Source: Prauserella salsuginis (GTDB taxonomy: Bacteria > Actinomycetota > Actinomycetes > Mycobacteriales > Pseudonocardiaceae). From it: a stretch of 64,000 bases of DNA. The stretch lies in NCBI RefSeq assembly GCF_024648885.1, contig NZ_JANBBF010000012.1, positions 434,001 to 498,000 of the forward strand. The letters run 5' to 3'. The notes beneath the pieces are model-generated. The model searched no databases. It had not been told where the DNA came from and was given only the letters and a program-made list of their open reading frames with translations. The translations under genes were made by a program, and so were the position numbers. Below, piece after piece: positions 1-64,000 of this stretch. How positions within the stretch are numbered: the stretch's first letter is position 1; every line of letters starts with the position of its first letter.

Positions 1-9
1 CTCCCGTTC

Positions 10-27
10 GGCTAATAGCTGTTAGCC
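10..27. promoter_or_regulatory. Palindromic operator candidate upstream of TetR gene
   Basis: Perfect inverted repeat with arms GGCTAA (10-15) and TTAGCC (22-27) around a 6-base centre, 117 bases upstream of the TetR-family gene. Size and symmetry suit a TetR dimer, so autoregulation or control of a divergent gene to the left of the window is likely. The assignment to this regulator is inference. Confidence 0.45.
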
Positions 28-143
28 GGAACTGTAGATGTCACGCCGCATCCTGGGCAAGTGTGGTTCCAGAAGGCGACATGTACGTGACGATCGGCTA
101 CGATCAATTAGCCACACCGGCCGGACTGGATCGAGGAGGGGCC

Positions 144-743
144 GTGGACCGGTTCGACGACATCCGTGCGGCCGCTCTCGACCTGTTCACCGGACGGGGC
201 TTCCACGCCACCACGATGGCCGACATCGGCGCGGCCGTCGGCATGCGCGGGCCCAGCCTGTACAAGCACGTCGAGTCCAAACAGGACCTGCTGGCGCGCA
301 TCATGACGACGACGATGGAGGCGCTGCTGGCGGGATACCGCACCGCCGTGGCGAGTTCCGACGATCCGGCGCAGCGGCTGCGGCGGGCGACCGAGGCGCA
401 TGTGCGCTACCACGCACGGCACCGGCTCGAGGCGTTCGTCGGCAACCGCGAGATCCGCAGCCTCGTCGAACCCCATCGCGCCCGCGTGCTGACGTTGCGT
501 GCCGAGTACGAACACGGCTTCCGGGATCTCGTGGCCGACGGGGTGGCCGAGGGGGTGTTCCACGTCGACTCGGCGCGGCTCGCCTCCTACGCCGTGCTCG
601 ATCTCGGCATGGGCGTGTCTGCGTGGTACCGCGAGGACGGCGAACTCACCGAGGACGCGGTGGTCTGGCAGTACAGCACGTTCGCGCTGCGCCTGGTGGG
701 CCATCGGGGGCAGGAGCGGCTCTCGCGGCCGTCCCCGGCATGA
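144..743 (+). CDS. TetR/AcrR family transcriptional regulator
   Basis: One-component repressor of 199 residues. The N-terminal helix-turn-helix is recognisable: a helix ending in GFHATTMADIGAAVG followed by the recognition helix with SLYKHVESKQDLL, as in TetR_N. The C-terminal ligand domain has no diagnostic motif, so the inducer cannot be named. The GTG at 144 is chosen because a strong GAGGAGGG Shine-Dalgarno sits just upstream (about 132-139); an in-frame longer version from 63 or 81 has no comparable site and adds residues outside the TetR fold. A palindrome at 10-27 is a plausible operator. The next gene is convergent, so the regulated target is either this gene itself or something left of the window. 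Confidence 0.85.
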   Translation: MDRFDDIRAAALDLFTGRGFHATTMADIGAAVGMRGPSLYKHVESKQDLLARIMTTTMEALLAGYRTAVASSDDPAQRLRRATEAHVRYHARHRLEAFVGNREIRSLVEPHRARVLTLRAEYEHGFRDLVADGVAEGVFHVDSARLASYAVLDLGMGVSAWYREDGELTEDAVVWQYSTFALRLVGHRGQERLSRPSPA

Positions 744-747
744 CGAC

Positions 748-781
748 GGGTCGGCGCCCGCCCAGCGGCGAGCACCGACCC
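748..781. terminator. Possible bidirectional terminator between convergent genes
   Basis: Inverted repeat GGGTCGG (748-754) and CCGACCC (775-781) with a 20-base loop lies between the tetR stop and the convergent endonuclease stop. The loop is long and no T-run follows, so this is a weak call. Confidence 0.35.
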
Positions 782-800
782 GGGAGTTCGTCGGTCCGTG

Positions 801-1883
801 TCAGGAATCGAGGTCGACGGACTGGAACGTCTCGTAGTAGTCCGGCGTGTAGTAGAACTCGCCGCCGTCGCCGGCGATCACTCGGTCCGAGTAGCCGACG
901 TGGAACAGCTGGTAGTAGCCGTCCTCGCAATCCGGCAGGATGCCCTCCCGGTTCTCGTAGGTCTCGCCGGTCCGGCCGTTGCGCGCGTCCTCCACGGCCG
1001 CCCGTGCGTCCGCGGGCAGCGAGGACAGGGCCACAGTCTCCAGGTCCGAGGCCTCACCGCAGCCCGGCTCGGGCTCCGGTTCGGGGGTGGGGGTGGTGGA
1101 CCCGTCGCCGAAGATCTCGCCCGCCCATTCGGGGTGGTCGATGAACGGGTTCCGGTTGTTCTGGAACTGCTCGTAGATGACGTCGTTCCGCTGGCGTTCC
1201 ATGTCGCTCACCGGGTCGGCGGCGTGCCAGTCGAGCAGCACGGAGCTGCGTCCCATCCGGGGCTGCGACCCGTTGTCGACCTGGTCGTTGAGCTCGAGGT
1301 CGGGAGCGCCGTCCTCACCCTCGTAGCGCACCGCCATGTAGAAGATCATGCGAGCGACGTCGCCCTTGACCTCGTCACGTGGTTCGTACGAGTCGTCGTC
1401 GGTGAAGTTGCCGGGTGCACCGTCGACCTCACTGCCCCCGTTGTCGAAGTCCTTGTTCCCACGGGCACTGTTGACCTGTACGTCCGTCGGGCGGAGGTGG
1501 TGGGCGTCGGCGCCCGGCCCGGACGTGCCGAAGTCGCCGTGCGACTTGGCCCAGACGTGCTCCCGGTTCCAGTCGCCACTGCCGCCGCCGTTGGCGTCCT
1601 TGCTCCGGGACTCGCCGCTGTAGAGCAGGACGACGTTGTTCGGGTCGTTCGGGTCCTCGTCGCTCGCCTTGATCGCGTCCCACACCTCGTCGTACGACAG
1701 CTGGGTGCTGTCGCTGATGATGTCGTTGAGTGCCGTCTTCAGTTCGTCGCCGGTCAGGCCTTCGGCGGCGTCGTAGTAACCGGCCGGCACGTCCGCCGTC
1801 GCCGGAACCGGTGCGAGCATCCCCGCGGTGACGGCGAAAGCCGACAGGGCTCCCACCGCCCACCGGGTGGCACGTGTCCTCAT
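801..1883 (-). CDS. Secreted endonuclease I family nuclease with a degenerate guanyl-RNase-like C-terminal domain
   Basis: 360 residues. Residues 1-30 are a Sec signal peptide ending APVPATA. Residues about 40-250 are an endonuclease I (EndA/NucM) domain: NREHVWAKSHG (106-116), the His pair in GADAHHLRP (124-132) and NSARGNKDFDNG (138-149) match the family's metal and active-site region, so it should cleave DNA/RNA outside the cell. After a TPTPEPEPEPG linker, residues about 274-360 resemble RNase Sa-type guanyl-specific ribonucleases: SSLPADA, the YENREGILP segment with the catalytic-type Glu 313, and FYYTPDYYETF. In RNase Sa the last segment carries the catalytic His; here the aligned residue is Tyr 349. 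The second domain is therefore probably a binding or structural remnant. The domain assignment is from remembered family sequences. Confidence 0.85.
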   Translation of the reverse strand: MRTRATRWAVGALSAFAVTAGMLAPVPATADVPAGYYDAAEGLTGDELKTALNDIISDSTQLSYDEVWDAIKASDEDPNDPNNVVLLYSGESRSKDANGGGSGDWNREHVWAKSHGDFGTSGPGADAHHLRPTDVQVNSARGNKDFDNGGSEVDGAPGNFTDDDSYEPRDEVKGDVARMIFYMAVRYEGEDGAPDLELNDQVDNGSQPRMGRSSVLLDWHAADPVSDMERQRNDVIYEQFQNNRNPFIDHPEWAGEIFGDGSTTPTPEPEPEPGCGEASDLETVALSSLPADARAAVEDARNGRTGETYENREGILPDCEDGYYQLFHVGYSDRVIAGDGGEFYYTPDYYETFQSVDLDS

Positions 1884-2286
1884 CCCAGAGCCTCGTTTCT
1901 GCAGTCGTCACACAGGGGCGGACGTCACTTTCACACGAAAGAGCAAAATGAAATAACCGACGAACGTCTGCCGGTCAATGAACAGGCCGTTACGGGGGTG
2001 CGATGCGCAGGAGTCTTTGCGATTACTGGGCTGTTCGGACCATTGCCGCTGGGCTGGCCGGACGTGTCAGCCCAGGTGGAGCGCAGGGTCGCCGGCGGGA
2101 GAATTGTCCGTAGCGGCCCGAATCGGACCGGTTCGAACTCGTGGGGGAATTCTTCCCCCGAGTACATCTTTCATCTCTTGTGCGGGTGTCGACCGAGGCT
2201 GTTCGGTTCTATTCTGACGCCGCCGAAACGGGCGAAAAGGGCGCGTGTCGGCGCATGTCCGAACGAGACGAGATGGGAGCCGTCGG
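1884..2286. promoter_or_regulatory. 403-base divergent intergenic region between two secreted-protein genes
   Basis: Separates the endonuclease gene (minus) from the C39-like gene (plus) and must hold both promoters. It is visibly less GC-rich than the flanks near 1930-1985 and 2165-2215. It contains a tight palindrome at 2143-2159 (separate entry) and a TATTCT hexamer at 2210-2215 that could be a -10 element for the plus-strand gene, although no matching -35 is obvious. No convincing ORF was found in it. Confidence 0.4.
2143..2159. repeat. Perfect hairpin/palindrome in the divergent promoter region
   Basis: Arms GGGGGAA (2143-2149) and TTCCCCC (2153-2159) around a 3-base TTC loop, 128 bases before the C39-like gene start. 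It may be an operator or a 5' UTR hairpin; it is too far from any stop codon to be a terminator of a known gene. Confidence 0.5.
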
Positions 2287-2931
2287 ATGACGATGCGGAA
2301 GGTGGCGGTCGCAGCAGGCGCGGCCGTGGTCGCACTCGGACTGTCCACAGCGGTGCCTGCGCAGGTCGGTGCGATGGAGGCGCCGACGCAGCAGCAGGCG
2401 GCGCCGTGGCTGGCCGCGCAGGCGGGTGAGGTCACGCTCGATGTCGACTACCAGGTCCAGGAGACGTCCTACTGGTGCGGGCCGGCGGCCACCCGGATCG
2501 CGCTGTCGGCGAAAGGTGTGCAGCGGAGTCAGGCTGACCTGGCGGCGGAACTGGGTACGCACACCGGTGGTACGGACCACATCAGCCAGGTCACGTCGGT
2601 GATGAACAACTACGTCGGCGGTTACGCGACGACGGAGATGCCCAACGATCCGCCGACGCAGGCACAGAAGGACCGGTTGTGGAACGACATCGTCACCGAC
2701 ATCAACGCCGGTGACGCGATCGTGGCCAACATCGTGGCCCCGCCGGGGAACCAGCCTCCCGGCTACCCGTCGGACCAGACGATCTACCACTACTTCACCG
2801 TGGTCGGTTACGACGACCGGAACGGTACGGTGCAGATCGCGGACCCCGCGTCGTTCAGCGGATACCAGATGTACTGGCTTTCCTTCGACCAGCTCGCCTC
2901 GCTGATCCCGCCGAAGGGCTACAGCTCCTGA
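2287..2931 (+). CDS. Secreted C39-like (papain-fold) cysteine peptidase
   Basis: 214 residues from the ATG at 2287, which follows a GGGAG ribosome site; a longer frame from 2245 would disrupt the signal peptide. Residues 1-29 are a signal peptide (hydrophobic AVAAGAAVVALGL, cleavage near VGA). The mature part matches the Peptidase_C39_2 pattern: catalytic-type Cys 64 in SYWCGPAA, His 168 in YHYFTVVGYDD, and Asp 186 in QIADP. The family cleaves peptides, often Gly-Gly leaders, but stand-alone secreted members are mostly uncharacterised, so the substrate is unknown. It is monocistronic, ending in a strong terminator at 2955-2992. It is divergent from the secreted nuclease; shared exoenzyme regulation is possible but not shown. 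Confidence 0.8.
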   Translation: MTMRKVAVAAGAAVVALGLSTAVPAQVGAMEAPTQQQAAPWLAAQAGEVTLDVDYQVQETSYWCGPAATRIALSAKGVQRSQADLAAELGTHTGGTDHISQVTSVMNNYVGGYATTEMPNDPPTQAQKDRLWNDIVTDINAGDAIVANIVAPPGNQPPGYPSDQTIYHYFTVVGYDDRNGTVQIADPASFSGYQMYWLSFDQLASLIPPKGYSS

Positions 2932-2954
2932 GGAGCGGTTCCTGGCGCACTCGA

Positions 2955-2992
2955 CCGGTGGGCGTGCGATTCCCCGGACGCACGCCCACCGG
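2955..2992 (+). terminator. Strong hairpin terminator after the C39-like gene
   Basis: Perfect 14-bp stem, CCGGTGGGCGTGCG (2955-2968) with CGCACGCCCACCGG (2979-2992), and a 10-base loop, 23 bases after the stop codon. There is no clear T-run, as is usual in high-GC actinomycetes. Confidence 0.8.
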
Positions 2993-3456
2993 CCCGTGTT
3001 CGCGGCCGAAACGCGGCCGCACGCTGTGCCGTCGCGGGGGCGCGGTGCGACAGCGAGCCGGCAGTGCCCGGTCCCGTCGACACCGGTGCTGTCGCGTCGC
3101 GGCCGGGTGTCGTGGGTGACTGTCCCGGCGTGCCCCCGCCTCGGTCGGTGTCGGCGCAGTCGCGGACGGACCGGTAGGACGGCGTTGGACAGGCTGATCA
3201 CGGCAGAGTGAGGGCCCCGCGCTGTCGGCGGCCGGGGCCGGTCGAGCGGCAGCGGCCCGCTCCCGCCCTGTTATTTATTCTCGAACCGAGGATCGAAATG
3301 TAGTGAATCCTTGGTTTCTGTATCTTGTCGATTGTTTCGACGTGGTGACAGGCTGTTCTCGGAGGGTGTCTCTGGGTAGCTCACCCGATGAATTTCCGGA
3401 ATGGCTACTAAACTGGAGCTCGGTTTTCCTTGCCGCCGCCAGAAAGGTGGACCGAG
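2993..3456. promoter_or_regulatory. Non-coding region and leader of the glycine betaine operon
   Basis: About 460 bases without a credible gene. The first half is GC-rich with an inverted repeat GGCCCCG (3213-3219)/CGGGGCC (3233-3239). From about 3270 the composition drops sharply (TTATTTATTC, TTGGTTTCTGTATCTTG) and carries small hairpins CTCG-AAC-CGAG (3280-3290) and GTCGA-TTGTT-TCGAC (3327-3341). This AT-rich stretch is the likely promoter and 5' leader. I compared it with what I remember of the ydaO c-di-AMP riboswitch, which often controls osmolyte genes, and saw no match. Confidence 0.45.
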
Positions 3457-4662
3457 GTGCCTTCTATCCAGGTGGAAAACCTCTACAAGGTGTTCGGTCG
3501 CCGTGCTGACGAGGCTGTCCGAGCCCTGTTGAGTGAGGACGGTTCCGCCGATGCGGTGCCGGGAACGACCGCAGCCGTCGTCGATGCGTCGTTCGATGTG
3601 CGTTCCGGAGAGATTTTCGTCGTGATGGGTCTTTCCGGGTCCGGAAAATCGACATTGATTCGGATGCTGAATGGAATCCTACCCGTTACCCACGGGCGGG
3701 TTTATCTGGACGACGTCGAGATAACCGCAATGTCGGCGCGCCAGATCCGCGACATGCGCAAGCGGCGCATGAGCATGGTCTTTCAGCACTTCGCACTGTT
3801 TCCGCACCGGACCGTGTTGCAGAACGCGGCATACGGTTTGCAGATCCAGGGGCTGGGCAAGGAGGAACGTCTCGAACGGGCGCAGCGGGCGCTGTCCATG
3901 GTCGGGCTCGACGGCTGGGAGGACCGGCTTCCGGAACAGCTCTCCGGCGGTATGCAGCAGCGGGTCGGGCTCGCGCGCGCACTCGCCGCGGACACGGACG
4001 TCCTGTTGATGGACGAGGCGTTCAGCGCCCTGGATCCGCTGATCCGCCGGGAGATGCAGGATCAGCTGCTGGCCCTGCAGCAGCAACTCGGCAAGACGAT
4101 CGTGTTCATCACGCACGACCTGAACGAGGCGATGCGACTCGGTGACCGGATCGCCGTGATGCGGCGCGGCCGGATCGTGCAGATCGGCACGGCCGAGGCC
4201 ATTCTCACGGCGCCGGCCGACCCCTACGTCTCGGAATTCGTCCGGGACGTCGACCGGGCCCGCGTTCTGACGGCGCGGTCGGTGATGGACAAGCCGCTCC
4301 ACGCCGTCCCGTCGTCGGCCTCCCCGGACGAGGCGCTTCGCCTGATGCGGCAGCAGCACGTGCCGACGGTGCTGGTGGTCGACGCCGTGGGCGCACCTGC
4401 CGGTGCGGTACAGGAGACGGACGCGAACGAGGCGGTCCGGAACGGGCGATCGACCGTGCAGTCGGTGCAACGGCCCGTGACGAGTGTGCCTGCCGACACG
4501 GCCGTGAGTGAGCTCTTCACCGCAGCCTCGGGGCCGCTGCCGTTGGCGGTCGTGGACGAACGCGGAACGTTGATCGGAGTCGTGCACCAGTCGGCGCTGC
4601 TCGCGGCGCTGGGCGAGGTCGAGCACGCTCCCGACCGCACCGGATCTGAGGAGGATCGCTGA
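3457..4662 (+). CDS. Glycine betaine/proline ABC transporter, ATP-binding subunit with CBS domains
   Basis: 401 residues, OpuAA/ProV type. It powers uptake of compatible solutes under osmotic stress. Walker A is GLSGSGKST (58-66), the Q-loop FQHF is present, the signature is LSGGMQQR, Walker B is VLLMDEAF and the H-switch is ITHD. The C-terminal 130 residues form two CBS repeats (ARSVMDKPLHAVPSSA and VQSVQRPVTSVPADT), which in OpuA sense ionic strength or nucleotides. The GTG at 3457 is preferred because AAAGGTGG precedes it; an in-frame start at 3430 lacks a site. It overlaps the permease by one base (TGATG), so the two are translationally coupled. Confidence 0.93.
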   Translation: MPSIQVENLYKVFGRRADEAVRALLSEDGSADAVPGTTAAVVDASFDVRSGEIFVVMGLSGSGKSTLIRMLNGILPVTHGRVYLDDVEITAMSARQIRDMRKRRMSMVFQHFALFPHRTVLQNAAYGLQIQGLGKEERLERAQRALSMVGLDGWEDRLPEQLSGGMQQRVGLARALAADTDVLLMDEAFSALDPLIRREMQDQLLALQQQLGKTIVFITHDLNEAMRLGDRIAVMRRGRIVQIGTAEAILTAPADPYVSEFVRDVDRARVLTARSVMDKPLHAVPSSASPDEALRLMRQQHVPTVLVVDAVGAPAGAVQETDANEAVRNGRSTVQSVQRPVTSVPADTAVSELFTAASGPLPLAVVDERGTLIGVVHQSALLAALGEVEHAPDRTGSEEDR

Positions 4663-5552
4663 TGCGCGCAGTACCGGCTGTCACGGACTGGGAGGTGCCG
4701 AGGATTCCCCTCGGGGACTGGTTCTCCGAACTCGTCGCGTGGTTACAGGACAACCTGGGGGAGCTGTTCGATGCGATCTCGGAAGGGCTCGAATCCTCGG
4801 TCACCTCGCTGGCCGACCTGCTGACCTGGGCTCCGACGTGGGTGATGATCCTCGTCTTCGCGTTGCTGGCTCTGTGGCTGCGCGGGTGGAAATTCGGACT
4901 GGCCGCACTGATCGGCTTCGCCCTGCTGGACGGACTGAATTCCTACGGCAGTGCGATGGAGACGCTGTCGCTCGTGCTGTTGGCCGGCATCGTGGCGGTG
5001 ATCGTGGCCGTCCCACTCGGCATACTCGGCGCGCGCAGTGACACCGCGAGCAGGATGATCAAGCCGGTCATGGACTTCCTGCAGACCGTGCCGCAGTTCA
5101 TCTACCTGATCCCCGCCGTGATCTTCTTCGGCATCGGCGTCGGCCCCGGCGTCGTCGCGACCGTGATGTTCGCGCTCGCCCCCGGAGTGCGGCTCACCGA
5201 ACTGGGTATCCGGCAGGTCGATCGGGAGATGGTCGAGGCGGGGGAGGCGTTCGGCTCGTCACCTGCACGCATTCTCACGGGAATCCAGATTCCCCTGGCC
5301 ATGCCGTCGATCATGGCGGGCGTCAACCAGATCATCATGCTGTCGCTGTCGATGGTCGTCATCGCCGGCATGGTCGGCACGCCGGGGCTCGGGGCCGACG
5401 TCTTCGAGGCCACGACCCGGCTCCAGCTCGGCGCGGGATTCGAGTACGGCGTGAGTGTCGTGATCCTCGCCATCTATCTCGACCGCATCACCGCGTCGTT
5501 GTCCGCGAAATCCGCGGTCAGTCGAGCACGCCGGCTCGCAGGAGCGGCGTGA
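4662..5552 (+). CDS. Glycine betaine/proline ABC transporter permease
   Basis: 296 residues, ProW/OpuAB-like. After an N-terminal amphipathic segment it has about six to seven membrane spans and the BPD_transp_1 coupling segment EAGEAFGSSPARILTGIQIPL, which contacts the ATPase. FLQTVPQFIYLIPAVIFFG is typical of betaine permeases. Its ATG overlaps the stop of the ATPase gene and the lipoprotein gene follows after 38 bases, giving a three-gene operon. No anomaly seen. Confidence 0.93.
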   Translation: MRAVPAVTDWEVPRIPLGDWFSELVAWLQDNLGELFDAISEGLESSVTSLADLLTWAPTWVMILVFALLALWLRGWKFGLAALIGFALLDGLNSYGSAMETLSLVLLAGIVAVIVAVPLGILGARSDTASRMIKPVMDFLQTVPQFIYLIPAVIFFGIGVGPGVVATVMFALAPGVRLTELGIRQVDREMVEAGEAFGSSPARILTGIQIPLAMPSIMAGVNQIIMLSLSMVVIAGMVGTPGLGADVFEATTRLQLGAGFEYGVSVVILAIYLDRITASLSAKSAVSRARRLAGAA

Positions 5553-5590
5553 GCACCGGGCGCGGCCCTCGGTGAAAGGAGGACGGACGG

Positions 5591-6517
5591 ATGAGAAGGA
5601 GAACACCACGCACGTTGTCTGCGGTATTGGCGGCGCTGCTGGTCATGGTCACCGGCGCCTGCGGTGGCGGTGACGACGGCGGTGACGACGGCGGCGGCGG
5701 CGGAGAGGAAGGCGGCGGTGGCGATCTCACCATCGGCTACATCGCATGGGACGAGAACATCGCGCTGGCCAACTTGTTCAAAGCACAACTGGATGAACGC
5801 GGCTACAGCGTGAACCTCCGCCAGCTCGATGTCGCGCCGACCTGGCAGGCGGTCGCGCAAGGCGAGATCGACCTGTTCCAGGACGCGTGGCTGCCCACCA
5901 CGCACTCGGACTACTGGGCGCAGTACCGCGACCAGGTCGAGGACCTCGGCGTCTGGTACGACCAGGCGACGCTCGACATCGCCGTGCCGGAGTACGTGCG
6001 CGATGTGAATTCGATCGCCGACCTGAAGGAGCATGCAGATCAATTCGGGGGCACCATCACGGGCATCGAGCCCGGTGCTGGTGAGACCCGGCTGGTCGAG
6101 ACCGAGATGATCCCGGACTACGGGCTCGGTTCGGCGATGACGCTGCAGAAGTCGTCGACCACGGCGATGCTGTCTGCATTGGACAAGGCGATTCAGAACC
6201 AGGAGCCCATCGTCGTGACGCTGTGGCACCCGCACTGGGCGTACTCCCGTTACGACCTGAAGGACCTCGAGGATCCCAAGGGGTCGATGGGCGAGGCGGA
6301 GAAGTTGCACATGATCGGCCGGGAGGGGTTCGGCGAGGACTTCCCCGAACTGTCCCGGGTCATCGAGAACTTCTCGTTGACCGACAAGCAGCTCGGTGAC
6401 CTGGAGAACGCCATCCAGGAGGCGGGCGCGGGCCAGGAGCTGCAGGCCGCCCAGCAGTGGGGACAGCAGAACCAGGAGCTCATGGACAAGGCCTTCGGCC
6501 AGCTCCAGGGGCAGTGA
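5591..6517 (+). CDS. Glycine betaine/proline-binding lipoprotein
   Basis: 308 residues, OpuAC/ProX family. The signal peptide ends in the lipobox VTGAC with the lipidated Cys 24, followed by a flexible Gly/Asp linker to residue 44, so it is tethered to the outer face of the membrane and delivers substrate to the permease upstream. The domain begins LTIGYIAWDENIALANL; aromatic-rich segments such as FQDAWLPTTHSDYW and TLWHPHWAY are where betaine-binding Trp/Tyr boxes lie in this family. A strong AAAGGAGGA site lies 8 bases before the ATG. It is the last gene of the osmoprotectant operon. Confidence 0.92.
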   Translation: MRRRTPRTLSAVLAALLVMVTGACGGGDDGGDDGGGGGEEGGGGDLTIGYIAWDENIALANLFKAQLDERGYSVNLRQLDVAPTWQAVAQGEIDLFQDAWLPTTHSDYWAQYRDQVEDLGVWYDQATLDIAVPEYVRDVNSIADLKEHADQFGGTITGIEPGAGETRLVETEMIPDYGLGSAMTLQKSSTTAMLSALDKAIQNQEPIVVTLWHPHWAYSRYDLKDLEDPKGSMGEAEKLHMIGREGFGEDFPELSRVIENFSLTDKQLGDLENAIQEAGAGQELQAAQQWGQQNQELMDKAFGQLQGQ

Positions 6518-6545
6518 CGCGGTCGATGACGGTGCGGTGACGGCC

Positions 6546-6593
6546 GGCGCGGTGCGGGCAGGCGAGGACCTGCCGGCATCCGTCGGCCGCGCC
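6546..6593. terminator. Nested hairpin terminator after the betaine operon
   Basis: Outer stem GGCGCGG (6546-6552)/CCGCGCC (6587-6593) encloses an inner stem GGCAGG (6557-6562)/CCTGCC (6569-6574). It lies between two convergent genes and could serve both. Confidence 0.5.
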
Positions 6594-6609
6594 GTGAACT
6601 ACGCCGTGA

Positions 6610-7041
6610 TCAGACCGCGAAGACCTGGTCGTCGTCGGCGAACGCCTTGAACTCGAGGGCGTTGCCGGCCGGATCCCGCAGGAACATCGTCCACTGCTCA
6701 CCGGGCAGGCCTTCGAACCTCAGATACGGCTCGATGACGAAGGTCGTGCCGGCGGCGCGCAGCCGGTCGGCGAGCTCGTGGAACCCGGTCACGGTCAGCA
6801 GCAGTCCGAAATGCGGCACGGGAACGTCGTGACCGTCGACCGGGTTGTGGATCCCTTCCGAGCGGCCAGGGGCGAGGTGAGTGACGAACTGGTGACCGTG
6901 GAGGTTCCAGTCGATCCAGGTGTCGGAGCTGCGTCCCTGTTCGAGTCCGAGTACCTCGCCGTAGAAGTGCCGGGCGAGGTCGAGGTCGTCGACCGGCACG
7001 GCGAGGTGGAAGCGCGGGATGGGGGAGTCGAGGACGCTCAC
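6610..7041 (-). CDS. VOC-family (glyoxalase/extradiol dioxygenase-like) protein
   Basis: 143 residues, single vicinal-oxygen-chelate fold: [22 protein letters not shown] opens it and [15 protein letters not shown] closes it. Candidate metal ligands are His 12 of FHLAV, the His of PVPHFG and the Glu of ALEFK. It resembles the COG3565 predicted dioxygenases, whose substrates are unknown. The GTG at 7041 is chosen for its AAGGAGG site; a longer frame from 7206 would run into the promoter shared with the GntR gene. Being divergent from that regulator, it may be its target. Confidence 0.82.
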
Positions 7042-7195
7042 GGGTACCTCCTTGGTCGCGATCCTGAGCTCGGGCGAGGTGCCGGTACCGCCGGTGCCGG
7101 TGGGGTCCGGTGGCCGCACCGTGCGTCCGAGTGGCCGCCGTCGGGTGTCCTGGTGGACGTGGGCGGCGTGCGTGTGTCCGACACGCTCTCGTCTC

Positions 7196-7207
7196 AATGT
7201 TAACATT
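7196..7207. promoter_or_regulatory. 12-bp perfect palindrome, GntR/FCD operator candidate
   Basis: AATGTTAACATT is a perfect palindrome 20 bases before the gntR-family start and about 155 bases before the divergent VOC gene. The TGT...ACA spacing suits FadR-type dimers. An imperfect repeat CGTGT...ACACG lies just upstream. Binding by this regulator is inferred from position. Confidence 0.5.
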
Positions 7208-7226
7208 CAGACAAGAGGAGGTACGA

Positions 7227-7919
7227 ATGTCCGAGCGGATCGTCACACCTGCGCGGCGCCGCGGACTCGCCGACGAGGTCGCGGACACGGTGCGCGAGGC
7301 GATCTTCGAGGGCGCCTATGCACCGGGTGCGCAGTTACGCGAGGTCGAGCTCTCGCACACACTCCAGGTCAGCCGAGGGCCGGTGCGCGAAGCGCTGCTG
7401 CGGCTTGAACGGGAAGGACTGGTGCGCACGGCCTGGCACCGCGGTGCGTTCGTCGTCGAGCTGTCGGCCGCCGACATCGCCGAGCTCGACAGTCTGCGCG
7501 GGGCGCTGGAAGGACTGGCCGTACGTCTCGTGTCCGAGCGGGCCGACGAGTCCGGTCTCGCCGCGATCGAAGCCGCCGCTGACGCCATGGACCACTCCGC
7601 CGACCCCTATGCGATGGTGCGCGCGGACATCGCCTTTCACGACGCCGTGTACGCAGCGGCCGGACACGAACGGCTCCGTGGGGCCTGGGAGGCGATCCGC
7701 TCGCAGGTCCACCTCTTCCTGCTGACCCGCGTGGGTGTCAGCGACGACCTGGCGCATTTGCCCGGGGAGCACCGCGAGCTGGCCGCCGCATTGCGTGCGG
7801 GTGACACCGACCGGGCATCGACGCTGTTCGCCGACCACCGGAAGTACGCGTTCGACCTGCTCACCGGCGGGCACACCGCCACGTCGCACCCGGACCCCGA
7901 ATTTCGGGAGTCCGAATAG
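7227..7919 (+). CDS. GntR family regulator, FadR/FCD subfamily
   Basis: 230 residues. The winged helix lies at about 12-75 (LADEVADTVREAIFEGAYAPG and VSRGPVREALLRLEREGLV) and the all-helical FCD ligand domain at about 85-215. FCD domains bind carboxylates such as uronates through metal-binding His/Asp residues; here DIAFHDAVYAAAGHERL and LPGEHRELAAAL supply His residues in the expected places. The ATG at 7227 has an excellent AAGAGGAGG site; longer in-frame starts overlap the divergent promoter. Its position beside the pectin island makes a uronate-type effector plausible, but the divergent VOC gene is the nearer target. Confidence 0.88.
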   Translation: MSERIVTPARRRGLADEVADTVREAIFEGAYAPGAQLREVELSHTLQVSRGPVREALLRLEREGLVRTAWHRGAFVVELSAADIAELDSLRGALEGLAVRLVSERADESGLAAIEAAADAMDHSADPYAMVRADIAFHDAVYAAAGHERLRGAWEAIRSQVHLFLLTRVGVSDDLAHLPGEHRELAAALRAGDTDRASTLFADHRKYAFDLLTGGHTATSHPDPEFRESE

Positions 7920-7958
7920 GACGCGGACGGTGTGCCCGCCGGTGGCTACGGGGAACGG

Positions 7959-9368
7959 TCAGTGCCAGTCGAGGTTCCCCTCGATGCGTTCGCCCGCGAT
8001 CACCAGGTCGTCGAACGTCAGCTCCCGGACGTTCTCGAGCACCATCGGGGTGTCCGAGTCGGCAACCGTGATGTTGCGCAGTGTGACGTCCTGCAACGGC
8101 GCGTCCTCCGGCCCGTGGACCTCCAGGGTCGTCGCGGCGCTGTCGACCGTGAAGTCCTCGAACACCAGGTCGCGATAGACCGGCGGGAAGTCCCCGCCGA
8201 GCTCGCCGGGATAGTCCAGCTGGAACCAGATCAGGGTTTCGAAATCCTCGACCTCGAAGTCGCGGACGCGGATGTGCTCCACCGTTCCGCCGCGGTCGAG
8301 ATTGCCCTTGAACCGAATGGCCGACGCACCGGAACGCAACGTGTTGTCGTCGAAGAAGACGTACCGGATGTCGCCGGACATCTCACTGCCCAGCGCGATG
8401 CCGTCCTCACCGCCCATGTCGTTGTTCCGGACGACGACCCGTTCGCTCGGCCTGCCGATGTCCCTGCCGTCCTTGTCGCGACCCGACTTCACGACCACGG
8501 CATCGTCGCCGGTGCGGAACCGGTTCTTCTCGACCAGGACGTTCGTGCTCGAATCGACGTCGACGCCGTCGTTGTTGGCGTTGTGGCTGTCGACGGTCAG
8601 ATTCCGCACCGTGGCGTGATCGGTGTAGACGAGGTGATTGATCCAGAACGGCGAGTTGTTCACCGTGTAATCACTCAGCAGCACCCGCTCGGCGCCGAAG
8701 AACTGGATCATGCTCGGCCGCAGGAAGTGGCCTTCCCCGAAGCGGCGCTGCTCGAGCGGTTCCCCGTCGAATCCCATGCGCCGGAGCTTCTGCACGTCCT
8801 CGTCCTGCTTGTCGTACCAGGAGAGGAACTCACTCGCCTCGTTGCCGTCGATCACGCCCGTGCCCGTGATCGACACGTCGTGCACGTCCTTGGCGTAGAT
8901 GAGCGGCGAGTAGCCGTACATCTCGGTTCCTTCCCATCGCGTGTGCACCACGGGAAGGTAGTCGGCGGGATCGGCGCCGAACAGCAGCCGAGCCCCGTCG
9001 GAGACGTGTAGGTCGATCTTGCTTTCCAGGTGGATCGGGCCGTCGCTGAGCCAGGTGCCCTCGGGCAGGATGACTCGGCCGCCGCCGCTCTCATGGGCGG
9101 CGCGTACCGCCGACATGATCGCGTCGTGGTCGTCCGTCTTCCCGTCGCCGACGGCGCCGTACTCGGTCACCCGGAACTCACGGTCGGGAATGGACGGCTG
9201 TTCGACCGTGTCGACGATCCGGTCGGCCATGTTCCACAAGGGGTCCTTGCCTCCCTGGCCCTGTCCACCCGGTTCCGGTGCCGCGCCGGCAATGGAGCCG
9301 GCGCCGGCACACAGCAGGCCGGCCAGTGCCACGAGGAGTGCCTTCGCAGGTCGTGACCGCTGTTTCAT
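7959..9368 (-). CDS. Secreted GH28 polygalacturonase-family enzyme, second gene of the pectinase pair
   Basis: 469 residues with a signal peptide (LLVALAGLLCAGAGSIAGA). The right-handed parallel beta-helix begins at FRVTEYGAVGDGKTDDHDAI. GH28 signatures: NNDGVDVDSS (NTD-type Asp), RTGDDAVVVKSG (GDD Asp pair) and AIRFKG (in place of RIK). The usual GHG motif with catalytic-site His is replaced by GED in MGGEDGIALGSEMSG, so specificity or activity may differ from a standard polygalacturonase. Such enzymes hydrolyse galacturonan or rhamnogalacturonan chains outside the cell. It starts 39 bases after the upstream pectinase stop and both share the promoter near 10990. Confidence 0.88.
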   Translation of the reverse strand: MKQRSRPAKALLVALAGLLCAGAGSIAGAAPEPGGQGQGGKDPLWNMADRIVDTVEQPSIPDREFRVTEYGAVGDGKTDDHDAIMSAVRAAHESGGGRVILPEGTWLSDGPIHLESKIDLHVSDGARLLFGADPADYLPVVHTRWEGTEMYGYSPLIYAKDVHDVSITGTGVIDGNEASEFLSWYDKQDEDVQKLRRMGFDGEPLEQRRFGEGHFLRPSMIQFFGAERVLLSDYTVNNSPFWINHLVYTDHATVRNLTVDSHNANNDGVDVDSSTNVLVEKNRFRTGDDAVVVKSGRDKDGRDIGRPSERVVVRNNDMGGEDGIALGSEMSGDIRYVFFDDNTLRSGASAIRFKGNLDRGGTVEHIRVRDFEVEDFETLIWFQLDYPGELGGDFPPVYRDLVFEDFTVDSAATTLEVHGPEDAPLQDVTLRNITVADSDTPMVLENVRELTFDDLVIAGERIEGNLDWH

Positions 9369-9407
9369 CCGTTCTCCTCCGCAGTGAGTGGACGCCGTTG
9401 AACCCGG

Positions 9408-10859
9408 TCAACCCGAGGCACCGACGTCGATGACCTCGTCGTAGCGCTCGCCGTTGATCCCGACGTTCTCCAGGCGGAGATTCCGGACGTGTTCGAGTTC
9501 CATCGGAGTGTCGACGTCGGCGAACGTCGAATCGCGGATGGTCACATCGCTGATGGGGGACTGTTCGTAACCCAGCAGGTAGAGACCGAACGCACCACCG
9601 GTGCTGTGGACGTTCTCGATCCGGATGTCCCGAACCGTCGGCGTGTGTTCGCCGGCGTCACCCTCCTCGTACTGGAAGTTGATCCGGATGACCTCGCCGC
9701 CGATCTGCGGAATGTCGTTGTCACGGAAGTACACCTGTTCCACGGTGCCGCCCCGCACCGAGTTCGTCTTGATGCGCAGCGCGCGGTCCAGGTTCTCGCT
9801 GTCCATGACGTTGTCCTCGGCGAACACGTTGTACACGTCGCCGGACATCTCGCTGCCGATGGTCACGCCACCGTGCCCGTCGGCCATCGTGTTGTCGTGG
9901 ATCACGATGTTCTCGCTGGGTACGCCGATCCGGCGGCCGTCCTCGTTGCGTCCCGACTTGATCGCGATGCAGTCGTCGCCGTTGTCGAAACTCGAATTCT
10001 TGATCACGACGTTCTTGCTGGACTCGGGGTTCACGCCGTCGCTGTTGGGGCCGACCGGGCTGTCGAGGGTGACCCCGTCGACCGTGACGTTCTCCGACAG
10101 CACGGGGTGGATCATCCACATCGGAGAGTTGGTGAGCGTCACGTCCTCGACGAGGATGTTCTCGCTCTCGTAGAACTGGACGAAGTTCGGCCGGAGCTTG
10201 CTGTCCTCGAAACGGCGCTGCTCGACCGGCACGCCGTCGGCGGCCCACTGGAACAGCTGGTCACGGTGTTCGGTCTCGATGACTCCGCCGTCGCCGTTCG
10301 ACTCCTCCTTCCACGGCCACCAGTGCTCGTCGTCGGCCTGGCCGTCCAGCGTGCCGCCGCCGGTGATGGCGACGTCCTCCGCGCCGTGGGCGTAGATGAA
10401 GGGGGAGTAGTTGTACAGCTCTACGCCTTCCCAGCGGGTCTTGACCGCGGGCAGGTAGTCGTCGGGATCCTGGCTGAATCGCACCGTTGCGCCGTCGCTG
10501 ACGTGCAGTTCGATGTTGCTGCGCAGGTGGATCGCGCCGGTGTGGAACTCGCCCGCCGGGACGACGACCTTGCCGCCGCCCTGCTCGGCCGCGGCGTCGA
10601 TCGCGTCGGCGATCGCCTCGGTGCTGTCGGCCTGGCCGGTCGGGTCGGCGCCGTAGTCGGTGACGTCGAACGGGCGTTGCGGGATCCGGGGCGGCTTGAC
10701 TTCCTTGCGGATCTGGTCGGCCAGTTCCCAGCCGTGCGGCTCGGTCTGGCCGGGCGCCGTGTCCGGCGGGTCCGCCGTCGCGGCGGGGGTGAGGACGGAC
10801 ACCGCGAGCGCCGCGCCGAGCACGGCGGTCAGGGTGCGGGTGAGGACTGTTGACGACAT
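9408..10859 (-). CDS. Secreted GH28 polygalacturonase
   Basis: 483 residues from the ATG at 10859 (GAGGAGAACG precedes it); a longer frame to 10892 lacks support. The signal peptide ends near PAATA. The beta-helix domain starts FDVTDYGADPTGQADSTEAI and has the full GH28 set: NSDGVNPESS, NGDDCIAIKSG, GHGGVTIGSEMSG and ALRIKT, so all three Asp, the His and the Arg-Lys pair are present. Expected to release galacturonate or oligogalacturonides from pectin in the medium. First gene of a two-gene operon with the GH28 paralogue downstream; it lies behind a LacI-type palindrome at 10970-10983 and should be derepressed by a pectin breakdown product. Confidence 0.92.
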   Translation of the reverse strand: MSSTVLTRTLTAVLGAALAVSVLTPAATADPPDTAPGQTEPHGWELADQIRKEVKPPRIPQRPFDVTDYGADPTGQADSTEAIADAIDAAAEQGGGKVVVPAGEFHTGAIHLRSNIELHVSDGATVRFSQDPDDYLPAVKTRWEGVELYNYSPFIYAHGAEDVAITGGGTLDGQADDEHWWPWKEESNGDGGVIETEHRDQLFQWAADGVPVEQRRFEDSKLRPNFVQFYESENILVEDVTLTNSPMWMIHPVLSENVTVDGVTLDSPVGPNSDGVNPESSKNVVIKNSSFDNGDDCIAIKSGRNEDGRRIGVPSENIVIHDNTMADGHGGVTIGSEMSGDVYNVFAEDNVMDSENLDRALRIKTNSVRGGTVEQVYFRDNDIPQIGGEVIRINFQYEEGDAGEHTPTVRDIRIENVHSTGGAFGLYLLGYEQSPISDVTIRDSTFADVDTPMELEHVRNLRLENVGINGERYDEVIDVGASG

Positions 10860-10969
10860 GCGTTCTCCTCGCTGGTACTCGACGGTGAGCACGCTCGCTC
10901 CCGGGCCGCCTTCGGCGCGGGAGGGATTTCGCCGGGCTCCGGTCCGCTGACATCGCTTCCGGCACCCTG

Positions 10970-10983
10970 AGAAACCGGTTTCT
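10970..10983. promoter_or_regulatory. LacI-type operator of the pectinase operon
   Basis: AGAAACCGGTTTCT, a perfect 14-bp palindrome with the central CG typical of LacI/PurR operators. It directly follows the minus-strand -10 candidate at 10985-10990, so a bound repressor would block initiation. The same core recurs at 12366-12381 and, with one mismatch, at 11210-11221. Confidence 0.78.
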
Positions 10984-11209
10984 GATGGAACAGCAGCCTG
11001 ATTCAGGTGTCAATGGGAGAATTCGGCACGATGTGAACAACGTCGGCCGCGCGGGTTTTCCGGCTCGCCGCCGCTCCCGCGTCCGCGGGCCCGTTCGTGC
11101 TGCGGTTCCAGGGCCGGTTCCGGCTGGTTCTCGTCTGTCGGAAACACCAGTCGTGCGGACGTCTGCCGTTTGACGTGCGATAAGGTCGACAGAGTCGGTC
11201 AATATCGGC

Positions 11210-11221
11210 GAAACCGCTTTC
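11210..11221. promoter_or_regulatory. Imperfect LacI-type operator before lacI (autoregulation)
   Basis: GAAACCGCTTTC differs from the perfect sites by one base. It lies 56 bases before the lacI start, consistent with weaker autorepression. Confidence 0.55.
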
Positions 11222-11277
11222 TCCGGGGGCCCGGGTGGTGGTTGAGGATGTGGATGTCGAGGAAGGAAGGACGGCCC

Positions 11278-12282
11278 ATGGATCCGGGCGAGCGCACGCC
11301 GTCGGTCACCATCAGGGACGTCGCGCGGGCCGCACAGGTGTCGCCAGCGACGGTGTCACGGGTGATGAACCGCCGGAGCACGGTCGACGTGGAGCTGGCC
11401 CGCAGGGTGCAGCAGGCGGCCGCCTCTCTCGGCTATCACCCGAGTGCCGTCGCCCAGGGGCTGGCGCGAGGTCGGACCGAGTTGGTCTCGATCCTGGTGC
11501 CGGATCTCGGCAACCCGATGTTCCAGTCGGTGCTGCGCGGGATCAGCAGGGCGGCCGGGGTCGAGGGGTACCGCGTGCTGGTCACCGACAGCCACGAGAT
11601 GCCGCTCGAGGAACCGTTCCTGGCGCAGGAGACGCGGTTGCGCACCGACGGGTTGGTGCTCTGCTCACCCCGTTCGCACGACCAGGAGCTCCTGGAACTG
11701 GCGGGGAAACTCGAGCCGTTCGTCCTGGTCAACCGGCACGTCGAAGGTCTGCTCGCACCGATGGTCGCGGTGGACTACGCGGCCGGAATCCGCGCCCTCG
11801 TCGCTCATCTCGCCGGCCTCGGGCACCGGCACGTCGCGTATCTGTCCGGCCCGATGGCCAGTGTGTCGAACCAGGAGCGGCTCGACACACTGCACGCGTC
11901 GGCCGAGGGGCGTTTCGAGCTGACGGTCCTCGAATGCGGCTCGATGCACGAGGACGGCTACGAGGCGGCCGACCGGGCTCTCGGCACCGGAGCGACCGCG
12001 ATCATCGGCTACAACGATCTGGTGGCCCTCGGCGCGCTCGGCAAGTTCCATGCCATCGGGGTGTCGGTGCCGGACGAGGTCAGCGTGGTCGGGTTCGACG
12101 ACATCGCGTTCGCCCGCTACGCCTCGCCGATGCTGACCACGGTCGCCGTGCCGCAGGAAGCGCTCGGCGAGGAGGCCTGGCAGCGTCTGTCGGCCGTGCT
12201 GCGCGGGGAGGAACCGCCCGCCGACGTGTGTTTCACGCCGCGGCTGGAGGTCCGGCAGAGCACGGCCAGAGTCTCGCGCTGA
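11278..12282 (+). CDS. LacI family repressor of pectin/galacturonate genes
   Basis: 334 residues from the ATG at 11278, preceded by GGAAGGAAGG; the alternative ATG at 11254 is less well placed. The N-terminal HTH is VTIRDVARAAQVSPATVSRVMN (split here as residues 10-31) with a hinge helix HPSAVAQGLARG. Residues 60-330 form the periplasmic-binding-like effector domain, including VSVVGFDDIAFARYASP near the C-terminus. The effector is probably a uronate or aldarate from pectin breakdown, inferred from the neighbours: pectinases upstream, a TRAP transporter and uronate enzymes downstream, all behind the same palindrome. Likely local repressor. Confidence 0.92.
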   Translation: MDPGERTPSVTIRDVARAAQVSPATVSRVMNRRSTVDVELARRVQQAAASLGYHPSAVAQGLARGRTELVSILVPDLGNPMFQSVLRGISRAAGVEGYRVLVTDSHEMPLEEPFLAQETRLRTDGLVLCSPRSHDQELLELAGKLEPFVLVNRHVEGLLAPMVAVDYAAGIRALVAHLAGLGHRHVAYLSGPMASVSNQERLDTLHASAEGRFELTVLECGSMHEDGYEAADRALGTGATAIIGYNDLVALGALGKFHAIGVSVPDEVSVVGFDDIAFARYASPMLTTVAVPQEALGEEAWQRLSAVLRGEEPPADVCFTPRLEVRQSTARVSR

Positions 12283-12337
12283 TCCGTCCGGCGCCTGCAC
12301 GAAGACTGTTCGGCCACGACCGATCCGGCATCCGGTC

Positions 12338-12381
12338 TTGACAGCATCGCGCCCGCGGCTAGGGTGAGAAACCGGTTTCTC
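12338..12381 (+). promoter_or_regulatory. TRAP operon promoter overlapped by a perfect LacI operator
   Basis: A -35 TTGACA (12338-12343) and a -10 TAGGGT (12360-12365) are 16 bases apart. The 16-bp palindrome GAGAAACCGGTTTCTC (12366-12381) begins right after the -10 and covers the expected start site. This is the strongest of the three operator copies. Confidence 0.8.
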
Positions 12382-12433
12382 GCACGGTGTGGCCGTGCGT
12401 GCTCCATCAAAGCCGATCGGAGTTTCTCGTCCC

Positions 12434-13006
12434 ATGTCACAGTCCCCATCGAGGCCGCCGATGCCGGCCAGGGCGTTACGCCTGGGGCTCGTCGTCGTCG
12501 ACCGGACGACCGATGCGCTGACCCTCCTCGGTCTCGTGGCCATGGTGCTGGTGGTCAGCTGGCAGGTCTTCGCCCGGTTCGTCCTCGGATTCACCCCGGG
12601 CTGGGCCTCCGAGGTCGCGTTGCTGTTGCTGTGCTGGCTCGCCTTTCTCGGTATCGCCAAGGGAATTCGGGAGCACAGCCACATCGCCGTCGGGTTCGTC
12701 GTCGACCGGTTGCCCGGGATCCTGCGGGCCGTCGCCATCCGGATCGCGCCCGCGCTGATGGCCGCGTTCGGTGGCTACCTCGTCATTCAAGGCGGTGAGT
12801 TCACGCAGCTGATGATGTATTCGACGTTGCCGGCCACCGGTCTTCCCACCTCCGTGCAGTACGCGGCGATGCCGGTGGCCGGTGTGCTGATCGTCGTCTA
12901 CAGCCTGCTGCAGCTGTTCGGTCTGATACCGCTCGATCCGCCGGATCCGGGGTCCGATGCCGGCACGGCGGGTTCCGCTCCTTCCGGGGAGGGGGATGAC
13001 CGATGA
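12434..13006 (+). CDS. TRAP transporter small permease subunit (DctQ type)
   Basis: 190 residues with four predicted membrane spans: TLLGLVAMVLVVSWQVFARF, VALLLLCWLAFLGIAKGI, the ALMAAFGGYLVI region and AGVLIVVYSLLQLFGL. FLGIAKGIREHSHIAVGF is the conserved DctQ loop. It holds the large permease in a functional complex for sodium-driven uptake of acidic sugars. The ATG at 12434 is chosen; an in-frame start at 12389 adds a basic non-conserved extension. Its stop overlaps the dctM-like start by four bases (ATGA). Confidence 0.85.
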   Translation: MSQSPSRPPMPARALRLGLVVVDRTTDALTLLGLVAMVLVVSWQVFARFVLGFTPGWASEVALLLLCWLAFLGIAKGIREHSHIAVGFVVDRLPGILRAVAIRIAPALMAAFGGYLVIQGGEFTQLMMYSTLPATGLPTSVQYAAMPVAGVLIVVYSLLQLFGLIPLDPPDPGSDAGTAGSAPSGEGDDR

Positions 13007-14298
13007 TCGACCCCGTCGCCGTCCTGCTGCTCTTCGGCGGGTTCGCCGTGCTGATGCTGTTGCGCGTCCCCGTTGCGTTGGCGCTCGCGGTCTCGTCGAT
13101 CGCCGCCGCGCTGTGGATCTCCGTTCCACTGCCGCTCGTCGGGCAGAAGATGGTCCAGGCGCTGAACTCGTTCCCGTTGCTGGCCATTCCGTTCTTCATC
13201 CTCGCCGGTGAGGTGATGGCCGGTGGTGGTGTCGCCCGCAGGCTGATCGACCTGGCCAACGTCTTCGTCGGCTGGCTGCGCGGCGGTCTGGCCATGCTCA
13301 ACGTCGTGGCCAGCACCTTCTTCGGCGGTATCTCCGGCTCCGCGGTCGCCGACACCTCGTCGGTGGGCTCGGTGATGCTGCCGATGATGCGCGAGCAGGG
13401 TTACCCGGCCAACTACTCGGTCGGTGTCACCGTCTCGAGCGCCACCCAGGGCGTGCTGATCCCGCCGAGCCACAACATGATCATCTTCGCGCTCGCCGCT
13501 GGAGGCAGTGTCTCGATCGGCGGCGTGTTCATGGCCGGTGTCGTACCCGGCCTGCTGATCGCGGCACTGCTGCTCGTGGCGTGTTACGTGATGGCCAGGA
13601 AACAGGGCCACCCCAAGGGGCAGCCGATTCCGGCGAGGGACGTGCCGAAGATCGTCTGGCAGGGACTGCTGGGTCTGCTGACGCCGGTGATCGTGATCGG
13701 CGGCATTCTCACCGGAGTGTTCACCGCGACCGAGTCGGCGGCGATCGCCTGCCTGTGGGCCGTGCTCATCACGTTCGGTGTGTACCGGGAGGTGCCGCTG
13801 CGGGCATTCACGGGCATGCTGCGCCGTTCGGTGAAGACCCTCGGCACGGTGCTGTTCCTGATCGCGGCGGCGGGCGCCTACGGGCATCTGCTGACCGTGC
13901 TGCAACTGCCCGAAGCGCTCACCCAGGCGCTGCTCGGGCTGTCCGACAACGCGGTCGTGATCCTGTTGCTGTGCAACGTCCTGTTGCTGGTCCTGGGATC
14001 GATCATGGACATGGCGCCGCTGATCCTGATCACGACGCCGATCCTGCTCCCGGTGGTCACGTCGCTGGGTATGGACCCGATGCAGTTCGGCGTGATGCTG
14101 CTGCTCAACCTCGGCATCGGCCTGATCACGCCACCCGTGGGCAGTGTGCTGTTCGTCGGTTCCGCGATCGGCGGCATCCGCATCGAACAGGCCGCCCGCG
14201 GCGTGCTCCCGTTCTATCTGCCGATGGTCGCCTGCCTGCTGCTGGTGACCTTCGTCCCCTCGTTGTCGTTGACCCTGCCCCACTGGCTCGGTTTCTGA
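13003..14298 (+). CDS. TRAP transporter large permease subunit (DctM type)
   Basis: 431 residues, about twelve membrane spans, DctM/SiaM family. Hallmarks: PLLAIPFFILAGEVMAGGGVARRLI, FFGGISGSAVADTSSVGSVMLP (first binding-site repeat), SSATQGVLIPPSHNMIIFA, and LNLGIGLITPPVGSVLFVGS (second repeat). It moves the solute delivered by the binding protein, driven by Na+. It lies in an operon with DctQ upstream (ATGA overlap) and DctP 33 bases downstream. The substrate is probably galacturonate or a related uronate, from context. Confidence 0.93.
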   Translation: MIDPVAVLLLFGGFAVLMLLRVPVALALAVSSIAAALWISVPLPLVGQKMVQALNSFPLLAIPFFILAGEVMAGGGVARRLIDLANVFVGWLRGGLAMLNVVASTFFGGISGSAVADTSSVGSVMLPMMREQGYPANYSVGVTVSSATQGVLIPPSHNMIIFALAAGGSVSIGGVFMAGVVPGLLIAALLLVACYVMARKQGHPKGQPIPARDVPKIVWQGLLGLLTPVIVIGGILTGVFTATESAAIACLWAVLITFGVYREVPLRAFTGMLRRSVKTLGTVLFLIAAAGAYGHLLTVLQLPEALTQALLGLSDNAVVILLLCNVLLLVLGSIMDMAPLILITTPILLPVVTSLGMDPMQFGVMLLLNLGIGLITPPVGSVLFVGSAIGGIRIEQAARGVLPFYLPMVACLLLVTFVPSLSLTLPHWLGF

Positions 14299-14331
14299 CG
14301 GCGGCTCCCCGTTCCCCGTGAAAGGAGACAT

Positions 14332-15339
14332 ATGCGCAGCGCAGCGCTTCGTCGAATGACCACGGTCGCCCTGGCGGCCTCGCTCGGACTCGGTCTAGCC
14401 GCATGCGGCGGCGCAGGCGGTGCCCAGGAATCGGTGACCTGGCGGCTGGCGGAGACCCATCCGGGCGACTATCCGACCACGAAGGCCGACGAGTGGTTCG
14501 CCGAGGAACTGAGCAAGCGTTCCGACGGCCGGATCCAGGTCGACGTGTACCCGGACGCCCAGCTCGGCGAGGAACGGGACGTCCTCGAGCAGATGCAGAT
14601 GGGCTCGGTCGAACTCAACCGCACCAACGCGAACCTCGTGGGCGAGTTCGTCCCGTCGTGGAAGGCCTACGGCATCCCGTACGCCTTCGCCAGCGAGGAG
14701 CACTTCTGGAACTTCCTGCAGGGCGAGGGCGGCCAGGCCAAGCTCGACGAACTGTCCGAGATGGGTGCCGTGGGGTTGGCCTATTACGACTCGGGAGCCC
14801 GGTCGCTCTACACCAACGGAAAGCCCGTCGAGAAGCCGGAGGATCTGGCGGGCCGCAACATCCGGGTACAGCCGGGTTCGATCACGGCCGAGGTGGTCGA
14901 ACAGCTCGGCGGCTCGGCGACGACGATGGACTTCGGCGAGGTCTACAGCGGCATCGAGACCGGTGTGATCGACGGCGCCGAGAACAACCTGCCCAGCTAC
15001 GTCTCGACGCGGCACTACGAGGTCGCGGACAACCTGACGCTGAACGAGCACCAGCGAGTGCCCGAGGTGCTGATGATCTCCCAGTCCGCCATGGACCAGC
15101 TGTCCGAACAGGACCAGCAGCTCGTGCGTGAGGTGGCCGAGGAGTCCACGGAGGTCCAGCGCGAGCTGTGGCAGGAAGAGGTCACCGCGAGCCGCAAGAC
15201 ACTCGAGGACGCGGGTGTGACGATCACCGAGGTCGACGACAAGCAGCCGTTCGAGGACGCGGTGGGCGGCCTGAAGGAGCGATACGCCGGCCAGTACGGC
15301 GACTTCATGGACGCCGTCGAGGCTGCGGAGAAGCAGTAG
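14332..15339 (+). CDS. TRAP transporter substrate-binding lipoprotein (DctP type)
   Basis: 335 residues. The lipobox GLAAC with Cys 25 anchors it to the membrane. The mature domain shows the DctP pattern: WRLAETHPGDYPTTKADEWF, then YPDAQLGEERDVLEQMQMGSVEL, the long hinge, and LAGRNIRVQPGSITAEVV, where the conserved Arg of IRVQ usually pairs with the substrate carboxylate. GVIDGAENNLPSY is also conserved. GAAAGGAGACAT gives a good ribosome site. TRAP binding proteins of this subgroup commonly carry uronates, consistent with the flanking pectin genes. Confidence 0.92.
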   Translation: MRSAALRRMTTVALAASLGLGLAACGGAGGAQESVTWRLAETHPGDYPTTKADEWFAEELSKRSDGRIQVDVYPDAQLGEERDVLEQMQMGSVELNRTNANLVGEFVPSWKAYGIPYAFASEEHFWNFLQGEGGQAKLDELSEMGAVGLAYYDSGARSLYTNGKPVEKPEDLAGRNIRVQPGSITAEVVEQLGGSATTMDFGEVYSGIETGVIDGAENNLPSYVSTRHYEVADNLTLNEHQRVPEVLMISQSAMDQLSEQDQQLVREVAEESTEVQRELWQEEVTASRKTLEDAGVTITEVDDKQPFEDAVGGLKERYAGQYGDFMDAVEAAEKQ

Positions 15340-15424
15340 CGGTTTCGCTACGGAGAATCGATGTTCCCCGTCGTGCGGGCACACCCTGCCCGCACGACGA
15401 GGCCACCATGTGTGAGGAGTAGGA

Positions 15425-16303
15425 ATGCGGGTCCTCGTGACCGGAGGGTCGGGACGACTGGGTCGCAATGTGGTCGGCGCGCTCGCCGCGGCGGGCGACG
15501 AGGTCGTCTCGGTGGATACGGCGCCGGAGCAGCGCGACGACGACGTCGTGACGTTCCCGGCTGATCTCACCGATGCCGGTGAGTGTTATTCCACGCTGGC
15601 GCGCTTCCGTCCGGACGCGATCGTGCATCTGGCGGCGATCCCGGCGCCGGGGATGCGTAGCGAGGTCCGTACGTTCACCACGAACACGGCACTGTCCTAC
15701 AACGTCTGCCAGTCCGCGGCCGACCTCGGTGTCGGGCACGTCCTGGTGGCGAGCAGCCCGACGGTGATGGGATACGGCAACCCGGCCGGATGGCAGCCGT
15801 CCTATCTCCCGCTGGACGAGAACCATCCGGTGGCGCCGTGGAACGCCTACACGATGTCGAAGGCGGCCACCGAGGACGTCGTGCGGGCGTTCGCGCGCCG
15901 GGGGGAGGGCCGGTTCCACATCTTCCGTCCCTGCTTCGTGGTGTCACCCGAGGAGTGGCGCGGCGCCCCGACCCAAGGTGGTGGCACGGTGCGGCAGCGG
16001 CTCGAGAACCGGAGCCAGGCGGCGGTGTCGCTGTTCAACTACGTCGACGCCCGTGACGCGGCGGAGTTCGTCCGGTTGCTGTTGGCGAAGGCGGAGCACG
16101 TGCCGAACGGCGAGACGTTCTTCGTGGCGGCGGCCGATGCGCTGGCGGAGAAGCCCCTGAGCGAACTCCTTCCCGAGCACATGTCCGTACCGGACGAGAT
16201 CGCCGGGCAGCTGACCGGCACCGCGTCGGCGTTCGACACGAGCAAGGCGCGTGGGCTGCTCGGCTGGGAGCCGACGTACGACTGGCGCACGGAGCTGGTG
16301 TGA
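15425..16303 (+). CDS. NAD-dependent epimerase/dehydratase family, probable uronate dehydrogenase
   Basis: 292 residues, extended SDR fold. The Rossmann motif is VTGGSGRLGRNV (5-16); the active site is Tyr and Lys of YTMSK in NAYTMSKAATEDVV; the substrate side includes FRPCFVVSPEEW. Context suggests uronate dehydrogenase, oxidising galacturonate or glucuronate with NAD+ to the aldaro-lactone: it follows the uronate TRAP genes and overlaps (GTGA) an enolase-superfamily enzyme that can open galactarolactone. Uronate dehydrogenases are about 265-275 residues, so this is slightly longer; a sugar epimerase cannot be excluded from sequence alone. Confidence 0.75.
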   Translation: MRVLVTGGSGRLGRNVVGALAAAGDEVVSVDTAPEQRDDDVVTFPADLTDAGECYSTLARFRPDAIVHLAAIPAPGMRSEVRTFTTNTALSYNVCQSAADLGVGHVLVASSPTVMGYGNPAGWQPSYLPLDENHPVAPWNAYTMSKAATEDVVRAFARRGEGRFHIFRPCFVVSPEEWRGAPTQGGGTVRQRLENRSQAAVSLFNYVDARDAAEFVRLLLAKAEHVPNGETFFVAAADALAEKPLSELLPEHMSVPDEIAGQLTGTASAFDTSKARGLLGWEPTYDWRTELV

Positions 16304-17373
16304 GCGCCGCCGCGGGTATCGCCGAGCTGAGGTGCGCGAGCACCCGGTTGCCGCTGCCGGGGACGTGGGACGGCGGAGTCAGCTTCCACGACGTCGTCGT
16401 GGCCCGGCTGCGCGACGCCGGCGGCGCCGAGGGCACGGGGTTCAGCTGGACCCCGCGCGTCGGGGCGAGTGCCGTGCGCGCGCTGCTCGAGGACGAGTGC
16501 GCGGACTTCCTGCGCGAGGCGGGAACCCATCCGATTTCGGTCTGGGAGGCGCTGTACGCCCGGCTCCACGAGGCCGGACCCGGTGGTATCGCGGCGATGG
16601 CGCAGGCGGCCGTCGACATCGGACTGTGGGACCTGCGTGCCCGGGTGGCGGGCACGAGCCTGGTGGACCTGCTCGGCAGGCGCCGGGAGATCGTGCCTGC
16701 CTACGCCAGTGGTGTGAACCTCGACTACAGCCTGGATGAGCTGCAGGCGCAGGTGAGCCGATGGGTCGAGGCCGGGCACACGGCGGTGAAGATCAAGGTC
16801 GGCTCCGCCGAGCTGGACCGTGACCTGGAGCGCGTCGCGGCGGTGCGCGAGCTGATCGGCCCGCACGCCAAGCTCATGGTCGACGCCAATCAGCGATGGG
16901 ACGTGCCGACGGCCTCGCGCGCCGTCAACGCGCTCGAACGGTTCGATCCGTACTGGATCGAGGAGCCGTTGCCCGCCGACGACCTCGCGGGACACGTGCG
17001 GCTGCGGTCGACGACGCGGGTGCCGTTCGCCGTCGGGGAGAACCTGCGGACCGTGCGGCAGTTCCGGGACATGCTGGCGGTCGGCGTGTGTGACATCGCG
17101 CAGCCCAACGTGGTCCGCGTCGGCGGGATCACGCCGTTCCTACGGATCGCCGAGCTCGCGGCCGCCTACGACGTGCCGGTGGCGCCGCACCTGTTGCCGG
17201 AGATGTCGGCGCAGCTGGCACTGTGCGTGCCCGTGGTGTCCATGGTGGAGGCGATCGACCGGGCGTCACTGCAGGAGCTCGGTGGGCTGGCCGAACCCTC
17301 GGGGGTGACCGTCGACGCCGCCGGAGCCCGCGCCGACACCGGCCCCGGCCACGGACTGGTGTTCGATGTGTGA
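16300..17373 (+). CDS. Enolase superfamily, mandelate racemase subgroup; probable galactarolactone cycloisomerase
   Basis: 357 residues. The catalytic positions fall on the same numbers as in mandelate racemase: Lys 164 and Lys 166 (KIK), metal ligands Asp 195 (VDANQRW), Glu 221 (WIEEPL) and Glu 247 (GEN), and His 297 (PHLLPEM). The Asp that normally pairs with the His (270) is Asn here (AQPNVVRVGG). Placement after a uronate dehydrogenase suggests a galactarolactone cycloisomerase making 5-dehydro-4-deoxyglucarate (3-deoxy-2-keto-hexarate). A galactarate or other acid-sugar dehydratase is the alternative. The GTG start overlaps the upstream stop. Confidence 0.82.
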   Translation: MSAAAGIAELRCASTRLPLPGTWDGGVSFHDVVVARLRDAGGAEGTGFSWTPRVGASAVRALLEDECADFLREAGTHPISVWEALYARLHEAGPGGIAAMAQAAVDIGLWDLRARVAGTSLVDLLGRRREIVPAYASGVNLDYSLDELQAQVSRWVEAGHTAVKIKVGSAELDRDLERVAAVRELIGPHAKLMVDANQRWDVPTASRAVNALERFDPYWIEEPLPADDLAGHVRLRSTTRVPFAVGENLRTVRQFRDMLAVGVCDIAQPNVVRVGGITPFLRIAELAAAYDVPVAPHLLPEMSAQLALCVPVVSMVEAIDRASLQELGGLAEPSGVTVDAAGARADTGPGHGLVFDV

Positions 17374-17387
17374 CGCACGCGCCGAAC

Positions 17388-17415
17388 GGCCGGTCTCCCC
17401 GTGGGGAGACCGGCC
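17388..17415. terminator. Bidirectional terminator between convergent operons
   Basis: GGCCGGTCTCCCC (17388-17400) pairs perfectly with GGGGAGACCGGCC (17403-17415), a 13-bp stem with minimal loop, between the enolase-family gene and the convergent gntP-like gene. Confidence 0.82.
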
Positions 17416-17446
17416 GGGCCGTCCGGTGCCGGTGGTCGGGTGCCGG

Positions 17447-18910
17447 TCAGGTCAGTGCGAGCACTCCGCTGAGGGCCAGGGCGATTGCGAACGCGATGCC
17501 GCCCATGAACGTTTCCATCAGCGTCCAGCTCTTGAGCGTCGTCCGGATGTCGATGTCCATGTAGCGGTTGAACAGCCAGAACCCGGAGTCGTTGACGTGC
17601 GAGAGCACGGTGCCGCCTGCGGCGATCGCGATGACGACGAGCGCGATCTCCGGCTGCGACATGCCGGACTCCTGGATGAGCGGGGCGACGATGGGCGCGG
17701 TCGTCACGATCGCGACCGTCTTCGAACCGAGTGCGACACGCAGCGCGGTCGCGATGAGGAAGGCGAGCACGACCGCGGGCAGTGCCGTGCCGGACAACGC
17801 ACCGGCGAGCGCCTGGCCCGCCCCCGTCGCTTCGAGTACCGCGCCGAAGATTCCGCCCGCACCGGTGACGAGCAGGACCAGTGCCACCGGGCCGAGCGAG
17901 GCCGACGCGGCCTTCTCGATACGTTCCATGCTGAAGCCGCCGCGCAGGCCGAGCAACCAGAACGACAGGAGTGCGGCGACCGTGAGGGCGACGACCGGAG
18001 CGCCGACGAACTCGAGGGTGCTGCGGACCGCGCCCTCCGGGAACACGACGCCCGCGAACGTGTTGAGCATGATGAGCAGTACCGGCAGCAGGATGACGGT
18101 GACCGTCACCTTCAGCGACGGCGGAGCCTGTACGGCCGTACCTCCTCCGGAGGCGCCCGCGCCGCTGTCGCCGTCGTATGCCGCCTGGCCGGACTTCTCC
18201 TGAGCCTCACCGACCAGCTGCGCCGGAACCGGAACGTTCAGCCGGTCGCCGATCCGGGTGCCGAACAGGTAGGCACCGAAGAACCAAGCGGGCAGGCCGC
18301 AGATCAGGCCCATGATCGCGATCCAGCCGAGGTTGCCGCCCAGCAGGCCGGCCGCCGCAACGGGGCCCGGGTGGGGTGGAAGGACCGCGTGCATGATGGC
18401 CAGTCCGCCGACCGCGGGCAGGGCGATGCTGATGACCGAACGGCCGGAACGCTGGGCGACGGCGTAGATCAGCGGCAACATGATGATGAACCCGACGTCG
18501 AAGAACACCGGGATGCCGAAGATCAGCGCGGTCAGCCCGACCGCCAGGGGTGCCTTGCGTTCGCCGAACGCGGCCAGCAGCCGGCTCGACAGGACGCCGG
18601 CCGCGCCGGACTCCTGCATGACGCGGCCGAGCATCGCGCCGAGTGCCACGATGACGGCGATCTCGCCGAGCGTGTCGCCCATGCCCTCCTCGAGGACAGC
18701 GGGGATCGCGGACGGTTCGAGGCCTGCGGCGATGCCGACGACGATGCTCACTACGAGCAGTGCCACGAATGCGTGCAGCTTGGCCTTGATGACGAGCAAC
18801 AACAGCAGCGCGATGCCGCCGGCGACGAGCAGCAGGAGCGCCCACGACGGCAGGGTCCATGCCGTGTCCGGTTGTTCGGCAGCCAGGGTAAGAGTGTTCA
18901 CAGGCTTCAT
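17447..18910 (-). CDS. GntP family gluconate/aldarate:H+ symporter
   Basis: 487 residues with about twelve to fourteen membrane spans. GntP features: VIKAKLHAFVALLVVSIVVGI near the N-terminus, GIPVFFDVGFIIMLPLIYAVA, AVLPPHPGPVAAAGLLG, ATALRVALGSKTVAIVTTAP and LSHVNDSGFWLFNRYM. It imports gluconate-like acids by proton symport. Here it follows glucarate dehydratase, so glucarate or galactarate is a likely substrate. The ATG has a strong CAGGAGG site. A 78-base gap with a hairpin (18924-18946) separates it from gudD and may lower its expression. Confidence 0.9.
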   Translation of the reverse strand: MKPVNTLTLAAEQPDTAWTLPSWALLLLVAGGIALLLLLVIKAKLHAFVALLVVSIVVGIAAGLEPSAIPAVLEEGMGDTLGEIAVIVALGAMLGRVMQESGAAGVLSSRLLAAFGERKAPLAVGLTALIFGIPVFFDVGFIIMLPLIYAVAQRSGRSVISIALPAVGGLAIMHAVLPPHPGPVAAAGLLGGNLGWIAIMGLICGLPAWFFGAYLFGTRIGDRLNVPVPAQLVGEAQEKSGQAAYDGDSGAGASGGGTAVQAPPSLKVTVTVILLPVLLIMLNTFAGVVFPEGAVRSTLEFVGAPVVALTVAALLSFWLLGLRGGFSMERIEKAASASLGPVALVLLVTGAGGIFGAVLEATGAGQALAGALSGTALPAVVLAFLIATALRVALGSKTVAIVTTAPIVAPLIQESGMSQPEIALVVIAIAAGGTVLSHVNDSGFWLFNRYMDIDIRTTLKSWTLMETFMGGIAFAIALALSGVLALT

Positions 18911-18923
18911 TGCCTCCTGAGGA

Positions 18924-18946
18924 CGGCACGCGACACGCGCGTGCCG
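18924..18946 (-). terminator. Intercistronic hairpin between gudD and gntP-like gene
   Basis: CGGCACGCG (18924-18932) pairs with CGCGTGCCG (18938-18946) with a 5-base loop. It could be an attenuator or mRNA-stability element within the operon. Confidence 0.45.
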
Positions 18947-18988
18947 GGATATGGGGACGAATTACGGGGAGCTGGCAGCGGCGTCGGG

Positions 18989-20335
18989 TCAGCCGCGGTC
19001 GAGGGCGGGGCGTTTCGGGTCGAACGTCCAGCCGGGGACGAGGTAACGCATCGCGGTGGCGTCGTCGCGCGCTCCGAGTCCTTCGCGCAGATACAGCTCG
19101 TGCGCACCCTCGACTCGGTCGAGGTCGAGTTCGACGCCGAGCCCGGGGGCGTCCGGAACCGGCAGCAGGCCGTCGGCGATCCGCAGCGGCTCGCGGGTGA
19201 GCCGTTGCCCGTCCTGCCAGATCCAGTGGGTGTCGATCGCGGTGATCTCGCCCGGCGCGGCCGCGGCGACGTGCGTGAACATGGCGAGCGAGACGTCGAA
19301 GTGGTTGTTGGAGTGCGAGCCCCAGGTCAGGCCCCAGTCGGCGCAGAACTGGGCGACTCGAACCGATCCGCTCATCGTCCAGAAGTGCGGATCGGCGAGC
19401 GGGATGTCGACGGAGCCGGCGCGCACGGCGTGGCCGAGCTCGCGCCAGTCGGTGGCGACCATGTTCGTCGCGGTCGGCAGACCCGTCGTGCGGCGGAACT
19501 CGGCCATGGTCTCGCGACCGGAGTAGCCGGCCTCCCCGCCGCACGGGTCCTCGGCGTAGGCGAGGACGTCGCGCAGGTGGTGCCCGAGCTCGATCGCCTC
19601 GGCGACCGGCCAGGCGCCGTTGGGGTCGAGCGTCACGCGGGCGTCGGGGAACCGCTCGGCCAGTGCCCGAACAGTCTCGGCCTCCTCGCGGCCGGGCAGG
19701 ACGCCGCCCTTGAGCTTGAAGTCGCGGAAACCGTAGCGATCGCGGGCCGCCTCTGCCAGGCGCACGACGGCGTCCGGGGTCAGTGCCTCCTCGTGGCGGA
19801 GCCGGGCCCAGTCGTCGGCGTCCGCCGGTTCGTCGGACGGCGACCGGTAGGGGAGATCGGTCCTCCCGCGGTCACCGACGAAGAACAGGTAGCCCAGGAC
19901 GGGGACCTGCGACCGCTGCCTGCCGTCCCCGAGCAGCTCGGCCACGGGCACGTCGAGCTGTCGGCCCAGTAGGTCCAGCATGGCCGATTCGACGGCGGTC
20001 ACGGCGTGCACCGTGACGCGCAGATCGAAGGTCTGGTTGCCGCGTCCCGCTGCGTCGCGGTCGCCGAAGCGCTGCTGCATGTCGCGCAGCACCGAGCGGA
20101 ACCGGGCGACGGATGATCCGACGACGAGGTCGGCCGATTCCTCGAGCGTGGTGCGGATCGGTTCGCCGCCGGGTACCTCGCCGACGCCGGTGTGACCGTC
20201 CGAATCTGTGAGAATCACCAGGTTGCGGGTGAAGAACGGGGCGTGCGCTCCGCTCAGATTGAGCAGCATGCTGTCGTGGCCGGCGACGGGGACCACGCGC
20301 ATCCCGGTCACCACCGTGCGTTGCACCGATGTCAT
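18989..20335 (-). CDS. gudD: Glucarate dehydratase
   Basis: 448 residues, enolase superfamily, GlucD type, normal family length. It dehydrates D-glucarate (and L-idarate) to 5-dehydro-4-deoxy-D-glucarate. Visible signatures: [15 protein letters not shown] in the capping domain, the FKLKGG Lys pair, metal-site Asp of LDPNGAWP, Glu of AEDPCGGE, Asn of ATNMVATDW, Asp of LADPHFW, and His in [14 protein letters not shown]. The ATG at 20335 has GAAGAGGAC ahead of it; a longer frame to 20404 runs through the intercistronic hairpin. The product feeds the kdgD-like enzyme in the same gene set. Confidence 0.94.
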
Positions 20336-20368
20336 CACTGTCCTCTTCGACTGTTTCCGTGGTGGCCG

Positions 20369-20410
20369 GTCCGGGTGCCGGCTCCGAACTCTCGGAACCG
20401 GCACCCGGAC
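20369..20410 (-). terminator. Strong intercistronic hairpin between the dehydrogenase and gudD
   Basis: Stem GTCCGGGTGCCGG (20369-20381)/CCGGCACCCGGAC (20398-20410), 13 bp, continues inward through a mismatch into TCCGA (20383-20387)/TCGGA (20392-20396). It is strong enough to terminate or attenuate, so gudD and gntP may be expressed at lower level or separately. Confidence 0.65.
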
Positions 20411-20418
20411 GGGGATCG

Positions 20419-21999
20419 CTAGTGCTTGCCAGGAGCGCCGTCGACGCGGCGCAGCACGCCGTCGGGATTGCCGTCGGCGATCGGGCTCGGTAGCAGTTCG
20501 GGCGGCACGTCCTGGTACGACACGGGGCGCAGGAACCGCTCCACGGCCCGCGTGCCGACCGAGGTCGTCCTCGAATCCGATGTGGACGGATACGGCCCGC
20601 CGTGCACCATGGCGTGGCCGACCTCGACGCCGGTGGGCCAGCCGTTGAACAGCACCCTGCCCGCCATGAGCTCGAGCGTCGGCAGCAGGGCGGCGGCGTC
20701 CGGCTCGTCACCGGTCCCCGTGTGCACCGTTGCGGTGAGCTGCCCTTCGAGGGCCTCGGCGACCGCACGGACCTGGGCAGCGTCCCGGCACCGCACGACG
20801 ATGCCGCAGGCCCCGAACACCTCCTGCTGCAACCCCTCGTCGGCTGCGAACCGTTCGGCGTCGGTCGCGAGCAGAGCCGGGCGGCAGGTGATCGGCCGGT
20901 CGGACTCGGAGCCCTGGGCGAGTACCTCGACGCCGTCGTGGCCGGACAGCGTGGTGACGCCCTTGGCGTAGGCATCGGCGATCCCGGGGGTGAGCATCGT
21001 CGCCGGGGCCGTAGCGGTGATCGCGGTCGTGGCAGCGTCGACGAACCGCTGCAGGTCCGGCCCGTCGACGCCGATGACGATGCCGGGGTTGGTGCAGAAC
21101 TGGCCCGCGCCGAGGGTGAGGGAACCGACGAACGCGGCGGCGATCTCCTCTGCCCGGTCGGCCAGCGCGCCCGGCAGCAGGAACACCGGGTTCGTGCTGC
21201 TCATCTCGGCGTAGACGGGAATCGGTCGGGGCCGTGCCTGCGCGGCGGCGACGAGCGCGAGGCCGCCCTGGCGGGAGCCGGTGAATCCCACGGCGCGGAT
21301 ACGCGGATCGGTGACGAGTGCCGTGCCGAGGTCGGGGCCGTGGCCGAACAGCAACGAGAACGTGCCCGCGGGCATGCCGGTCTCGGTGACCGCCGCGGCG
21401 ATCGCGCGCCCGACGAGTTCGGAGGTCCCGGGGTGGGCGTCGTGCCCCTTGACGACCACGGGACATCCCGCCGCGAGTGCCGACGCGGTGTCGCCGCCCG
21501 CGACCGAGAAGGCAAGCGGGAAGTTGCTGGCACCGAACACGGCGACGGGTCCGAGCGGCACGTCCCGTTGGCGGATGTCGGCGCGGGGCGGCGTGCGGTC
21601 CGGCTGCGCGGGGTCGATGCGCGGGATCTCGAGGTTGCCCTCGCGCAGCAGGGTGGCGAACATGCGCAGCTGTCCCGTGGTGCGGCCGCGCTCGCCGGTC
21701 AGCCGGGCCACGGGCAGACCGGACTCGGCGTGTGCACGTTCGACCAGCGCGTCGCCGATCGCCTCGATGTTGTCGGCGATCCGTTCGAGCAACTCCGCAC
21801 GCTTGCTCAGCGGCTGCGCGCGGTAGTCGCCGAACGCGTCCCATGCGGCGGCGCATGCGCGGTCGACGTCGTCGTGGGTGCCGTACGTGAAGGCGGGCTC
21901 CATTTCCGCTGCCGTGGCCGGATCGACGGCGCGGATCGTGGTGCCGCTGCCGGTGACCGGCTCACCCGCGATGATCATCTGACCGGTCGGTGTGCTCAT
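20419..21999 (-). CDS. Aldehyde dehydrogenase, probable 2-oxoglutarate semialdehyde dehydrogenase
   Basis: 526 residues, ALDH superfamily. Key sites: [11 protein letters not shown] (N of the active-site loop), the cofactor-region [23 protein letters not shown], catalytic Glu in [13 protein letters not shown] and nucleophile Cys in [10 protein letters not shown]. The sequence style matches the type III KGSADH clade that oxidises 2,5-dioxopentanoate to 2-oxoglutarate with NAD(P)+. Its ATG overlaps the stop of the upstream dehydratase gene (ATGA), whose product is exactly this semialdehyde, which supports the role. Confidence 0.9.
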
Positions 22000-22922
22000 G
22001 TGTTCTCCTTGGGAACGCGGGAGATCAGCTCGTCGAGCTGCTTGAGTTCGTCGTCGTCGAGATCGGTCAGCGGGGCACGAACCGGCCCCGCGGGACGCCC
22101 GATGGCCTTCATGCCCGCCTTCACGATGCTCACCGCGTAGCCGGCCTTGCGGTTGCGGATGTCGCAGTAGGGCAGGACGAACTCCGCGAGGTAGTGGTCG
22201 ACCGTGGCGCGGTCGTGGGCGAGTACGGCGTGGTAGAAGCGCTGCGCGAACTCGGGCACGAAGTTGTACATGGCCGACGAATAGGTCGTCACGCCCATCT
22301 CGAGGTAGGGCAGGGCGAACGTCTCCGCGGTCGGCAGGCCGCCGACGTAGGTCAGCCGGTCGCCGAGGCGCGTGTGGATACGGGTCATGCGCTCGATGTC
22401 GCCGACGCCGTCCTTGAAGCCGACGAGGTTGGGGCACGCGTCTGCGAGCCGCGCGACGGTCTCGTCGGTGTAGATCGCGTTGGCCCTGCTGTAGATGATC
22501 ACGCCGAGCGACGTGGCCGCGCAGACGGCCTTGACGTGTTCGACGAGCCCGTCCTGCGACGCCTCGGTCAGGTACGGCGGCAAAAGCAGCAGCCCGTCGG
22601 CGCCCGCCCGCTCGGCGGAGCGCGCCAGTTCGACGGCCGTGGCGGTGCCGTATCCGGCGGGGGCGATCACCGGCACGCCGTCGGGCGCCTCGGCGACGGC
22701 CGCGGTCACGACCGTCGACACCTCGTCGGGCGTCAGCGAGAAGAACTCGCCGGTGCCGCCCGCGGCGAAGAGCCCGGCCGCGCCGAAGCCGCTCAGCCAG
22801 GCGATGTTCTCGCGGTAGGCGGGCTCGTCGAAGCTCAGGTCGTCCCGGAAATGCGTCACCGGGAAGGACAGGAGCCCGTCCGACAGCTGCCGGGCTGTTT
22901 CGTGGGGCGTGAACTGGGACAT
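21996..22922 (-). CDS. 5-dehydro-4-deoxyglucarate dehydratase
   Basis: 308 residues, DHDPS/NAL aldolase superfamily, KdgD type. It converts 5-dehydro-4-deoxy-D-glucarate to 2,5-dioxopentanoate, CO2 and water through a Schiff base. Features: [28 protein letters not shown] (carboxylate-binding turn), [11 protein letters not shown] with the catalytic-site Tyr, and [13 protein letters not shown] with the Schiff-base Lys. GGAGGAAGTACGC precedes the ATG at 22922. First gene of the kdgD-like/ALDH/gudD/gntP set, divergent from a LysR gene that likely activates it. Confidence 0.93.
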
Positions 22923-23028
22923 TGCGTACTTCCTCCAGGGTGGTCTGGCCCGTGAAGGCGACGCTAGGCTCGACGAGTAATGCACGTCCAACTCTGTTTT
23001 CGCATCCTCTGATTCAGGAATTGCATCG
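22923..23028. promoter_or_regulatory. Divergent promoter region, aldarate operon and lysR
   Basis: 106 bases between the kdgD-like gene (minus) and lysR (plus). It becomes relatively AT-rich from about 22990 (CTCTGTTTTCGCATCCTCTGA). LysR regulators bind T-N11-A elements in such gaps; several candidates exist but none stands out enough to mark. Confidence 0.5.
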
Positions 23029-23967
23029 ATGTTCACGATCCACCAGCTGACGGGCTTCGTCGCCGTCGCCGAGGAAGGGCACTTCGGCCGTGCCGCCGAG
23101 CGGCTGAACATGACACAGCCCCCACTGAGCAGGCAGATCCAGCTGCTGGAGAAGGAACTCGGGGTGAACCTGATCGACCGCGGCGGCAGGACGGTCCGCC
23201 TCACCCCTGCCGGCCGCGCGTTCCTGCGAGACGCTCGCAGGCTGCTGCACGACGCTGCGAACGCGGCGCAGTCGGCCAGGCGGATGACGGCGGGACGTGC
23301 CGGTCTGCTCAACCTCGGATTCACGGCGACGTCCGGATACGGCGTCCTCGGCACCGTGCTGCGCACCGTGGCCGAGCGGCTCCCGCACGTCGAGGTCGTG
23401 CTGCAGGAACTGGTCACCCGGGATCAGCTGGACCGGATCTCGACCGGCACGCTGGACGCGGGCCTGGTGCGGCCGCCGACGCCGCCCGGTGTGGAGTCCC
23501 GCCTCGTGGGCACGGGGGCGCTGGTGGCCGCGCTGCCAGCCGGGCACCGGCTGGCCGGCGAGCAGCTGCTGCCGCTGGAGGCGTTCCACGGGGCGGACGT
23601 CGTCGGGTACTCGCCGCTCGAGGCGCGCTACTTCTACGACCTCGTCGTGGGCATCTTCGGCGAAGCGGGGGTGCGGCCGACGTACGTGCAGTACGTCTCG
23701 CAGGTGCACACCGTGCTGGCGCTGGTCGAGGCGGGGCTCGGGATCGCGCTGGTGCCGGCGACGGCGGCACGGCTGCGGTTCGCCGGGCTCGCCTTCCGGC
23801 CCGTGGAACTGCCGGTTCCGGACCCGGTCGAGCTGCGGGTGGCGTGGCGCGCCGAGAACGACAACCCCGCGCTCGCAGCCTTCCTGGAGCTGTTCACCGC
23901 CGCCGACGACCGCGGTGACCCGGTCCTCGACCTCGGCGACGGCGCCGTGGGCGGAACGTCCGAATAA
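23029..23967 (+). CDS. LysR family regulator, likely activator of the aldarate operon
   Basis: 312 residues. The N-terminal winged HTH is textbook Lys[22 protein letters not shown] (about 17-37), then [23 protein letters not shown]. The effector domain spans about 90-295. It is transcribed divergently from the kdgD-like/ALDH/gudD/gntP set, which is the classic arrangement for a LysR activator and its target. The inducer is likely an aldarate or the pathway intermediate (inference). A convergent MFS gene follows after a strong terminator. Confidence 0.9.
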
Positions 23968-23976
23968 GACCGCCAC

Positions 23977-24010
23977 ACCCACGGGCCCGACGTACCCACG
24001 GGCCCGACGT
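23977..24010. repeat. Exact 17-bp tandem duplication
   Basis: ACCCACGGGCCCGACGT occurs twice back to back (23977-23993 and 23994-24010) just after the lysR stop. It looks like a recent slippage duplication in intergenic DNA. Confidence 0.85.
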
Positions 24011-24014
24011 ACCG

Positions 24015-24052
24015 GTGCCCGGCCGGGGACGTGCGGTCCGCCGGCCGGGCAC
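24015..24052. terminator. Bidirectional terminator between lysR and MFS gene
   Basis: GTGCCCGGCCGG (24015-24026) pairs perfectly with CCGGCCGGGCAC (24041-24052), loop 14 bases, between convergent genes. Confidence 0.8.
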
Positions 24053-24068
24053 GGTGGGAGCAGCAGTG

Positions 24069-25358
24069 TCAGCGGACCCCGCGGGTACGGAAGGCGGCCG
24101 CCAGTGCGGCCAGGCTCACGAACGACACAGCGAGCAGGTAGTACCCGGGCGAGATCTGCGAGCCGGTACCGGCGACCAGCGCCGCCGCGATCGTCGGTGT
24201 GAACCCGCCGAAAACGCCCACTGCCGTGTTGTAGCTGAACGACAGCCCCGTGGCGCGGGCCCGCGCGGGGAAGACGTCGGACATCACCGACGGCAGCGCG
24301 CCGAAGTAGCAGGCCTTGAGTATGCCGAGAATGGTCATGACCGCGGCCAGGGTGAGGAACGACGGAACGTGGGTCACCCAGACGAACAGCGGCACGACAC
24401 CTCCGCCGATGAGCAGTGCCGCGGGCACCATGATCGGCAGGCGGCCGAACCGGTCGGCCAGCATCCCGACGAACGGGGTGAGGAAGGTCAGGATCACCCC
24501 TGTGATGAGCAGTGCGGTGAACGACAGGGAATCGTCCAGTCCCAGTTGCTCGATGCCGAACGTCGGCAGGTACTGCAGGATGAAGTTCAGCGCCGTCGAC
24601 ACCACGAGCGCACCGCCTGCCATGAGCAGGCCACCCCAGTGGTCGCGGAACACCGCCAGCATGGGCGAGCGCCGCCCGGTGGCGGGCGCGCCGCTGTCGT
24701 CGGCGACTGCCGGGGACTCGTCGACGTGGCGGCGGATGTAGTACCCGACCGGGCCGATCAGCAGCCCGAACACGAACGGCACCCGCCAGCCCCAGCTCGT
24801 CATGGCCTCGTCCGACAGCAGCGCCGTGAGACCGGTGGCGAAGCCGGCGGCCATCAGCGTCGCCAATCCCTGGCTGGCGAACTGGAAGCTGCCGAAGAAC
24901 CCTTTGCGGCGTTCGTTCTGCTCGACCAGGAACGAGGTCGCGGCACCGAACTCACCGCCCGCGGCGAAACCCTGGATCAGCCGGGCAACCACGACCAGCA
25001 GCGGCGCGGCGAGCCCGAGCGTGTCGTAGCCGGGCATGACGGCCATCAGGAACGTGCCTGCGACCATCAGCCAGATCGTCAGCACCAGGGCCTTCTTCCG
25101 GCCGTGCCGATCCGCGTAGGCGCCGAGGACGAGGCCGCCCAACGGGCGGATCAGGTAGGTCACGCCGAACACGGCGTAGGCCTGCACCAGCTGGGCCCCG
25201 GGTGCGCCTTCGGGGAAGAACGTGCTGCCGATGTAGGTCGCCATCAGGGCGTAGATGGCCAGGTCGAACCATTCGAGAGCGTTGCCGATGGTGGCGGCGG
25301 CGATCGCGCGCCGGGCCGACACCGGGGTGCGCGCGGGCGCCGTGGCCGAGGCCGTCAT
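24069..25358 (-). CDS. MFS transporter, metabolite:H+ symporter type
   Basis: 429 residues, twelve membrane spans, MHS (ShiA/ProP-like) subfamily. Signatures: IGNALEWFDLAIYALMATYIG in span 1, the loop 2-3 motif GAYADRHGRKKAL, GFAAGGEFGAATSFLVEQ and the mirrored loop MLADRFGRLP. Family members import organic acids, betaines or shikimate with protons. The ATG at 25358 overlaps the stop of the upstream M20 peptidase gene (ATGA), suggesting the pair works together on one substrate, perhaps a peptide-like or N-acyl compound whose uptake and hydrolysis are coupled (inference). Confidence 0.9.
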   Translation of the reverse strand: MTASATAPARTPVSARRAIAAATIGNALEWFDLAIYALMATYIGSTFFPEGAPGAQLVQAYAVFGVTYLIRPLGGLVLGAYADRHGRKKALVLTIWLMVAGTFLMAVMPGYDTLGLAAPLLVVVARLIQGFAAGGEFGAATSFLVEQNERRKGFFGSFQFASQGLATLMAAGFATGLTALLSDEAMTSWGWRVPFVFGLLIGPVGYYIRRHVDESPAVADDSGAPATGRRSPMLAVFRDHWGGLLMAGGALVVSTALNFILQYLPTFGIEQLGLDDSLSFTALLITGVILTFLTPFVGMLADRFGRLPIMVPAALLIGGGVVPLFVWVTHVPSFLTLAAVMTILGILKACYFGALPSVMSDVFPARARATGLSFSYNTAVGVFGGFTPTIAAALVAGTGSQISPGYYLLAVSFVSLAALAAAFRTRGVR

Positions 25359-26770
25359 CGGGCGTCCTCCCGACCCAGGGTCGGCAGCGGGTGATCGGTC
25401 GTGGGGTGGCCGATCGCGTCGAACAGGGTGGCCGCGAGGACGATTCCCTCCCGGGCGATCGGTGCGAGCAGGTGCTCGTCGGGTGCGTGCTGCAGGCACC
25501 CGGGATACGAGTGCGGTAGCCACAGTGCCGGCATGCCGAGTACGTCGGTGAACACGAAGTTGGGCAGCGAGCCGCCGATGTTGGGAAGTACGGCGACGTT
25601 CCCGCCGGTGGCCTCCTCGAGCAACGCCCTGGCCCAGCGTGGCCACGGTCCGTCCACATCGGTGCGGCTGGCCGCGAACCGGCCGGTGATGCTCACGTCC
25701 ACCGTCGGATAGCCGTGTTCGGCAAGGTGGGAGGCGATGAGCTCGCCGGCTCTGTCGACGTCGGTGCCGGCGACGTAGCGCAGCTGCAGCACCGCCTTGG
25801 CCCGACCGGGAATGGCGTTGACGGGCCGGTCGACGTCGGCGGCGCCGAGGGCCAGGACTTCGAGGGTGTTCCAGCCGTACAGTCGCTCGGCCGGGGTCAA
25901 TCCGGGTTCGCCCCAGCCGTCGTCGGGCACCGGGTCACCGGGGCTCGCGGCCACTCGCACGTCGGCGAGCGCCTCGCGGATCTCGTCGGGCAGTTCGGGA
26001 GGGAGCAGCTCGGGGACGCGGATGCGGCCGTGCCCGTCGACGAGGCTCGACACGGCGCCGGCCAACGTCGTCGCCGGGTTGCGGAGAAGTCCACCCCAGT
26101 TGCCGGAATGGTACGAGTCGGTGCGCAGGTCGACGTCGAGTTCGATACCGAGGCCGCCGCGGGAGCCGAGGAACAGCGTCGGTGTGGCGGCGTCGAGCCG
26201 CGGGCCGTCGGAGGCGAGGAACAGATCGGCTGCCAGCAGCTCGCGGTGGGCGGCGGCGAACTCGGCGAGCCCGGGTGAGCCGATCTCCTCGCCCGTTTCG
26301 AACAGCATCGTCAGGTTGAATCCGAGCTCACCGTGTTCGGCCAGCAGCAGCCGCAGCGCGGCGAGGTTGACCAGGTGCTGGCCCTTGTTGTCGGCGGCGC
26401 CCCGCCCGTACCAGCGGTCACCGTCGACGGTGAGCCGCCACGGGTCGCGGCCGTCGCTCCACTGCTGTCCGAGCCCTTCGACGACGTCCGCGTGTCCGTA
26501 GCACAGCACGGTCGGCCGGTCCGCGGATTCGACACGGGTGCCGACGAGAAACGGTCCGCCCGCGGGGTCCGGATTGGCGTGTTCGGTGACGGTGCAGCCG
26601 AGCTCCGTGAGCGCCGGCGTCAGGACCTCGTCGAGGTATGCCTTGATCGCAACGCGGCCCTCGGCGGTCGCGCTTTCGGTTGGGTAGCTGACCAGTCGCG
26701 CAAGTTCGTCGCGGAAACCGCCGGAGTCGACGTAGCTCTCGGCGTTTCGGCGGATCTTCTCGGAAAGCAC
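25355..26770 (-). CDS. M20 family metallopeptidase
   Basis: 471 residues, ArgE/DapE/CNDP-like di-zinc peptidase. Metal-site motifs: CYGHADVVEG (His and following Asp), GRGAADNKGQ (bridging Asp), FETGEEIGSPG (Glu-Glu, catalytic base), ASDGPRL and the C-terminal His of PDEHLLAP. The lid/dimerisation domain lies between about 200 and 330. It hydrolyses dipeptides or N-acyl amino acids; the substrate is unknown. The GTG at 26770 is preferred because the frame extension to 26881 runs into the promoter shared with the divergent LysR gene; the ribosome site is weak. Coupled to the MFS gene. Confidence 0.85.
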   Translation of the reverse strand: MLSEKIRRNAESYVDSGGFRDELARLVSYPTESATAEGRVAIKAYLDEVLTPALTELGCTVTEHANPDPAGGPFLVGTRVESADRPTVLCYGHADVVEGLGQQWSDGRDPWRLTVDGDRWYGRGAADNKGQHLVNLAALRLLLAEHGELGFNLTMLFETGEEIGSPGLAEFAAAHRELLAADLFLASDGPRLDAATPTLFLGSRGGLGIELDVDLRTDSYHSGNWGGLLRNPATTLAGAVSSLVDGHGRIRVPELLPPELPDEIREALADVRVAASPGDPVPDDGWGEPGLTPAERLYGWNTLEVLALGAADVDRPVNAIPGRAKAVLQLRYVAGTDVDRAGELIASHLAEHGYPTVDVSITGRFAASRTDVDGPWPRWARALLEEATGGNVAVLPNIGGSLPNFVFTDVLGMPALWLPHSYPGCLQHAPDEHLLAPIAREGIVLAATLFDAIGHPTTDHPLPTLGREDAR

Positions 26771-26837
26771 GGAATCACCCCGGGCTGCTCGACGGTGCCT
26801 GGTCGAGCAGATTAGGGGATCGACACGGCGGTCACCA

Positions 26838-26874
26838 TTGCCGTTTTCGCCATCGACCGTTCTAATATCGGCAA
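26838..26874. promoter_or_regulatory. Inverted repeat in the lysR-M20 divergent promoter
   Basis: Arms TTGCCG (26838-26843) and CGGCAA (26869-26874) flank an AT-richer centre (TTCTAATAT) between the M20 gene and the divergent lysR. Position suits a LysR-type site controlling the M20-MFS pair. Confidence 0.4.
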
Positions 26875-26892
26875 CGCTCACGAAAGGCGGTC

Positions 26893-27831
26893 GTGATGCA
26901 GCTGCTGCCGATGGGACTGGCCTATTTCGCGGAGGTCGCCCGGACGGGCTCCGTCACCAAGGCGGCGGAGTCGTTGCAGGTCGCGCCCTCCGCGATCAGC
27001 AGGCAGGTCGCCAAACTCGAGGCGGACCTGCGTCTTCCGCTGTTCGACCGTAAGCCACGCGGCATGGTGCTGACCGACGCCGGGGCGCGACTGTTGGCGC
27101 ACACGCGCCGCAACGAGGCCGAGTCGGCGGCGCTCGTCGACGAACTCCGCGCCGGCTCGGCCCACGACGTGCGGCCGGTGATCGTGGCGTGCTCGGAGGG
27201 TTTCGGCAGGCGGCTCGTGCCCCGCGCGATGGCACGGTTTCGCCGCGAGCGTCCCGAGGTGACGTTCGAATTGGACATCGTCTCCCGGCAGGAGGCGACC
27301 CGGCGCGTGGCGGAGGGTATCGCCGACATCGCCGTGACCTACGCGATGGGACCGCAGCACGACGTACGGGTGGAGTGCGCGAAGGTCACCGACGTCGCCG
27401 CGATCGTGCCCGCGGGCCATCCGCTGGCACGGCGAGAACGCATCGGGCTCGCGGAGCTGTGCGAGTACCCGCTGGCGCTGGCCTCGCCCAGCACCAGCCA
27501 ACGCGAGCTGTTCGACCTCGGCGCCGGCATGGAGGGCCTGACCGTGACGCCGGTCCTCGTGTGTGACGAACTGGCGCCGCTGCACGAGTTCGTGCGCGAC
27601 GGTGGCGGTGTCGCGCTGATCGGTGATCTCGGTGACCTGGACCGCGACGGGTCCTCCGACGGCGTGTCCTACGTCCGGCTCGACCATCCGGTGTTCCGCC
27701 AGCGGGAGGCACAGGTCCAGACGATGCCCGGCAGGAGGCTGCCTGCGCCGGCCATGCAGTTCACCGGTCTGCTGGTGTCGCTGCTGCGCGGCCAGGCCGG
27801 CGACGACCCGGCGGCCGCGGGAGCGGTCTGA
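26893..27831 (+). CDS. LysR family regulator of the M20-MFS pair
   Basis: 312 residues from the GTG at 26893 (the ATG at 26896 is equally possible; GAAAGGCGG precedes both). HTH: GSVTKAAESLQVAPSAISRQVAKLE, then LPLFDRKPRGMVLTDAG. The effector domain begins VIVACSEGFGRRLVPRAMARF, a variant seen in LysR proteins of the amino-acid/peptide-utilisation type. Divergent from the M20 peptidase and MFS genes, hence their likely regulator. A hairpin at 27847-27882 ends the unit. Confidence 0.88.
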   Translation: MMQLLPMGLAYFAEVARTGSVTKAAESLQVAPSAISRQVAKLEADLRLPLFDRKPRGMVLTDAGARLLAHTRRNEAESAALVDELRAGSAHDVRPVIVACSEGFGRRLVPRAMARFRRERPEVTFELDIVSRQEATRRVAEGIADIAVTYAMGPQHDVRVECAKVTDVAAIVPAGHPLARRERIGLAELCEYPLALASPSTSQRELFDLGAGMEGLTVTPVLVCDELAPLHEFVRDGGGVALIGDLGDLDRDGSSDGVSYVRLDHPVFRQREAQVQTMPGRRLPAPAMQFTGLLVSLLRGQAGDDPAAAGAV

Positions 27832-28197
27832 TCCACGCGCCGCGTGCGCGTGCGGCGGCCTCGGCTCGTGTCGCCGCACGCGGGCACGGATTCCGGCGAA
27901 GCCGCCGGCGTGTCCGATCAGGACGCCGCACCGCACCCCGGACGTCCCCTGGAGTGCCTTCGCGCGGGAGATGCGCGCCCGCGGATAAGGATTCGTTCAT
28001 CTCGGCCCCATGAAGTCCTCATTCGCCGCCCATAGCGTCCTGTCCGGTGAGAGCGCGGGAATCGTGCGACCACCGACCCAGCGCCACCGGGCCAGCGTCG
28101 TCCCACCGTTGCCGTCCAGCCAGGGCCGCACTGACACCTGCCGCCGGAACAGCGTCGGCCGTGCACGTGCCGCCCGAACAGTGAGGAGAACCGCACC
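27832..28197. other. 366-base intergenic region
   Basis: Holds the lysR terminator at its left end and presumably the promoter of the P-loop gene near its right end (GAACAGTGAGGAGAACCGCACC, written here only as the ribosome-site region 28176-28197). No credible ORF; short frames on either strand have no supported start or conserved content. Confidence 0.4.
27847..27882 (+). terminator. Hairpin terminator after lysR
   Basis: CGCGTGCGGCG (27847-27857) pairs with CGCCGCACGCG (27872-27882), perfect 11-bp stem, 14-base loop, 15 bases after the stop. Confidence 0.7.
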
Positions 28198-29319
28198 ATG
28201 ACCGTTTCCACGGAACAGGACCGCACGCTCGTGCCGCCGACCTGGCCCGAGGCAGCGCCGTCCCCGACGCGCCTGAGTCCCGACCGGCTGCGGCGCGCGA
28301 AGAAGGCCTACACCACTCGGTTCGTCGCCGCCGGTATCGATGCCTCGCCCGAGGGGTACGGCCTGCTCGACGGTCCGGACGTGACCCCGCAGCCGGGCGA
28401 GGTCGTGTTGGCGAGGGTGGAGGCCATCGGGATGCACAAGCGACTGGAAAGCCCCGTCGGCCGCAGGCAGACGCTGTTCCCGGGCGACGAGATCCTGGTC
28501 GCCTACGGCCACCGGTACGCCCCCGACCAGTTCGAAGCCGTCGTGCCCGGCGATCTGGGCCCGGCACATCTCGTCGCGGCGGGCGGCATCGCCGCACTGG
28601 CGACCGACAAGCACCGGGACATCGAGGACGCAACGGCGATCCGCCCGCTCGGGCTCCTCGCCGACGCCCACGGCGTCGTCGCGCTGCGCCGCCACGCCTC
28701 GCGGGCACTGCTGCCGGACACGACCGTCCCGGCCCGTACCGCGGGACCTGCGGTCATCGGCGTGGTCGGTACCTCGATGAATTCCGGAAAGTCCACCACC
28801 GCCGGCTCCCTCATCCGAGGGCTGGCCCGGTCCGGGTTGCGGGTCGCCGCGGGCAAGGTGACCGGCACCGGCGCGGGCGGCGATCCCCACGGGTTCGTGG
28901 ACGCGGGCGCGTCCGAGGTCCTCGACTTCACCGATTTCGGTTTTCCCACGACGTTCCGGCTGGCCCACGACGAGGTGCGCGCCGTCCTGCTGTCGTTGGT
29001 GACGCACCTGTCGGACCCGGGGACGGACGTGGTCGTGCTCGAACTCGCCGACGGTCTCTACCAGGAGGAGACGGCCCGGCTGCTCGCCGACCCGCTCTTC
29101 GCCCGGGTGGTCGACCGGGTCGTCTTCGCGGCGGACGGGGCGGCCGGAGCCGCGGGCGGTGTGGCCCTGCTCGCGGAGCGAGGGGTGCCGGTCGGAGCGG
29201 TCAGCGGGGTCCTCACGTCGGCGCCCCTGGCGATGCGGGAGGCACGGTCCGTGCTGGACGTGCCGGTGATCGACACGCTTTCGCTCGCCGAACCCGACGT
29301 GGCGACGGCGTTGCTGTGA
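28198..29319 (+). CDS. P-loop NTPase of unknown function, DUF1611-like C-terminal domain
   Basis: 373 residues. Residues about 60-170 form a beta-rich N-terminal part with no motif I recognise (PGEVVLARVEAIGMHKRLESP, here as a landmark at about 63-83). Residues about 185-373 are an NTPase with Walker A GTSMNSGKSTTAGSL, followed by AAGKVTGTGAGGD and VLELADGLYQEE as a likely Walker-B-like strand. The pattern recalls the P-loop half of DUF1611/dethiobiotin-synthetase-like proteins. A GAGGAG site precedes the ATG. It overlaps the next gene by four bases (GTGA); that partner is an ABC exporter with a dead nucleotide-binding domain, so this NTPase may be its energy or regulatory partner (speculative). 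Confidence 0.7.
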   Translation: MTVSTEQDRTLVPPTWPEAAPSPTRLSPDRLRRAKKAYTTRFVAAGIDASPEGYGLLDGPDVTPQPGEVVLARVEAIGMHKRLESPVGRRQTLFPGDEILVAYGHRYAPDQFEAVVPGDLGPAHLVAAGGIAALATDKHRDIEDATAIRPLGLLADAHGVVALRRHASRALLPDTTVPARTAGPAVIGVVGTSMNSGKSTTAGSLIRGLARSGLRVAAGKVTGTGAGGDPHGFVDAGASEVLDFTDFGFPTTFRLAHDEVRAVLLSLVTHLSDPGTDVVVLELADGLYQEETARLLADPLFARVVDRVVFAADGAAGAAGGVALLAERGVPVGAVSGVLTSAPLAMREARSVLDVPVIDTLSLAEPDVATALL

Positions 29320-31019
29320 CGGCCTCCGACGTCCCACCGGACGCGGCGGCTCGGGCGGCACCGGCAGCGGCATCCCTGCCACCGCTGCTCACCGGCCGCA
29401 GAAGGACGATGGTCGCGCTGCTCGTGTGCGCCGGACTCGGACAGGCGGCGCTGGCCGGTGTCACCGCCCTGAGCATGCCGCGGCTGTTGCAGGCGACACC
29501 GGCGGATCGATGGTTCTGGGTGGGAGTGCTGCTGCTGGCTGCACTGTGCATGAGCGGTGTTCGCGTCGCCGAGTGGATCCTGGCCGAGAAACTCGGCCAG
29601 GACTATGTGCACCAGCTGCGCCGCGGTCTGCTGGCCGCGGCGCTCGCGGAGGGGCGTGGTCCGTCGTTGGGGACCACGATCGCCCGCGCGACCAACGACC
29701 TCGCCGCGGTGCGCAACTGGATCGCGTGGGGTATCGCCCCGCTGGCCGGTGCGGTGCCGCTGGTCGCGGGGGTGCTCGTCGTGCTGGCGCTGGTGCATCC
29801 GGTGTTGGCGGGAGCGGTGGCGGTGCCGATCGTGCTGCTCGTGGTCGTGTTCGGACTGCTGGCGCGGACCGCGTACCTGCGTGCCCGCAGCGTGCGCGCC
29901 GCTCGCGGCAGGCTGGCCGCGCAGGTCAGTGACACGGTGGCGGCGGGCACCGTGATCCGCGCGGCCGGCGGCGTCCGCCGCGAGCTCGGCCGAATCGCCC
30001 AGCGCAGCGCCGACGTGCGGGCGACCGCCGTCCGCCGTGCCCACGTCGCCGGATACCTCCGCGGCGCCGCCGTCGGCGCGGCGGCGATCGCCACACTCGG
30101 AGTCGTCGTCGCGGGCGCGTGGACGGGGCTCGAGCACGCGGTGGTGGCCACGACGATCACGATCGTCGGGGTGCTGACGACGCCGATCCACGACCTCGGC
30201 CGCATCGTCGAATACCGGCAGTCGTTCCTGGCGGCCCGCCGGATCCTCGCGCCCGCGCTCGTCACGTCACCGCCCGATGGGAGGCAGGCAAGGACGCAGG
30301 CGCCACGCCAGGGCGATCCGGGACCGTCCGGGGTCCACGTGCACGACCTGTGGCTCGACGGCAACCGGGTGCCCGGCCTGGTGGCCGCACCGGGAGCGCG
30401 CGTGGTGCTGCGCAGCGAGAATCCCGAATGGGTCGACGCCGTCATCGGCTTGCTCGCGGGCACCACCACGGCCGGTGGCAGGGCGCGGGGCTGGGTACGG
30501 GTGTCCGGACAGGACCTCGGGAGTCTGGCGCCGGAGGAGCGTCGGCGGTACGTCGGCTTCGCGGCACGCGGCGCTGCTCTCGAGCGAGGCACGATCGCCC
30601 GCGCGGTGCGCTACCGCCATCCCGCCTCGACGGAGCCGGTGGACCGGGAGCTCGCCGCCGTCGGGCTCGCCGAGCGGGTCCGGAACCTGCCGAAGGGGGA
30701 GCGGACCACACTGCGCCGCGGGGGAGAACCGCTGTCGCCCGCCGAGCGCGCACGGTTGCAGCTCGCTCGCGCGTGCTACTGGCGGCCGCCGTTGCTGGTC
30801 CTGGACCGCATCGAGGAGCAGCTGGGCGCGGGTGGTGCGGACCTGCTGCGGGGCGTGTTGGCCGACTACCCGGGCGTGGTCGTCCTGGCCACCGACGCGG
30901 CCGAGGACATCGCCGGCGAACCCGAGGTGTGGGACCTGACCGCGGCGGCGGGCGAGCGGGCCCGCGCGACGTCGGCGGGCTTCGGCAGGGACCGGCATCG
31001 CACCGAGGGCGTCCGGTGA
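29316..31019 (+). CDS. ABC exporter-like protein with a degenerate nucleotide-binding domain
   Basis: 567 residues: a six-span ABC exporter membrane domain (about 28-310) fused to an NBD-shaped domain (about 335-545). The NBD has lost its catalysis: at the Walker A site it reads LRSENPEWVD (366-372 region, no Gly-rich loop or Lys), the signature is LSPAE (473-477) instead of LSGGQ, Walker B ends LLVLDRI with Arg 498 replacing the catalytic Glu, and the H-switch is Asp 527 (VLATDA). The frame is intact over the whole length and the fold-defining hydrophobic pattern is kept, so this looks like a selected pseudo-ATPase and not a decaying gene. GTG start overlaps the P-loop NTPase gene upstream. 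Confidence 0.82.
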   Translation: MTASDVPPDAAARAAPAAASLPPLLTGRRRTMVALLVCAGLGQAALAGVTALSMPRLLQATPADRWFWVGVLLLAALCMSGVRVAEWILAEKLGQDYVHQLRRGLLAAALAEGRGPSLGTTIARATNDLAAVRNWIAWGIAPLAGAVPLVAGVLVVLALVHPVLAGAVAVPIVLLVVVFGLLARTAYLRARSVRAARGRLAAQVSDTVAAGTVIRAAGGVRRELGRIAQRSADVRATAVRRAHVAGYLRGAAVGAAAIATLGVVVAGAWTGLEHAVVATTITIVGVLTTPIHDLGRIVEYRQSFLAARRILAPALVTSPPDGRQARTQAPRQGDPGPSGVHVHDLWLDGNRVPGLVAAPGARVVLRSENPEWVDAVIGLLAGTTTAGGRARGWVRVSGQDLGSLAPEERRRYVGFAARGAALERGTIARAVRYRHPASTEPVDRELAAVGLAERVRNLPKGERTTLRRGGEPLSPAERARLQLARACYWRPPLLVLDRIEEQLGAGGADLLRGVLADYPGVVVLATDAAEDIAGEPEVWDLTAAAGERARATSAGFGRDRHRTEGVR

Positions 31020-31170
31020 CGGCGCCCCGGAACGGGCTGCTGCGTCGTCGTGGGGCTGCTGCGTCGTGGGGGCTGCGGAGTGCACGGCCGGAACGGCGAC
31101 TCCCGCGGAGCCGCTCGCCGGCGGTGTCCGCTGATTGCCTGTCGCGGTCGCGGCGCGCGATCATGCCTCG

Positions 31171-32141
31171 ATGGGCAGTGGATCCTACGACGGGCGTTAT
31201 CCACCGATCGAGCCGCACGAATCCGGGATGCTGGAGGTCGGCGACGGCCATTCGGTCTACTGGGAGGTGTCCGGCAGCCCCGGCGGCAAGCCCGCCGTCG
31301 CCCTGTACGGTGGTCCCGGCACCGGCAGCTCTCCGCGAATGCGGAGCCTGTTCGATCCGGACCGCTACCGCCTGATCCTGTTCGACCAGCGCAGCTCCGG
31401 GCGCAGCACCCCGTCGGCGGCCGATCCGGTCGCCGACCTGTCGGCCAACACCACCCAGCATCTCGTGGCCGACATCGAGGCGCTGCGGGTGCACCTGGGG
31501 ATCACGCGCTGGCTGGTGTGGGGCGCCTCGTGGGGCGTCACGCTCGCGCTCGCCTACGCGCAGGCGCATCCGGAGCGGGTGACCGAGTTGGTGCTCGCGG
31601 CCGTGACCGACGGCGACCGGCGCGGCACCGACTGGATCACCCGCGACATGGGCCGCGTGTTCCCGCGTGAGTGGGAACGGTTCCGTGACGGCGTGCCCTC
31701 CGCCGAGCGTGACGGCGACCTGGCGGCCGCCTACGGCCGGTTGCTCCACGATCGCGACCCCGAGGTCCGCGCCGAGGCCGCACGCCGATGGTGCGAGTGG
31801 GAGGACACCCACATGTCGCTGGCCCCGACGCGGAGCCGTACCTGTCGGTCGCCGACCCGGTGTTCCAGCTGACGTTCGCCCGCCTCGTGACCCACTACTG
31901 GTCCCACTGCAGCTTCCTGGACGACGGGCAGCTACTGCGTGACATCGAGCGGCTCCACGGGATACCCGCCGTGCTGATCCACGGACGCTACGACGTCAGC
32001 GGTCCGCTCGACACGGCGTGGGCGCTGCATCGCGCCTGGCCCGGCAGCGAGCTGGTGGTCCTCGACGACACCGGACACCGTGGCGGCAGCATGACCGCGG
32101 CGATCACCGCCGCCACCGACCGTTTCGCACCTGGGGCGTGA
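31171..32141 (+). pseudogene. Proline iminopeptidase (alpha/beta hydrolase) broken by a frameshift
   Basis: The first part (from the ATG at 31171) reads as a prolyl aminopeptidase: oxyanion segment YGGPGTGSSP, FDQRSSGRSTP, and nucleophile elbow GASWG with Ser 120. Similarity switches frame in the C-run at 31823-31826 (GGCCCCGAC): restoring one C joins HMSLAP to DAEPYLSVADPVFQL, and the rest follows with catalytic-type Asp in GRYDVSGP and His in DDTGHRGG, ending at 32141. Full-length family members are about 320 residues, matching the joined length. A single-base deletion in a homopolymer may be a true mutation or a sequencing error. Confidence 0.8.
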
Positions 32142-32478
32142 ACAGGATCGGCGGAAATGTACGGAGTCGACGACAGGTCAGCGGGCCCTCGGCCCGACAA
32201 GCAATGTGTGCCCCCGGTGAGACTCGAACTCACACTTGCACGATTTTGAGTCGTGTGCCTCTGCCAATTGGGCTACGGGGGCGGGTGGGCTGCCGACTGT
32301 ACTCGACGCGACACAGCGGGCGGCATTCGGGTTACCACGTCCGGCGGCTGCTGTGGTTTCCGGCGTGTGATCACCTTGCGTGGCGAAGGCCATCGTCACG
32401 ACCGGCCGGGGAACCGGTAACCTGCACCTAGCGGAAACCGCTATGTCTTGCCTGATCGATCGTCCCAGGAGGAGCCCT
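32142..32478. other. Intergenic region containing a tRNA and the pdtaR promoter
   Basis: Besides the tRNA at 32209-32282 it holds a 15-base inverted repeat TAGCGG-AAA-CCGCTA (32429-32443), 36 bases before the pdtaR start. The repeat may be an operator or a leader hairpin. Nothing else recognised. Confidence 0.5.
32209..32282 (-). tRNA. tRNA with CAA anticodon (Leu), short variable arm
   Basis: 74 bases, CCA not encoded. Acceptor GCCCCCG pairs with CGGGGGC, discriminator A. The anticodon stem CACGA/TCGTG holds loop CTCAAAA, giving anticodon CAA (32246-32248 on the plus-strand numbering), which reads UUG leucine codons. T-arm stem GTGAG/CTCAC with loop TTCGAGT. The variable region is only about five bases (CAAGT), a class I shape, whereas canonical bacterial tRNA-Leu is class II with a long variable arm. 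The D-stem has one C-A mismatch. The gene is clear; charging identity is less certain. Confidence 0.85.
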
Positions 32479-33093
32479 GTGACCGAAGCGGCTACCGAGG
32501 CCAGCGAAGGCGCCGCCGCACCCCAGCGCCGTGTGCTGGTCGCGGAGGACGAGGCGCTGATTCGCCTCGACCTCGTCGAGATGCTGCGCGAGGAAGGCTA
32601 CGAGGTCGTCGGCGAGGCCGGCGATGGTGAGGAAGCCATCAAGCTGGCGACCGAGCTGAAGCCCGACCTCGTGATCCTCGACGTGAAGATGCCGAAGCTC
32701 GACGGTATCGAGGCCGCCTCGAAGATCACGGGTGACCGGATCGCCCCGGTGGTGATCCTGACCGCGTTCTCACAGCGTGACCTCGTCGAACGGGCACGCG
32801 AGGCCGGGACGATGGCCTACCTCGTCAAGCCGTTCGCCAAGCGCGACCTGGTGCCGGCGATCGAGCTGGCCGTGAGCCGGTTCGCCGAGCTGCAGGCACT
32901 CGAGTCCGAGGTGGCGGGTCTGACGGACCGGCTCGAGACCCGGAAGGTGATCGACCGCGCGAAGGGTCTGCTCATGTCCCAGCAGGGACTGAGCGAGCCG
33001 GACGCGTTCCGGTGGATCCAGCGCACGGCCATGGACCGGCGTTCGACGATGAAGGACGTCGCCGAGGCCGTGATCGAGAGCATCGCCGACTGA
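32479..33093 (+). CDS. pdtaR: Response regulator with ANTAR RNA-binding domain
   Basis: 204 residues. Receiver domain at about 17-130: acidic pocket Glu 23/Asp 24, phosphoacceptor Asp 68 in VILDVKMP, Thr in ILTAFS and Lys in LVKPFAKRD. ANTAR domain at about 140-200: LETRKVIDRAKGLLMSQQG with conserved Ala and following DAFRWIQRTAMDRR. PdtaR is phosphorylated by PdtaS and binds tandem hairpins in mRNA to prevent termination. The GTG at 32479 has AGGAGGAG upstream; a longer frame from 32380 would cross the inverted repeat. The location near polA is conserved in actinobacteria. Confidence 0.93.
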   Translation: MTEAATEASEGAAAPQRRVLVAEDEALIRLDLVEMLREEGYEVVGEAGDGEEAIKLATELKPDLVILDVKMPKLDGIEAASKITGDRIAPVVILTAFSQRDLVERAREAGTMAYLVKPFAKRDLVPAIELAVSRFAELQALESEVAGLTDRLETRKVIDRAKGLLMSQQGLSEPDAFRWIQRTAMDRRSTMKDVAEAVIESIAD

Positions 33094-33135
33094 CGCGAGC
33101 GGGACCGGGCGCCGTCCCGGGTCCCCGAACCGCAC

Positions 33136-33171
33136 CGGGCCCCGTCACCACACCCGTGGTGACGGGGCCCG
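33136..33171 (+). terminator. Strong terminator after pdtaR
   Basis: CGGGCCCCGTCACCA (33136-33150) pairs perfectly with TGGTGACGGGGCCCG (33157-33171), 15-bp stem, 6-base loop. It also lies downstream of the convergent gene at 33230 and may serve both. Confidence 0.85.
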
Positions 33172-33229
33172 TGTCGTCGGAAGCCGCAACGGCCCGCGTC
33201 GGAGCCGGAGTCGGCAGCACGGCTCCGTG

Positions 33230-34966
33230 CTACGTACCGGCGCGATCGGCCGCCTTGTGGAGTGCCTTGCGGGCCGCCTTCGCGACGGCCTTGTCCGAAT
33301 GGTGCTCACCGACCGCGGTGAGGACGGTGACCGTGTCCGGGTGGTCGACCCGCCACATCGTGTCGACCGGTCCCGTCGCGCCCGCCGGGATGATGTGCTC
33401 GATCACCGCGGTGACCACGTCGGACTCGTGCCTGCCGAGCTTGCCCGCGATGGCGTCGACGGCGAGCCAGGCCAGCTCGGCATCGCCCAGATCGCTGTCC
33501 TCACCGCGCAGCGCGGCCGTTTCGAGCCGGGCGTGCAACCGGAGGGTGGGTACGTCCTCGACCTCCTGCCAGGCCGCCTCGGCCTCGGCGCCCGCGTGTT
33601 CGCGGACCAGCGTGATCGCGTCCGCGCGGCGCGGAGCGTCGCCGTCGGCGGCCACGGCGAGGAGCGCACGCGCCCCGCCGAGCGGCGTGTGGGCGGCGAA
33701 CCAGACCGGCGCCTCCGCCTGGATCTCCCCGTCGAGGCCGTGGGCGAGGACGTCGATCAGATCGGTGGCCGCCATGTCCTCCGGCGCGGGCAGCAGCGGC
33801 ATGTCCACACCGGACTCGACGAGCTCGCCGCGCAACGAGGCGGCGGCCAGCGGCGTGAGCCGTGCGACGGTGCCCACGCTCGCGGCGGCCTCGTGGGAGT
33901 CGTCGAGCTCCACGGCGCCCAGGTCGGCGAGCCTGCCCAGGAGCACCTCGGCCGGGTCGCCGTGCTGTGCCGACCATGCGCGCCACGCCGCGCCTGCTTC
34001 GTCGGCGGGAAGGTCGTCGGTGGCGATGTCGGCCATCATGTCGCTGATCGCGCCTACGGGAAGGCCCACGCGCCAGGTCAGCAGGAGCGGTACGAACCAG
34101 GCCGACGTGCCGGTGAAGTCGAGGGTCTCGTCACCCGCTCGGTCGGCGTCGGCGGGCAGGCTCCATGCGAGCAGGGTGTTGAGCGCGTGCCCCCACACCG
34201 TGAGCACCTCGTCGTCGTCACCGCCGGGCCATTCGTCGAAGGCGGGGCCCTCCGACGGCACGACCTCGTCCGCATCGCCCGCCTCGTCGTCTTCGGCACC
34301 GGAGTCCTCGGCACCGGAGTCTTCGGCGTCGGAGTCTTCGGCGTCGTCGAACTCGACGAAACCGACGTGCGAGGCGAGTTCCGCCACGGTGGGAAGGTCC
34401 GTTTCGGACACTTCCGCCGCGTCCGCCGCCGTTGCGAGGTCCTGACTGTCGATGACGGCCTCCGCCAGTGCGCGGGCGCGGGTGAGCAGCGGCGAGCGGC
34501 GTGCCTGCTCGGCGAGTTCGTCCTCGGCGGGCAGCCGGACCGGGCCCAGCCGGTCGGGGAGGTTGTAGAGCGTCTTCAGATCCTGTTCGTTCTCGGCCAG
34601 CCGCGGCCGGTCGAGCGTGCCGAACAGGGCGGTCTCAGCGTCGTCGAGCTCACCGAGCAGCTCGCCGTGCCTGTCCTCGTCGATGCGCTCGGTGTCGAAC
34701 GCGAAGTCGAGCATCAGGTCGACGGCGTTGACCACGTCGTTCGGGTCGTCGTCCGGGCGGGCCGCCGGGTACACCTGGAGCAGCAGCCGGGTCATGTCGC
34801 CGTCACGGAGTTCGCCGAGGTCGCGCACGCCGCACTCGTCGGCGAGCAGCTGCAGCGCGGTCGTCGCGACGTCGGGGTCGACCTCGAATTCCGGTTCGTC
34901 GGCGAGGTAGTCCTCGATGTAGGAGGCCAGTTCGACCACGGGGAGCGGCACGTCGTCGGAGTTCAT
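33230..34966 (-). CDS. Conserved hypothetical acidic protein
   Basis: 578 residues with no domain I recognise. It is strongly acidic, apparently soluble and mostly helical. A low-complexity linker at about 205-235 is built of EDSGA/EDSDA repeats, encoded by about 3.8 imperfect 15-bp units (34290-34346). The far C-terminus turns basic (DKAVAKAARKALHKAADRAG), giving a bipolar charge pattern. It sits between pdtaR and the PaaI thioesterase/polA block, where actinobacteria often carry uncharacterised genes. Good codon usage and length argue for a real gene; no function is proposed. Confidence 0.75.
   Translation of the reverse strand: MNSDDVPLPVVELASYIEDYLADEPEFEVDPDVATTALQLLADECGVRDLGELRDGDMTRLLLQVYPAARPDDDPNDVVNAVDLMLDFAFDTERIDEDRHGELLGELDDAETALFGTLDRPRLAENEQDLKTLYNLPDRLGPVRLPAEDELAEQARRSPLLTRARALAEAVIDSQDLATAADAAEVSETDLPTVAELASHVGFVEFDDAEDSDAEDSGAEDSGAEDDEAGDADEVVPSEGPAFDEWPGGDDDEVLTVWGHALNTLLAWSLPADADRAGDETLDFTGTSAWFVPLLLTWRVGLPVGAISDMMADIATDDLPADEAGAAWRAWSAQHGDPAEVLLGRLADLGAVELDDSHEAAASVGTVARLTPLAAASLRGELVESGVDMPLLPAPEDMAATDLIDVLAHGLDGEIQAEAPVWFAAHTPLGGARALLAVAADGDAPRRADAITLVREHAGAEAEAAWQEVEDVPTLRLHARLETAALRGEDSDLGDAELAWLAVDAIAGKLGRHESDVVTAVIEHIIPAGATGPVDTMWRVDHPDTVTVLTAVGEHHSDKAVAKAARKALHKAADRAGT
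34290..34346 (-). repeat. 15-bp imperfect tandem repeat inside the acidic-protein gene
   Basis: Units TCTTCGGCACCGGAG, TCCTCGGCACCGGAG, TCTTCGGCGTCGGAG and a partial fourth. In frame they encode the EDSGA-type linker, so length changes would not break the gene. Confidence 0.75.
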
Positions 34967-35042
34967 CCGGTCAGGCTATCGGCAGGTCGCCCGGTAGCCG
35001 CCGCCCCCGTGGGCGGGCACCGGGCGCGACGTCGGCCTGTGG

Positions 35043-35486
35043 TCAGGCCGACGGAGGGGCGTCGCGGACCATGCAGGTCAGCCTGGCGGTGCAGCTGCGC
35101 CGGCCCGCGTCGTCGGTGATGACGATCTCGGCGGTCACCGCCGAACGGCCCACGTGCACGGGCGTCGCGACCGCGGTGACGGTGCCGGACGTGACCGCAC
35201 GGTGGTGGGTGCAGTTCAGGTCGACGCCGACGGCGATGCGGCCGTCACCGGCGTTGAGCGCAGCGACGGTCGAGCCGAGCGCTTCGGCGAGCACGGCGTT
35301 GGCGCCGCCGTGCAGCAGCCCGTACGGCTGGAGGTTGCCTTCGACGGGCATCGTGGCCGTCACGCGTTCGGGCGAGAGCTGGCCGAATTCCATCCCGACC
35401 TTGTCGTTGAGCTGCTGGGCCGCGATCTCGGGGGTGAGCCCCGCCAGCGACTCCCGAAACGCCTGCTCAGAACCGTTGTTGGTCAC
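35043..35486 (-). CDS. PaaI-type hotdog-fold thioesterase
   Basis: 147 residues, 4HBT/PaaI family. The hotdog signature NLQPYGLLHGGANAVLAEALGS carries the conserved HGG and the following Glu near the thioester; VGVDLNCTHHRAV is the central strand. It hydrolyses acyl- or aryl-CoA; substrate unknown. Divergent from polA with only about 60 bases between the two starts, an arrangement I remember as common in actinobacteria. Confidence 0.9.
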   Translation of the reverse strand: MTNNGSEQAFRESLAGLTPEIAAQQLNDKVGMEFGQLSPERVTATMPVEGNLQPYGLLHGGANAVLAEALGSTVAALNAGDGRIAVGVDLNCTHHRAVTSGTVTAVATPVHVGRSAVTAEIVITDDAGRRSCTARLTCMVRDAPPSA

Positions 35487-35534
35487 TCGTCTCTCCTCGG
35501 TCTAGGGACAGGCAGCGCTGTCGGACCCTCACCC

Positions 35535-35548
35535 TAGACTCACGGGTG
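35535..35548 (+). promoter_or_regulatory. Probable polA promoter -10, leaderless start
   Basis: TAGACT (35535-35540) ends 7 bases before the polA GTG at 35548, so the start codon coincides with the expected transcription start. No Shine-Dalgarno precedes the GTG, supporting leaderless translation. Confidence 0.5.
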
Positions 35549-38406
35549 TGAGTCCAGACGCGAAGACCGATGAACCGTTCGCAGGCACAGCATCGTCGGC
35601 GGACGCAGCACCCTCGGCAGGAACAGCTGCACCGTCGGCGGACACCGAACCGTCCGCCGCCACACCGCCGCCCGCGTCGTCGGCTGTGTCCGCGCCCGCC
35701 GACGCAGGGACGGGGACTCCGCGACTGTTGCTGATCGACGGCCATTCCATGGCCTACCGCGCCTTCTACGCCGTGCCGGCGGATCGTTTCCGCACGTCGA
35801 CGGGCCAGGTGACGAACGCGGTCTTCGGATTCACGTCGATGCTGATCAACCTGTTGCGGGACGAGGAGCCGACGCATCTGGCAGTCGCGTTCGACGTCTC
35901 GCGGCAGACGTTCCGCACGGAGACGTTCGCCGAGTACAAGGCCAACCGTTCGGCCACCCCGGACGACTTCAAGGGCCAGGTCGAGCTGATCAAACAGGTC
36001 CTCGGTGCGTTGACGATCCCGGTGCTGGAGAAACCGGGCTACGAGGCCGACGACCTGATCGCCACGTTGTCGACGCAGGCGACCGGTACGGGCTACGAGG
36101 TCCTCATCTGTACCGGGGACCGGGATGCGCTGCAGCTCGTCACCGACACGATCACGGTGCTGTACCCGAAGAAGGGCGTCTCGGACCTCGTCCGGTTCGA
36201 CCCGGACGGGGTGCAGGAGAAGTACGGCCTGTCTCCGGTGCAGTACCCGGACTTCGCGGCCCTGCGCGGCGACCCGTCGGACAACCTGCCCGGCATCCCG
36301 GGAGTGGGGGAGAAGACGGCGGCGAAGTGGATCCGCCAGTTCGGATCCCTCGGGGACCTGGTCGACCGCGTGGACGAGGTCAAGGGCAAGGCAGGTGACG
36401 CGCTGCGCTCGCACCTCGACGGCGTACTGCTCAACCGGCAGCTGACGGAGCTGGTGCGGGACGTCCCGCTGGCGGAGGCGCCGGCGGACCTCGAGGTCAA
36501 GGCGTGGGATCGCGACGCGGTACACCGGCTGTTCGACGAGCTCGAGTTCCGCGTGCTGCGTGACCGGCTGTTCGCGACCCTCTCCAGCGCCGAGCCCGAG
36601 GCCGACGAGGGCTTCAGCGTCAGCGGCGGTGCGCTGGCGCCCGGAACTGTCGCGGCGTGGCTGGCCGAACACGCCCCGGCTGGCACGACCACCGGACTCG
36701 CCGTGCGGGTCACCGGCACCTCGATCGCCGCCGACGCCGCATCGCTCGCGCTGGCGGCCGCCGACGGCGAGGGTGCCTACCTGGACCTGACGACACTCGA
36801 CGCCGACGACGAGGCGGCACTGGGCGCCTGGCTCGCCGACCCCGAGGTGCACAAGACCGGGCATGCGCTCAAGGCTCCGCTGCACGGCCTGCTGGCGCGT
36901 GGCTGGCGCGTGCGTGGCCTGAGCATGGACACCGAACTGGCCGCGTATTTGGTGCGCCCCGGTCAGCGCACGTTCGAACTCGCCGATCTGGTGCTGCGCT
37001 ATCTGCAGCGAGAGCTGCGCTCCGACTCCTCCGGCGGTGAGGGACAACTGTCGTTGCTCGACGCCGCCGGCGGTGCCGACTCCGATGACGACGCGGAACT
37101 CGTGCACGACGAGTTGACGCGCGCCCGGGCGACCGCCGAACTCGCCGAGGCGCTGGCCACCGAGCTGGACGGCATCGGCGGTGCCCGGTTGCTGGCGGAG
37201 GTCGAGCTGCCCCTGCTGTCGGTGATCACCGAGCTGGAGGCAGCGGGTGTGTCCGTCGACCAGGAGCAGCTGACGACGCTCGAGGCGCACTACGCGAGCC
37301 GGGTGAAGGAGGCGACGGAAAGCGCCTACGGCGTCATCGGTAAACAGATCAACCTCGGCTCACCGAAGCAGCTGCAGGTCGTGCTGTTCGACGAGCTCGG
37401 CATGCCGAAGACCAAGCGCACCAAGACCGGATACACGACCGACGCCGACGCGCTCCAGACGCTGTACGAGAAGACCGAGCACCCGTTCCTGCAGCACCTG
37501 CTGGAGCACCGTGACGCCGCCCGGCTGCGCAGCACGGTCGAAGGTCTGATCAAGGCGGTCGCGCCCGACGGGCGGATCCACACGACCCTGCACCAGACCA
37601 TCGCCGCGACGGGCAGGTTGTCGTCGGTGGACCCGAACCTGCAGAACATCCCGATCCGCACCGACGAGGGCAGGCGGATCCGGGAGGCGTTCGTCGTCGG
37701 TGCGGGCTACGACCAGCTGATGACCGCCGACTACAGCCAGATCGAGATGCGGATCATGGCGCACCTGTCCGGCGACGCCGACCTGATCGAGGCGTTCCAG
37801 TCCGGGGCGGACTTCCACGCCGCTACGGCCGCCGCCGTGTTCGACGTCGATCCGGCCGAGGTGACCGGGCCGCAGCGCGCCAAGATCAAGGCGATGAACT
37901 ACGGCCTGGCGTACGGGCTGTCGGCGTACGGGCTGTCGCAGCAGCTGCGGATCTCCACCGAGGAGGCCCGCGGCCTGATGGACGACTACTTCGCGCGGTT
38001 CGGCGGGGTCCGCGACTACCTGCACACCGTGGTCGACGAGGCCGCGAAATCCGGTTACACCCAGACGATCTTCGGCAGGCGGCGGTACCTGCCCGATCTG
38101 ACCAGCGAGAACCGGCAGCGGCGGGAAATGGCCGAGCGGATGGCGCTCAACGCCCCGATCCAGGGCAGCGCCGCCGACATCATCAAGGTGGCCATGCTCG
38201 GCGTGTACGGCGCGCTCGCGTCGTCGGATCTGCGCAGCCGCATGCTGTTGCAGGTGCACGACGAGCTGATCCTCGAGATCGCCGAGGGCGAGCACGCCGA
38301 GGTGGAGCAGCTGGTGCGCCGTGAGATGGGCGCCGCATGCGAACTGGCCGTGCCGCTCGAGGTGTCGGTCGGGTTCGGCCGGTCGTGGAACGATGCCGCG
38401 CACTGA
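35548..38406 (+). CDS. polA: DNA polymerase I
   Basis: 952 residues. After a 55-residue Ala/Ser/Pro-rich tail: 5'-nuclease domain (about 55-330: LLLIDGHSMAYRAFYA, YEADDLIATL, CTGDRDALQLV, GVGEKTAAKW), a 3'-5' exonuclease-shaped domain (about 370-530) in which I see no DxE exo I motif, so proofreading is probably absent as usual in actinobacteria, and the polymerase domain (about 560-952) with motif A DYSQIEMRIMAHLSGD, motif B KIKAMNYGLAYGLSAYGLS and motif C QVHDELILE. It removes primers and fills gaps in replication and excision repair. The gene ends in a tandem repeat array that includes its last codons. Confidence 0.97.
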   Translation: MSPDAKTDEPFAGTASSADAAPSAGTAAPSADTEPSAATPPPASSAVSAPADAGTGTPRLLLIDGHSMAYRAFYAVPADRFRTSTGQVTNAVFGFTSMLINLLRDEEPTHLAVAFDVSRQTFRTETFAEYKANRSATPDDFKGQVELIKQVLGALTIPVLEKPGYEADDLIATLSTQATGTGYEVLICTGDRDALQLVTDTITVLYPKKGVSDLVRFDPDGVQEKYGLSPVQYPDFAALRGDPSDNLPGIPGVGEKTAAKWIRQFGSLGDLVDRVDEVKGKAGDALRSHLDGVLLNRQLTELVRDVPLAEAPADLEVKAWDRDAVHRLFDELEFRVLRDRLFATLSSAEPEADEGFSVSGGALAPGTVAAWLAEHAPAGTTTGLAVRVTGTSIAADAASLALAAADGEGAYLDLTTLDADDEAALGAWLADPEVHKTGHALKAPLHGLLARGWRVRGLSMDTELAAYLVRPGQRTFELADLVLRYLQRELRSDSSGGEGQLSLLDAAGGADSDDDAELVHDELTRARATAELAEALATELDGIGGARLLAEVELPLLSVITELEAAGVSVDQEQLTTLEAHYASRVKEATESAYGVIGKQINLGSPKQLQVVLFDELGMPKTKRTKTGYTTDADALQTLYEKTEHPFLQHLLEHRDAARLRSTVEGLIKAVAPDGRIHTTLHQTIAATGRLSSVDPNLQNIPIRTDEGRRIREAFVVGAGYDQLMTADYSQIEMRIMAHLSGDADLIEAFQSGADFHAATAAAVFDVDPAEVTGPQRAKIKAMNYGLAYGLSAYGLSQQLRISTEEARGLMDDYFARFGGVRDYLHTVVDEAAKSGYTQTIFGRRRYLPDLTSENRQRREMAERMALNAPIQGSAADIIKVAMLGVYGALASSDLRSRMLLQVHDELILEIAEGEHAEVEQLVRREMGAACELAVPLEVSVGFGRSWNDAAH

Positions 38407-38485
38407 ATGACGCCGCGCACTGAACGACGCCGCGCACTGAACGACGCCGCGCACTGAACGACGCCGCGCACTGAACGACGCCGCG
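38388..38485 (+). repeat. 17-bp tandem repeat array spanning the polA stop codon
   Basis: Unit CACTGAACGACGCCGCG. Five full units at 38401-38417 (one variant base), 38418-38434, 38435-38451, 38452-38468 and 38469-38485, preceded by a partial copy (38388-38400) inside polA. The first TGA of the array is the polA stop; because 17 is not a multiple of three, later copies put the same codons and stop in other frames. Confidence 0.93.
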
Positions 38486-38532
38486 GTGGCTGAGTGCTGC
38501 GCGGGCGGTGCTCCGCCGATATCGTGCTGGTC

Positions 38533-39123
38533 ATGACGCGCCGCGCGCTGCTGCTGGCCGGGACCGGGATGCTCCGCAGGGTCACGAAGGAACTCGCTGT
38601 CGACGGCTGGCAGGTCGTGCTGCCGAGCCGGCGGTACGCGCCCATCCCGACCGGCGATCCGGACGTGCATGCCGTGCGCTGGACGGCGGGCCACCGCCAC
38701 ACCACGGTCGGAGCCGGGCGCGCGACCTGGGTGCAGGCGCAGTGGGACGCGCCCGCCGAGCTCGCCAGGAAGGCGGGCGAGGTGCTCACGGGACCCGCTG
38801 ATCTGCTCGTCGCATGGGTGCACGAGTCCTACCGGGCCGCGGTGCTGTCGGCCGTGGAACCGTTGTTGTCGGACACGGCGCCCGTGGTCGAGGTGGCCGC
38901 CTTGTCGATGCACGGCGACGTCGTCGCACCGCCGGAACCGCACTACCCGCACCGGCCGACCCAGCAGGTGCTACTCGGGTCCACATCGGACGTGGCCGTG
39001 GGCAGGCCGCTGGGACACGAGGAGATCGAACGGGGAGTGCTGGAGGCGGTCCGCCGGGCGCTCGCCGGCAGCCTGTCCTCGGCGCATCAACTGGGGGAGC
39101 GCAGGCCGGCGCGCAGATCCTGA
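38533..39123 (+). CDS. Conserved hypothetical protein with Rossmann-like N-terminus
   Basis: 196 residues from the ATG at 38533. The start RALLLAGTGMLRRVTKELAVDGW resembles a Gly-rich dinucleotide-binding strand-turn-helix, followed by VVLPSRR as a second strand with Arg that could bind NADP. The remainder lacks the YxxxK catalytic pair of short-chain dehydrogenases, so it is probably an SDR-related non-enzymatic or highly divergent member. It follows the polA repeat array and is convergent with a TetR gene; no functional partner is apparent. Confidence 0.65.
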   Translation: MTRRALLLAGTGMLRRVTKELAVDGWQVVLPSRRYAPIPTGDPDVHAVRWTAGHRHTTVGAGRATWVQAQWDAPAELARKAGEVLTGPADLLVAWVHESYRAAVLSAVEPLLSDTAPVVEVAALSMHGDVVAPPEPHYPHRPTQQVLLGSTSDVAVGRPLGHEEIERGVLEAVRRALAGSLSSAHQLGERRPARRS

Positions 39124-39165
39124 CACCGCTGCGGGCAGCGCCGCTGGGGCCGCGCCGCTGCGGGC

Positions 39166-39756
39166 TCATCCCGGCTCGGCCCGCGCGGCGAGCAGGGTGA
39201 GCACCGAGTCCCGTACCTCCGAGCGGTCCCGGTGCGGCTCGAAGACCAGCCAGTCGAGCGCCGTCACGAGCAGGGTTCCGAACAGGGCCGTCGCCGCCCG
39301 GCGCACCGGCACGCCCGCGGGGAAGCGCCGCGTGGCGGCGACCCGTTCCAGCTGCCGTTCGAGGATCGTGAGGATCTCCTCCCGGAGCGGCGCGAGCGTC
39401 TCGGCCCAGTTGCCCGGTGTCCGCCAGAGCTCGCTCACGAGGATCTGCGAGAACCCCGGGTACTGCTCGATGAACGCCAGCGCGGCGTCGATCAGCGCGG
39501 CGAGCTCGGCCGACGGGTCGCCGGCCACTTCGTCGACCGCGGTGGTCAGCCGCTCGGCCAGCTCACCGATGCCGTAGCGCAGCAGAGCCTCGATGAGCCG
39601 GTCCTTGCTGCCGAAGTTGTAATACACCGTTCCCTTGGCGACTCCGGCCGCGGCGGCGATGTGGTCGACGGTGACGCCCGCGATCCCCGTGCCGCGTGCC
39701 AGTCGCATCGTCGCCTCGAACAGCCGCCGTTGGGTCGCCTCCGCTCGCGGGGTCAC
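39166..39756 (-). CDS. TetR family regulator of the YhgE operon
   Basis: 196 residues from the GTG at 39756. HTH: LARGTGIAGVTVDHIAAAAGVAKGTVYYNFGSKDRLIEALL (about 18-58, shown here in parts: VTVDHIAAAAGVAKG then TVYYNFGSKDRL). The C-terminal domain resembles TetR_C regulators of membrane-stress or efflux genes. It is the third gene of an operon, its start overlapping the yhgE-type stop (GTGA), so it is made together with its presumed targets and likely represses them at the palindrome 42571-42592. Confidence 0.87.
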   Translation of the reverse strand: MTPRAEATQRRLFEATMRLARGTGIAGVTVDHIAAAAGVAKGTVYYNFGSKDRLIEALLRYGIGELAERLTTAVDEVAGDPSAELAALIDAALAFIEQYPGFSQILVSELWRTPGNWAETLAPLREEILTILERQLERVAATRRFPAGVPVRRAATALFGTLLVTALDWLVFEPHRDRSEVRDSVLTLLAARAEPG

Positions 39757-41645
39757 AGTGCCAACTCCGGCTTGAGGTGGCTCACCGTCCACATGCGACG
39801 TCGTCGTGCCGCCAAGGTCGACGCCGTGAGCGCGGCCGCGAGATAGGCGACGAGGACACCGACGTCGAGCAGCACCTCGGCGGACGCCCCGCTGTAGAGC
39901 AGATGGCGCAGTCCGTCGATCACATACCCCATCGGCAGCGCCGCGTGCAGCGGTTGAAGGGCGTCGGGCAGCGTCTGCCACGGGAAGGTCCCGCCCGCAC
40001 TGACGAGCTGCAGCACGAGCAGCACGAGGCCGAGGAACTTGCCGACCGCGCCGAAGAGTGCGTTGAGCGCGTGCACGATCGCCGTGAACGTCAGTGACGT
40101 CAGGACGGCGAAGCCGAGTGCCGCGACCGGGTTCGCGACGTGGATGCCGACGAGCCAGGTGACGGCGGCGAACAGGACGACCACCTGTGCCGTCCCCAGC
40201 AGTGCCGCCGACAACCAGCCGCCGAGGGCGACCCGCAGCGGCGAGGCTCCCGCCGTGAGCGCCCGCGTCGACAACGGGCGCAACAGCAGGAACAGCACGA
40301 AGGCGCCGATCCATGTCGCCAATCCGATGAAGAACGGCGCGAGTCCGGCACCGTACGTGCCGGCGCTGGCCATGTTCGCGTTGTCGACGGCCACGGGATC
40401 GGCGATCGTCCTGGCCGTTGCCTCGCGCGTGTCCTCGTCGGTGTTCGGGATCTGGTGCAGTCCCTCGTTGAGACCGTCGCGGAGCTCGTTCGCACCGCTG
40501 AGTAGCTGTTTCGTGCCGTTGAGGGCGTCCTGCTCCCCGGTGTCGAGGCTGGAGGCGCCCTTCGACAGCTTCGCCGCGCCGTCGGCCGCCTGTGAGATCC
40601 CGCCGGACAGCTGTGGGGCGCTGCCCGCGAGGCGCTGCGCACCGTTGGCGACCTGCCGGGAACCGGTGGCGAGCGTGTTCAGTTGGGTGGACGTCTGCTG
40701 GATCCGGTTGTCGGCCTCGTCGACCGGGCTGCGCAGGTTCCCCAGCACGCCCAGTACGTGCTGCACCTCGTTCTCGTCTAGCCCTCCTTCGCGGAGGCGC
40801 TCGCCGAGCTGGTCGTTCACGTTGTTCAGGTTGTTCTGCAGATCGGTCGAGCCCTGCGCGAGTGCCGACGCCGTCGCGGCGATCTGCTCATTGCCCGCCG
40901 CCACCTTGTTGGCGCCGGTGGCGAGCTGCTGCGTCTGCTCGGGCAGGTTCTCGGTGTTGGACTTCAGGGTCGACAGGCCCGACGAGAGCTGGTTGCTGCC
41001 CGTGGCCAGCTGCGAGGCGCCGGTGGCGAGCTGCTGCTGACCGTCGCGGAGTTCGAGTGCGCCGCCGGCGAGTTCCCGCGCGCCGTTCGCCGCCTCCTCC
41101 GTGCGTTCGTGGATGGTCGAGAACCCGACGAGGAACCGGTCGGCCGCTTGCGTGCCGACCTTCTCGGCGATCGTGTTCCGGACCTCCTCGGCCACCTGGT
41201 CCGCGATCGTGTGCGAGAGGTAGTTGTTCGTGTCGTTGGTGGTCAGAGTGATCCCTGCCTGGCGCGGCTCGAAATCCTCACTCGAGGTCAGCGCCTTGCT
41301 GAAGTCGCGGGGGATCGTGATCGCGAACGCGTAGTCGCCGTTGCTGACGCCGGTGTGTGCCTCGTCTTCCGAGACCTCGTGCCAGTCGAAGTCGCCGGAG
41401 CGCTGCAGTTCGTCGGTGACCTCGCGGCCGACCTCGCGGTGGTTCTCGCCGGTCCCGCTGCCGGTGTCGTTGTTGACGATCGCGGCAGGCAGATTGTCGA
41501 GCCTGCCGTACGGGTCGTAGTTGGAGTACAGATACAGCGAGGCGTAGAGCAGTGGCACGAGCACGAGCGCTGCGATGGCGAGCTTCGGCAGCGTTCCCGT
41601 GGTGAGCCTGCGCAGTTCGTTGCGGGCGAGGTGGACGGCGTTCAC
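39753..41645 (-). CDS. YhgE/Pip domain membrane protein (ABC-2 permease-like)
   Basis: 630 residues. One N-terminal membrane span (LAIAALVLVPLLYASLYLYS, 22-41), then the YhgE-type extracellular start NLPAAIVNNDTG. A long extracellular stalk at about 180-370 is built of repeats such as GASQLATGSNQLSSGL and ANKVAAGNEQIAATA, predicted coiled coil. The C-terminal part (about 420-620) has five to six spans as in ABC-2 permeases. Relatives include phage-infection protein Pip and the YhgE component of type VII secretion loci. Its ATG overlaps the pseudo-ATPase gene, so the two probably form one membrane complex. Confidence 0.88.
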   Translation of the reverse strand: MNAVHLARNELRRLTTGTLPKLAIAALVLVPLLYASLYLYSNYDPYGRLDNLPAAIVNNDTGSGTGENHREVGREVTDELQRSGDFDWHEVSEDEAHTGVSNGDYAFAITIPRDFSKALTSSEDFEPRQAGITLTTNDTNNYLSHTIADQVAEEVRNTIAEKVGTQAADRFLVGFSTIHERTEEAANGARELAGGALELRDGQQQLATGASQLATGSNQLSSGLSTLKSNTENLPEQTQQLATGANKVAAGNEQIAATASALAQGSTDLQNNLNNVNDQLGERLREGGLDENEVQHVLGVLGNLRSPVDEADNRIQQTSTQLNTLATGSRQVANGAQRLAGSAPQLSGGISQAADGAAKLSKGASSLDTGEQDALNGTKQLLSGANELRDGLNEGLHQIPNTDEDTREATARTIADPVAVDNANMASAGTYGAGLAPFFIGLATWIGAFVLFLLLRPLSTRALTAGASPLRVALGGWLSAALLGTAQVVVLFAAVTWLVGIHVANPVAALGFAVLTSLTFTAIVHALNALFGAVGKFLGLVLLVLQLVSAGGTFPWQTLPDALQPLHAALPMGYVIDGLRHLLYSGASAEVLLDVGVLVAYLAAALTASTLAARRRRMWTVSHLKPELAL

Positions 41646-42559
41646 GAGTGAGCCTCCGGCAGCGGGCGTGCGGGGTCGGGTCGGTCGACGCGGCCGATAC
41701 GGACGGGGCCCGCGGGCAACGCCGAGTCGGTGGCGGTGGCGGCCAGCACGACGACGGCCAGTCCTCGTTCGGCGTGTTCGCGGGCGACGCGCAACCAGCT
41801 GTCGATCTCGCTCGTGTGCCGGTCGGGGCGGTCGAGTACGAGCATCCGCACGCCCTTACGGGAGGCGGCGAGCGTGGTAAGCAGCCGTGTGCGGAGGTCG
41901 GCGTCGAGGTGTTCGAACCGGGAATCCGCGTACGGCGCCGCGTCGTGGTCGGTGAGCCAGCGGCTGACCGCCGCCTTGTTCGCGGGCCTGCCCGCGAGCG
42001 CCAGTTCCTCGCCGACGACGACGCGCAGCGGCAGTGCGTCGTCGGGTTCGCTGACACCGGGGGCGTCGACAACCGCGACCCGGGCCGCCACGGCTCCGGG
42101 CGCCGTGATCGGGGAGTCCGCGGATCGTCCGGCTCGTCGGCCGGTCTCCTCACCCGTGTCGGCCCCGCCGTCCACCGCGTCCGTGTCCGCCGCGTCCGTG
42201 TCGGCCGTGTCCACGGCATCGTCGGTGGGGGCGTCGCCGGGCTCCGCGTCCTCGGGAAGCGCGACGACTCCGTTGCCGGCGTCGCCGGGGTTGCCCTGCT
42301 CGTCGCCGGGGATGTCGGTAGGGGACTCGTCGGCTGGGGAGTCGTCCGGCGTGGCCGGTTCGTCGGTGTCGTCGTGAACGGTGACGGTGCCGGTCGACGG
42401 CCGGAGTCGCCCTGCGAGGGCGAGGCCGAACGCCGAGATGCCGGTTCCGGGTTCGCCCTTCACAATGACGAGCTCACCGGAGGCCACGGTGAGCGAAGTC
42501 TGTGGCACGAGGGGGCCGTGGGGGCCGTCGATTCCGACCCGGTCGGCGATCAGCTGCAT
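41642..42559 (-). CDS. Degenerate ABC-type ATPase partner of YhgE protein
   Basis: 305 residues. The ends look like an ABC ATPase: VASGELVIVKGEPGTGISAF (27-44) occupies the Walker A position but Lys is replaced by Ile 41 (ATC codon), and VRMLVLDRP occupies Walker B with Arg in place of the catalytic Glu. No LSGGQ is present. The middle (about 65-145) is a long acidic Asp/Ala/Thr/Pro-rich insertion. ATP hydrolysis is therefore doubtful. The ATG has AAGGA upstream and a TetR-type palindrome just beyond. First gene of the pseudo-ATPase/yhgE/tetR operon, each junction overlapping by four bases. Confidence 0.78.
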   Translation of the reverse strand: MQLIADRVGIDGPHGPLVPQTSLTVASGELVIVKGEPGTGISAFGLALAGRLRPSTGTVTVHDDTDEPATPDDSPADESPTDIPGDEQGNPGDAGNGVVALPEDAEPGDAPTDDAVDTADTDAADTDAVDGGADTGEETGRRAGRSADSPITAPGAVAARVAVVDAPGVSEPDDALPLRVVVGEELALAGRPANKAAVSRWLTDHDAAPYADSRFEHLDADLRTRLLTTLAASRKGVRMLVLDRPDRHTSEIDSWLRVAREHAERGLAVVVLAATATDSALPAGPVRIGRVDRPDPARPLPEAHS

Positions 42560-42570
42560 ACGTCATCCTT

Positions 42571-42598
42571 TTGAACTGACTGGTCAGTTCAAATAGTA
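42571..42598 (-). promoter_or_regulatory. Operon promoter with TetR palindrome
   Basis: Perfect inverted repeat: arms TTGAACTGAC (42571-42580) and GTCAGTTCAA (42583-42592) with a 2-base centre. The minus-strand -10 candidate TACTAT (42593-42598) abuts it, so the transcription start lies inside the palindrome. The likely ligand is the TetR protein encoded at the end of the operon. Confidence 0.78.
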
Positions 42599-42655
42599 GA
42601 GCGTGCCTGGCCGCGGCGCAGTGTGGGGTGCCGGGCGCGTGTCGCCGGCGGACGG

Positions 42656-43534
42656 TCAGGAGACCCGCTGGGTGCGGAAGATCGCGGTGCCGGGGAACAG
42701 CTTGCCGCGCAGCGGGCTCCACTGGCCCCAGGCCTGGGTGTGTCCCTCCGGCCATTCCGGCTCGACCAGGTCCAGCAGGCGGAAGCCGGTGGACGTCAGC
42801 GCGCGGACGTAGTCGCCGAGCGTGCGGTGGTACTCGACGTAGGTGGCGATGCCGCGCCCGTCCTGTTCGACGTACGGCGTGCGGTCGAAGTACGGCTCGA
42901 CGGCCGTCAGGCCGGTCGGCCCCGGATCATCGGGAAAGATCCACCGCATCGGGTGGGTCACCGAGAACACCCAGCTGCCGCCGGGTCGCAGAATGCGCGC
43001 CACCTCGGCGAACACGGTCTCGAGCGACGGGACGAACATCAGGGCCCCGAACGACGAGCACGCGATGTCGAACCCGCCCGCGCGTAGTGGCAGGGCTTCG
43101 GCGTTGGCCTGCAGCAGGGTCGGTGCCAGGCCGGTGCGCCGCTCCGCGGCGCGGGCGTGCTGCAGCATGCCCGCCGACAGGTCCAGCGCGACCACGCCGG
43201 CGCCCTGCGCGGTGAGCCAGCGGGCGCAGGGTGCGGATCCGCAGCCGAGCTCGAGTACGTCGGCTCCGTCGAGGGCGTCGGAGGGGCCGAGCAGCCGGGC
43301 CTGCTCCTCTCGGACGCCTTCCGGGCACCACACGAAATCCGCCTCGCCGAGGAACTCACCGTGCTCGCCGAGATAGGTGTCGGCGTCGGCGTCCCACCAG
43401 GCCAGGCTGGCGCGTTCGGCCTCGGCCGAGCCGACGGTGCGGTAGGCGACCCGCGCGGTGCCGAGAGCGCGCTCGGTGTCCGCATACCGTGGGTCGCGCG
43501 CGGCGGAACCGGCGGCGGAAGGTGTCTCGGACAC
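42656..43534 (-). CDS. Class I SAM-dependent methyltransferase
   Basis: 292 residues. SAM-binding motif I is VLELGCGSAPCARWL, motif II VVALDLSAGML; motif IV region FDIACSSFGALMFVP and the post-motif HPMRWIFPDD follow. The family is Methyltransf_11/25-like; acceptor unknown. The N-terminal 60 residues contain ASLAWWDADADTYLGEHG, which I associate with a conserved actinobacterial subfamily usually found next to rpsA. GTG start at 43534 with GGAGGAGA about 10 bases ahead. Divergent from rpsA. Confidence 0.87.
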   Translation of the reverse strand: MSETPSAAGSAARDPRYADTERALGTARVAYRTVGSAEAERASLAWWDADADTYLGEHGEFLGEADFVWCPEGVREEQARLLGPSDALDGADVLELGCGSAPCARWLTAQGAGVVALDLSAGMLQHARAAERRTGLAPTLLQANAEALPLRAGGFDIACSSFGALMFVPSLETVFAEVARILRPGGSWVFSVTHPMRWIFPDDPGPTGLTAVEPYFDRTPYVEQDGRGIATYVEYHRTLGDYVRALTSTGFRLLDLVEPEWPEGHTQAWGQWSPLRGKLFPGTAIFRTQRVS

Positions 43535-43901
43535 GACGGCATTCTCCTCCGCGAAGCGGTGTGATCACGCGTGCACCCCTGATTGTGCGGGTCACAACCG
43601 GCCGCGTACGATGATTGTCAGCGCAGTGGGTTTCGCGCTTCCTCTCGCCTCCCGAGTTTCGTGCGAGGTGGTGTGGTCGCGCACCTCGAGATGATCCTCG
43701 GCGGCCGTTGCGGCGCAGTGGCGCGATCAGCGTCGGAGACGCCTGGACGAATGCACGGTCATCACCCGGTGACCCGTCCTGCGCTGCCCGACGTCGATGT
43801 ATCGGCCGTCCCCGCATCACCGAGGCCGGTCACGTCAGATGCCGGGCTTCGGCAAACTGCAAACCCCACGACATCTATCCGCTACCGGAGCAACCCACCT
43901 A
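43535..43901. promoter_or_regulatory. 367-base divergent region upstream of rpsA
   Basis: Contains a palindrome TTGTG-CGGGT-CACAA (43583-43597), a 7-bp hairpin CGAGGTG (43664-43670)/CACCTCG (43682-43688), and a relatively AT-rich stretch (CGTACGATGATTGTCAG) that may be an rpsA promoter. The leader just before rpsA (GACATCTATCC) is also less GC-rich. No gene recognised. Confidence 0.45.
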
Positions 43902-45443
43902 ATGACCATCGACACCACCACCGCCCCGAGTGCCGAGCAGGCCCAGGTCGCCGTCAACGACATCGGGACGGAGGAAGACTTCCTCGCCGCGATCGACAAG
44001 ACCATCAAGTACTTCAACGATGGTGACATCGTCGAAGGCACGATCGTCAAGGTCGACCGCGACGAAGTGCTGCTCGACATCGGTTACAAGACCGAGGGCG
44101 TCATCCCCTCTCGTGAGCTGTCCATCAAGCACGATGTCGACCCGGCCGAGGTTGTCGCCGTCGGTGACGAGGTGGAGGCCCTTGTCCTGCAGAAAGAGGA
44201 CAAGGAAGGTCGGCTGATCCTGTCCAAGAAGCGCGCCCAGTACGAGCGCGCCTGGGGCACGATCGAGGACCTCAAGGAGAAGGACGAGCCCGTCAAGGGC
44301 ACCGTCATCGAGGTCGTCAAGGGCGGCCTCATCCTCGACATCGGCCTCCGTGGCTTCCTGCCCGCCTCGCTCGTCGAGATGCGCCGTGTGCGCGATCTGC
44401 AGCCGTATGTCGGCCGTGAGCTCGAGGCCAAGATCATCGAGCTGGACAAGAACCGCAACAACGTGGTCCTGTCCCGCCGCGCCTACCTGGAGCAGACCCA
44501 GTCCGAGGTCCGCAGCGAGTTCCTCAACGCGCTCGCCAAGGGCCAGGTCCGCAAGGGCGTCGTCTCCTCGATCGTCAACTTCGGTGCGTTCGTGGACCTC
44601 GGCGGCGTCGACGGCCTGGTGCACGTCTCGGAGCTGTCCTGGAAGCACATCGACCACCCGTCCGAGGTCGTCGAGGTCGGCCAGGAGGTCACGGTCGAGG
44701 TGCTCGAGGTCGACATGGACCGCGAGCGCGTGTCCCTGTCGCTGAAGGCGACCCAGGAAGACCCGTGGCGTCAGTTCGCCCGTACGCACGCGATCGGCCA
44801 GATCGTCCCGGGCAAGGTCACCAAGCTCGTCCCGTTCGGCGCGTTCGTCCGTGTCGAGGAGGGCATCGAGGGCCTGGTGCACATCTCCGAGCTGGCCGAG
44901 CGCCACGTGGAGATCCCGGAGCAGGTCGTCCAGGTCGGCACCGAGGTCATGGTCAAGGTCATCGACATCGACCTCGAGCGTCGCCGCATCTCGCTCTCGC
45001 TGAAGCAGGCGAACGAGGGCTTCACGCCGGACGCCGACTTCGACCCGACGCAGTACGGCATGGCCGCCGAGTACGACGACCAGGGCAACTACATCTACCC
45101 CGAGGGCTTCGACCCCGACACGCAGGAATGGCAGGAGGGCTACGACGCCCAGCGTGAGGAGTGGGAGAAGCAGTACGCCGAGGCGCACGCCCGCTACGAG
45201 CAGCACATGAAGCAGGTCGCCGAGGCGGCCGCTGCCAACGCCGCCGCGGCGGCCGACGCCGCGACCGGCGTCGAGGGCGGCGACCAGAGCTACACCTCCG
45301 GTGGCGGAGCGTCGACGTCCTCGACGCCCTCGACGGGTTCCTCCTCGGCCTCGTCGGAGCAGCAGCCCGCCCAGAGCGGTGGCACGCTGGCCAGCGACGA
45401 GCAGCTCGCGGCGCTGCGGGAGAAGCTCTCCGGCGGTGCGTGA
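43902..45443 (+). CDS. rpsA: 30S ribosomal protein S1
   Basis: 513 residues, four S1 RNA-binding repeats: from about 41 (GDIVEGTIVKVDRDEVLLDIG), 125, 212 (KGVVSSIVNFGAFVDLGG) and 299 (GKVTKLVPFGAFVRVEEG), shown as landmarks. S1 binds mRNA during initiation. The C-terminal extension after about 375 is acidic, then Ala-rich and Ser/Thr/Gly-rich, ending ALREKLSGGA, a conserved actinobacterial tail. It is somewhat longer than the roughly 480-residue mycobacterial protein owing to that tail. ATG at 43902 with GGAG about 10 bases ahead. Terminated by 45493-45530. Confidence 0.96.
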   Translation: MTIDTTTAPSAEQAQVAVNDIGTEEDFLAAIDKTIKYFNDGDIVEGTIVKVDRDEVLLDIGYKTEGVIPSRELSIKHDVDPAEVVAVGDEVEALVLQKEDKEGRLILSKKRAQYERAWGTIEDLKEKDEPVKGTVIEVVKGGLILDIGLRGFLPASLVEMRRVRDLQPYVGRELEAKIIELDKNRNNVVLSRRAYLEQTQSEVRSEFLNALAKGQVRKGVVSSIVNFGAFVDLGGVDGLVHVSELSWKHIDHPSEVVEVGQEVTVEVLEVDMDRERVSLSLKATQEDPWRQFARTHAIGQIVPGKVTKLVPFGAFVRVEEGIEGLVHISELAERHVEIPEQVVQVGTEVMVKVIDIDLERRRISLSLKQANEGFTPDADFDPTQYGMAAEYDDQGNYIYPEGFDPDTQEWQEGYDAQREEWEKQYAEAHARYEQHMKQVAEAAAANAAAAADAATGVEGGDQSYTSGGGASTSSTPSTGSSSASSEQQPAQSGGTLASDEQLAALREKLSGGA

Positions 45444-45492
45444 GTAGCGTGAACGCCTCGTCGAGGCGTCAGCTCGCGCGCTGAGCAGTCGA

Positions 45493-45530
45493 ACGGTGGC
45501 CCCGGTCCGATCGCGGACCGGGGCCACCGT
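45493..45530 (+). terminator. Very strong rpsA terminator
   Basis: CGGTGGCCCCGGTCCG (45494-45509) pairs perfectly with CGGACCGGGGCCACCG (45514-45529), extended by one A-T pair; loop of four bases. Confidence 0.88.
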
Positions 45531-45606
45531 CGTGTGTGCGGCGCCGTCGAAGGGCGTCGCGGGTGACCGGTTGGCCGTCGGCGGTGCTGCAAGGCGAAAC
45601 GAAAAC

Positions 45607-45637
45607 GGCCCATTGCCGCGTCGTGCGGCAATGGGCC
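45607..45637 (-). terminator. Terminator of the small minus-strand gene
   Basis: GGCCCATTGCCGC (45607-45619) pairs with GCGGCAATGGGCC (45625-45637), 13 bp, loop of five. On the minus strand it is followed by GTTTTCGTTTCG, an unusually T-rich tract here, so it is a proper intrinsic terminator for that strand. Confidence 0.78.
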
Positions 45638-45717
45638 AGGGGCCGTGCGTTACGGAGGAGGGCGCGCCGGGACGTCAGGCGGTAGCGGTCACGTGGTCGT
45701 GGACTGTGGTCGCGAGC

Positions 45718-45942
45718 TCAGGCGGTGGCGCGGGCGGGCGCGGGCGCCCAGGCGCGTTCGTGTGCCGCGGCGCGGGCTCGGCGGCGAAGACCCGCCAGGC
45801 TGTGTTTGGCCGGCACGAGCAGTGCGGTCAGCCAGTTGCGCCGGTGCTCGTCGAGCGCCTTCGCGACAGCCTGGTGCATGACGCAGTGCACCAGGCCTGG
45901 AGTACCCAGGCGATGTTTCCCGACGTATGTGGTGGTAGGCAT
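45718..45942 (-). CDS. Small basic hypothetical protein
   Basis: 74 residues, MPTTTYVGKHRLGTPGLVHC at the start, rich in Ala and Arg toward the C-terminus. Three things support it as a real gene: a clean GGAGGAACG site before the ATG at 45942, a relatively AT-rich upstream region, and an intrinsic terminator with a T-tract on the same strand at 45607-45637. VHCVMHQAVAKALDEHRRNW could be an amphipathic helix. I do not recognise a family; it may bind nucleic acid given its charge, but this is a guess. It lies between rpsA and coaE. Confidence 0.55.
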   Translation of the reverse strand: MPTTTYVGKHRLGTPGLVHCVMHQAVAKALDEHRRNWLTALLVPAKHSLAGLRRRARAAAHERAWAPAPARATA

Positions 45943-46097
45943 CGTTCCTCCGTGTGGGCGATAGCCGTTGCGCGGAAGAGTAGGTAACCAGCGCCGGACA
46001 GTGGTGGAACACGTCGGCGTGTCACCCGAATTTGCTGGATAACGGTTTGATCGACGCCGGACGGTGCGTCACTGATGGCAACTGGTTGAATGCGCCC

Positions 46098-47291
46098 ATG
46101 CTGCGTGTAGGGCTGACCGGTGGAATCGGTGCGGGTAAGTCGACGGTGGCGGCCAGGTTGGCCGAACTCGGAGCCACGGTGATCGATGCGGATCGCATCG
46201 CCAGGGAGGTCGTCGAACCGGGGACCGACGGATTGGCCGAGGTGGTCGAGACGTTCGGCGAGGACGTGCTCACGCCCGAGGGCGAACTGGACCGCGCGGC
46301 CCTCGCCGCGAAGGCGTTCGCCGACGACGAGTCACGGGCCCGACTGAACGCGATCACGCACCCGAGAATCGGCAGGCGGACCGTCGAACTGATGGGGCAG
46401 GCAACCGCCGACGCCATCGTCGTGCACGACGTCCCGCTGCTGGTCGAAGGCGGCATGGGGGCCAACTACCACCTCGTGCTTGTCGTGGACGCCGACGAGG
46501 ATCTCCGTGTCCGGCGGCTAGGGGAGAGCCGGGGGATGGACGCCGAGGACGCGCGAGCCCGTATCGCCGCGCAGGCGACGCGCGAGCAGCGCGCAGCCGC
46601 GGCCGACGTGTGGCTCGACAACAGCGGAACCGCCGACCTGGTCCAGGCCCAGGTCGATGCGCTCTGGAACGAGCGGCTCGTGCCCTTCGAAGCCAACGTG
46701 CGCCGGCGGCGCCCCCGCGCCCCGAAGCCGCCCGCACTCGTCGAACCCGATCCGACGTGGCCCGCGCAGGCCGAACGGCTCCTGTCCCGGGTACGCGCGG
46801 CCGCCGGCGACAAGGCCGTCCGCGCCGACCACATCGGGTCGACGGCCGTGCCCGGTCTGGTCGCCAAGGACACCCTCGACCTGCAGCTCACCGTGCGCTC
46901 GCTCGACGAAGCCGACCTGATCTCGGAGGCGCTGTCCGACGCCGGATTCGTACGTGCCGAGGGACACTGGTTCGACCAGCCGCAGGACGAGGCGACCGCG
47001 CCTGCCCGGTGGGACAAGCGCTTCCACTACGGCGCCGATCCGCAGCGGCCCGTGAACCTGCACGTCCGATCGGCCGAGGGGCCGGCGTGGCGGCTCGCGC
47101 TCCTGTTCCGCGACTGGCTGCAGGCCAACCCGGCCGAGGCACGGGTGTACGCCGACATCAAACAGCGGCTCGCCCGTGCCCACGCGGGCGATGCGAGCTC
47201 GCTGAACTACTCCGAGGAGAAGCAGTCCTGGGTGGACGCCGCGTTCGTCCGCGCCGAACGCTGGGCGGTCGAGACCGGCTGGGAGGTCTGA
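46098..47291 (+). CDS. coaE: Dephospho-CoA kinase fused to a GrpB/UPF0157 domain
   Basis: 397 residues. Residues 1-200 are dephospho-CoA kinase, last step of coenzyme A synthesis: P-loop GLTGGIGAGKST (5-16), IDADRIAREVVEPG, and HPRIGRR, with the lid region LRVRRLGESRGMDAEDARAR. Residues about 215-395 are a GrpB (UPF0157) domain with a nucleotidyltransferase-like core: VEPDPTWPAQAERLL, ADHIGSTAVPGL and LHVRSAEGPAWRLALLFRDWL. This fusion is the normal form in actinobacteria; the GrpB part is thought to aid folding or stability of the kinase. ATG at 46098; extensions to 46032 lack a site. Confidence 0.95.
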   Translation: MLRVGLTGGIGAGKSTVAARLAELGATVIDADRIAREVVEPGTDGLAEVVETFGEDVLTPEGELDRAALAAKAFADDESRARLNAITHPRIGRRTVELMGQATADAIVVHDVPLLVEGGMGANYHLVLVVDADEDLRVRRLGESRGMDAEDARARIAAQATREQRAAAADVWLDNSGTADLVQAQVDALWNERLVPFEANVRRRRPRAPKPPALVEPDPTWPAQAERLLSRVRAAAGDKAVRADHIGSTAVPGLVAKDTLDLQLTVRSLDEADLISEALSDAGFVRAEGHWFDQPQDEATAPARWDKRFHYGADPQRPVNLHVRSAEGPAWRLALLFRDWLQANPAEARVYADIKQRLARAHAGDASSLNYSEEKQSWVDAAFVRAERWAVETGWEV

Positions 47292-47363
47292 ACGACCCGG
47301 TTCGCCCCACGGCGCTGCGACGGACGGGAGTGGGCCGGGGTCGCCGCACGGGAACCGCCGGCC

Positions 47364-47885
47364 CTACGGGTGGCGTTTCCAGGTGAGCGTGATGCCCTGG
47401 GTCGCGAGCCAGGCGCCGAGGTCGTGGCCGTGGCGGGCGAGCGCGCCCACCGTGCTGTAGGCGGTCTCCAGCGCGCCGGTCGCTTCGCCGCAGCTCACGA
47501 GGCCGTCCTGCACCGCCTCCAGCAGCTCACCGGTGTCGATCACATCGACGCCGCGGTGCTGCCGGAGTACGAGATCCAGGTACAGGTCGGTGGTGTGCCA
47601 GGCCCCGCCGCGGTCGGTCGTGACACCGACGACGTCGAGGTAGAAGTCCTGGTCCCGTTCGTGACCGGGGTTGAACCAGAAGTCGCTGATCCGCAGTCCG
47701 AGGGACGGCAGCAGCCACGACTCGAGGTAGCGGAACTGGCGCCGTCCCGGCGTCGGCCGCGCCATGTACAGGCCGAAGTCCTCGACGCGGTACTCGTCGA
47801 CGTCGCGCACGACGCCCTTGGGGTCGGTGTTGGTGCCGGCTGCAACGTCGAACGTTTCCCGCTTCGGCGGATGCATGACGGCCAT
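47364..47885 (-). CDS. DUF402 family protein
   Basis: 173 residues from the ATG at 47885; an in-frame ATG at 47927 would add a basic non-conserved 14-residue stretch, and one at 47876 is also possible. DUF402 folds are beta-barrel phosphohydrolase-like domains; FYLDVVGVTTDRGGAWHTTD and LYLDLVLRQHRG carry the conserved Asp-rich strands. KTDPKG-like NTDPKGVVRDVDEYRVEDFG, near the N-terminus, is shared as I remember with the mycobacterial protein in the same position between coaE and uvrB. Some DUF402 proteins hydrolyse nucleotide diphosphates; function here is unproven. Confidence 0.82.
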   Translation of the reverse strand: MAVMHPPKRETFDVAAGTNTDPKGVVRDVDEYRVEDFGLYMARPTPGRRQFRYLESWLLPSLGLRISDFWFNPGHERDQDFYLDVVGVTTDRGGAWHTTDLYLDLVLRQHRGVDVIDTGELLEAVQDGLVSCGEATGALETAYSTVGALARHGHDLGAWLATQGITLTWKRHP

Positions 47886-47941
47886 CTTGCTGTGCCGACC
47901 GGACCGCGTCGAGCCGGAACGTGCCATCGGCGGCGTGTGGC

Positions 47942-47947
47942 TAGGAT
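47942..47947 (+). promoter_or_regulatory. -10 candidate for the DUF5685 gene
   Basis: TAGGAT at 47942-47947, 28 bases before the ATG at 47975, which has GAGG just upstream. No clear -35. Confidence 0.4.
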
Positions 47948-47974
47948 ACGAATCCGCTGAATGGGGGTCGAGGC

Positions 47975-49141
47975 ATGTTCGGAATCATCAGGCCGTGCCG
48001 GCATCGCTTGTCCGAACGGCTCCGGACGGAGTGGATGGCGCACCTGTGCGGGCTGTGCCTGGCGCTGCGGGACGAGCACGGGCAGCTGGCGCGTACGGCG
48101 ACCAACTACGACGGGCTGCTGATCTCGGCGCTCGTGGATGCCCAGTCCGACACCGGCCCCGCCCGGCGGACGGCAGGGCCGTGCGCGTTGCGCGGCATGC
48201 GCGGTGCCTCGGTGGCCGTCGGCGACGGCGCGCGGCTCGCGGCATCGGTGTCGCTGGTACTGGCGTCGGCGAAGGTGTCCGACCACGTCGTGGACGGCGA
48301 CGGGATGCTCGGCCGGCGCGCCGTCGGACCGGTCGCCCAGCGCGTCGCGGCCGGCTGGGCGGACCGCGCGGCCGAAGCGGGTGGACGGCTCGGTCTCGAC
48401 ACGGAGGCCCTCGCGTCCTCGATCGGTGCGCAGCCTGCGATCGAACGGGACCTGACCGTCGGCGACTCCGTGCTTGCCGCGACCGCGCCGACCGAGCACG
48501 CGACGGCGGCTGCCTTCGCGCACACGGCCGTGCTGGCGGGCAGGCCCGAGAATGCGGACGCGCTGGCCGAGGCGGGCCGCCTGTTCGGGCGTATCGCACA
48601 CCTGCTCGACGCCGTCGAGGACCTCGCGGCGGACGCGGCGACGGGCACGTGGAACCCCCTGCCGGCGACCGGCACCGACCTGGCCGAGGCGCGGCGGCTG
48701 TGCGACGACGCGGTACTGGGGGTCCGGCTCGCGCTCGACCAGGTCCCGCTGAGCCACCACGGGCTCGTGCACGCGTTGCTCGTGCACGAGCTGGAACGGG
48801 CGGTCACGCGGACGTTCGGCCATGCGGGCAGCGCAGGCGGCTTCGACGGCCAGGCCGGTGCCGCGCGAACCGGCAGCGAGTCCCGCCACGTGTCGGGTCC
48901 GAGCGCCGCGGCGAAAGACAGGCCCGGACCGGTGCAGGACGGGCAGGGCGGCGGGCTGTGGTTACCGAAATTCCGGGTGCCGCCCCACCGGCGCAATCCG
49001 GCCCTGGGCTGCTGCGTCGGCCTCTACATGTGCTGCAGCTGCCAGTTCTGCTGCCGCGATCCGTATCCCGGCCCGTGCGACGGAAAGCCGAAAGGCTCCT
49101 GCGACTGCGACTGTTGCGATTCGTCCTGCTGTGACTGCTGA
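47975..49141 (+). CDS. DUF5685 family protein with an extreme Cys-rich C-terminal tail
   Basis: 388 residues. It begins MFGIIRPCRHRL, typical of DUF5685; Cys 8, Cys 25 and Cys 28 (HLCGLC) form a likely metal-binding set. The middle is an alpha-helical domain (Ala-rich, 60-280) with His pairs such as SHHGLVHALLVHE. The last 43 residues hold 15 Cys (for example CCVGLYMCCSCQFCC and CDCDCCDSSCCDC), resembling a metallothionein-like or multi-metal site. The reading frame stays Cys-rich for 32 codons beyond the TGA at 49139. Function unknown; metal handling is inferred from composition only. Confidence 0.8.
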   Translation: MFGIIRPCRHRLSERLRTEWMAHLCGLCLALRDEHGQLARTATNYDGLLISALVDAQSDTGPARRTAGPCALRGMRGASVAVGDGARLAASVSLVLASAKVSDHVVDGDGMLGRRAVGPVAQRVAAGWADRAAEAGGRLGLDTEALASSIGAQPAIERDLTVGDSVLAATAPTEHATAAAFAHTAVLAGRPENADALAEAGRLFGRIAHLLDAVEDLAADAATGTWNPLPATGTDLAEARRLCDDAVLGVRLALDQVPLSHHGLVHALLVHELERAVTRTFGHAGSAGGFDGQAGAARTGSESRHVSGPSAAAKDRPGPVQDGQGGGLWLPKFRVPPHRRNPALGCCVGLYMCCSCQFCCRDPYPGPCDGKPKGSCDCDCCDSSCCDC

Positions 49142-49264
49142 TGCGACAGTGACAGCTGTTGCCGCTGTGACGGTTGGTGCGGTGACCGGTGGTGCCGCGG
49201 CGGATCGCCGTCGCCGGCGAGGTCACGGTGTGCACGCTGAGCGACTGCGACTGCCGGGCGGAAG

Positions 49265-49287
49265 TTGTCGGTGGGCACGCCTACCCT
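49265..49287 (+). promoter_or_regulatory. PafBC-type (RecA-NDp) DNA-damage promoter of uvrB
   Basis: TTGTCGGTG (49265-49273), 8 bases, then TACCCT (49282-49287) fits the published mycobacterial RecA-independent promoter consensus TTGTCRGTG-N8-TANNNT, which is controlled by PafBC. The -10 ends 7 bases before the GTG at 49295, giving a leaderless or nearly leaderless uvrB mRNA. Confidence 0.82.
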
Positions 49288-49294
49288 GGAGGGC

Positions 49295-51454
49295 GTGGCA
49301 TTCGCGACCGAACACCCCGTGCTGGCGCACTCCGAGTTCCGCCCTGTCTCCGACATCCCGCGCAAGGGTGGCCGGTTCGAGGTCGTCAGCGAGTACGAGC
49401 CCGCCGGTGACCAGCCGGCCGCGATCGAGGAACTGGACCGCAGGCTGACCGCGGGCGAGAAGGACGTGGTGCTGCTCGGCGCCACCGGTACGGGCAAGTC
49501 GGCGACCACGGCGTGGCTGGTGGAGCGAGTGCAGCGGCCGACGCTGGTGCTCCAGCCGAACAAGACGCTCGCCGCGCAAATGGCCAACGAGCTGCGGGAA
49601 CTGTTCCCGAACAACGCCGTCGAGTACTTCGTCAGCTACTACGACTACTACCAGCCCGAGGCGTACGTTCCGCAGACGGACACCTACATCGAGAAGGACT
49701 CGTCGATCAACGACGACGTCGAACGGCTGCGCCACTCGGCGACGATGAACCTGCTCTCGCGCCGCGACACGATCGTGGTGGCCAGTGTGTCCTGCATCTA
49801 CGGTCTCGGCACACCGCAGTCGTACCTCGACCGGTCGTCACGGTTGGCGGTCGGGGAGGAGGTCGACCGCGACGTGTTCCTGCGGGCGTTGGTCGACGTC
49901 CAGTACACGCGCAACGACCTGGCTTTCGCCCGCGGCACGTTCCGCGTACGCGGTGACACCGTCGAGATCATCCCCGCCTACGAGGAACTCGCGATCCGGG
50001 TCGAGTTCTTCGGCGACGAGATCGACAGCCTCTACTACCTGCACCCGCTGACCGGTGACATCGTCAGCGAGGTCGACGAGGTGCGCATCTTCCCGGCCAC
50101 GCACTACGTCGCAGGGCCCGAGCGGATGGAAAAGGCCGTGCACGCGATCGAGTCCGAACTCGAGGAGCGGCTGGCCGAGCTCGAGAAGCAGAACAAGCTC
50201 CTCGAGGCCCAGCGGCTGCGCATGCGCACGAGCTACGACATCGAGATGATGCGGCAGGTCGGATTCTGTTCCGGCATCGAGAATTACTCGCGCCACATCG
50301 ACGCCCGCGCGCCCGGATCGGCGCCGGCGACGCTGATCGACTACTTCCCCGAGGACTTCCTGCTCGTGATCGACGAGTCGCACCAGACGGTGCCGCAGAT
50401 CGGCGCGATGTTCGAAGGCGACATGTCCCGTAAACGCACGCTGGTCGACCACGGCTTCCGCCTGCCGAGCGCGCTCGACAACCGGCCCCTGACGTGGGAG
50501 GAGTTCGCCGACCGCATCGGCCAGACCGTGTACCTGTCGGCCACGCCCGGCCCGTACGAGATGGGCCAGGCGGGCGGCGAGTTCGTCGAGCAGGTCATCC
50601 GCCCGACCGGACTGGTCGACCCGGAGGTCGTCGTCAAGCCGACCGAGGGCCAGATCGACGACCTGGTGCACGAGATCCGCACCCGCGCCGAGAAGAACGA
50701 GCGGACACTGGTCACCACGCTCACGAAGAAGATGGCCGAGGACCTCACCGACTATCTGCTCGAACTGGGCATCCGCGTGCGTTACCTGCACTCCGAGGTC
50801 GACACGCTGCGCCGGGTCGAACTCCTGCGGCAACTGCGCTCCGGCGACTTCGACGTGCTCGTCGGCATCAATCTGCTGCGGGAGGGCCTCGACCTGCCCG
50901 AGGTGTCACTGGTGGCGATCCTCGACGCCGACAAGGAAGGTTTCCTGCGCAGCGGTACGTCCCTGGTTCAGACGATCGGCCGTGCGGCGCGGAACGTGTC
51001 CGGCCAGGTGCACATGTACGCCGACAGGGTCACCGACTCGATGCAGTACGCCATCGACGAGACGAACCGGCGACGCGAGAAGCAGGTCGCCTACAACACC
51101 GAGCGCGGTATCGACCCGCAGCCCCTGCGCAAGAAGATCGCCGACATCCTCGACCGCGTCTACACCGAGGCCGAGGACTCCGAGGAGGAGGTCGACGTCG
51201 GAGGGTCCGGCCGCAACGCCTCGCGCGGCAAGAAGCCGGAACAGGGCGACAAGGTGCGCAGCTCGGGCGTGCTCGTGGACCGCGAACCCAGTTCGATGCC
51301 CCGGGCCGAACTCGCCGACCTCATCCAGCAGATGACCGACCAGATGATGCAGGCCGCCCGCGACCTGCAGTTCGAGCTGGCGGCCCGGCTGCGTGACGAG
51401 ATCTCCGAGCTGAAGAAGGAGCTCCGCGGCATGGACGCCGCCGGCCAACAGTGA
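49295..51454 (+). CDS. uvrB: Excinuclease ABC subunit B
   Basis: 719 residues, nucleotide excision repair damage-loading helicase. Walker A GATGTGKS (62-69), the beta-hairpin [20 protein letters not shown] that inserts at the lesion, motif II VIDESH, motif [36 protein letters not shown], and the C-terminal UVR domain ([20 protein letters not shown]) that contacts UvrA and UvrC. The start at 49295 is supported because the in-frame GTG at 49265 lies inside the promoter. An acidic linker precedes the UVR motif. Ends in a hairpin at 51455. Confidence 0.97.
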
Positions 51455-51485
51455 CCGGCGGCCGCGGGCGACCTGCGGCCGCCGG
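51455..51485. terminator. Terminator between uvrB and convergent VOC gene
   Basis: CCGGCGGCCGC (51455-51465) pairs with GCGGCCGCCGG (51475-51485), perfect 11 bp, 9-base loop, immediately after the uvrB stop. Confidence 0.75.
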
Positions 51486-51490
51486 CGGTG

Positions 51491-51871
51491 TCAGCCCGCG
51501 CTCGGGTCGGGTTCCAACATGCCGAAGAGCGTGCCTTCCGGGTCACGGCAGTAGACGAGTCTGCCGAGCTCGGGGACGGTCTGTTCGGGACCGGCGAGCG
51601 AGCCGCCCGCCTGCTGCACCTCGCGCACCATCAGGTCCAGGTCGTCGACCTCCATCGTGAGCGAACACGTCGTCGAGGCCGCGCCGTTCTCCGGCGGAGG
51701 CCCGTCCCGCTGGACGAGAGTGCCGTCGATGCCGGCGCCACTGCCCGTGGTGATCTCCCACGACGCGTTCGGCGCCCATCTTTCGAAATGCCACTCGAAA
51801 ACGGTCGTGTAGAACGTGATCGCCCGTTCGGGGTCGCTCGCGTAGACCTCGAAGTACACGGGACGAGGCAT
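51491..51871 (-). CDS. VOC-family glyoxalase-like protein
   Basis: 126 residues: PVYFEVYASDPERAITFYTTVF opens the vicinal-oxygen-chelate fold and RDPEGTLFGMLEPDPSA closes it. The first metal position, normally His at the start of strand 1, is Tyr/Phe (VYFEV) and the usual final Glu is in the MLEPD turn, so metal binding may be weak. The substrate is unknown. The ATG at 51871 follows a GGAGG-type site (complement of TGGCCTCC). Confidence 0.83.
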   Translation of the reverse strand: MPRPVYFEVYASDPERAITFYTTVFEWHFERWAPNASWEITTGSGAGIDGTLVQRDGPPPENGAASTTCSLTMEVDDLDLMVREVQQAGGSLAGPEQTVPELGRLVYCRDPEGTLFGMLEPDPSAG

Positions 51872-52050
51872 GGTGGCCTCCTTGCCGGGTGTGGGGCCGC
51901 ATGCGGCGGTGACGATCCTGTTTCGGAATTGTCGGTCATTCCGGGCCGGATGTCATGCCCTCGGCGTTCGTTGCGGCCCCTCACCGGCGAGCGCGCCGGT
52001 ACCCGTGCCCCGCCGACGCGCGCGCCGCGCGAAACCCGCGCCTCGCGGCC

Positions 52051-53040
52051 TCAGCTGGTGACGTCCTTCGTGGCGAATCTGCGCGCGGCGAGAAGTCCGA
52101 ACACGGTGGCGAACAGCGTCGCCGACAGGGCGCCGGAGGCCATGCGGGTCCACTCGACGTCGGTGGCGATCAGGTCCATCCATGCGAACGAGAAGTGCGT
52201 CGGCAAGAAGTCCCGCAGATCGCCGAGCGCGGTGATCCGGTTGAGGATCTGCGACAGGATCGACACCAGCACCGCGCCGCCGACCGCGCCCAGCGGGGCG
52301 TCGGTCGAGACGCTCAGCAGCAGGGCCAGTCCCGCCACCCATGCCAGGTGGACGAGCAGGTAGGCCGTCGCCAGCGCGAGCGCGAGGAGGCTGTCCGGGA
52401 ACGGAATCGAGTCGCCCGTGGGGCTGACAGCCTCGCCCGTGCCGTACCAGATCGTCCCTGCGACGAGTGCCGACACCGGCAGGAGCGCGATCGTCAACGC
52501 CGACAGCAGCGCCGCCGCGACCGCCTTCTGCCGCAGCAGCCGGTGCCGGGGCACGGGAATGGCCAGCAGGTACTTGAGGCTGGACCACGAGGACTCGCTC
52601 GCGATCGTGTCGCCGAAGTACAGCGCCACGATCATCGGCAGCAGGAACGAGCCGGACACGAACAGTGCCACGACGACGAAGTTCGGGGCGCTGGCCGTGG
52701 CCAGGTCGATGAACCCGCCCGAGCGCGGGTTGGCCTCCGCCTCGCCGATCTCGAACGCCGCGACCAGGATGAACGGCAGCAGCATGACGAACGCCAGCAG
52801 CAGCTGGGTCCGCCGCCTGCGCAGCTGTCGCCGCAGTTCCACGCCGAGCCGGAGTGTCCGTGCTGCGCGGTAGCCGGTCACGGCCCCGTCCGGTCCGAGT
52901 CCCGTGGTCGGTTCGGCACCGGCCACGTCGGTGAGCTCGTCCAGTGCGGCGGGGTCGGTGTGCACGCCGTGTTGGTCCACGGCGTGCGGGTGCGCCTCGG
53001 TTCCCGCCGCGTCCGGTGCGGCGCGTTCGACGTCGCTCAT
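52051..53040 (-). CDS. ABC-2 type permease subunit
   Basis: 329 residues. An N-terminal cytosolic stretch of about 75 residues is followed by six membrane spans (LLLAFVMLLPFILVAAFEI; VVALFVSGSFLLPMIVALY; ALLSALTIALLPVSALVAG; LALATAYLLVHLAWVAGLA and others). SSWSSLKYLLAIPVPRHRLLRQK is the characteristic ABC-2 coupling segment after span 2. Its ATG overlaps the stop of the upstream hydrolase-ATPase fusion by one base, so it is the membrane partner of that ATPase. The transported substrate is unknown. Confidence 0.87.
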   Translation of the reverse strand: MSDVERAAPDAAGTEAHPHAVDQHGVHTDPAALDELTDVAGAEPTTGLGPDGAVTGYRAARTLRLGVELRRQLRRRRTQLLLAFVMLLPFILVAAFEIGEAEANPRSGGFIDLATASAPNFVVVALFVSGSFLLPMIVALYFGDTIASESSWSSLKYLLAIPVPRHRLLRQKAVAAALLSALTIALLPVSALVAGTIWYGTGEAVSPTGDSIPFPDSLLALALATAYLLVHLAWVAGLALLLSVSTDAPLGAVGGAVLVSILSQILNRITALGDLRDFLPTHFSFAWMDLIATDVEWTRMASGALSATLFATVFGLLAARRFATKDVTS

Positions 53041-56000
53041 CAGCCCTCACCTTCCCCGACGAGTTGCAGGAACGCGTCTTCGAGCCGGCGGCGTGGTCCT
53101 GCCTGTTCGACCGACACGTCGCCACGCACGAGCGTTGCGACGGCCGCACTGCGCGGCAGCTCGCCGAGGTCGGCGTGCACGAGGCCGTCGGTGATCTCCA
53201 CATCGGACACACCGTCGAGCCCGCGCAGGATCTCCGCGGCGCGTTCGGCGTCGTCCACGCGGAACGTCGCCTCGCCGCCCGCCGCGATGATGTCGTGGAC
53301 CCCACCGGAGGCGATCAGCCTGCCACGGTGCATCACCACCACATCCGTACACGTCTGCTCGACCTCGGCCAGCAGGTGACTGGACACCACGACCGTGCGG
53401 CCGGTCGCCGCATACCGGCGCAGCACCTCGCGCATCTGGTGGATCTGGGGCGGATCGAGGCCGTTGGTGGGCTCGTCGAGCACGAGCAGCTCCGGCAGCC
53501 CGAGCATCGCCTGTGCGATGGCGAGCCGCTGGCGCATGCCCTGGCTGTAGGTGCGGACCTTGCGGTGCACCGCATCGCCCAGGCCTGCGATCTCGAGCGC
53601 TTCGTCGATGTGGGCCTTGTCGGCGGGACGGCCGGTCGCCTGCCAGAAGAGTTCGAGATTCGCCGCTCCCGACAGATGCGGCAGGAATCCGGAGCCTTCG
53701 ACGAACGAGCCGATGCGCGACAGCACCGGGGCGCCCGGTGTGACGCGGTGGCCGAACACGCGGATCTCGCCCGCTGTCGGCGTGATCAGGCCCATCAACA
53801 TGCGCAGCGTCGTGGTCTTGCCTGCGCCGTTGGGCCCGAGCAGACCGAGGACCTGTCCGGGCTCGACCCGGAACGACAGGTCGCTGACGGCGGTCAGTCC
53901 GCCCGGGTAGGACTTCGTCAGGCCGGAGATCACCATCGGGGTGTCGGCCAGGTCCGGGTCGACCCGGTGCGAACGCCTGCGGCGGATCCTGCCGATCACG
54001 CCGACCAGTACCGCGAGGGCGAGCGCACCGCCGATGCCCGCGAGCTGGGCGACGGGCCAGCCGGACGTCGCCGTCGTCCCCGGGACCGCCGGTACCGACA
54101 GCTCGGCGGATCGCCCGAGCGCGATGCGGAATCCTGCGGGCTGGTCAGGTGTGTTGTACGACTGGTCCGTCGTGGTGATCACGAGTTGCAGTCGGTGGTC
54201 GGTCTCGACCGGCCGGACGATGCCGGGCAGGGTGACGGTCACGTCCGTCGGTGAACCGTCGGCGGCGAGGGGCACCCTGATGGGAGACACGGCGTTGCCC
54301 GGCAGGGTGCGGGTTCCGTCGGGGCCGACGTCGTACACCTTGGCGAACAGCACCGCCTCGGACGGGGTGAAGCCGCCGCCCTGCGCGTTCGCGCCGTTCC
54401 GGTCCGTCTCATCGGGGTCGGACCGGCCGCCTCCCGAACCGTTCCGCTCGGAGTCGCCGCCGTCCTGTGCGCGATCGCCGTTGCCGGCCCCACCGTCGTT
54501 GCCGGTACCGCCGTTGTCGCCGTTGCCGCCGGTGCCGTTGTCGCCGGAGGGTGAGGACCCCGGCATCGATGCGGGCTGCGGCGTGACGGACAGGCGCACG
54601 GTCGAGGCGCCCGTGACGAGCAGCTGCTCGGTCATGGGCCGCGAGGTGAACACGGCGGCCTGACCGGGCGGATCGATCGCGAACAGGCCCGACAGCTGGG
54701 ACGAGCCCGACACGATGCGGTTCAGCCCGGGGATGCCGCTCACCGACGCGGGCGTGCCGCCCGGCGGGCGGACGACGGTCTGGTCTTCGCCGACGAGGCG
54801 CACGGCTCGGCGCTGGACGTCACGGCCGTTGACGCCGGGGTAGGAGCCGGCTTCGACGTTGCGGACCGACGGGGCGCCGTCGGGCCGGATCGCACCGGTC
54901 ACGTCGTAGGAGAACGGGGCCGCGGGATCGTCGCCCTCGCCCGTCAGGTGATGCCAGAGGAAATCGGCCATCAGACCGCGGAGCTGCGAGCCGGGTCCGC
55001 CGCCGTCGTGGCCGCCCGCGTACCAGACGACCGACACCTCGCCTCCCGCATCGGCGATCTGGCGGGCGTTGGCGTCGGCCTGATCGAGACCGAACAAAGT
55101 GTCGTGCTCGCCCTGCACCAGCATCGTCGGCACGGTGATGTCGTCGGCGACGGACGCGGGGGAGACGCGGTGGAGCAGGTCGAGCGTCTCGGGCTCGGCG
55201 GCCCCGTCGGTGGCCACGTCGACGTAGGCCGCGCAGACCTCGGCGCTGAACCGGCCGCAGCCTCGGTCGCCGCCGTCGGTGTTCCCTCCGGAGCCGTCTT
55301 GTGGCCGGCCCGGATCGGGAGCCTGCCCCGTGCCGTTGCCCTGGCCCGGTGCTGCGGCCGCGTCGTCGCTGTCCCCGTCGTCGCCGGGTTCGACGGCGTC
55401 GGGTCCTGCGCCCGCTGTCGTAGACGGGGCTCCCGAGCCCGCCGAGAAGAGCGTGCCGATCCAGGACCGTTTGAGCACCCCGGTACCCGTGTCCGCGCCG
55501 GGCGCGGGGGTCGCGGTCGCGAGGTCGTCGTCGGTGGCGTTGTTCGGCAGCAGCGACTGCCGTAGATCGTTGTACGTGATCGCCGGTGCGATGGCGTCCA
55601 CGCGCGGGTCCGTGCCCGCCAGCAGCAGTGCCAGCGCACCGCCGTAGGAGGCACCGGTGACGCCGACACGGGGGTCGCCGTCGTCGTCGGAGACCACCTC
55701 GGGCATGCCGGCCAGGTGGTCGAGCAGCCGGGAGGCGTCGGCCACCTCGCGATCGGGAGCACCGAGTGAGATCGTGCCGGTGCTGTTGCCGAAACCGCGC
55801 GCGGACCAGGTCAGCACGACGAACCCGCGTTCGGCGAGCTCGCGGGCGTCGCGGGCGACGCTGTCCTTGTCACCGCCGAAACCGTGCGGCAGGAGCACGG
55901 CGGGTGCGGGCGTCTCCTCCGGCACGTAGACGGTGGTGTCGAGCTGCTCGCGGTCGGCCGAACCGGGCGAGGCCGCGACGTCGATCGTCGCGGCCTGCGT

Positions 56001-56129
56001 GCGGTAGGTGGGCGGTCGTTCGCCGTCACGGAACAGCAGGAGACCGCCGGCGGCGAGAAGCACGACGACGGCGGCCAATGCCGTCAGGCGTCGGCCGCGG
56101 CTGCGGAGAAGGCGGGACACGGTGCTCAC
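53040..56129 (-). CDS. Extracellular alpha/beta hydrolase fused through a membrane span to an ABC ATPase
   Basis: 1029 residues. TM1 at about 14-33. Residues about 60-690 form a CocE/X-Pro dipeptidyl-peptidase-like hydrolase: PHGFGGDKDS, nucleophile Ser 161 in GASYGG, Asp in GEHDTLFG and His in YAGGHDGGG, plus a jelly-roll-like C-terminal part and two low-complexity Gly/Asp/Asn inserts. TM2 at about 693-713, followed by RIRRRR (positive-inside). Residues 732-960 are a complete ABC ATPase: GPNGAGKTT (Lys 771), signature YSQGMRQRL, Walker B LLVLDEPTNGLDP and H-switch SSHLL. So an outside hydrolase is physically tied to a cytosolic ATPase, paired with the permease at 52051. Confidence 0.9.
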   Translation of the reverse strand: MSTVSRLLRSRGRRLTALAAVVVLLAAGGLLLFRDGERPPTYRTQAATIDVAASPGSADREQLDTTVYVPEETPAPAVLLPHGFGGDKDSVARDARELAERGFVVLTWSARGFGNSTGTISLGAPDREVADASRLLDHLAGMPEVVSDDDGDPRVGVTGASYGGALALLLAGTDPRVDAIAPAITYNDLRQSLLPNNATDDDLATATPAPGADTGTGVLKRSWIGTLFSAGSGAPSTTAGAGPDAVEPGDDGDSDDAAAAPGQGNGTGQAPDPGRPQDGSGGNTDGGDRGCGRFSAEVCAAYVDVATDGAAEPETLDLLHRVSPASVADDITVPTMLVQGEHDTLFGLDQADANARQIADAGGEVSVVWYAGGHDGGGPGSQLRGLMADFLWHHLTGEGDDPAAPFSYDVTGAIRPDGAPSVRNVEAGSYPGVNGRDVQRRAVRLVGEDQTVVRPPGGTPASVSGIPGLNRIVSGSSQLSGLFAIDPPGQAAVFTSRPMTEQLLVTGASTVRLSVTPQPASMPGSSPSGDNGTGGNGDNGGTGNDGGAGNGDRAQDGGDSERNGSGGGRSDPDETDRNGANAQGGGFTPSEAVLFAKVYDVGPDGTRTLPGNAVSPIRVPLAADGSPTDVTVTLPGIVRPVETDHRLQLVITTTDQSYNTPDQPAGFRIALGRSAELSVPAVPGTTATSGWPVAQLAGIGGALALAVLVGVIGRIRRRRSHRVDPDLADTPMVISGLTKSYPGGLTAVSDLSFRVEPGQVLGLLGPNGAGKTTTLRMLMGLITPTAGEIRVFGHRVTPGAPVLSRIGSFVEGSGFLPHLSGAANLELFWQATGRPADKAHIDEALEIAGLGDAVHRKVRTYSQGMRQRLAIAQAMLGLPELLVLDEPTNGLDPPQIHQMREVLRRYAATGRTVVVSSHLLAEVEQTCTDVVVMHRGRLIASGGVHDIIAAGGEATFRVDDAERAAEILRGLDGVSDVEITDGLVHADLGELPRSAAVATLVRGDVSVEQAGPRRRLEDAFLQLVGEGEG

Positions 56130-56292
56130 ACTATTGGGGCGGGACGTAGGCGGTTCGTCCGGGCATGCCCGGTTTCCGGGGTCGGGACTGTCATGTGTGA
56201 TCGATGTTACGCGTGGGGTGACGAACCGGATGGTGGCTACAAGTAGCGCGGCGCCGCAGCGCGGGGTAAGGATGGAACGGTTGTGTTCCCCA
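56130..56292. promoter_or_regulatory. Divergent promoter region, fusion gene and terC
   Basis: 163 bases ahead of the riboswitch. A GGCTACAAG stretch around 56235 contains a TACAAG -10-like hexamer for the terC transcript. Nothing else recognised. Confidence 0.35.
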
Positions 56293-56404
56293 CGGAGGGG
56301 AGTATTCCGTCACGGCGACGTCGTCAGCACGGCTGCGATCCCGACGCACCCGGCGCCGCCGGCCCACGAGTCTGCCGAAGGCCTGCGGGCGGAAGAGACC
56401 TCCG
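56293..56404 (+). ncRNA. yybP-ykoY (manganese) riboswitch upstream of terC
   Basis: P1 is CGGAGG (56293-56298)/CCTCCG (56399-56404). The 5' internal loop has GGGGAGTA and the 3' side AGAGACC, the two conserved loops whose docking creates the Mn2+ site; between them lie GC-rich arms around CGGCGACGTCGTCAGCACGG. TerC-family genes are a classic target. The 3' P1 strand CCTCCGG (56399-56405) is fully complementary to the terC Shine-Dalgarno CCGGAGG (56424-56430), so metal binding should free the ribosome site, a translational on-switch. Confidence 0.88.
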
Positions 56405-56439
56405 GATAGCACCGTCGCGCTAACCGGAGGAAATCGTCC

Positions 56440-57471
56440 ATGTCCGTGCCGTTCTGGCTGTGGGCCGCCACCATCGGCGGCCTGATCGTGCTGCTCGTGA
56501 TCGACCTGGTGATCGTCGACCGCAAACCCCACGAGGTCACCACGGGTGAGGCGGCTCGCTGGGTGGTGTTCTACGTCTCCTGCGCCGTGGCGTTCGGCGT
56601 CGGGTTGTGGTTGTTGGCCGGGCACGGTCCCGGTGTCGAGTTCTTCACCGGTTACATCACCGAGTACTCGTTGTCGGTCGACAACCTGTTCATCTTCATG
56701 GTGATCATGTCGTCGTTCAAGGTCCCGGCGATCCATCAGCACCGGGTGCTGCTGATCGGCATCGTGATCGCGCTGGCCATGCGCAGCGTGTTCATCGCGA
56801 TCGGCGCGTGGGCGATCGCGCAGGTCGTGTGGATCTTCTTCCTGTTCGGCGGGTTCCTGATCTTCACCGCGATCAACATGGTGCGGCAGAAGGACGAGGA
56901 CGAGGAGTACCACGAGAACCTGGTCACGCGCCTGACCAGGAAGGCGTTCCGGGTGACCGACGACTACGAGGGGCACCACTCGATCGTCAAGCGCGATGGC
57001 AAGCGGTATCTGACGCCGATGGCACTCGTGATCGTCGCGATCGGTAGTGCGGACCTGCTCTTCGCGGTCGACTCCATCCCGGCGATCTTCGGGATCACGC
57101 AGGAGGCGTTCCTCGTCTTCACGGCCAACGCGTTCGCGCTGATGGGCTTGCGGCAGCTGTACTTCCTGCTCGGCGGCCTCGTCAGCAAACTCGTGTACCT
57201 GTCGCAGGGGTTGGCGATCATCCTGGCGTTCATCGGCGTGAAGCTCGTGCTCCACGCGCTGCACGAGTACCACGTCACGCCCGCGTGGCTGGAGATCAAC
57301 AACTGGATGTCCCTCGGTGTCATCGTCGTGGTGCTGACGGTGACGACCGTGGCGAGCCTCGCGAAGGCCAAGCGCGATCCGAGCGTGGTCGGCCAGTCGG
57401 GACTGAACCTCCATGCCGCGGCGCCGGAGGAGAAGTCCGCCGATCGTGCGGTGCCGGACGACGAGCGATGA
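56440..57471 (+). CDS. TerC family membrane protein, probable manganese exporter
   Basis: 343 residues with about nine membrane spans. TerC signatures: LLVIDLVIVDRKPHEV with acidic Asp in span 1, EYSLSVDNLFIFMVIMSSF (conserved Asp-Asn), and the mirrored IGSADLLFAVDSIPAIFGIT. The cytosolic loop RQKDEDEEYHENLVTRL is charged. Family members such as MeeF/Alx/TerC export Mn2+ or metallate secreted enzymes. The Mn2+ riboswitch in front supports manganese efflux. ATG at 56440 with a perfect CCGGAGG site. The last codons are part of a 15-bp duplication. Confidence 0.92.
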   Translation: MSVPFWLWAATIGGLIVLLVIDLVIVDRKPHEVTTGEAARWVVFYVSCAVAFGVGLWLLAGHGPGVEFFTGYITEYSLSVDNLFIFMVIMSSFKVPAIHQHRVLLIGIVIALAMRSVFIAIGAWAIAQVVWIFFLFGGFLIFTAINMVRQKDEDEEYHENLVTRLTRKAFRVTDDYEGHHSIVKRDGKRYLTPMALVIVAIGSADLLFAVDSIPAIFGITQEAFLVFTANAFALMGLRQLYFLLGGLVSKLVYLSQGLAIILAFIGVKLVLHALHEYHVTPAWLEINNWMSLGVIVVVLTVTTVASLAKAKRDPSVVGQSGLNLHAAAPEEKSADRAVPDDER

Positions 57472-57492
57472 GGGCCGGAGCGATGAGGGCCG
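57463..57492 (+). repeat. 15-bp tandem duplication over the terC stop codon
   Basis: GAGCGATGAGGGCCG occurs twice exactly (57463-57477, 57478-57492); the first copy contains the last two sense codons and TGA. Further GATGAGGGCC and GGTGAGGGCC copies follow to about 57537. Confidence 0.85.
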
Positions 57493-57571
57493 CGGTGGTG
57501 AGGTCGTGGTGATGAGGGCCGTGGTGGTGAGGGCCAGGGCTGCCAGCGCCGCGGTTCGACGGAAAAGGTCG

Positions 57572-57598
57572 TTAGCGCCGCTAAAGGTCAGGTAGGCT
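57572..57598 (+). promoter_or_regulatory. S9 peptidase promoter with palindrome
   Basis: A 13-bp palindrome TTAGCG-C-CGCTAA (57572-57584) covers the -35 region; TAGGCT (57593-57598) is a good -10 placed 7 bases before the GTG at 57606, implying a leaderless mRNA. The palindrome is a repressor-site candidate. Confidence 0.6.
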
Positions 57599-57605
57599 GC
57601 GCGTC

Positions 57606-59588
57606 GTGCGCCCTACCGATATCGAACTGCAGCAGGTCCCCGGCAGGCCCGCCCTGTCAGGGGAGCTCCTCCTCGTTTCCGTCACCCGTCCCGATGTCGC
57701 CGCGAACGCCTACGTCGGCGGACTGCACCGCGTCGGCCACGACGGGGTGACGGCCTGGACCCGTGGCGCCGACCAGAGCGGTGCGCGCCGCGACAGCGAC
57801 GCCGGTCCGGACCACCGCCACGACTCCGCACCGGCGATCTCGCCGGACGGCCGTTGGGTCGCGTTCCTCCGCAGCGAGGGCGGTGACCCCGCGCAGCTGC
57901 GTGTCATGCCGGCCGCCGGTGGCGAGTCGTGGGCGTTGACCGCGTTGCCGCTTGGCGCGGGCACGCCCGTCTGGGCTCCGGATTCGCGCCGGATCGCGTT
58001 CGTCGCGCGGGTGCCGGAGGCCGGCCGGTACGGCACCGCCGACGGTGAGGGGACCCCGGAACCCGGGGAGGAAGCGCCGCGGCGGATCACGCGATACGAC
58101 TACCGCATCGACAACGTCGGGTTCCTCCGCGACCGTCCGCAGCGGCTGTTCGTGATCGACGCGCTGGCCGAGGAACCGGATCTCGAACCCCAACCGCTGA
58201 CCGACGACGCGGCGTCGGTGGCCGACCCGGCGTGGACTCCGGACGGCGAGACGGTGCTGGTGGCCGCGCCGCGCGAGTGGGACCGGGTCGAGACGATGCA
58301 CGCCGATCTCTACGCCGTGCCCGCGGGAGGCGGGGCGCCGCGCCTGGTCGTGCGGACCGAGGGCCGGGCGGAGAACCCCGCCGTGACCGCCGACGGCACG
58401 GTCCTGTTCTACGCGGCCGCGTTCGACGGGTTCGCGCGCGCGGCGACCAACACCGGCCTCTGGTCGGCCCCGCTGGACGGATCGCATCCGCCGCGCAGGC
58501 TCACCGACGCCGAATCGGTCGACTGCGTGGCTGTCGCGGGACCGCCCGCGCCGTACGGCGACGACGTGCTCGTGGTCGTCGCCAACCGTGGTGCGGCCGA
58601 GCTGCGGCGAGTGCCGCGAACGGGGTCGGAGGCCGCGCTGGTGGAGCTTCCGGTCGTCACCGGGGAGCGGGCGGCCGTGCGGTCGTTCACGGTGGCGGGC
58701 GACCGGGTCGCAGTGGTGCAGGCCGGGCCCGAGGACGCGGGCGAGGTGCTGCTCGACGACGGTGACGGTGCGTTCACGACGCTCACGGGCTTCTCCGAAC
58801 GGCTGCGCCGCCGCGCGATCCGTCCCGCCGAGGAGGTCACGGCGACCTCCGCCGACGGCTACCCGGTACACGGTTGGGTCGTCACACCCGAGGGGGACGG
58901 GCCCCATCCGGTACTGCTCGTCGTCCACGGTGGGCCGTTCGCGGCCTACGAGTGGAGCCTGTTCGACGAGGCACAGGTGTACGCCGCGGCCGGCTACACC
59001 GTCGTGTTGGGCAACCCGCGCGGCTCGGCGGGCTACGGCGAATCGCACGGCAGGGCCGTACTGCACGCGCTCGGCACCGTCGACGCCGACGACCTGTTGG
59101 CGCTGCTCGACGCCGTCCTCGAACGCCCCGACGCCGACGCCGATCGGGTCGGGGTGATGGGCGGTTCGTACGGCGGGTTCATGACCGGCTGGCTCGCCGC
59201 GCATCACGGGGAGCGGTTCCGCGCGGCGTGGAGTGAGCGTGCCGTCAACGCGTGGGACTCGTTCGCCGGAAGCTCCGACATCGGCTGGACGTTCACCGAC
59301 GTCTACGTCGGCGGCGACCCGGACGAACAGCGCAAGCGCAGCCCGCTGACCTACGCGGCCGACGTCCGCATCCCGTTCGCGGTGGTGCATTCCGAACAGG
59401 ACTGGCGCTGTCCACTGGAACAGGCCCAGCGGCTGTTCGTCGCCCTGAAGAAGGCGGGGGCGGAGACCGAGTTCCTGCTGTTCCCCGGCGAGGGACACGA
59501 ACTGAGTCGCAGCGGCAAGCCGCGGCACCGGGTGCAGCGGTTCGAGGCCGTGCTCGACTGGTGGGCGCGCCACCTGCCGGTGCGCTGA
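57606..59588 (+). CDS. S9 family serine peptidase (acylaminoacyl-peptidase/prolyl oligopeptidase type)
   Basis: 660 residues. The first 400 form a WD40-like beta-propeller (for example HDSAPAISPDGRWVAFLRS and PVWAPDSRRIAFVARVP, both TolB-type blades). The C-terminal alpha/beta hydrolase holds the catalytic triad Ser 521 (GGSYGGFM), Asp 599 (SEQDWRCP) and His 631 (GEGHELSRSGKP). VVHGGPFAAYEWSLFDE is the oxyanion segment. No signal peptide, so it acts in the cytosol on short peptides or N-acyl peptides. GTG start, leaderless. Monocistronic, ending in a 19-bp stem. Confidence 0.93.
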   Translation: MRPTDIELQQVPGRPALSGELLLVSVTRPDVAANAYVGGLHRVGHDGVTAWTRGADQSGARRDSDAGPDHRHDSAPAISPDGRWVAFLRSEGGDPAQLRVMPAAGGESWALTALPLGAGTPVWAPDSRRIAFVARVPEAGRYGTADGEGTPEPGEEAPRRITRYDYRIDNVGFLRDRPQRLFVIDALAEEPDLEPQPLTDDAASVADPAWTPDGETVLVAAPREWDRVETMHADLYAVPAGGGAPRLVVRTEGRAENPAVTADGTVLFYAAAFDGFARAATNTGLWSAPLDGSHPPRRLTDAESVDCVAVAGPPAPYGDDVLVVVANRGAAELRRVPRTGSEAALVELPVVTGERAAVRSFTVAGDRVAVVQAGPEDAGEVLLDDGDGAFTTLTGFSERLRRRAIRPAEEVTATSADGYPVHGWVVTPEGDGPHPVLLVVHGGPFAAYEWSLFDEAQVYAAAGYTVVLGNPRGSAGYGESHGRAVLHALGTVDADDLLALLDAVLERPDADADRVGVMGGSYGGFMTGWLAAHHGERFRAAWSERAVNAWDSFAGSSDIGWTFTDVYVGGDPDEQRKRSPLTYAADVRIPFAVVHSEQDWRCPLEQAQRLFVALKKAGAETEFLLFPGEGHELSRSGKPRHRVQRFEAVLDWWARHLPVR

Positions 59589-59603
59589 GGCCGCCCCGAC
59601 CAT

Positions 59604-59647
59604 CTCGATCGCCTCGTCCGCGGGGACTCGCGGACGAGGCGATCGAG
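59604..59647. terminator. Very strong bidirectional terminator
   Basis: CTCGATCGCCTCGTCCGCG (59604-59622) pairs perfectly with CGCGGACGAGGCGATCGAG (59629-59647), 19 bp with a 6-base loop, between the S9 gene and the convergent mycothiol-enzyme gene. Confidence 0.9.
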
Positions 59648-59663
59648 GACGGGACCCGTCGGG

Positions 59664-60491
59664 TCAGATGGTGAAGGCCAGGTTGCGCACGATCCGCCTG
59701 CCGAGTTCCGTGTCTCCGGAGTACTCCACATCGGACAGCCGGTCCTCGGCGGCCACACGGCCACCGGCGAGCCGCGCGAACAGTCCCGCTTCCAGCCGCA
59801 GCGTGGCGGTGGCCGGACCCGGGAGCTCGGGCACCACGGCGGCCCTGCCGTCGACGGCGACGTGCACGGTGCGTCGCAGCGGTCCGGTGAGCTCCAGGGT
59901 CACACCGGCTCCGTCCGGGGCAGCCGCCCGCTTACCGATGACGAAGCCGAGCGATTCGGCGAGCTCGTCGAACGACTGCTCCGCGCACGGACCGGCCTCG
60001 TGCCCCGGCAGGCCGACCGCGTCACGGACGTCCTGCTCGTGCAGCCAGGTGTCGAAGACCCGGATGCGCATGAACCGGCCGTACGTGCCGCGTCCCACCG
60101 GGGTCCACGACGGCGCGTCGAAGTCCTCCTGCGTCATCGCCCGCAGGGCCTCGCCGCGGCGGGAGACGACGTCGCGGAACCGGTCGAGCATCCGCGGTGC
60201 GTCCCAGTCCCGCATGGACTGCACCCAGCGTTCGTTGAACGCCGCGATTTCGTTGCGTACGTGGGGCAGTTCGGTCACGTCGATGTCCGGGTCCGGCGTC
60301 TGCTCGCCGAGCAGCGATGCCTCGGTGCCGATGACGTGCGCGACGACGTCGCGTACGGTCCAGCCGGGCAGTGCGCTCGTCCGGTCCCATGCCGCCGCGG
60401 GCAACGACGCCAGTAGGGCGTCCAGTGACTCCCACTGCGCGGCGAGTGCCCCGGTGATCGCGTCCTTGTCGAAGCCGGTCGTCGTGGTCAC
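59664..60491 (-). CDS. Mycothiol-dependent maleylpyruvate isomerase/DinB-fold family protein
   Basis: 275 residues. MDMPI_N-type four-helix bundle with the metal-binding His in [17 protein letters not shown], and the second cluster [17 protein letters not shown] supplying His and Asp; then a C-terminal SCP2-like half ([18 protein letters not shown]). Relatives are zinc mycothiol S-transferases or isomerases, fitting an actinomycete. Its GTG overlaps the stop of the DsbA-like gene (GTGA). In one operon with a TetR regulator, so a detoxification role is likely; the substrate is unknown. Confidence 0.88.
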
Positions 60492-61204
60492 GAGGTGGTC
60501 TCCCGTTCGTCTCCGAGTTCGATGATCCGTCCTCTGTCGACGCTCACCCAGTCCCTGCCGCGCAGGTACGGGTCGAGCGCGTCGGCGATGGCCCGTTCGT
60601 CGCGGGCGGCCTTGGGCCGCTGCAACTCGTAGACGTGCGGGAACTCCAGCATGCCGGTGACGACATCCCACAGCCGCACGGCGGCGGCACCGTCGGGTGG
60701 GTCCACCAGCACCGGGCCGAACAGGCACTGCCCGTCGGGGAACAGCAGCGTGGGCACGCCGAAACCGCCCGCGTCCAGCACACGCTGGTGGTCGGCCTTG
60801 ATGTCGTCGTGGGTGGACGGGTCGGCGAGCGCCTCGTTCAGCAGTGCGGCGTCCGCGCCGATCTCGGTGAGCAGCCGCCGCGCCGTGTCCGGCTCGTGCG
60901 GTGTGCCGCCGTCCAGGTGGAGCTCCCGGCCGATCCTCGCGTACCAGGCGTCGAGCAGCGCGGCGTCGCGGCGGCGCAGCAGTGCGGCGATGCGCATCAG
61001 GGACCAGCCGTACGACCACGACCGTTCCCACGGGTGTTTCTTGCCCTCGAACCGGTTGATCTCTTCCAGGCTGAAGAACCGCCAGTTGACCGTCAGTCCG
61101 GTGTGTGCGCGGACCTCCCGGATCCAGCGTGAGGTGTGGTAGGCGAACGGGCACATCGGGTCGAAGTGGAAGTCCACCTCGGACCGCTCGGACTGCACTG
61201 TCAT
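60488..61204 (-). CDS. DsbA-family oxidoreductase related to mycothiol-dependent reductase Rv2466c
   Basis: 238 residues, thioredoxin fold with inserted helical domain. The start [18 protein letters not shown] and the later [11 protein letters not shown] with cis-Pro resemble Rv2466c (Mrx2), whose active site is CPWC. Here the motif is CPFA: Cys 18 is kept and the second Cys is Ala 21. A one-Cys site would favour glutathionylation-like (mycothiolation) or transferase chemistry over disulfide exchange. The ATG overlaps the tetR stop (ATGA) and the MDMPI gene follows by overlap, so all three are co-translated. Confidence 0.85.
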
Positions 61205-61803
61205 ACCGCCCCTTCTCGCAGATGCACGTCGATGAGGTCGTGCAGCGTCGTGGCGACGTCGGCCGCGGAGTGACCGCCGACCTTCGCCAGCAGGATCTGG
61301 CCCTGGGTGTGGGCGAGCAGGGAGTGCGCCAGCCGGTCGGGGTCCACCCCGTCGCGCAGTGCGCCGTCCTGCTGTGCCCGGTGGCAGATCACGGCGAACT
61401 CGCGCTCCCATCGTGCGAAAGCCGAGGCCAGGTGGTCGCGCAACGCGTCGTCGACGGTGGACAACTCGGCGGCGAGGTTGCCGAATGGGCAGCCGACCAC
61501 CCTGCCGAAGGTGGACTCGAAACGGGCCTGGATGGCTCCCACGGCGTCGGCGACCCCGTGGAGCCGCGCCGCCGCTGACTCGCCGGAGGTGGCCGCGAGC
61601 CGGTCGATCAGCGCGTCGGTGTGGAGGTCCACGACGGCCTTCGCCAGCTCGGCCTTCGAGGGGAAGAAGTGGTAGAAGCTGCCTTTGCGCACGTCGGCCG
61701 CGGTGCACACGTCGTCCACGCTCACCGAGCCGTAGCTGCGGGACAGCAGCAGCCGGGCGGACGTGCGAACGATCCGCTCGCGGGTGTCGCCGGTCCGTCC
61801 CAT
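61201..61803 (-). CDS. TetR family regulator of the thiol-enzyme operon
   Basis: 200 residues. [23 protein letters not shown] followed by [19 protein letters not shown]. The C-terminal domain has a Cys in [13 protein letters not shown], the conserved position used by some thiol- or electrophile-sensing TetR proteins, which suits the downstream mycothiol-linked enzymes. First gene of a three-gene operon. The -10 at 61810-61815 lies 7 bases before the ATG, so the mRNA is probably leaderless. Confidence 0.88.
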
Positions 61804-61809
61804 GGCGAG

Positions 61810-61839
61810 ACCGTAGCGCTAGTTGACCGGTCGGTCAAC
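61810..61839 (-). promoter_or_regulatory. TetR operon promoter with operator over the -35
   Basis: On the minus strand -35 TTGACC (61833-61838) and -10 TACGGT (61810-61815) are 17 bases apart. A palindrome with arms GTTGACC (61822-61828) and GGTCAAC (61833-61839) overlaps the -35 and spacer, the expected place for autorepression. Confidence 0.75.
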
Positions 61840-61920
61840 GGAAATGCCATGGAGGCCGGACGCGAGCGGCGCTGCGCTCGGCGGTTCCGGTGGATGCGGT
61901 GATGCGGTGGCGCGGGAGGC

Positions 61921-62571
61921 TCAGTCGAGGAGGACGTAGCCGAGTTCGCGGCACACCCGCGCCAGCGGTACGTCCAGCCCCGGGTGATCGAGTCCCAGCA
62001 GGATGTCGGGTGACGCCGGCAGAGCCGAGCTTGCCGGGGGATCCCAGAGGCACACCGCGGGTTCGCCGCCGTCCATCGACGAGCGGTACCAGAGCCCGTC
62101 GAGGTCGGGCAGTTCGGCGCGGACCGCCCGTGCCCACGCCTGGGTGACCTTCTTCGGTCCGCTGGAGATCTCCTGGGACGCGCCGACCCGCGTGGGCCAC
62201 AGGCCGGACAGGTCGAGCAGGTGCAGCGTGCGGGACGGCCGGACGACGACGAGGTGAGGTCCTCGCGTCCTGCGGTCCACTGTGGACGTCGTCTGGAAGA
62301 CCTCGGCGATGCTCGTGCGCACCGACAGTCCGAAGTAGAGGACGCCGTGGTCGGGCCGGTGCTCCGGCGTTTCCGCGACGGGGTGCGGATCGAACCGGGC
62401 GTGGGCGATCGGCCCCGTGCGGCGGAACGTGTCCCAGCGTTGGGGATGGTTGCCACGTGCCGCGAAGACGCGCACGAGCCGTGTGGCCGGATGGACCGCG
62501 ACGATGTCCTCGTTCCGGCGGAGGTGCTCGCGGAGGACCTCGCCCGGGGGAGGCAGGGGTAACCGTGCCAT
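61921..62571 (-). CDS. RES domain toxin (NAD+-degrading type)
   Basis: 216 residues. RES-family landmarks: RLVRVFAARGNHPQRWDTF near residue 31, the Tyr/Glu strand-helix GVLYFGLSVRTSIAEVF with Glu 90, and GLWYRSSMDGGEPAVCLWD containing the Ser region. RES toxins (MbcT, ResT) degrade NAD+ and are held inactive by an Xre/MbcA-type antitoxin. The upstream gene fits that partner. ATG at 62571; 75 bases separate the two genes. Activity of this copy is not shown. Confidence 0.8.
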   Translation of the reverse strand: MARLPLPPPGEVLREHLRRNEDIVAVHPATRLVRVFAARGNHPQRWDTFRRTGPIAHARFDPHPVAETPEHRPDHGVLYFGLSVRTSIAEVFQTTSTVDRRTRGPHLVVVRPSRTLHLLDLSGLWPTRVGASQEISSGPKKVTQAWARAVRAELPDLDGLWYRSSMDGGEPAVCLWDPPASSALPASPDILLGLDHPGLDVPLARVCRELGYVLLD

Positions 62572-62646
62572 GACTGTGCCGACGTGCTCCTCGGTGCGCG
62601 GTCGGGGGATGGATGCGGTCGGGAACGGGGCGTAGCCCGACAGGGC

Positions 62647-63240
62647 TCAGGCGGGCGTTCCGAGGGTAGCGGCCAGTTCGGCGACGCGCGCGGGGTCACC
62701 GCCTGCGAGTAGCCAGTCGCGGGGTGTCGCGGGCGTGTCCCCGATGAGCAGGTCGGGCTGTGGCGTGGTCATGAACCCGGCGACGGCCAGCGCGGGCTGG
62801 TCGTCGGGGACGGCGCGCAGCACGACGTCGAGGCCGGGTACGGCGCCGTCGGTGGTGAACTGCCATGCGGGCAGTCGCCATCCGCCGTGTCCCTTCCAGC
62901 CGGCCAGGCGGTGCTGCTTGAGGCGGTGGCGGACGCGGCTGTCGTCGACGCCGAGCCGTGCGGCCGTCTCGGTGACGGTCAGCGCGGAGTCGGCGAACAC
63001 CGCCTGTGTGGCGACGGCGTTGGCGCGCGGATCCGGTTCGGCCGCGCCGGCGGCCGACAGGTCGAGGCCCACGTCGGTGAGGACGTCGCGTTGTGCGGCC
63101 GAGAAGAAGTGTGCCGGGTCCGGGTCGCCGGGGGACAGGCGTCGTGCGGCCTGCTCGACGAGCGCCAGGAACTCGGTGGCGTCCACCTTGAGTCCGGTGC
63201 GGGCGAGCACGTCCTCCAAGGCTGTCGTCGCGCTGGTCAT
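62647..63240 (-). CDS. Probable MbcA/Xre-ParS-type antitoxin
   Basis: 197 residues. The middle has a helix-turn-helix (LTVTETAARLGVDDSRVRHRL) ahead of a wing-like GHGGWRLPAWQF; the C-terminal part (LAVAGFMTTPQPDLLIG and TPRDWLLAGGDPARVAELAA) resembles the MbcA/ParS toxin-binding domain that plugs the RES active site. It precedes the RES gene on the same strand, the normal order for this type of toxin-antitoxin pair. The N-terminal 90 residues are extra compared with short antitoxins. A CACGCGCGTG palindrome at 63254-63263 lies 14 bases upstream of the ATG. Confidence 0.72.
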   Translation of the reverse strand: MTSATTALEDVLARTGLKVDATEFLALVEQAARRLSPGDPDPAHFFSAAQRDVLTDVGLDLSAAGAAEPDPRANAVATQAVFADSALTVTETAARLGVDDSRVRHRLKQHRLAGWKGHGGWRLPAWQFTTDGAVPGLDVVLRAVPDDQPALAVAGFMTTPQPDLLIGDTPATPRDWLLAGGDPARVAELAATLGTPA

Positions 63241-63253
63241 GCGCCCAGGTTAA

Positions 63254-63263
63254 CACGCGCGTG
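63254..63263. promoter_or_regulatory. Palindrome upstream of the antitoxin gene
   Basis: CACGCGCGTG, perfect 10-bp palindrome, directly after GTTAAC (63249-63254). It is a candidate autoregulatory site for the antitoxin. Confidence 0.35.
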
Positions 63264-63297
63264 CGCATTCGTGCGCTCGAAAAGGAGGCGAGTCCGG

Positions 63298-63330
63298 TGG
63301 ACAGAGTATGCCTACGCAGTTATATTACTG
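63298..63330 (+). promoter_or_regulatory. ArsR-gene promoter with operator around the -10
   Basis: -35 TGGACA (63298-63303) and -10 TATATT (63321-63326) are separated by exactly 17 bases. The -10 is framed by an inverted repeat CAGT (63317-63320)/ACTG (63327-63330). The GTG at 63333 lies 7 bases after the -10, so the mRNA should be leaderless. Confidence 0.75.
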
Positions 63331-63332
63331 AG

Positions 63333-63659
63333 GTGGCAAATACGTTCGAAGTGCTCGCGGAGCCACGGCGACGGGAGATCCTGGACCTGCTGCGTGGGAG
63401 CGAATGCCTGGTCGGTGAGCTGGCGGGGCGGCTCGACCTGACGCAGCCTGCCGTGTCGAAACACCTGCGCGTGCTGCGGGAGGCCGGATTGGTCTCCGTG
63501 CGGCAGGACGCGCAACGACGCTGGTACCGGCTGCGGCCGCAGCCGCTCGCGGAGATCGACGCCTGGCTCGAGCCGTACCGCAGGCTGTGGTCCGACAGTC
63601 TCGACGCGCTCGAACGCCACCTCGACGAGATGCCGGACCACCCCGAGACGGAGGAGTAG
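63333..63659 (+). CDS. ArsR family regulator
   Basis: 108 residues from the GTG at 63333; extending to 63261 would cross the promoter. Winged HTH: FEVLAEPRRREILDLLRG, VGELAGRLDLTQPAVSKHLRVLREAGLV (recognition helix TQPAVSKHLRVL) and the wing RRWYRLR. No Cys metal-site motif (only one Cys, in SECLV), so it is of the non-metal ArsR class that pairs with SRPBCC proteins. Two bases separate it from the next gene. Autorepression at the -10 palindrome is likely. Confidence 0.9.
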   Translation: MANTFEVLAEPRRREILDLLRGSECLVGELAGRLDLTQPAVSKHLRVLREAGLVSVRQDAQRRWYRLRPQPLAEIDAWLEPYRRLWSDSLDALERHLDEMPDHPETEE

Positions 63660-63661
63660 AC

Positions 63662-64000
63662 GTGACCGACACCCAACGGCGCATCGACGGTGGCTGGCAG
63701 CTGCGGTTCGAACGCCGGTACGCCCACCCGCCCGCCAAGGTGTGGCGAGCGCTGACCGACCCCGAGCATCTCAGCGCCTGGTATCCGTTCCCGGTCGCCG
63801 AACTCGACCTGCGGGTCGGCGGCATCATCCGGTTCCGCGAACCGGACGGCACCCCGACCGACCTCCACGCCGAGATCACCGAGTTGGAGCCGCATCGCCG
63901 CCTGGTCTTCACCGAGTTCGACGAGGAGACCGGTGAGCACCGGCTGCGGCTGACGCTGGAGCCGGACGGCAGCGGCTGTGTGCTGACGTTCGAGCACACG
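63662..64000 (+). CDS. SRPBCC/AHSA1-family protein, truncated by the window end
   Basis: The first 113 codons are visible, with no stop before the window ends. Starts MTDTQRRIDGGWQLRFERRY; then AHPPAKVWRALTDPEHLSAWYPF, the hallmark AHSA1 helix-loop, and LDLRVGGIIRFREPDG. Members have a hydrophobic ligand cavity; many actinobacterial ones sit downstream of an ArsR gene as here. The function is generally unknown. GTG start with GAGGAG overlapping the end of arsR. Confidence 0.85.
   Translation, partial: MTDTQRRIDGGWQLRFERRYAHPPAKVWRALTDPEHLSAWYPFPVAELDLRVGGIIRFREPDGTPTDLHAEITELEPHRRLVFTEFDEETGEHRLRLTLEPDGSGCVLTFEHT

Follow-up and report, generated by a model that had tools for sequence, protein, structure and literature searches.

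One gene in the 64,000-nt stretch of Prauserella salsuginis DNA that we analyzed (the window) joins a hydrolase of the S15/CocE/PaL type to an ABC ATPase, and the gene that follows it encodes an ABC-2 permease. Read from its sequence and a structure prediction, the product carries the motifs of both enzymes and two membrane spans, and it falls in one clade with the other sampled fused proteins. This fused membrane protein is conserved in actinobacteria and is apparently unstudied. We favor a two-gene envelope machine in which a NosFY-like motor would either supply the tethered hydrolase with a membrane ester or act as its gate, a tentative reading whose chances we put somewhat short of even.

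A hydrolase and an ABC ATPase in one frame

The first-pass annotation of this DNA proposed a single polypeptide with both domains, and the frame is indeed unbroken, from a GTG start at 56129 through 1029 residues to a TGA stop at 53042-53040 (Table 1). Its minus-strand location is absent from that annotation. The stop shares one base with the permease ATG, the two genes are flanked by a UvrB gene and a TerC gene, and a promoter and terminator scan, itself uninformative, found no promoter-like site directly upstream of the operon.

Table 1. Features of the fused gene and its permease partner (window positions)
Feature	Position	Strand	Description	Basis
Fused gene	53040..56129	minus	1029 aa; span 1, alpha/beta hydrolase, beta-sandwich, span 2, ABC ATPase in order	
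Span 1	56028..56105	minus	residues 9-34, signal anchor	model helix and hydropathy
Alpha/beta hydrolase core	54942..56006	minus	residues 42-396	Pfam S15, PaL/CocE fold match, codons
Hydrolase triad codons	Ser161 55647-55649; Asp343 55101-55103; His374 55008-55010	minus		read directly
Beta-sandwich, PepX_C-like	54087..54914	minus	residues 406-681	model strands; PF08530 near cut-off
Gly/Asp/Asn-rich low-complexity insert	54381..54557	minus	residues 525-583	pLDDT <50; tandem repeats; composition
Span 2	53970..54053	minus	residues 693-720, then basic stretch	hydropathy, model helix, charge count
ABC ATPase core	53280..53939	minus	residues 731-950	PF00005, conservation, codons
ATPase key codons	Walker A Lys771 53817-53819; Glu886 53472-53474; His918 53376-53378	minus		read directly
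ABC-2 permease	52051..53040	minus	329 aa	PF12730 and PF12679 over cut-off; NosY-like model

Peptidase_S15 (PF02129) matches residues 62-198 above the Pfam cut-off. PepX_C (PF08530) scores 21.1 bits in the full protein and 22.6 bits in the trimmed hydrolase, against a cut-off of 22.5 bits, and 25 of 28 members match it at E <= 0.001; strands of the model within residues 406-681 form the C-terminal beta-sandwich that S15, CocE and PaL hydrolases carry. The hydrolase had been described as CocE-like with an intact Ser-Asp-His set. The triad codons are all present, but the lipase PaL is the closer structural relative: its structures 8yzn and 8yzo match the hydrolase model with a TM score of 0.74-0.75 on target (top match 8yzo, 0.75, E = 1.2e-26), compared to 0.63-0.65 for CocE. 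Because the top structural match is a lipase, we keep the label 'X-Pro peptidase' merely as the name of a fold family and have otherwise dropped it. Matches to PHROGs are to generic esterase families only. The domain has an S15/CocE/PaL-type fold, with X-Pro peptidase, cocaine esterase and lipase as candidate activities.

Assigning the triad residues from motif and alignment, we found all three in 131 of 137 fused rows of an alignment of 163 rows (157 distinct, with six identical pairs), while Cys291 and Cys299 are present in all 137. His is lost in the other six fused rows (five distinct) and Asp is also gone in three of them, with Ser retained throughout. The four His-less members within alignment A1 keep both the main ATPase motifs and the permease; locus L059 is His-less in A1, but its His is present on realignment. 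One subclade without the His, and partly without the Asp, suggests that catalysis is not needed in every member. The 26 rows of this alignment labeled unfused include contig-end fragments of three probably fused genes (L124, L126 and L160), leaving 23.

ABC_tran (PF00005) matches residues 749-889 above the Pfam cut-off. The claim of an intact ATPase agrees with alignment A1 (38 rows, 28 of which make up alignment A2), where Lys771, Gly864 and the pair Asp885 and Glu886 are each found in 38 of 38 rows and His918 in 37 of 38, the exception being an Arg in L059. The ATPase accordingly has the Walker A, signature, Walker B with catalytic Glu and H-loop of an ABC-2/NosF-like ATPase, next to an ABC-2 permease gene. 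Its signature is YSQGMRQR, not LSGGQ, and at the position that we name as the Q-loop it has Glu. Among the best 25 of 202 NCBIfam ABC families, no named family (DrrA, lantibiotic protection, NodI and others) scores above its cut-off, the best being DrrA (179.5 bits versus a cut-off of 312.45). A reading as a defense system was rejected, with PADLOC matches confined to the ATPase part (the highest score being 92.5 bits, to mad3) and none on the permease.

The next gene, with its overlapping start, had been called an ABC-2 permease, an assignment that two ABC-2 Pfam models above cut-off (PF12730, 35.1 bits; PF12679, 30.5 bits) bear out. The ATPase model lies near TM_1403 and NosF (7o14, TM score of 0.80 on target), and the permease model is nearest to chains of the NosDFY complex (7o0y_E, 0.67 on target), then to PmtCD and KpsMT. 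The likeness to NosY is at the level of the fold, with only one match row below E = 0.001 and a sequence profile at E = 0.2. ABC-2 proteins are mostly exporters, a point against our favored reading. The ATPase and permease are a putative pair for ATP-driven transport or movement.

A hydropathy scan identifies two spans, one N-terminal and one between hydrolase and ATPase, and the AlphaFold2 model has helices at both, although its pTM of 0.64 makes the placement of domains uncertain. Judging N-termini by eye, span 1 is anchor-like in the window protein and resembles a cleavable signal peptide at three loci (L056, L068 and L069). In 130 of 131 distinct proteins the stretch following span 2 holds more Lys and Arg than the stretch preceding it; the net charge shows this order in just 106 of 131. 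The earlier placement of an outward-facing hydrolase between two spans stands with regard to the spans, and the charge bias at span 2, considered together with the invariant pair Cys291 and Cys299, tentatively suggests that the hydrolase is outside and the ATPase inside (N-in, C-in). The linkers flanking span 2 are conserved in length (19-21 and 15-23 residues, 5-95% limits over the 131 distinct proteins), whereas the length of the cap insert ranges between 26 and 82. Such tight linkers are compatible with coupling but do not prove it, and descent alone may explain them.

Spread and descent of the fusion

The hydrolase part was found in 116 of 120 Pseudonocardiaceae genomes. In regions drawn from places already matched by the hydrolase search, the ATPase sequence is in frame with the hydrolase and the permease gene adjoins in 40 of 40 cases, from 39 genomes of the family; this count includes three loci that A1 omits (L044, L065 and L071), whose ABC part is disrupted or truncated in the chosen frame. 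Across several actinomycete orders, 77 of 80 named loci are fused and the remaining three stop at contig edges; the permease was located for 76 of the 77, and no split form, with hydrolase and ATPase as separate genes, appears among them. In a sampled tree (FastTree), the 44 fused members group as a single clade, apart from the 17 unfused relatives, with a local support of 1.0 (L002 gave no match and was left out). The tree points to one ancient fusion, with transfers likely in some cases.

The fused protein with its full triad also occurs in two genomes of 1.34 and 1.35 Mb, each a single contig. A public Tsukamurella plasmid record has one annotated gene that covers both parts and is labeled just 'alpha/beta fold hydrolase', illustrating how annotation hides domains by naming a two-part protein for its hydrolase alone. 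When neighbors were clustered at 45 chosen loci, the most frequent real neighbor was terC (22 of 45), and no third conserved gene hints at a substrate. With such a presence in sampled genomes of the family, simple actinomycete mutants could test the function.

Possible coupling and competing readings

By the favored reading, the machine would contain the fused protein in two copies, giving a pair of ATPases inside and a pair of lipase/esterase-like hydrolases outside. One short membrane helix would tie each hydrolase to its own ATPase, and two NosY-like permeases would make up the membrane core. ATP binding and hydrolysis would move the core, and this movement would lift a hydrophobic compound bearing an ester or amide, probably lipid-like, from the membrane, or flip it out, to the tethered hydrolase. 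Alternatively, the movement may open the hydrolase. In either case the hydrolase would then cleave the compound presented to it, and the mechanical link between hydrolysis and transport that the first-pass annotation proposed would lie in the coupled cycles of the two enzymes. A broader claim is that these proteins are an undescribed class of envelope machine, with a NosFY-type motor bearing an outside hydrolase on each of its ATPase chains, ATP turnover covalently and mechanically coupled to cleavage of an ester (probably a lipid), a near-universal presence in sampled Pseudonocardiaceae and an extension to several other actinomycete orders, and one subclade in which the enzyme has turned into a binding module. 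As a whole, we regard this claim as rather unlikely.

An assembly fusion, a sequencing error or an untranslated junction is next to impossible. Nothing in the window supports such an artifact, although the frame of the ABC part is disturbed at a few other loci (the three omitted from A1, and L164); the identical junction recurs in many independent assemblies, and the Tsukamurella record annotates a single gene. The 40 regions, the named loci and the clade of fused members rule out assembly fusion and read error. The first-pass annotation would have yielded to such a fusion, or to homologs that are always separate; instead, the same domain order and junction recur across actinomycetes. A tether without functional coupling, where an independent surface esterase is anchored through the ATPase chain, appears improbable to us. 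Relatives without the ATPase do exist, and anchoring may be useful by itself because some of their frames end in a lone membrane span (L190, L192, L217 and L220), but the tight linkers and the lack of a split form among the named loci argue against it.

Export with processing fares somewhat better and is still unlikely. The ABC-2 pair would export a compound, soluble or peptide-like, from which the tethered hydrolase, held at the exit by the fusion, would strip a protecting group or leader. The ATPase's best NCBIfam scores, though below cut-off, are to exporter families (DrrA and lantibiotic protection), the permease model is also similar to PmtCD and KpsMT, and S15 peptidases belong to the hydrolase's fold family; however, the UvrB and TerC surroundings and the near-ubiquity of the hydrolase within the family are more in keeping with a general than with a cluster-specific role. 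We are most doubtful, artifact aside, of a receptor or sensor whose hydrolase fold mainly binds an outside ligand and uses the transporter to signal, or regulates it, with catalysis ancestral and dispensable. The fused rows that retain Ser without His, some also without Asp, speak for such a receptor; the intact triad in 131 of the 137 speaks against it.

Comparison with known systems

The unfused Actinomycetota relatives (L186-L200, L206, L217-L223) belong to the same hydrolase family and nearly always keep the triad, but their hydrolase frames lack an ATPase and none of the regions has a permease match (0 of 23 regions); L191 reaches a contig edge, which makes its absent ATPase uninformative. 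Generic ABC matches occur elsewhere in the regions of L193 and L200. PaL (8yzn, 8yzo) and CocE/S15 enzymes share the alpha/beta hydrolase and beta-sandwich, but their solved chains have 505-574 residues, lack an ABC ATPase and align structurally at 13-17% identity. C39 peptidase-containing ABC exporters also have a hydrolase and an ATPase on one chain, with a cytoplasmic peptidase of another fold; the fused protein differs in having no C39 domain among its Pfam matches. NosDFY (7o0y, 7o14, 7o17), which functions in nitrous oxide reductase maturation, is the top structural match for the permease and among the top for the ATPase. It carries an outside partner, NosD, a distinct polypeptide that is not known to be a hydrolase.

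Among the open PubMed Central papers listed by our searches, no title or abstract opening describes a hydrolase-ABC ATPase fusion, and section 2.9 of an alpha/beta-hydrolase classification names none (PMC11878206). These papers do not contradict the earlier statement that no system of this type had been characterized, as far as the fused architecture goes; the concept has a precedent in Escherichia coli YbbAP-TesA, an ABC complex with a periplasmic serine esterase at its outer face (PMC12646458). In the model proposed there, hydrophobic compounds are extracted at the expense of ATP and hydrolyzed outside (PMC12646458). The likeness is in how the two would work: YbbAP-TesA consists of separate proteins in a 2:1:1 complex, with a GDSL-family esterase bound to a type VII permease that has large periplasmic domains (PMC12646458), whereas the fused system pairs an S15/PaL-kind alpha/beta hydrolase (PF02129-like), joined to its ATPase, with an ABC-2 permease. 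That permease, by its 329 residues, ABC-2 Pfam matches and NosDFY-like model, stands apart from the type VII mechanotransmission proteins (MacB, FtsEX, YbbAP). If the coupling is real, the fused system would join YbbAP-TesA as a second ABC-hydrolase machine, one assembled from other components and with hydrolase and ATPase wired into a single polypeptide.

The fused gene and its operon

The first-pass annotation had placed a hydrolase and an ABC ATPase on one polypeptide, and the gene does form a single stop-free frame, to which the minus strand has to be added as its orientation. The ATG of the ABC-2 permease gene shares one base with the stop codon of the fused gene. PepX_C falls slightly below its Pfam cut-off in the fused protein, and a hydropathy scan locates two membrane spans, one N-terminal to the hydrolase and the other separating hydrolase and ATPase. 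An AlphaFold2 model with 38 sequences as input (mean pLDDT 81.9, pTM 0.64) contains helices at residues 9–34 and 693–720, and has low confidence at residues 253–288 and 525–583, among others; the permease model has a pLDDT of 85.2.

Features of the fused operon and its flanks in the window
Feature	Position	Strand	Description
Fused gene	56129–53040	-	GTG start, 1029 residues, translation
Peptidase_S15	residues 62–198 of fused protein	-	Pfam
ABC_tran	residues 749–889 of fused protein	-	Pfam
Permease	52051–53040	-	above two ABC-2 Pfam cut-offs
UvrB gene, flanking operon	49265–51454	+	window gene
TerC gene, flanking operon	56440–57471	+	window gene

An insert in the beta-sandwich (window 54381–54557) is rich in Gly, Asp and Asn with short tandem repeats, and is a lineage-specific low-complexity expansion; the segment at residues 507–593 is 87 residues long here, 96 and 52 at loci L074 and L075, with a median of 21.

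When the hydrolase was compared with the PDB by Foldseek, the top match was PaL lipase (8yzo, E = 1.2e-26, TM-score 0.75 on the target), whose match to the profile lies in the catalytic half and, weakly, in the sandwich. The earlier label of a CocE-like hydrolase holds in part, as CocE is matched (0.63–0.65) but below PaL lipase. The ATPase matched TM_1403, NosF and ABCA proteins. For the permease model, chains of NosDFY-type complexes fill the first ten structure rows, PmtCD and KpsMT come next, and the first row alone is below E = 0.001. Because a profile search of PDB sequences gives NosY just E = 0.2, the match between permease and NosY rests on fold.

Occurrence and origin of the fusion

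Using the hydrolase part as query against 120 Pseudonocardiaceae genomes, including the window's own (threshold 1e-30), we found matches in 116 genomes and 44 of 46 genera. Two genera, with two sampled genomes each (G037, G071, G040 and G074), gave no match at this threshold, in apparent lineage losses. Open frames among the family matches listed have at least 882 aa, except in G061 (525) and G011 (659), both fragmented assemblies. We then consider the wider sample, a pattern-based scan of species genomes that yielded at least 206 relatives, with 80 named loci retained from Amycolatopsis, Saccharothrix, Pseudonocardia, Rhodococcus, Nakamurella, Geodermatophilus, Blastococcus, Micromonospora, Salinispora, Streptomyces, Microbispora and others. 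The domain order proposed by the first-pass annotation recurs in both samples: the best hydrolase frame includes ABC sequence and adjoins a permease homologue at all 40 places fetched from 39 of the matched family genomes, and 77 of the 80 named loci are fused, the other three (L124, L126, L160) running into contig edges. A permease is present at 76 of these 77 loci, the exception (L128) being a contig end. The ABC part is cut or disturbed at L044, L065 and L071, and its frame is disturbed at L164. Some genomes hold double copies, such as G032 with two fused copies (L045 and L076).

Profile matches, which count unfused relatives too, occurred in 167/200 genomes of the order (1e-20), 83/246 of the class (1e-30) and 74/346 of the phylum (1e-20), most genomes in the latter two samples having no match. 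Distant members of the phylum contributed fused copies (L201–L205), and the fused operon also occurs at L207 and L208 (G649 and G679), whose genomes are single contigs of 1.34 and 1.35 Mb, 99% complete; its retention there suggests a basic envelope role.

The 23 fetched regions of unfused relatives (L186–L200, L206, L217–L223) have stop-to-stop frames of 599 to 1700 aa, with a hydrophobic stretch N-terminal to the hydrolase in 20. In all 23 the hydrolase frame lacks ABC sequence and no permease hit lies nearby; a generic ABC hit lies elsewhere in L193 and L200. Four frames (L190, L192, L217, L220) terminate in a membrane span without an ATPase, possibly picturing the pre-fusion state. When a FastTree phylogeny was built from the hydrolase domains of 44 fused and 17 unfused members, the fused and unfused sets separated (local support 1.0), from which we infer a single fusion event. 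Clades broadly track taxonomy, with exceptions. Microbispora L121 and Nakamurella L131 nest among the Pseudonocardiaceae, and L184, carried on a Tsukamurella plasmid, sits next to Streptomyces and Nonomuraea; these positions outside their own orders likely reflect horizontal transfers. Across 45 chosen loci, with clusters named from window genes, the fetched flanks include terC at 22 loci and uvrB at 15, and uvrB as a neighbour extends beyond Pseudonocardiaceae to Rhodococcus and Nakamurella.

At L068, the fused operon has a related, unfused ATPase–permease pair nearby (8096–11415, plus strand), which is a possible relative of the motor half; L125 and L138 have similar ATPase and permease hits.

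Topology, active sites and mechanism

Among 131 distinct fused proteins, Lys and Arg are more numerous C-terminal to span 2 than on its N-terminal side in 130, the net charge across the span agrees in 106, and the span reaches the hydropathy threshold in 130. The linker from sandwich to span 2 measures 19–21 residues and that from span 2 to ATPase 15–23 (median 16), compared with 26–82 for the cap insert (5–95% limits). These lengths fit an enzyme held near the membrane face, without thereby proving coupling. Because L056, L068 and L069 seem to carry a cleavable signal peptide (N-termini judged by eye), span 1 may be irrelevant to coupling.

In the 38-row family alignment, the hydrolase residues Ser161 and Asp343 are conserved in 38 and 36 rows, the ATPase residues Lys771, Asp885 and Glu886 in all 38, and His918 in 37. 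In a larger alignment, the 137 fused rows (131 distinct) retain Ser in 137, Asp in 134, His in 131, and Cys291 and Cys299 in 137 each; the 26 rows without ABC sequence retain Ser in 26, Asp in 26, His in 25 and each cysteine in 22. The triad is incomplete in six fused rows (five distinct), L060, L061, L067, L137 (Actinopolyspora mzabensis) and the identical L066 and L119 (Halosaccharopolyspora lacisalsi), which have lost His and partly Asp and retained Ser. Both named genera are halophiles. The four such rows in the tree cluster with the triad-keeping L059 and L072; by its residues, the triad-deficient subclade reads as a natural pseudo-hydrolase version. Because the four in the family alignment retain the main ATPase motifs and the permease, the hydrolase can probably turn into a binding domain with the motor retained. 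At L059, Arg replaces the H-loop His while the hydrolase triad is intact.

We tentatively favor a mechanism in which a NosFY-like motor would deliver a membrane-held ester to the tethered hydrolase or, alternatively, would gate it. Export with processing of the exported substrate appears unlikely as an account of the operon. A hydrolase that is tethered only is a distinctly doubtful reading, and a receptor role is the one we would credit least.

Existing annotation conceals this architecture: a Tsukamurella gene is annotated 'alpha/beta fold hydrolase' although its frame includes the ATPase. Among the open-access literature matches listed, we found no description of a hydrolase–ABC ATPase fusion; the earlier statement that no system of this type has been characterized stands to that extent for the fusion itself, and is qualified by YbbAP-TesA. 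The authors of that work (PMC12646458) propose a hand-over in which hydrophobic molecules are extracted by the ABC complex and passed to the E. coli esterase TesA, the extraction step itself being still to be confirmed, which makes it a precedent for the favored mechanism. Compared with YbbAP-TesA as described there, the fused system has another permease class, another hydrolase family and a covalent linkage, and is therefore not a member of that system.
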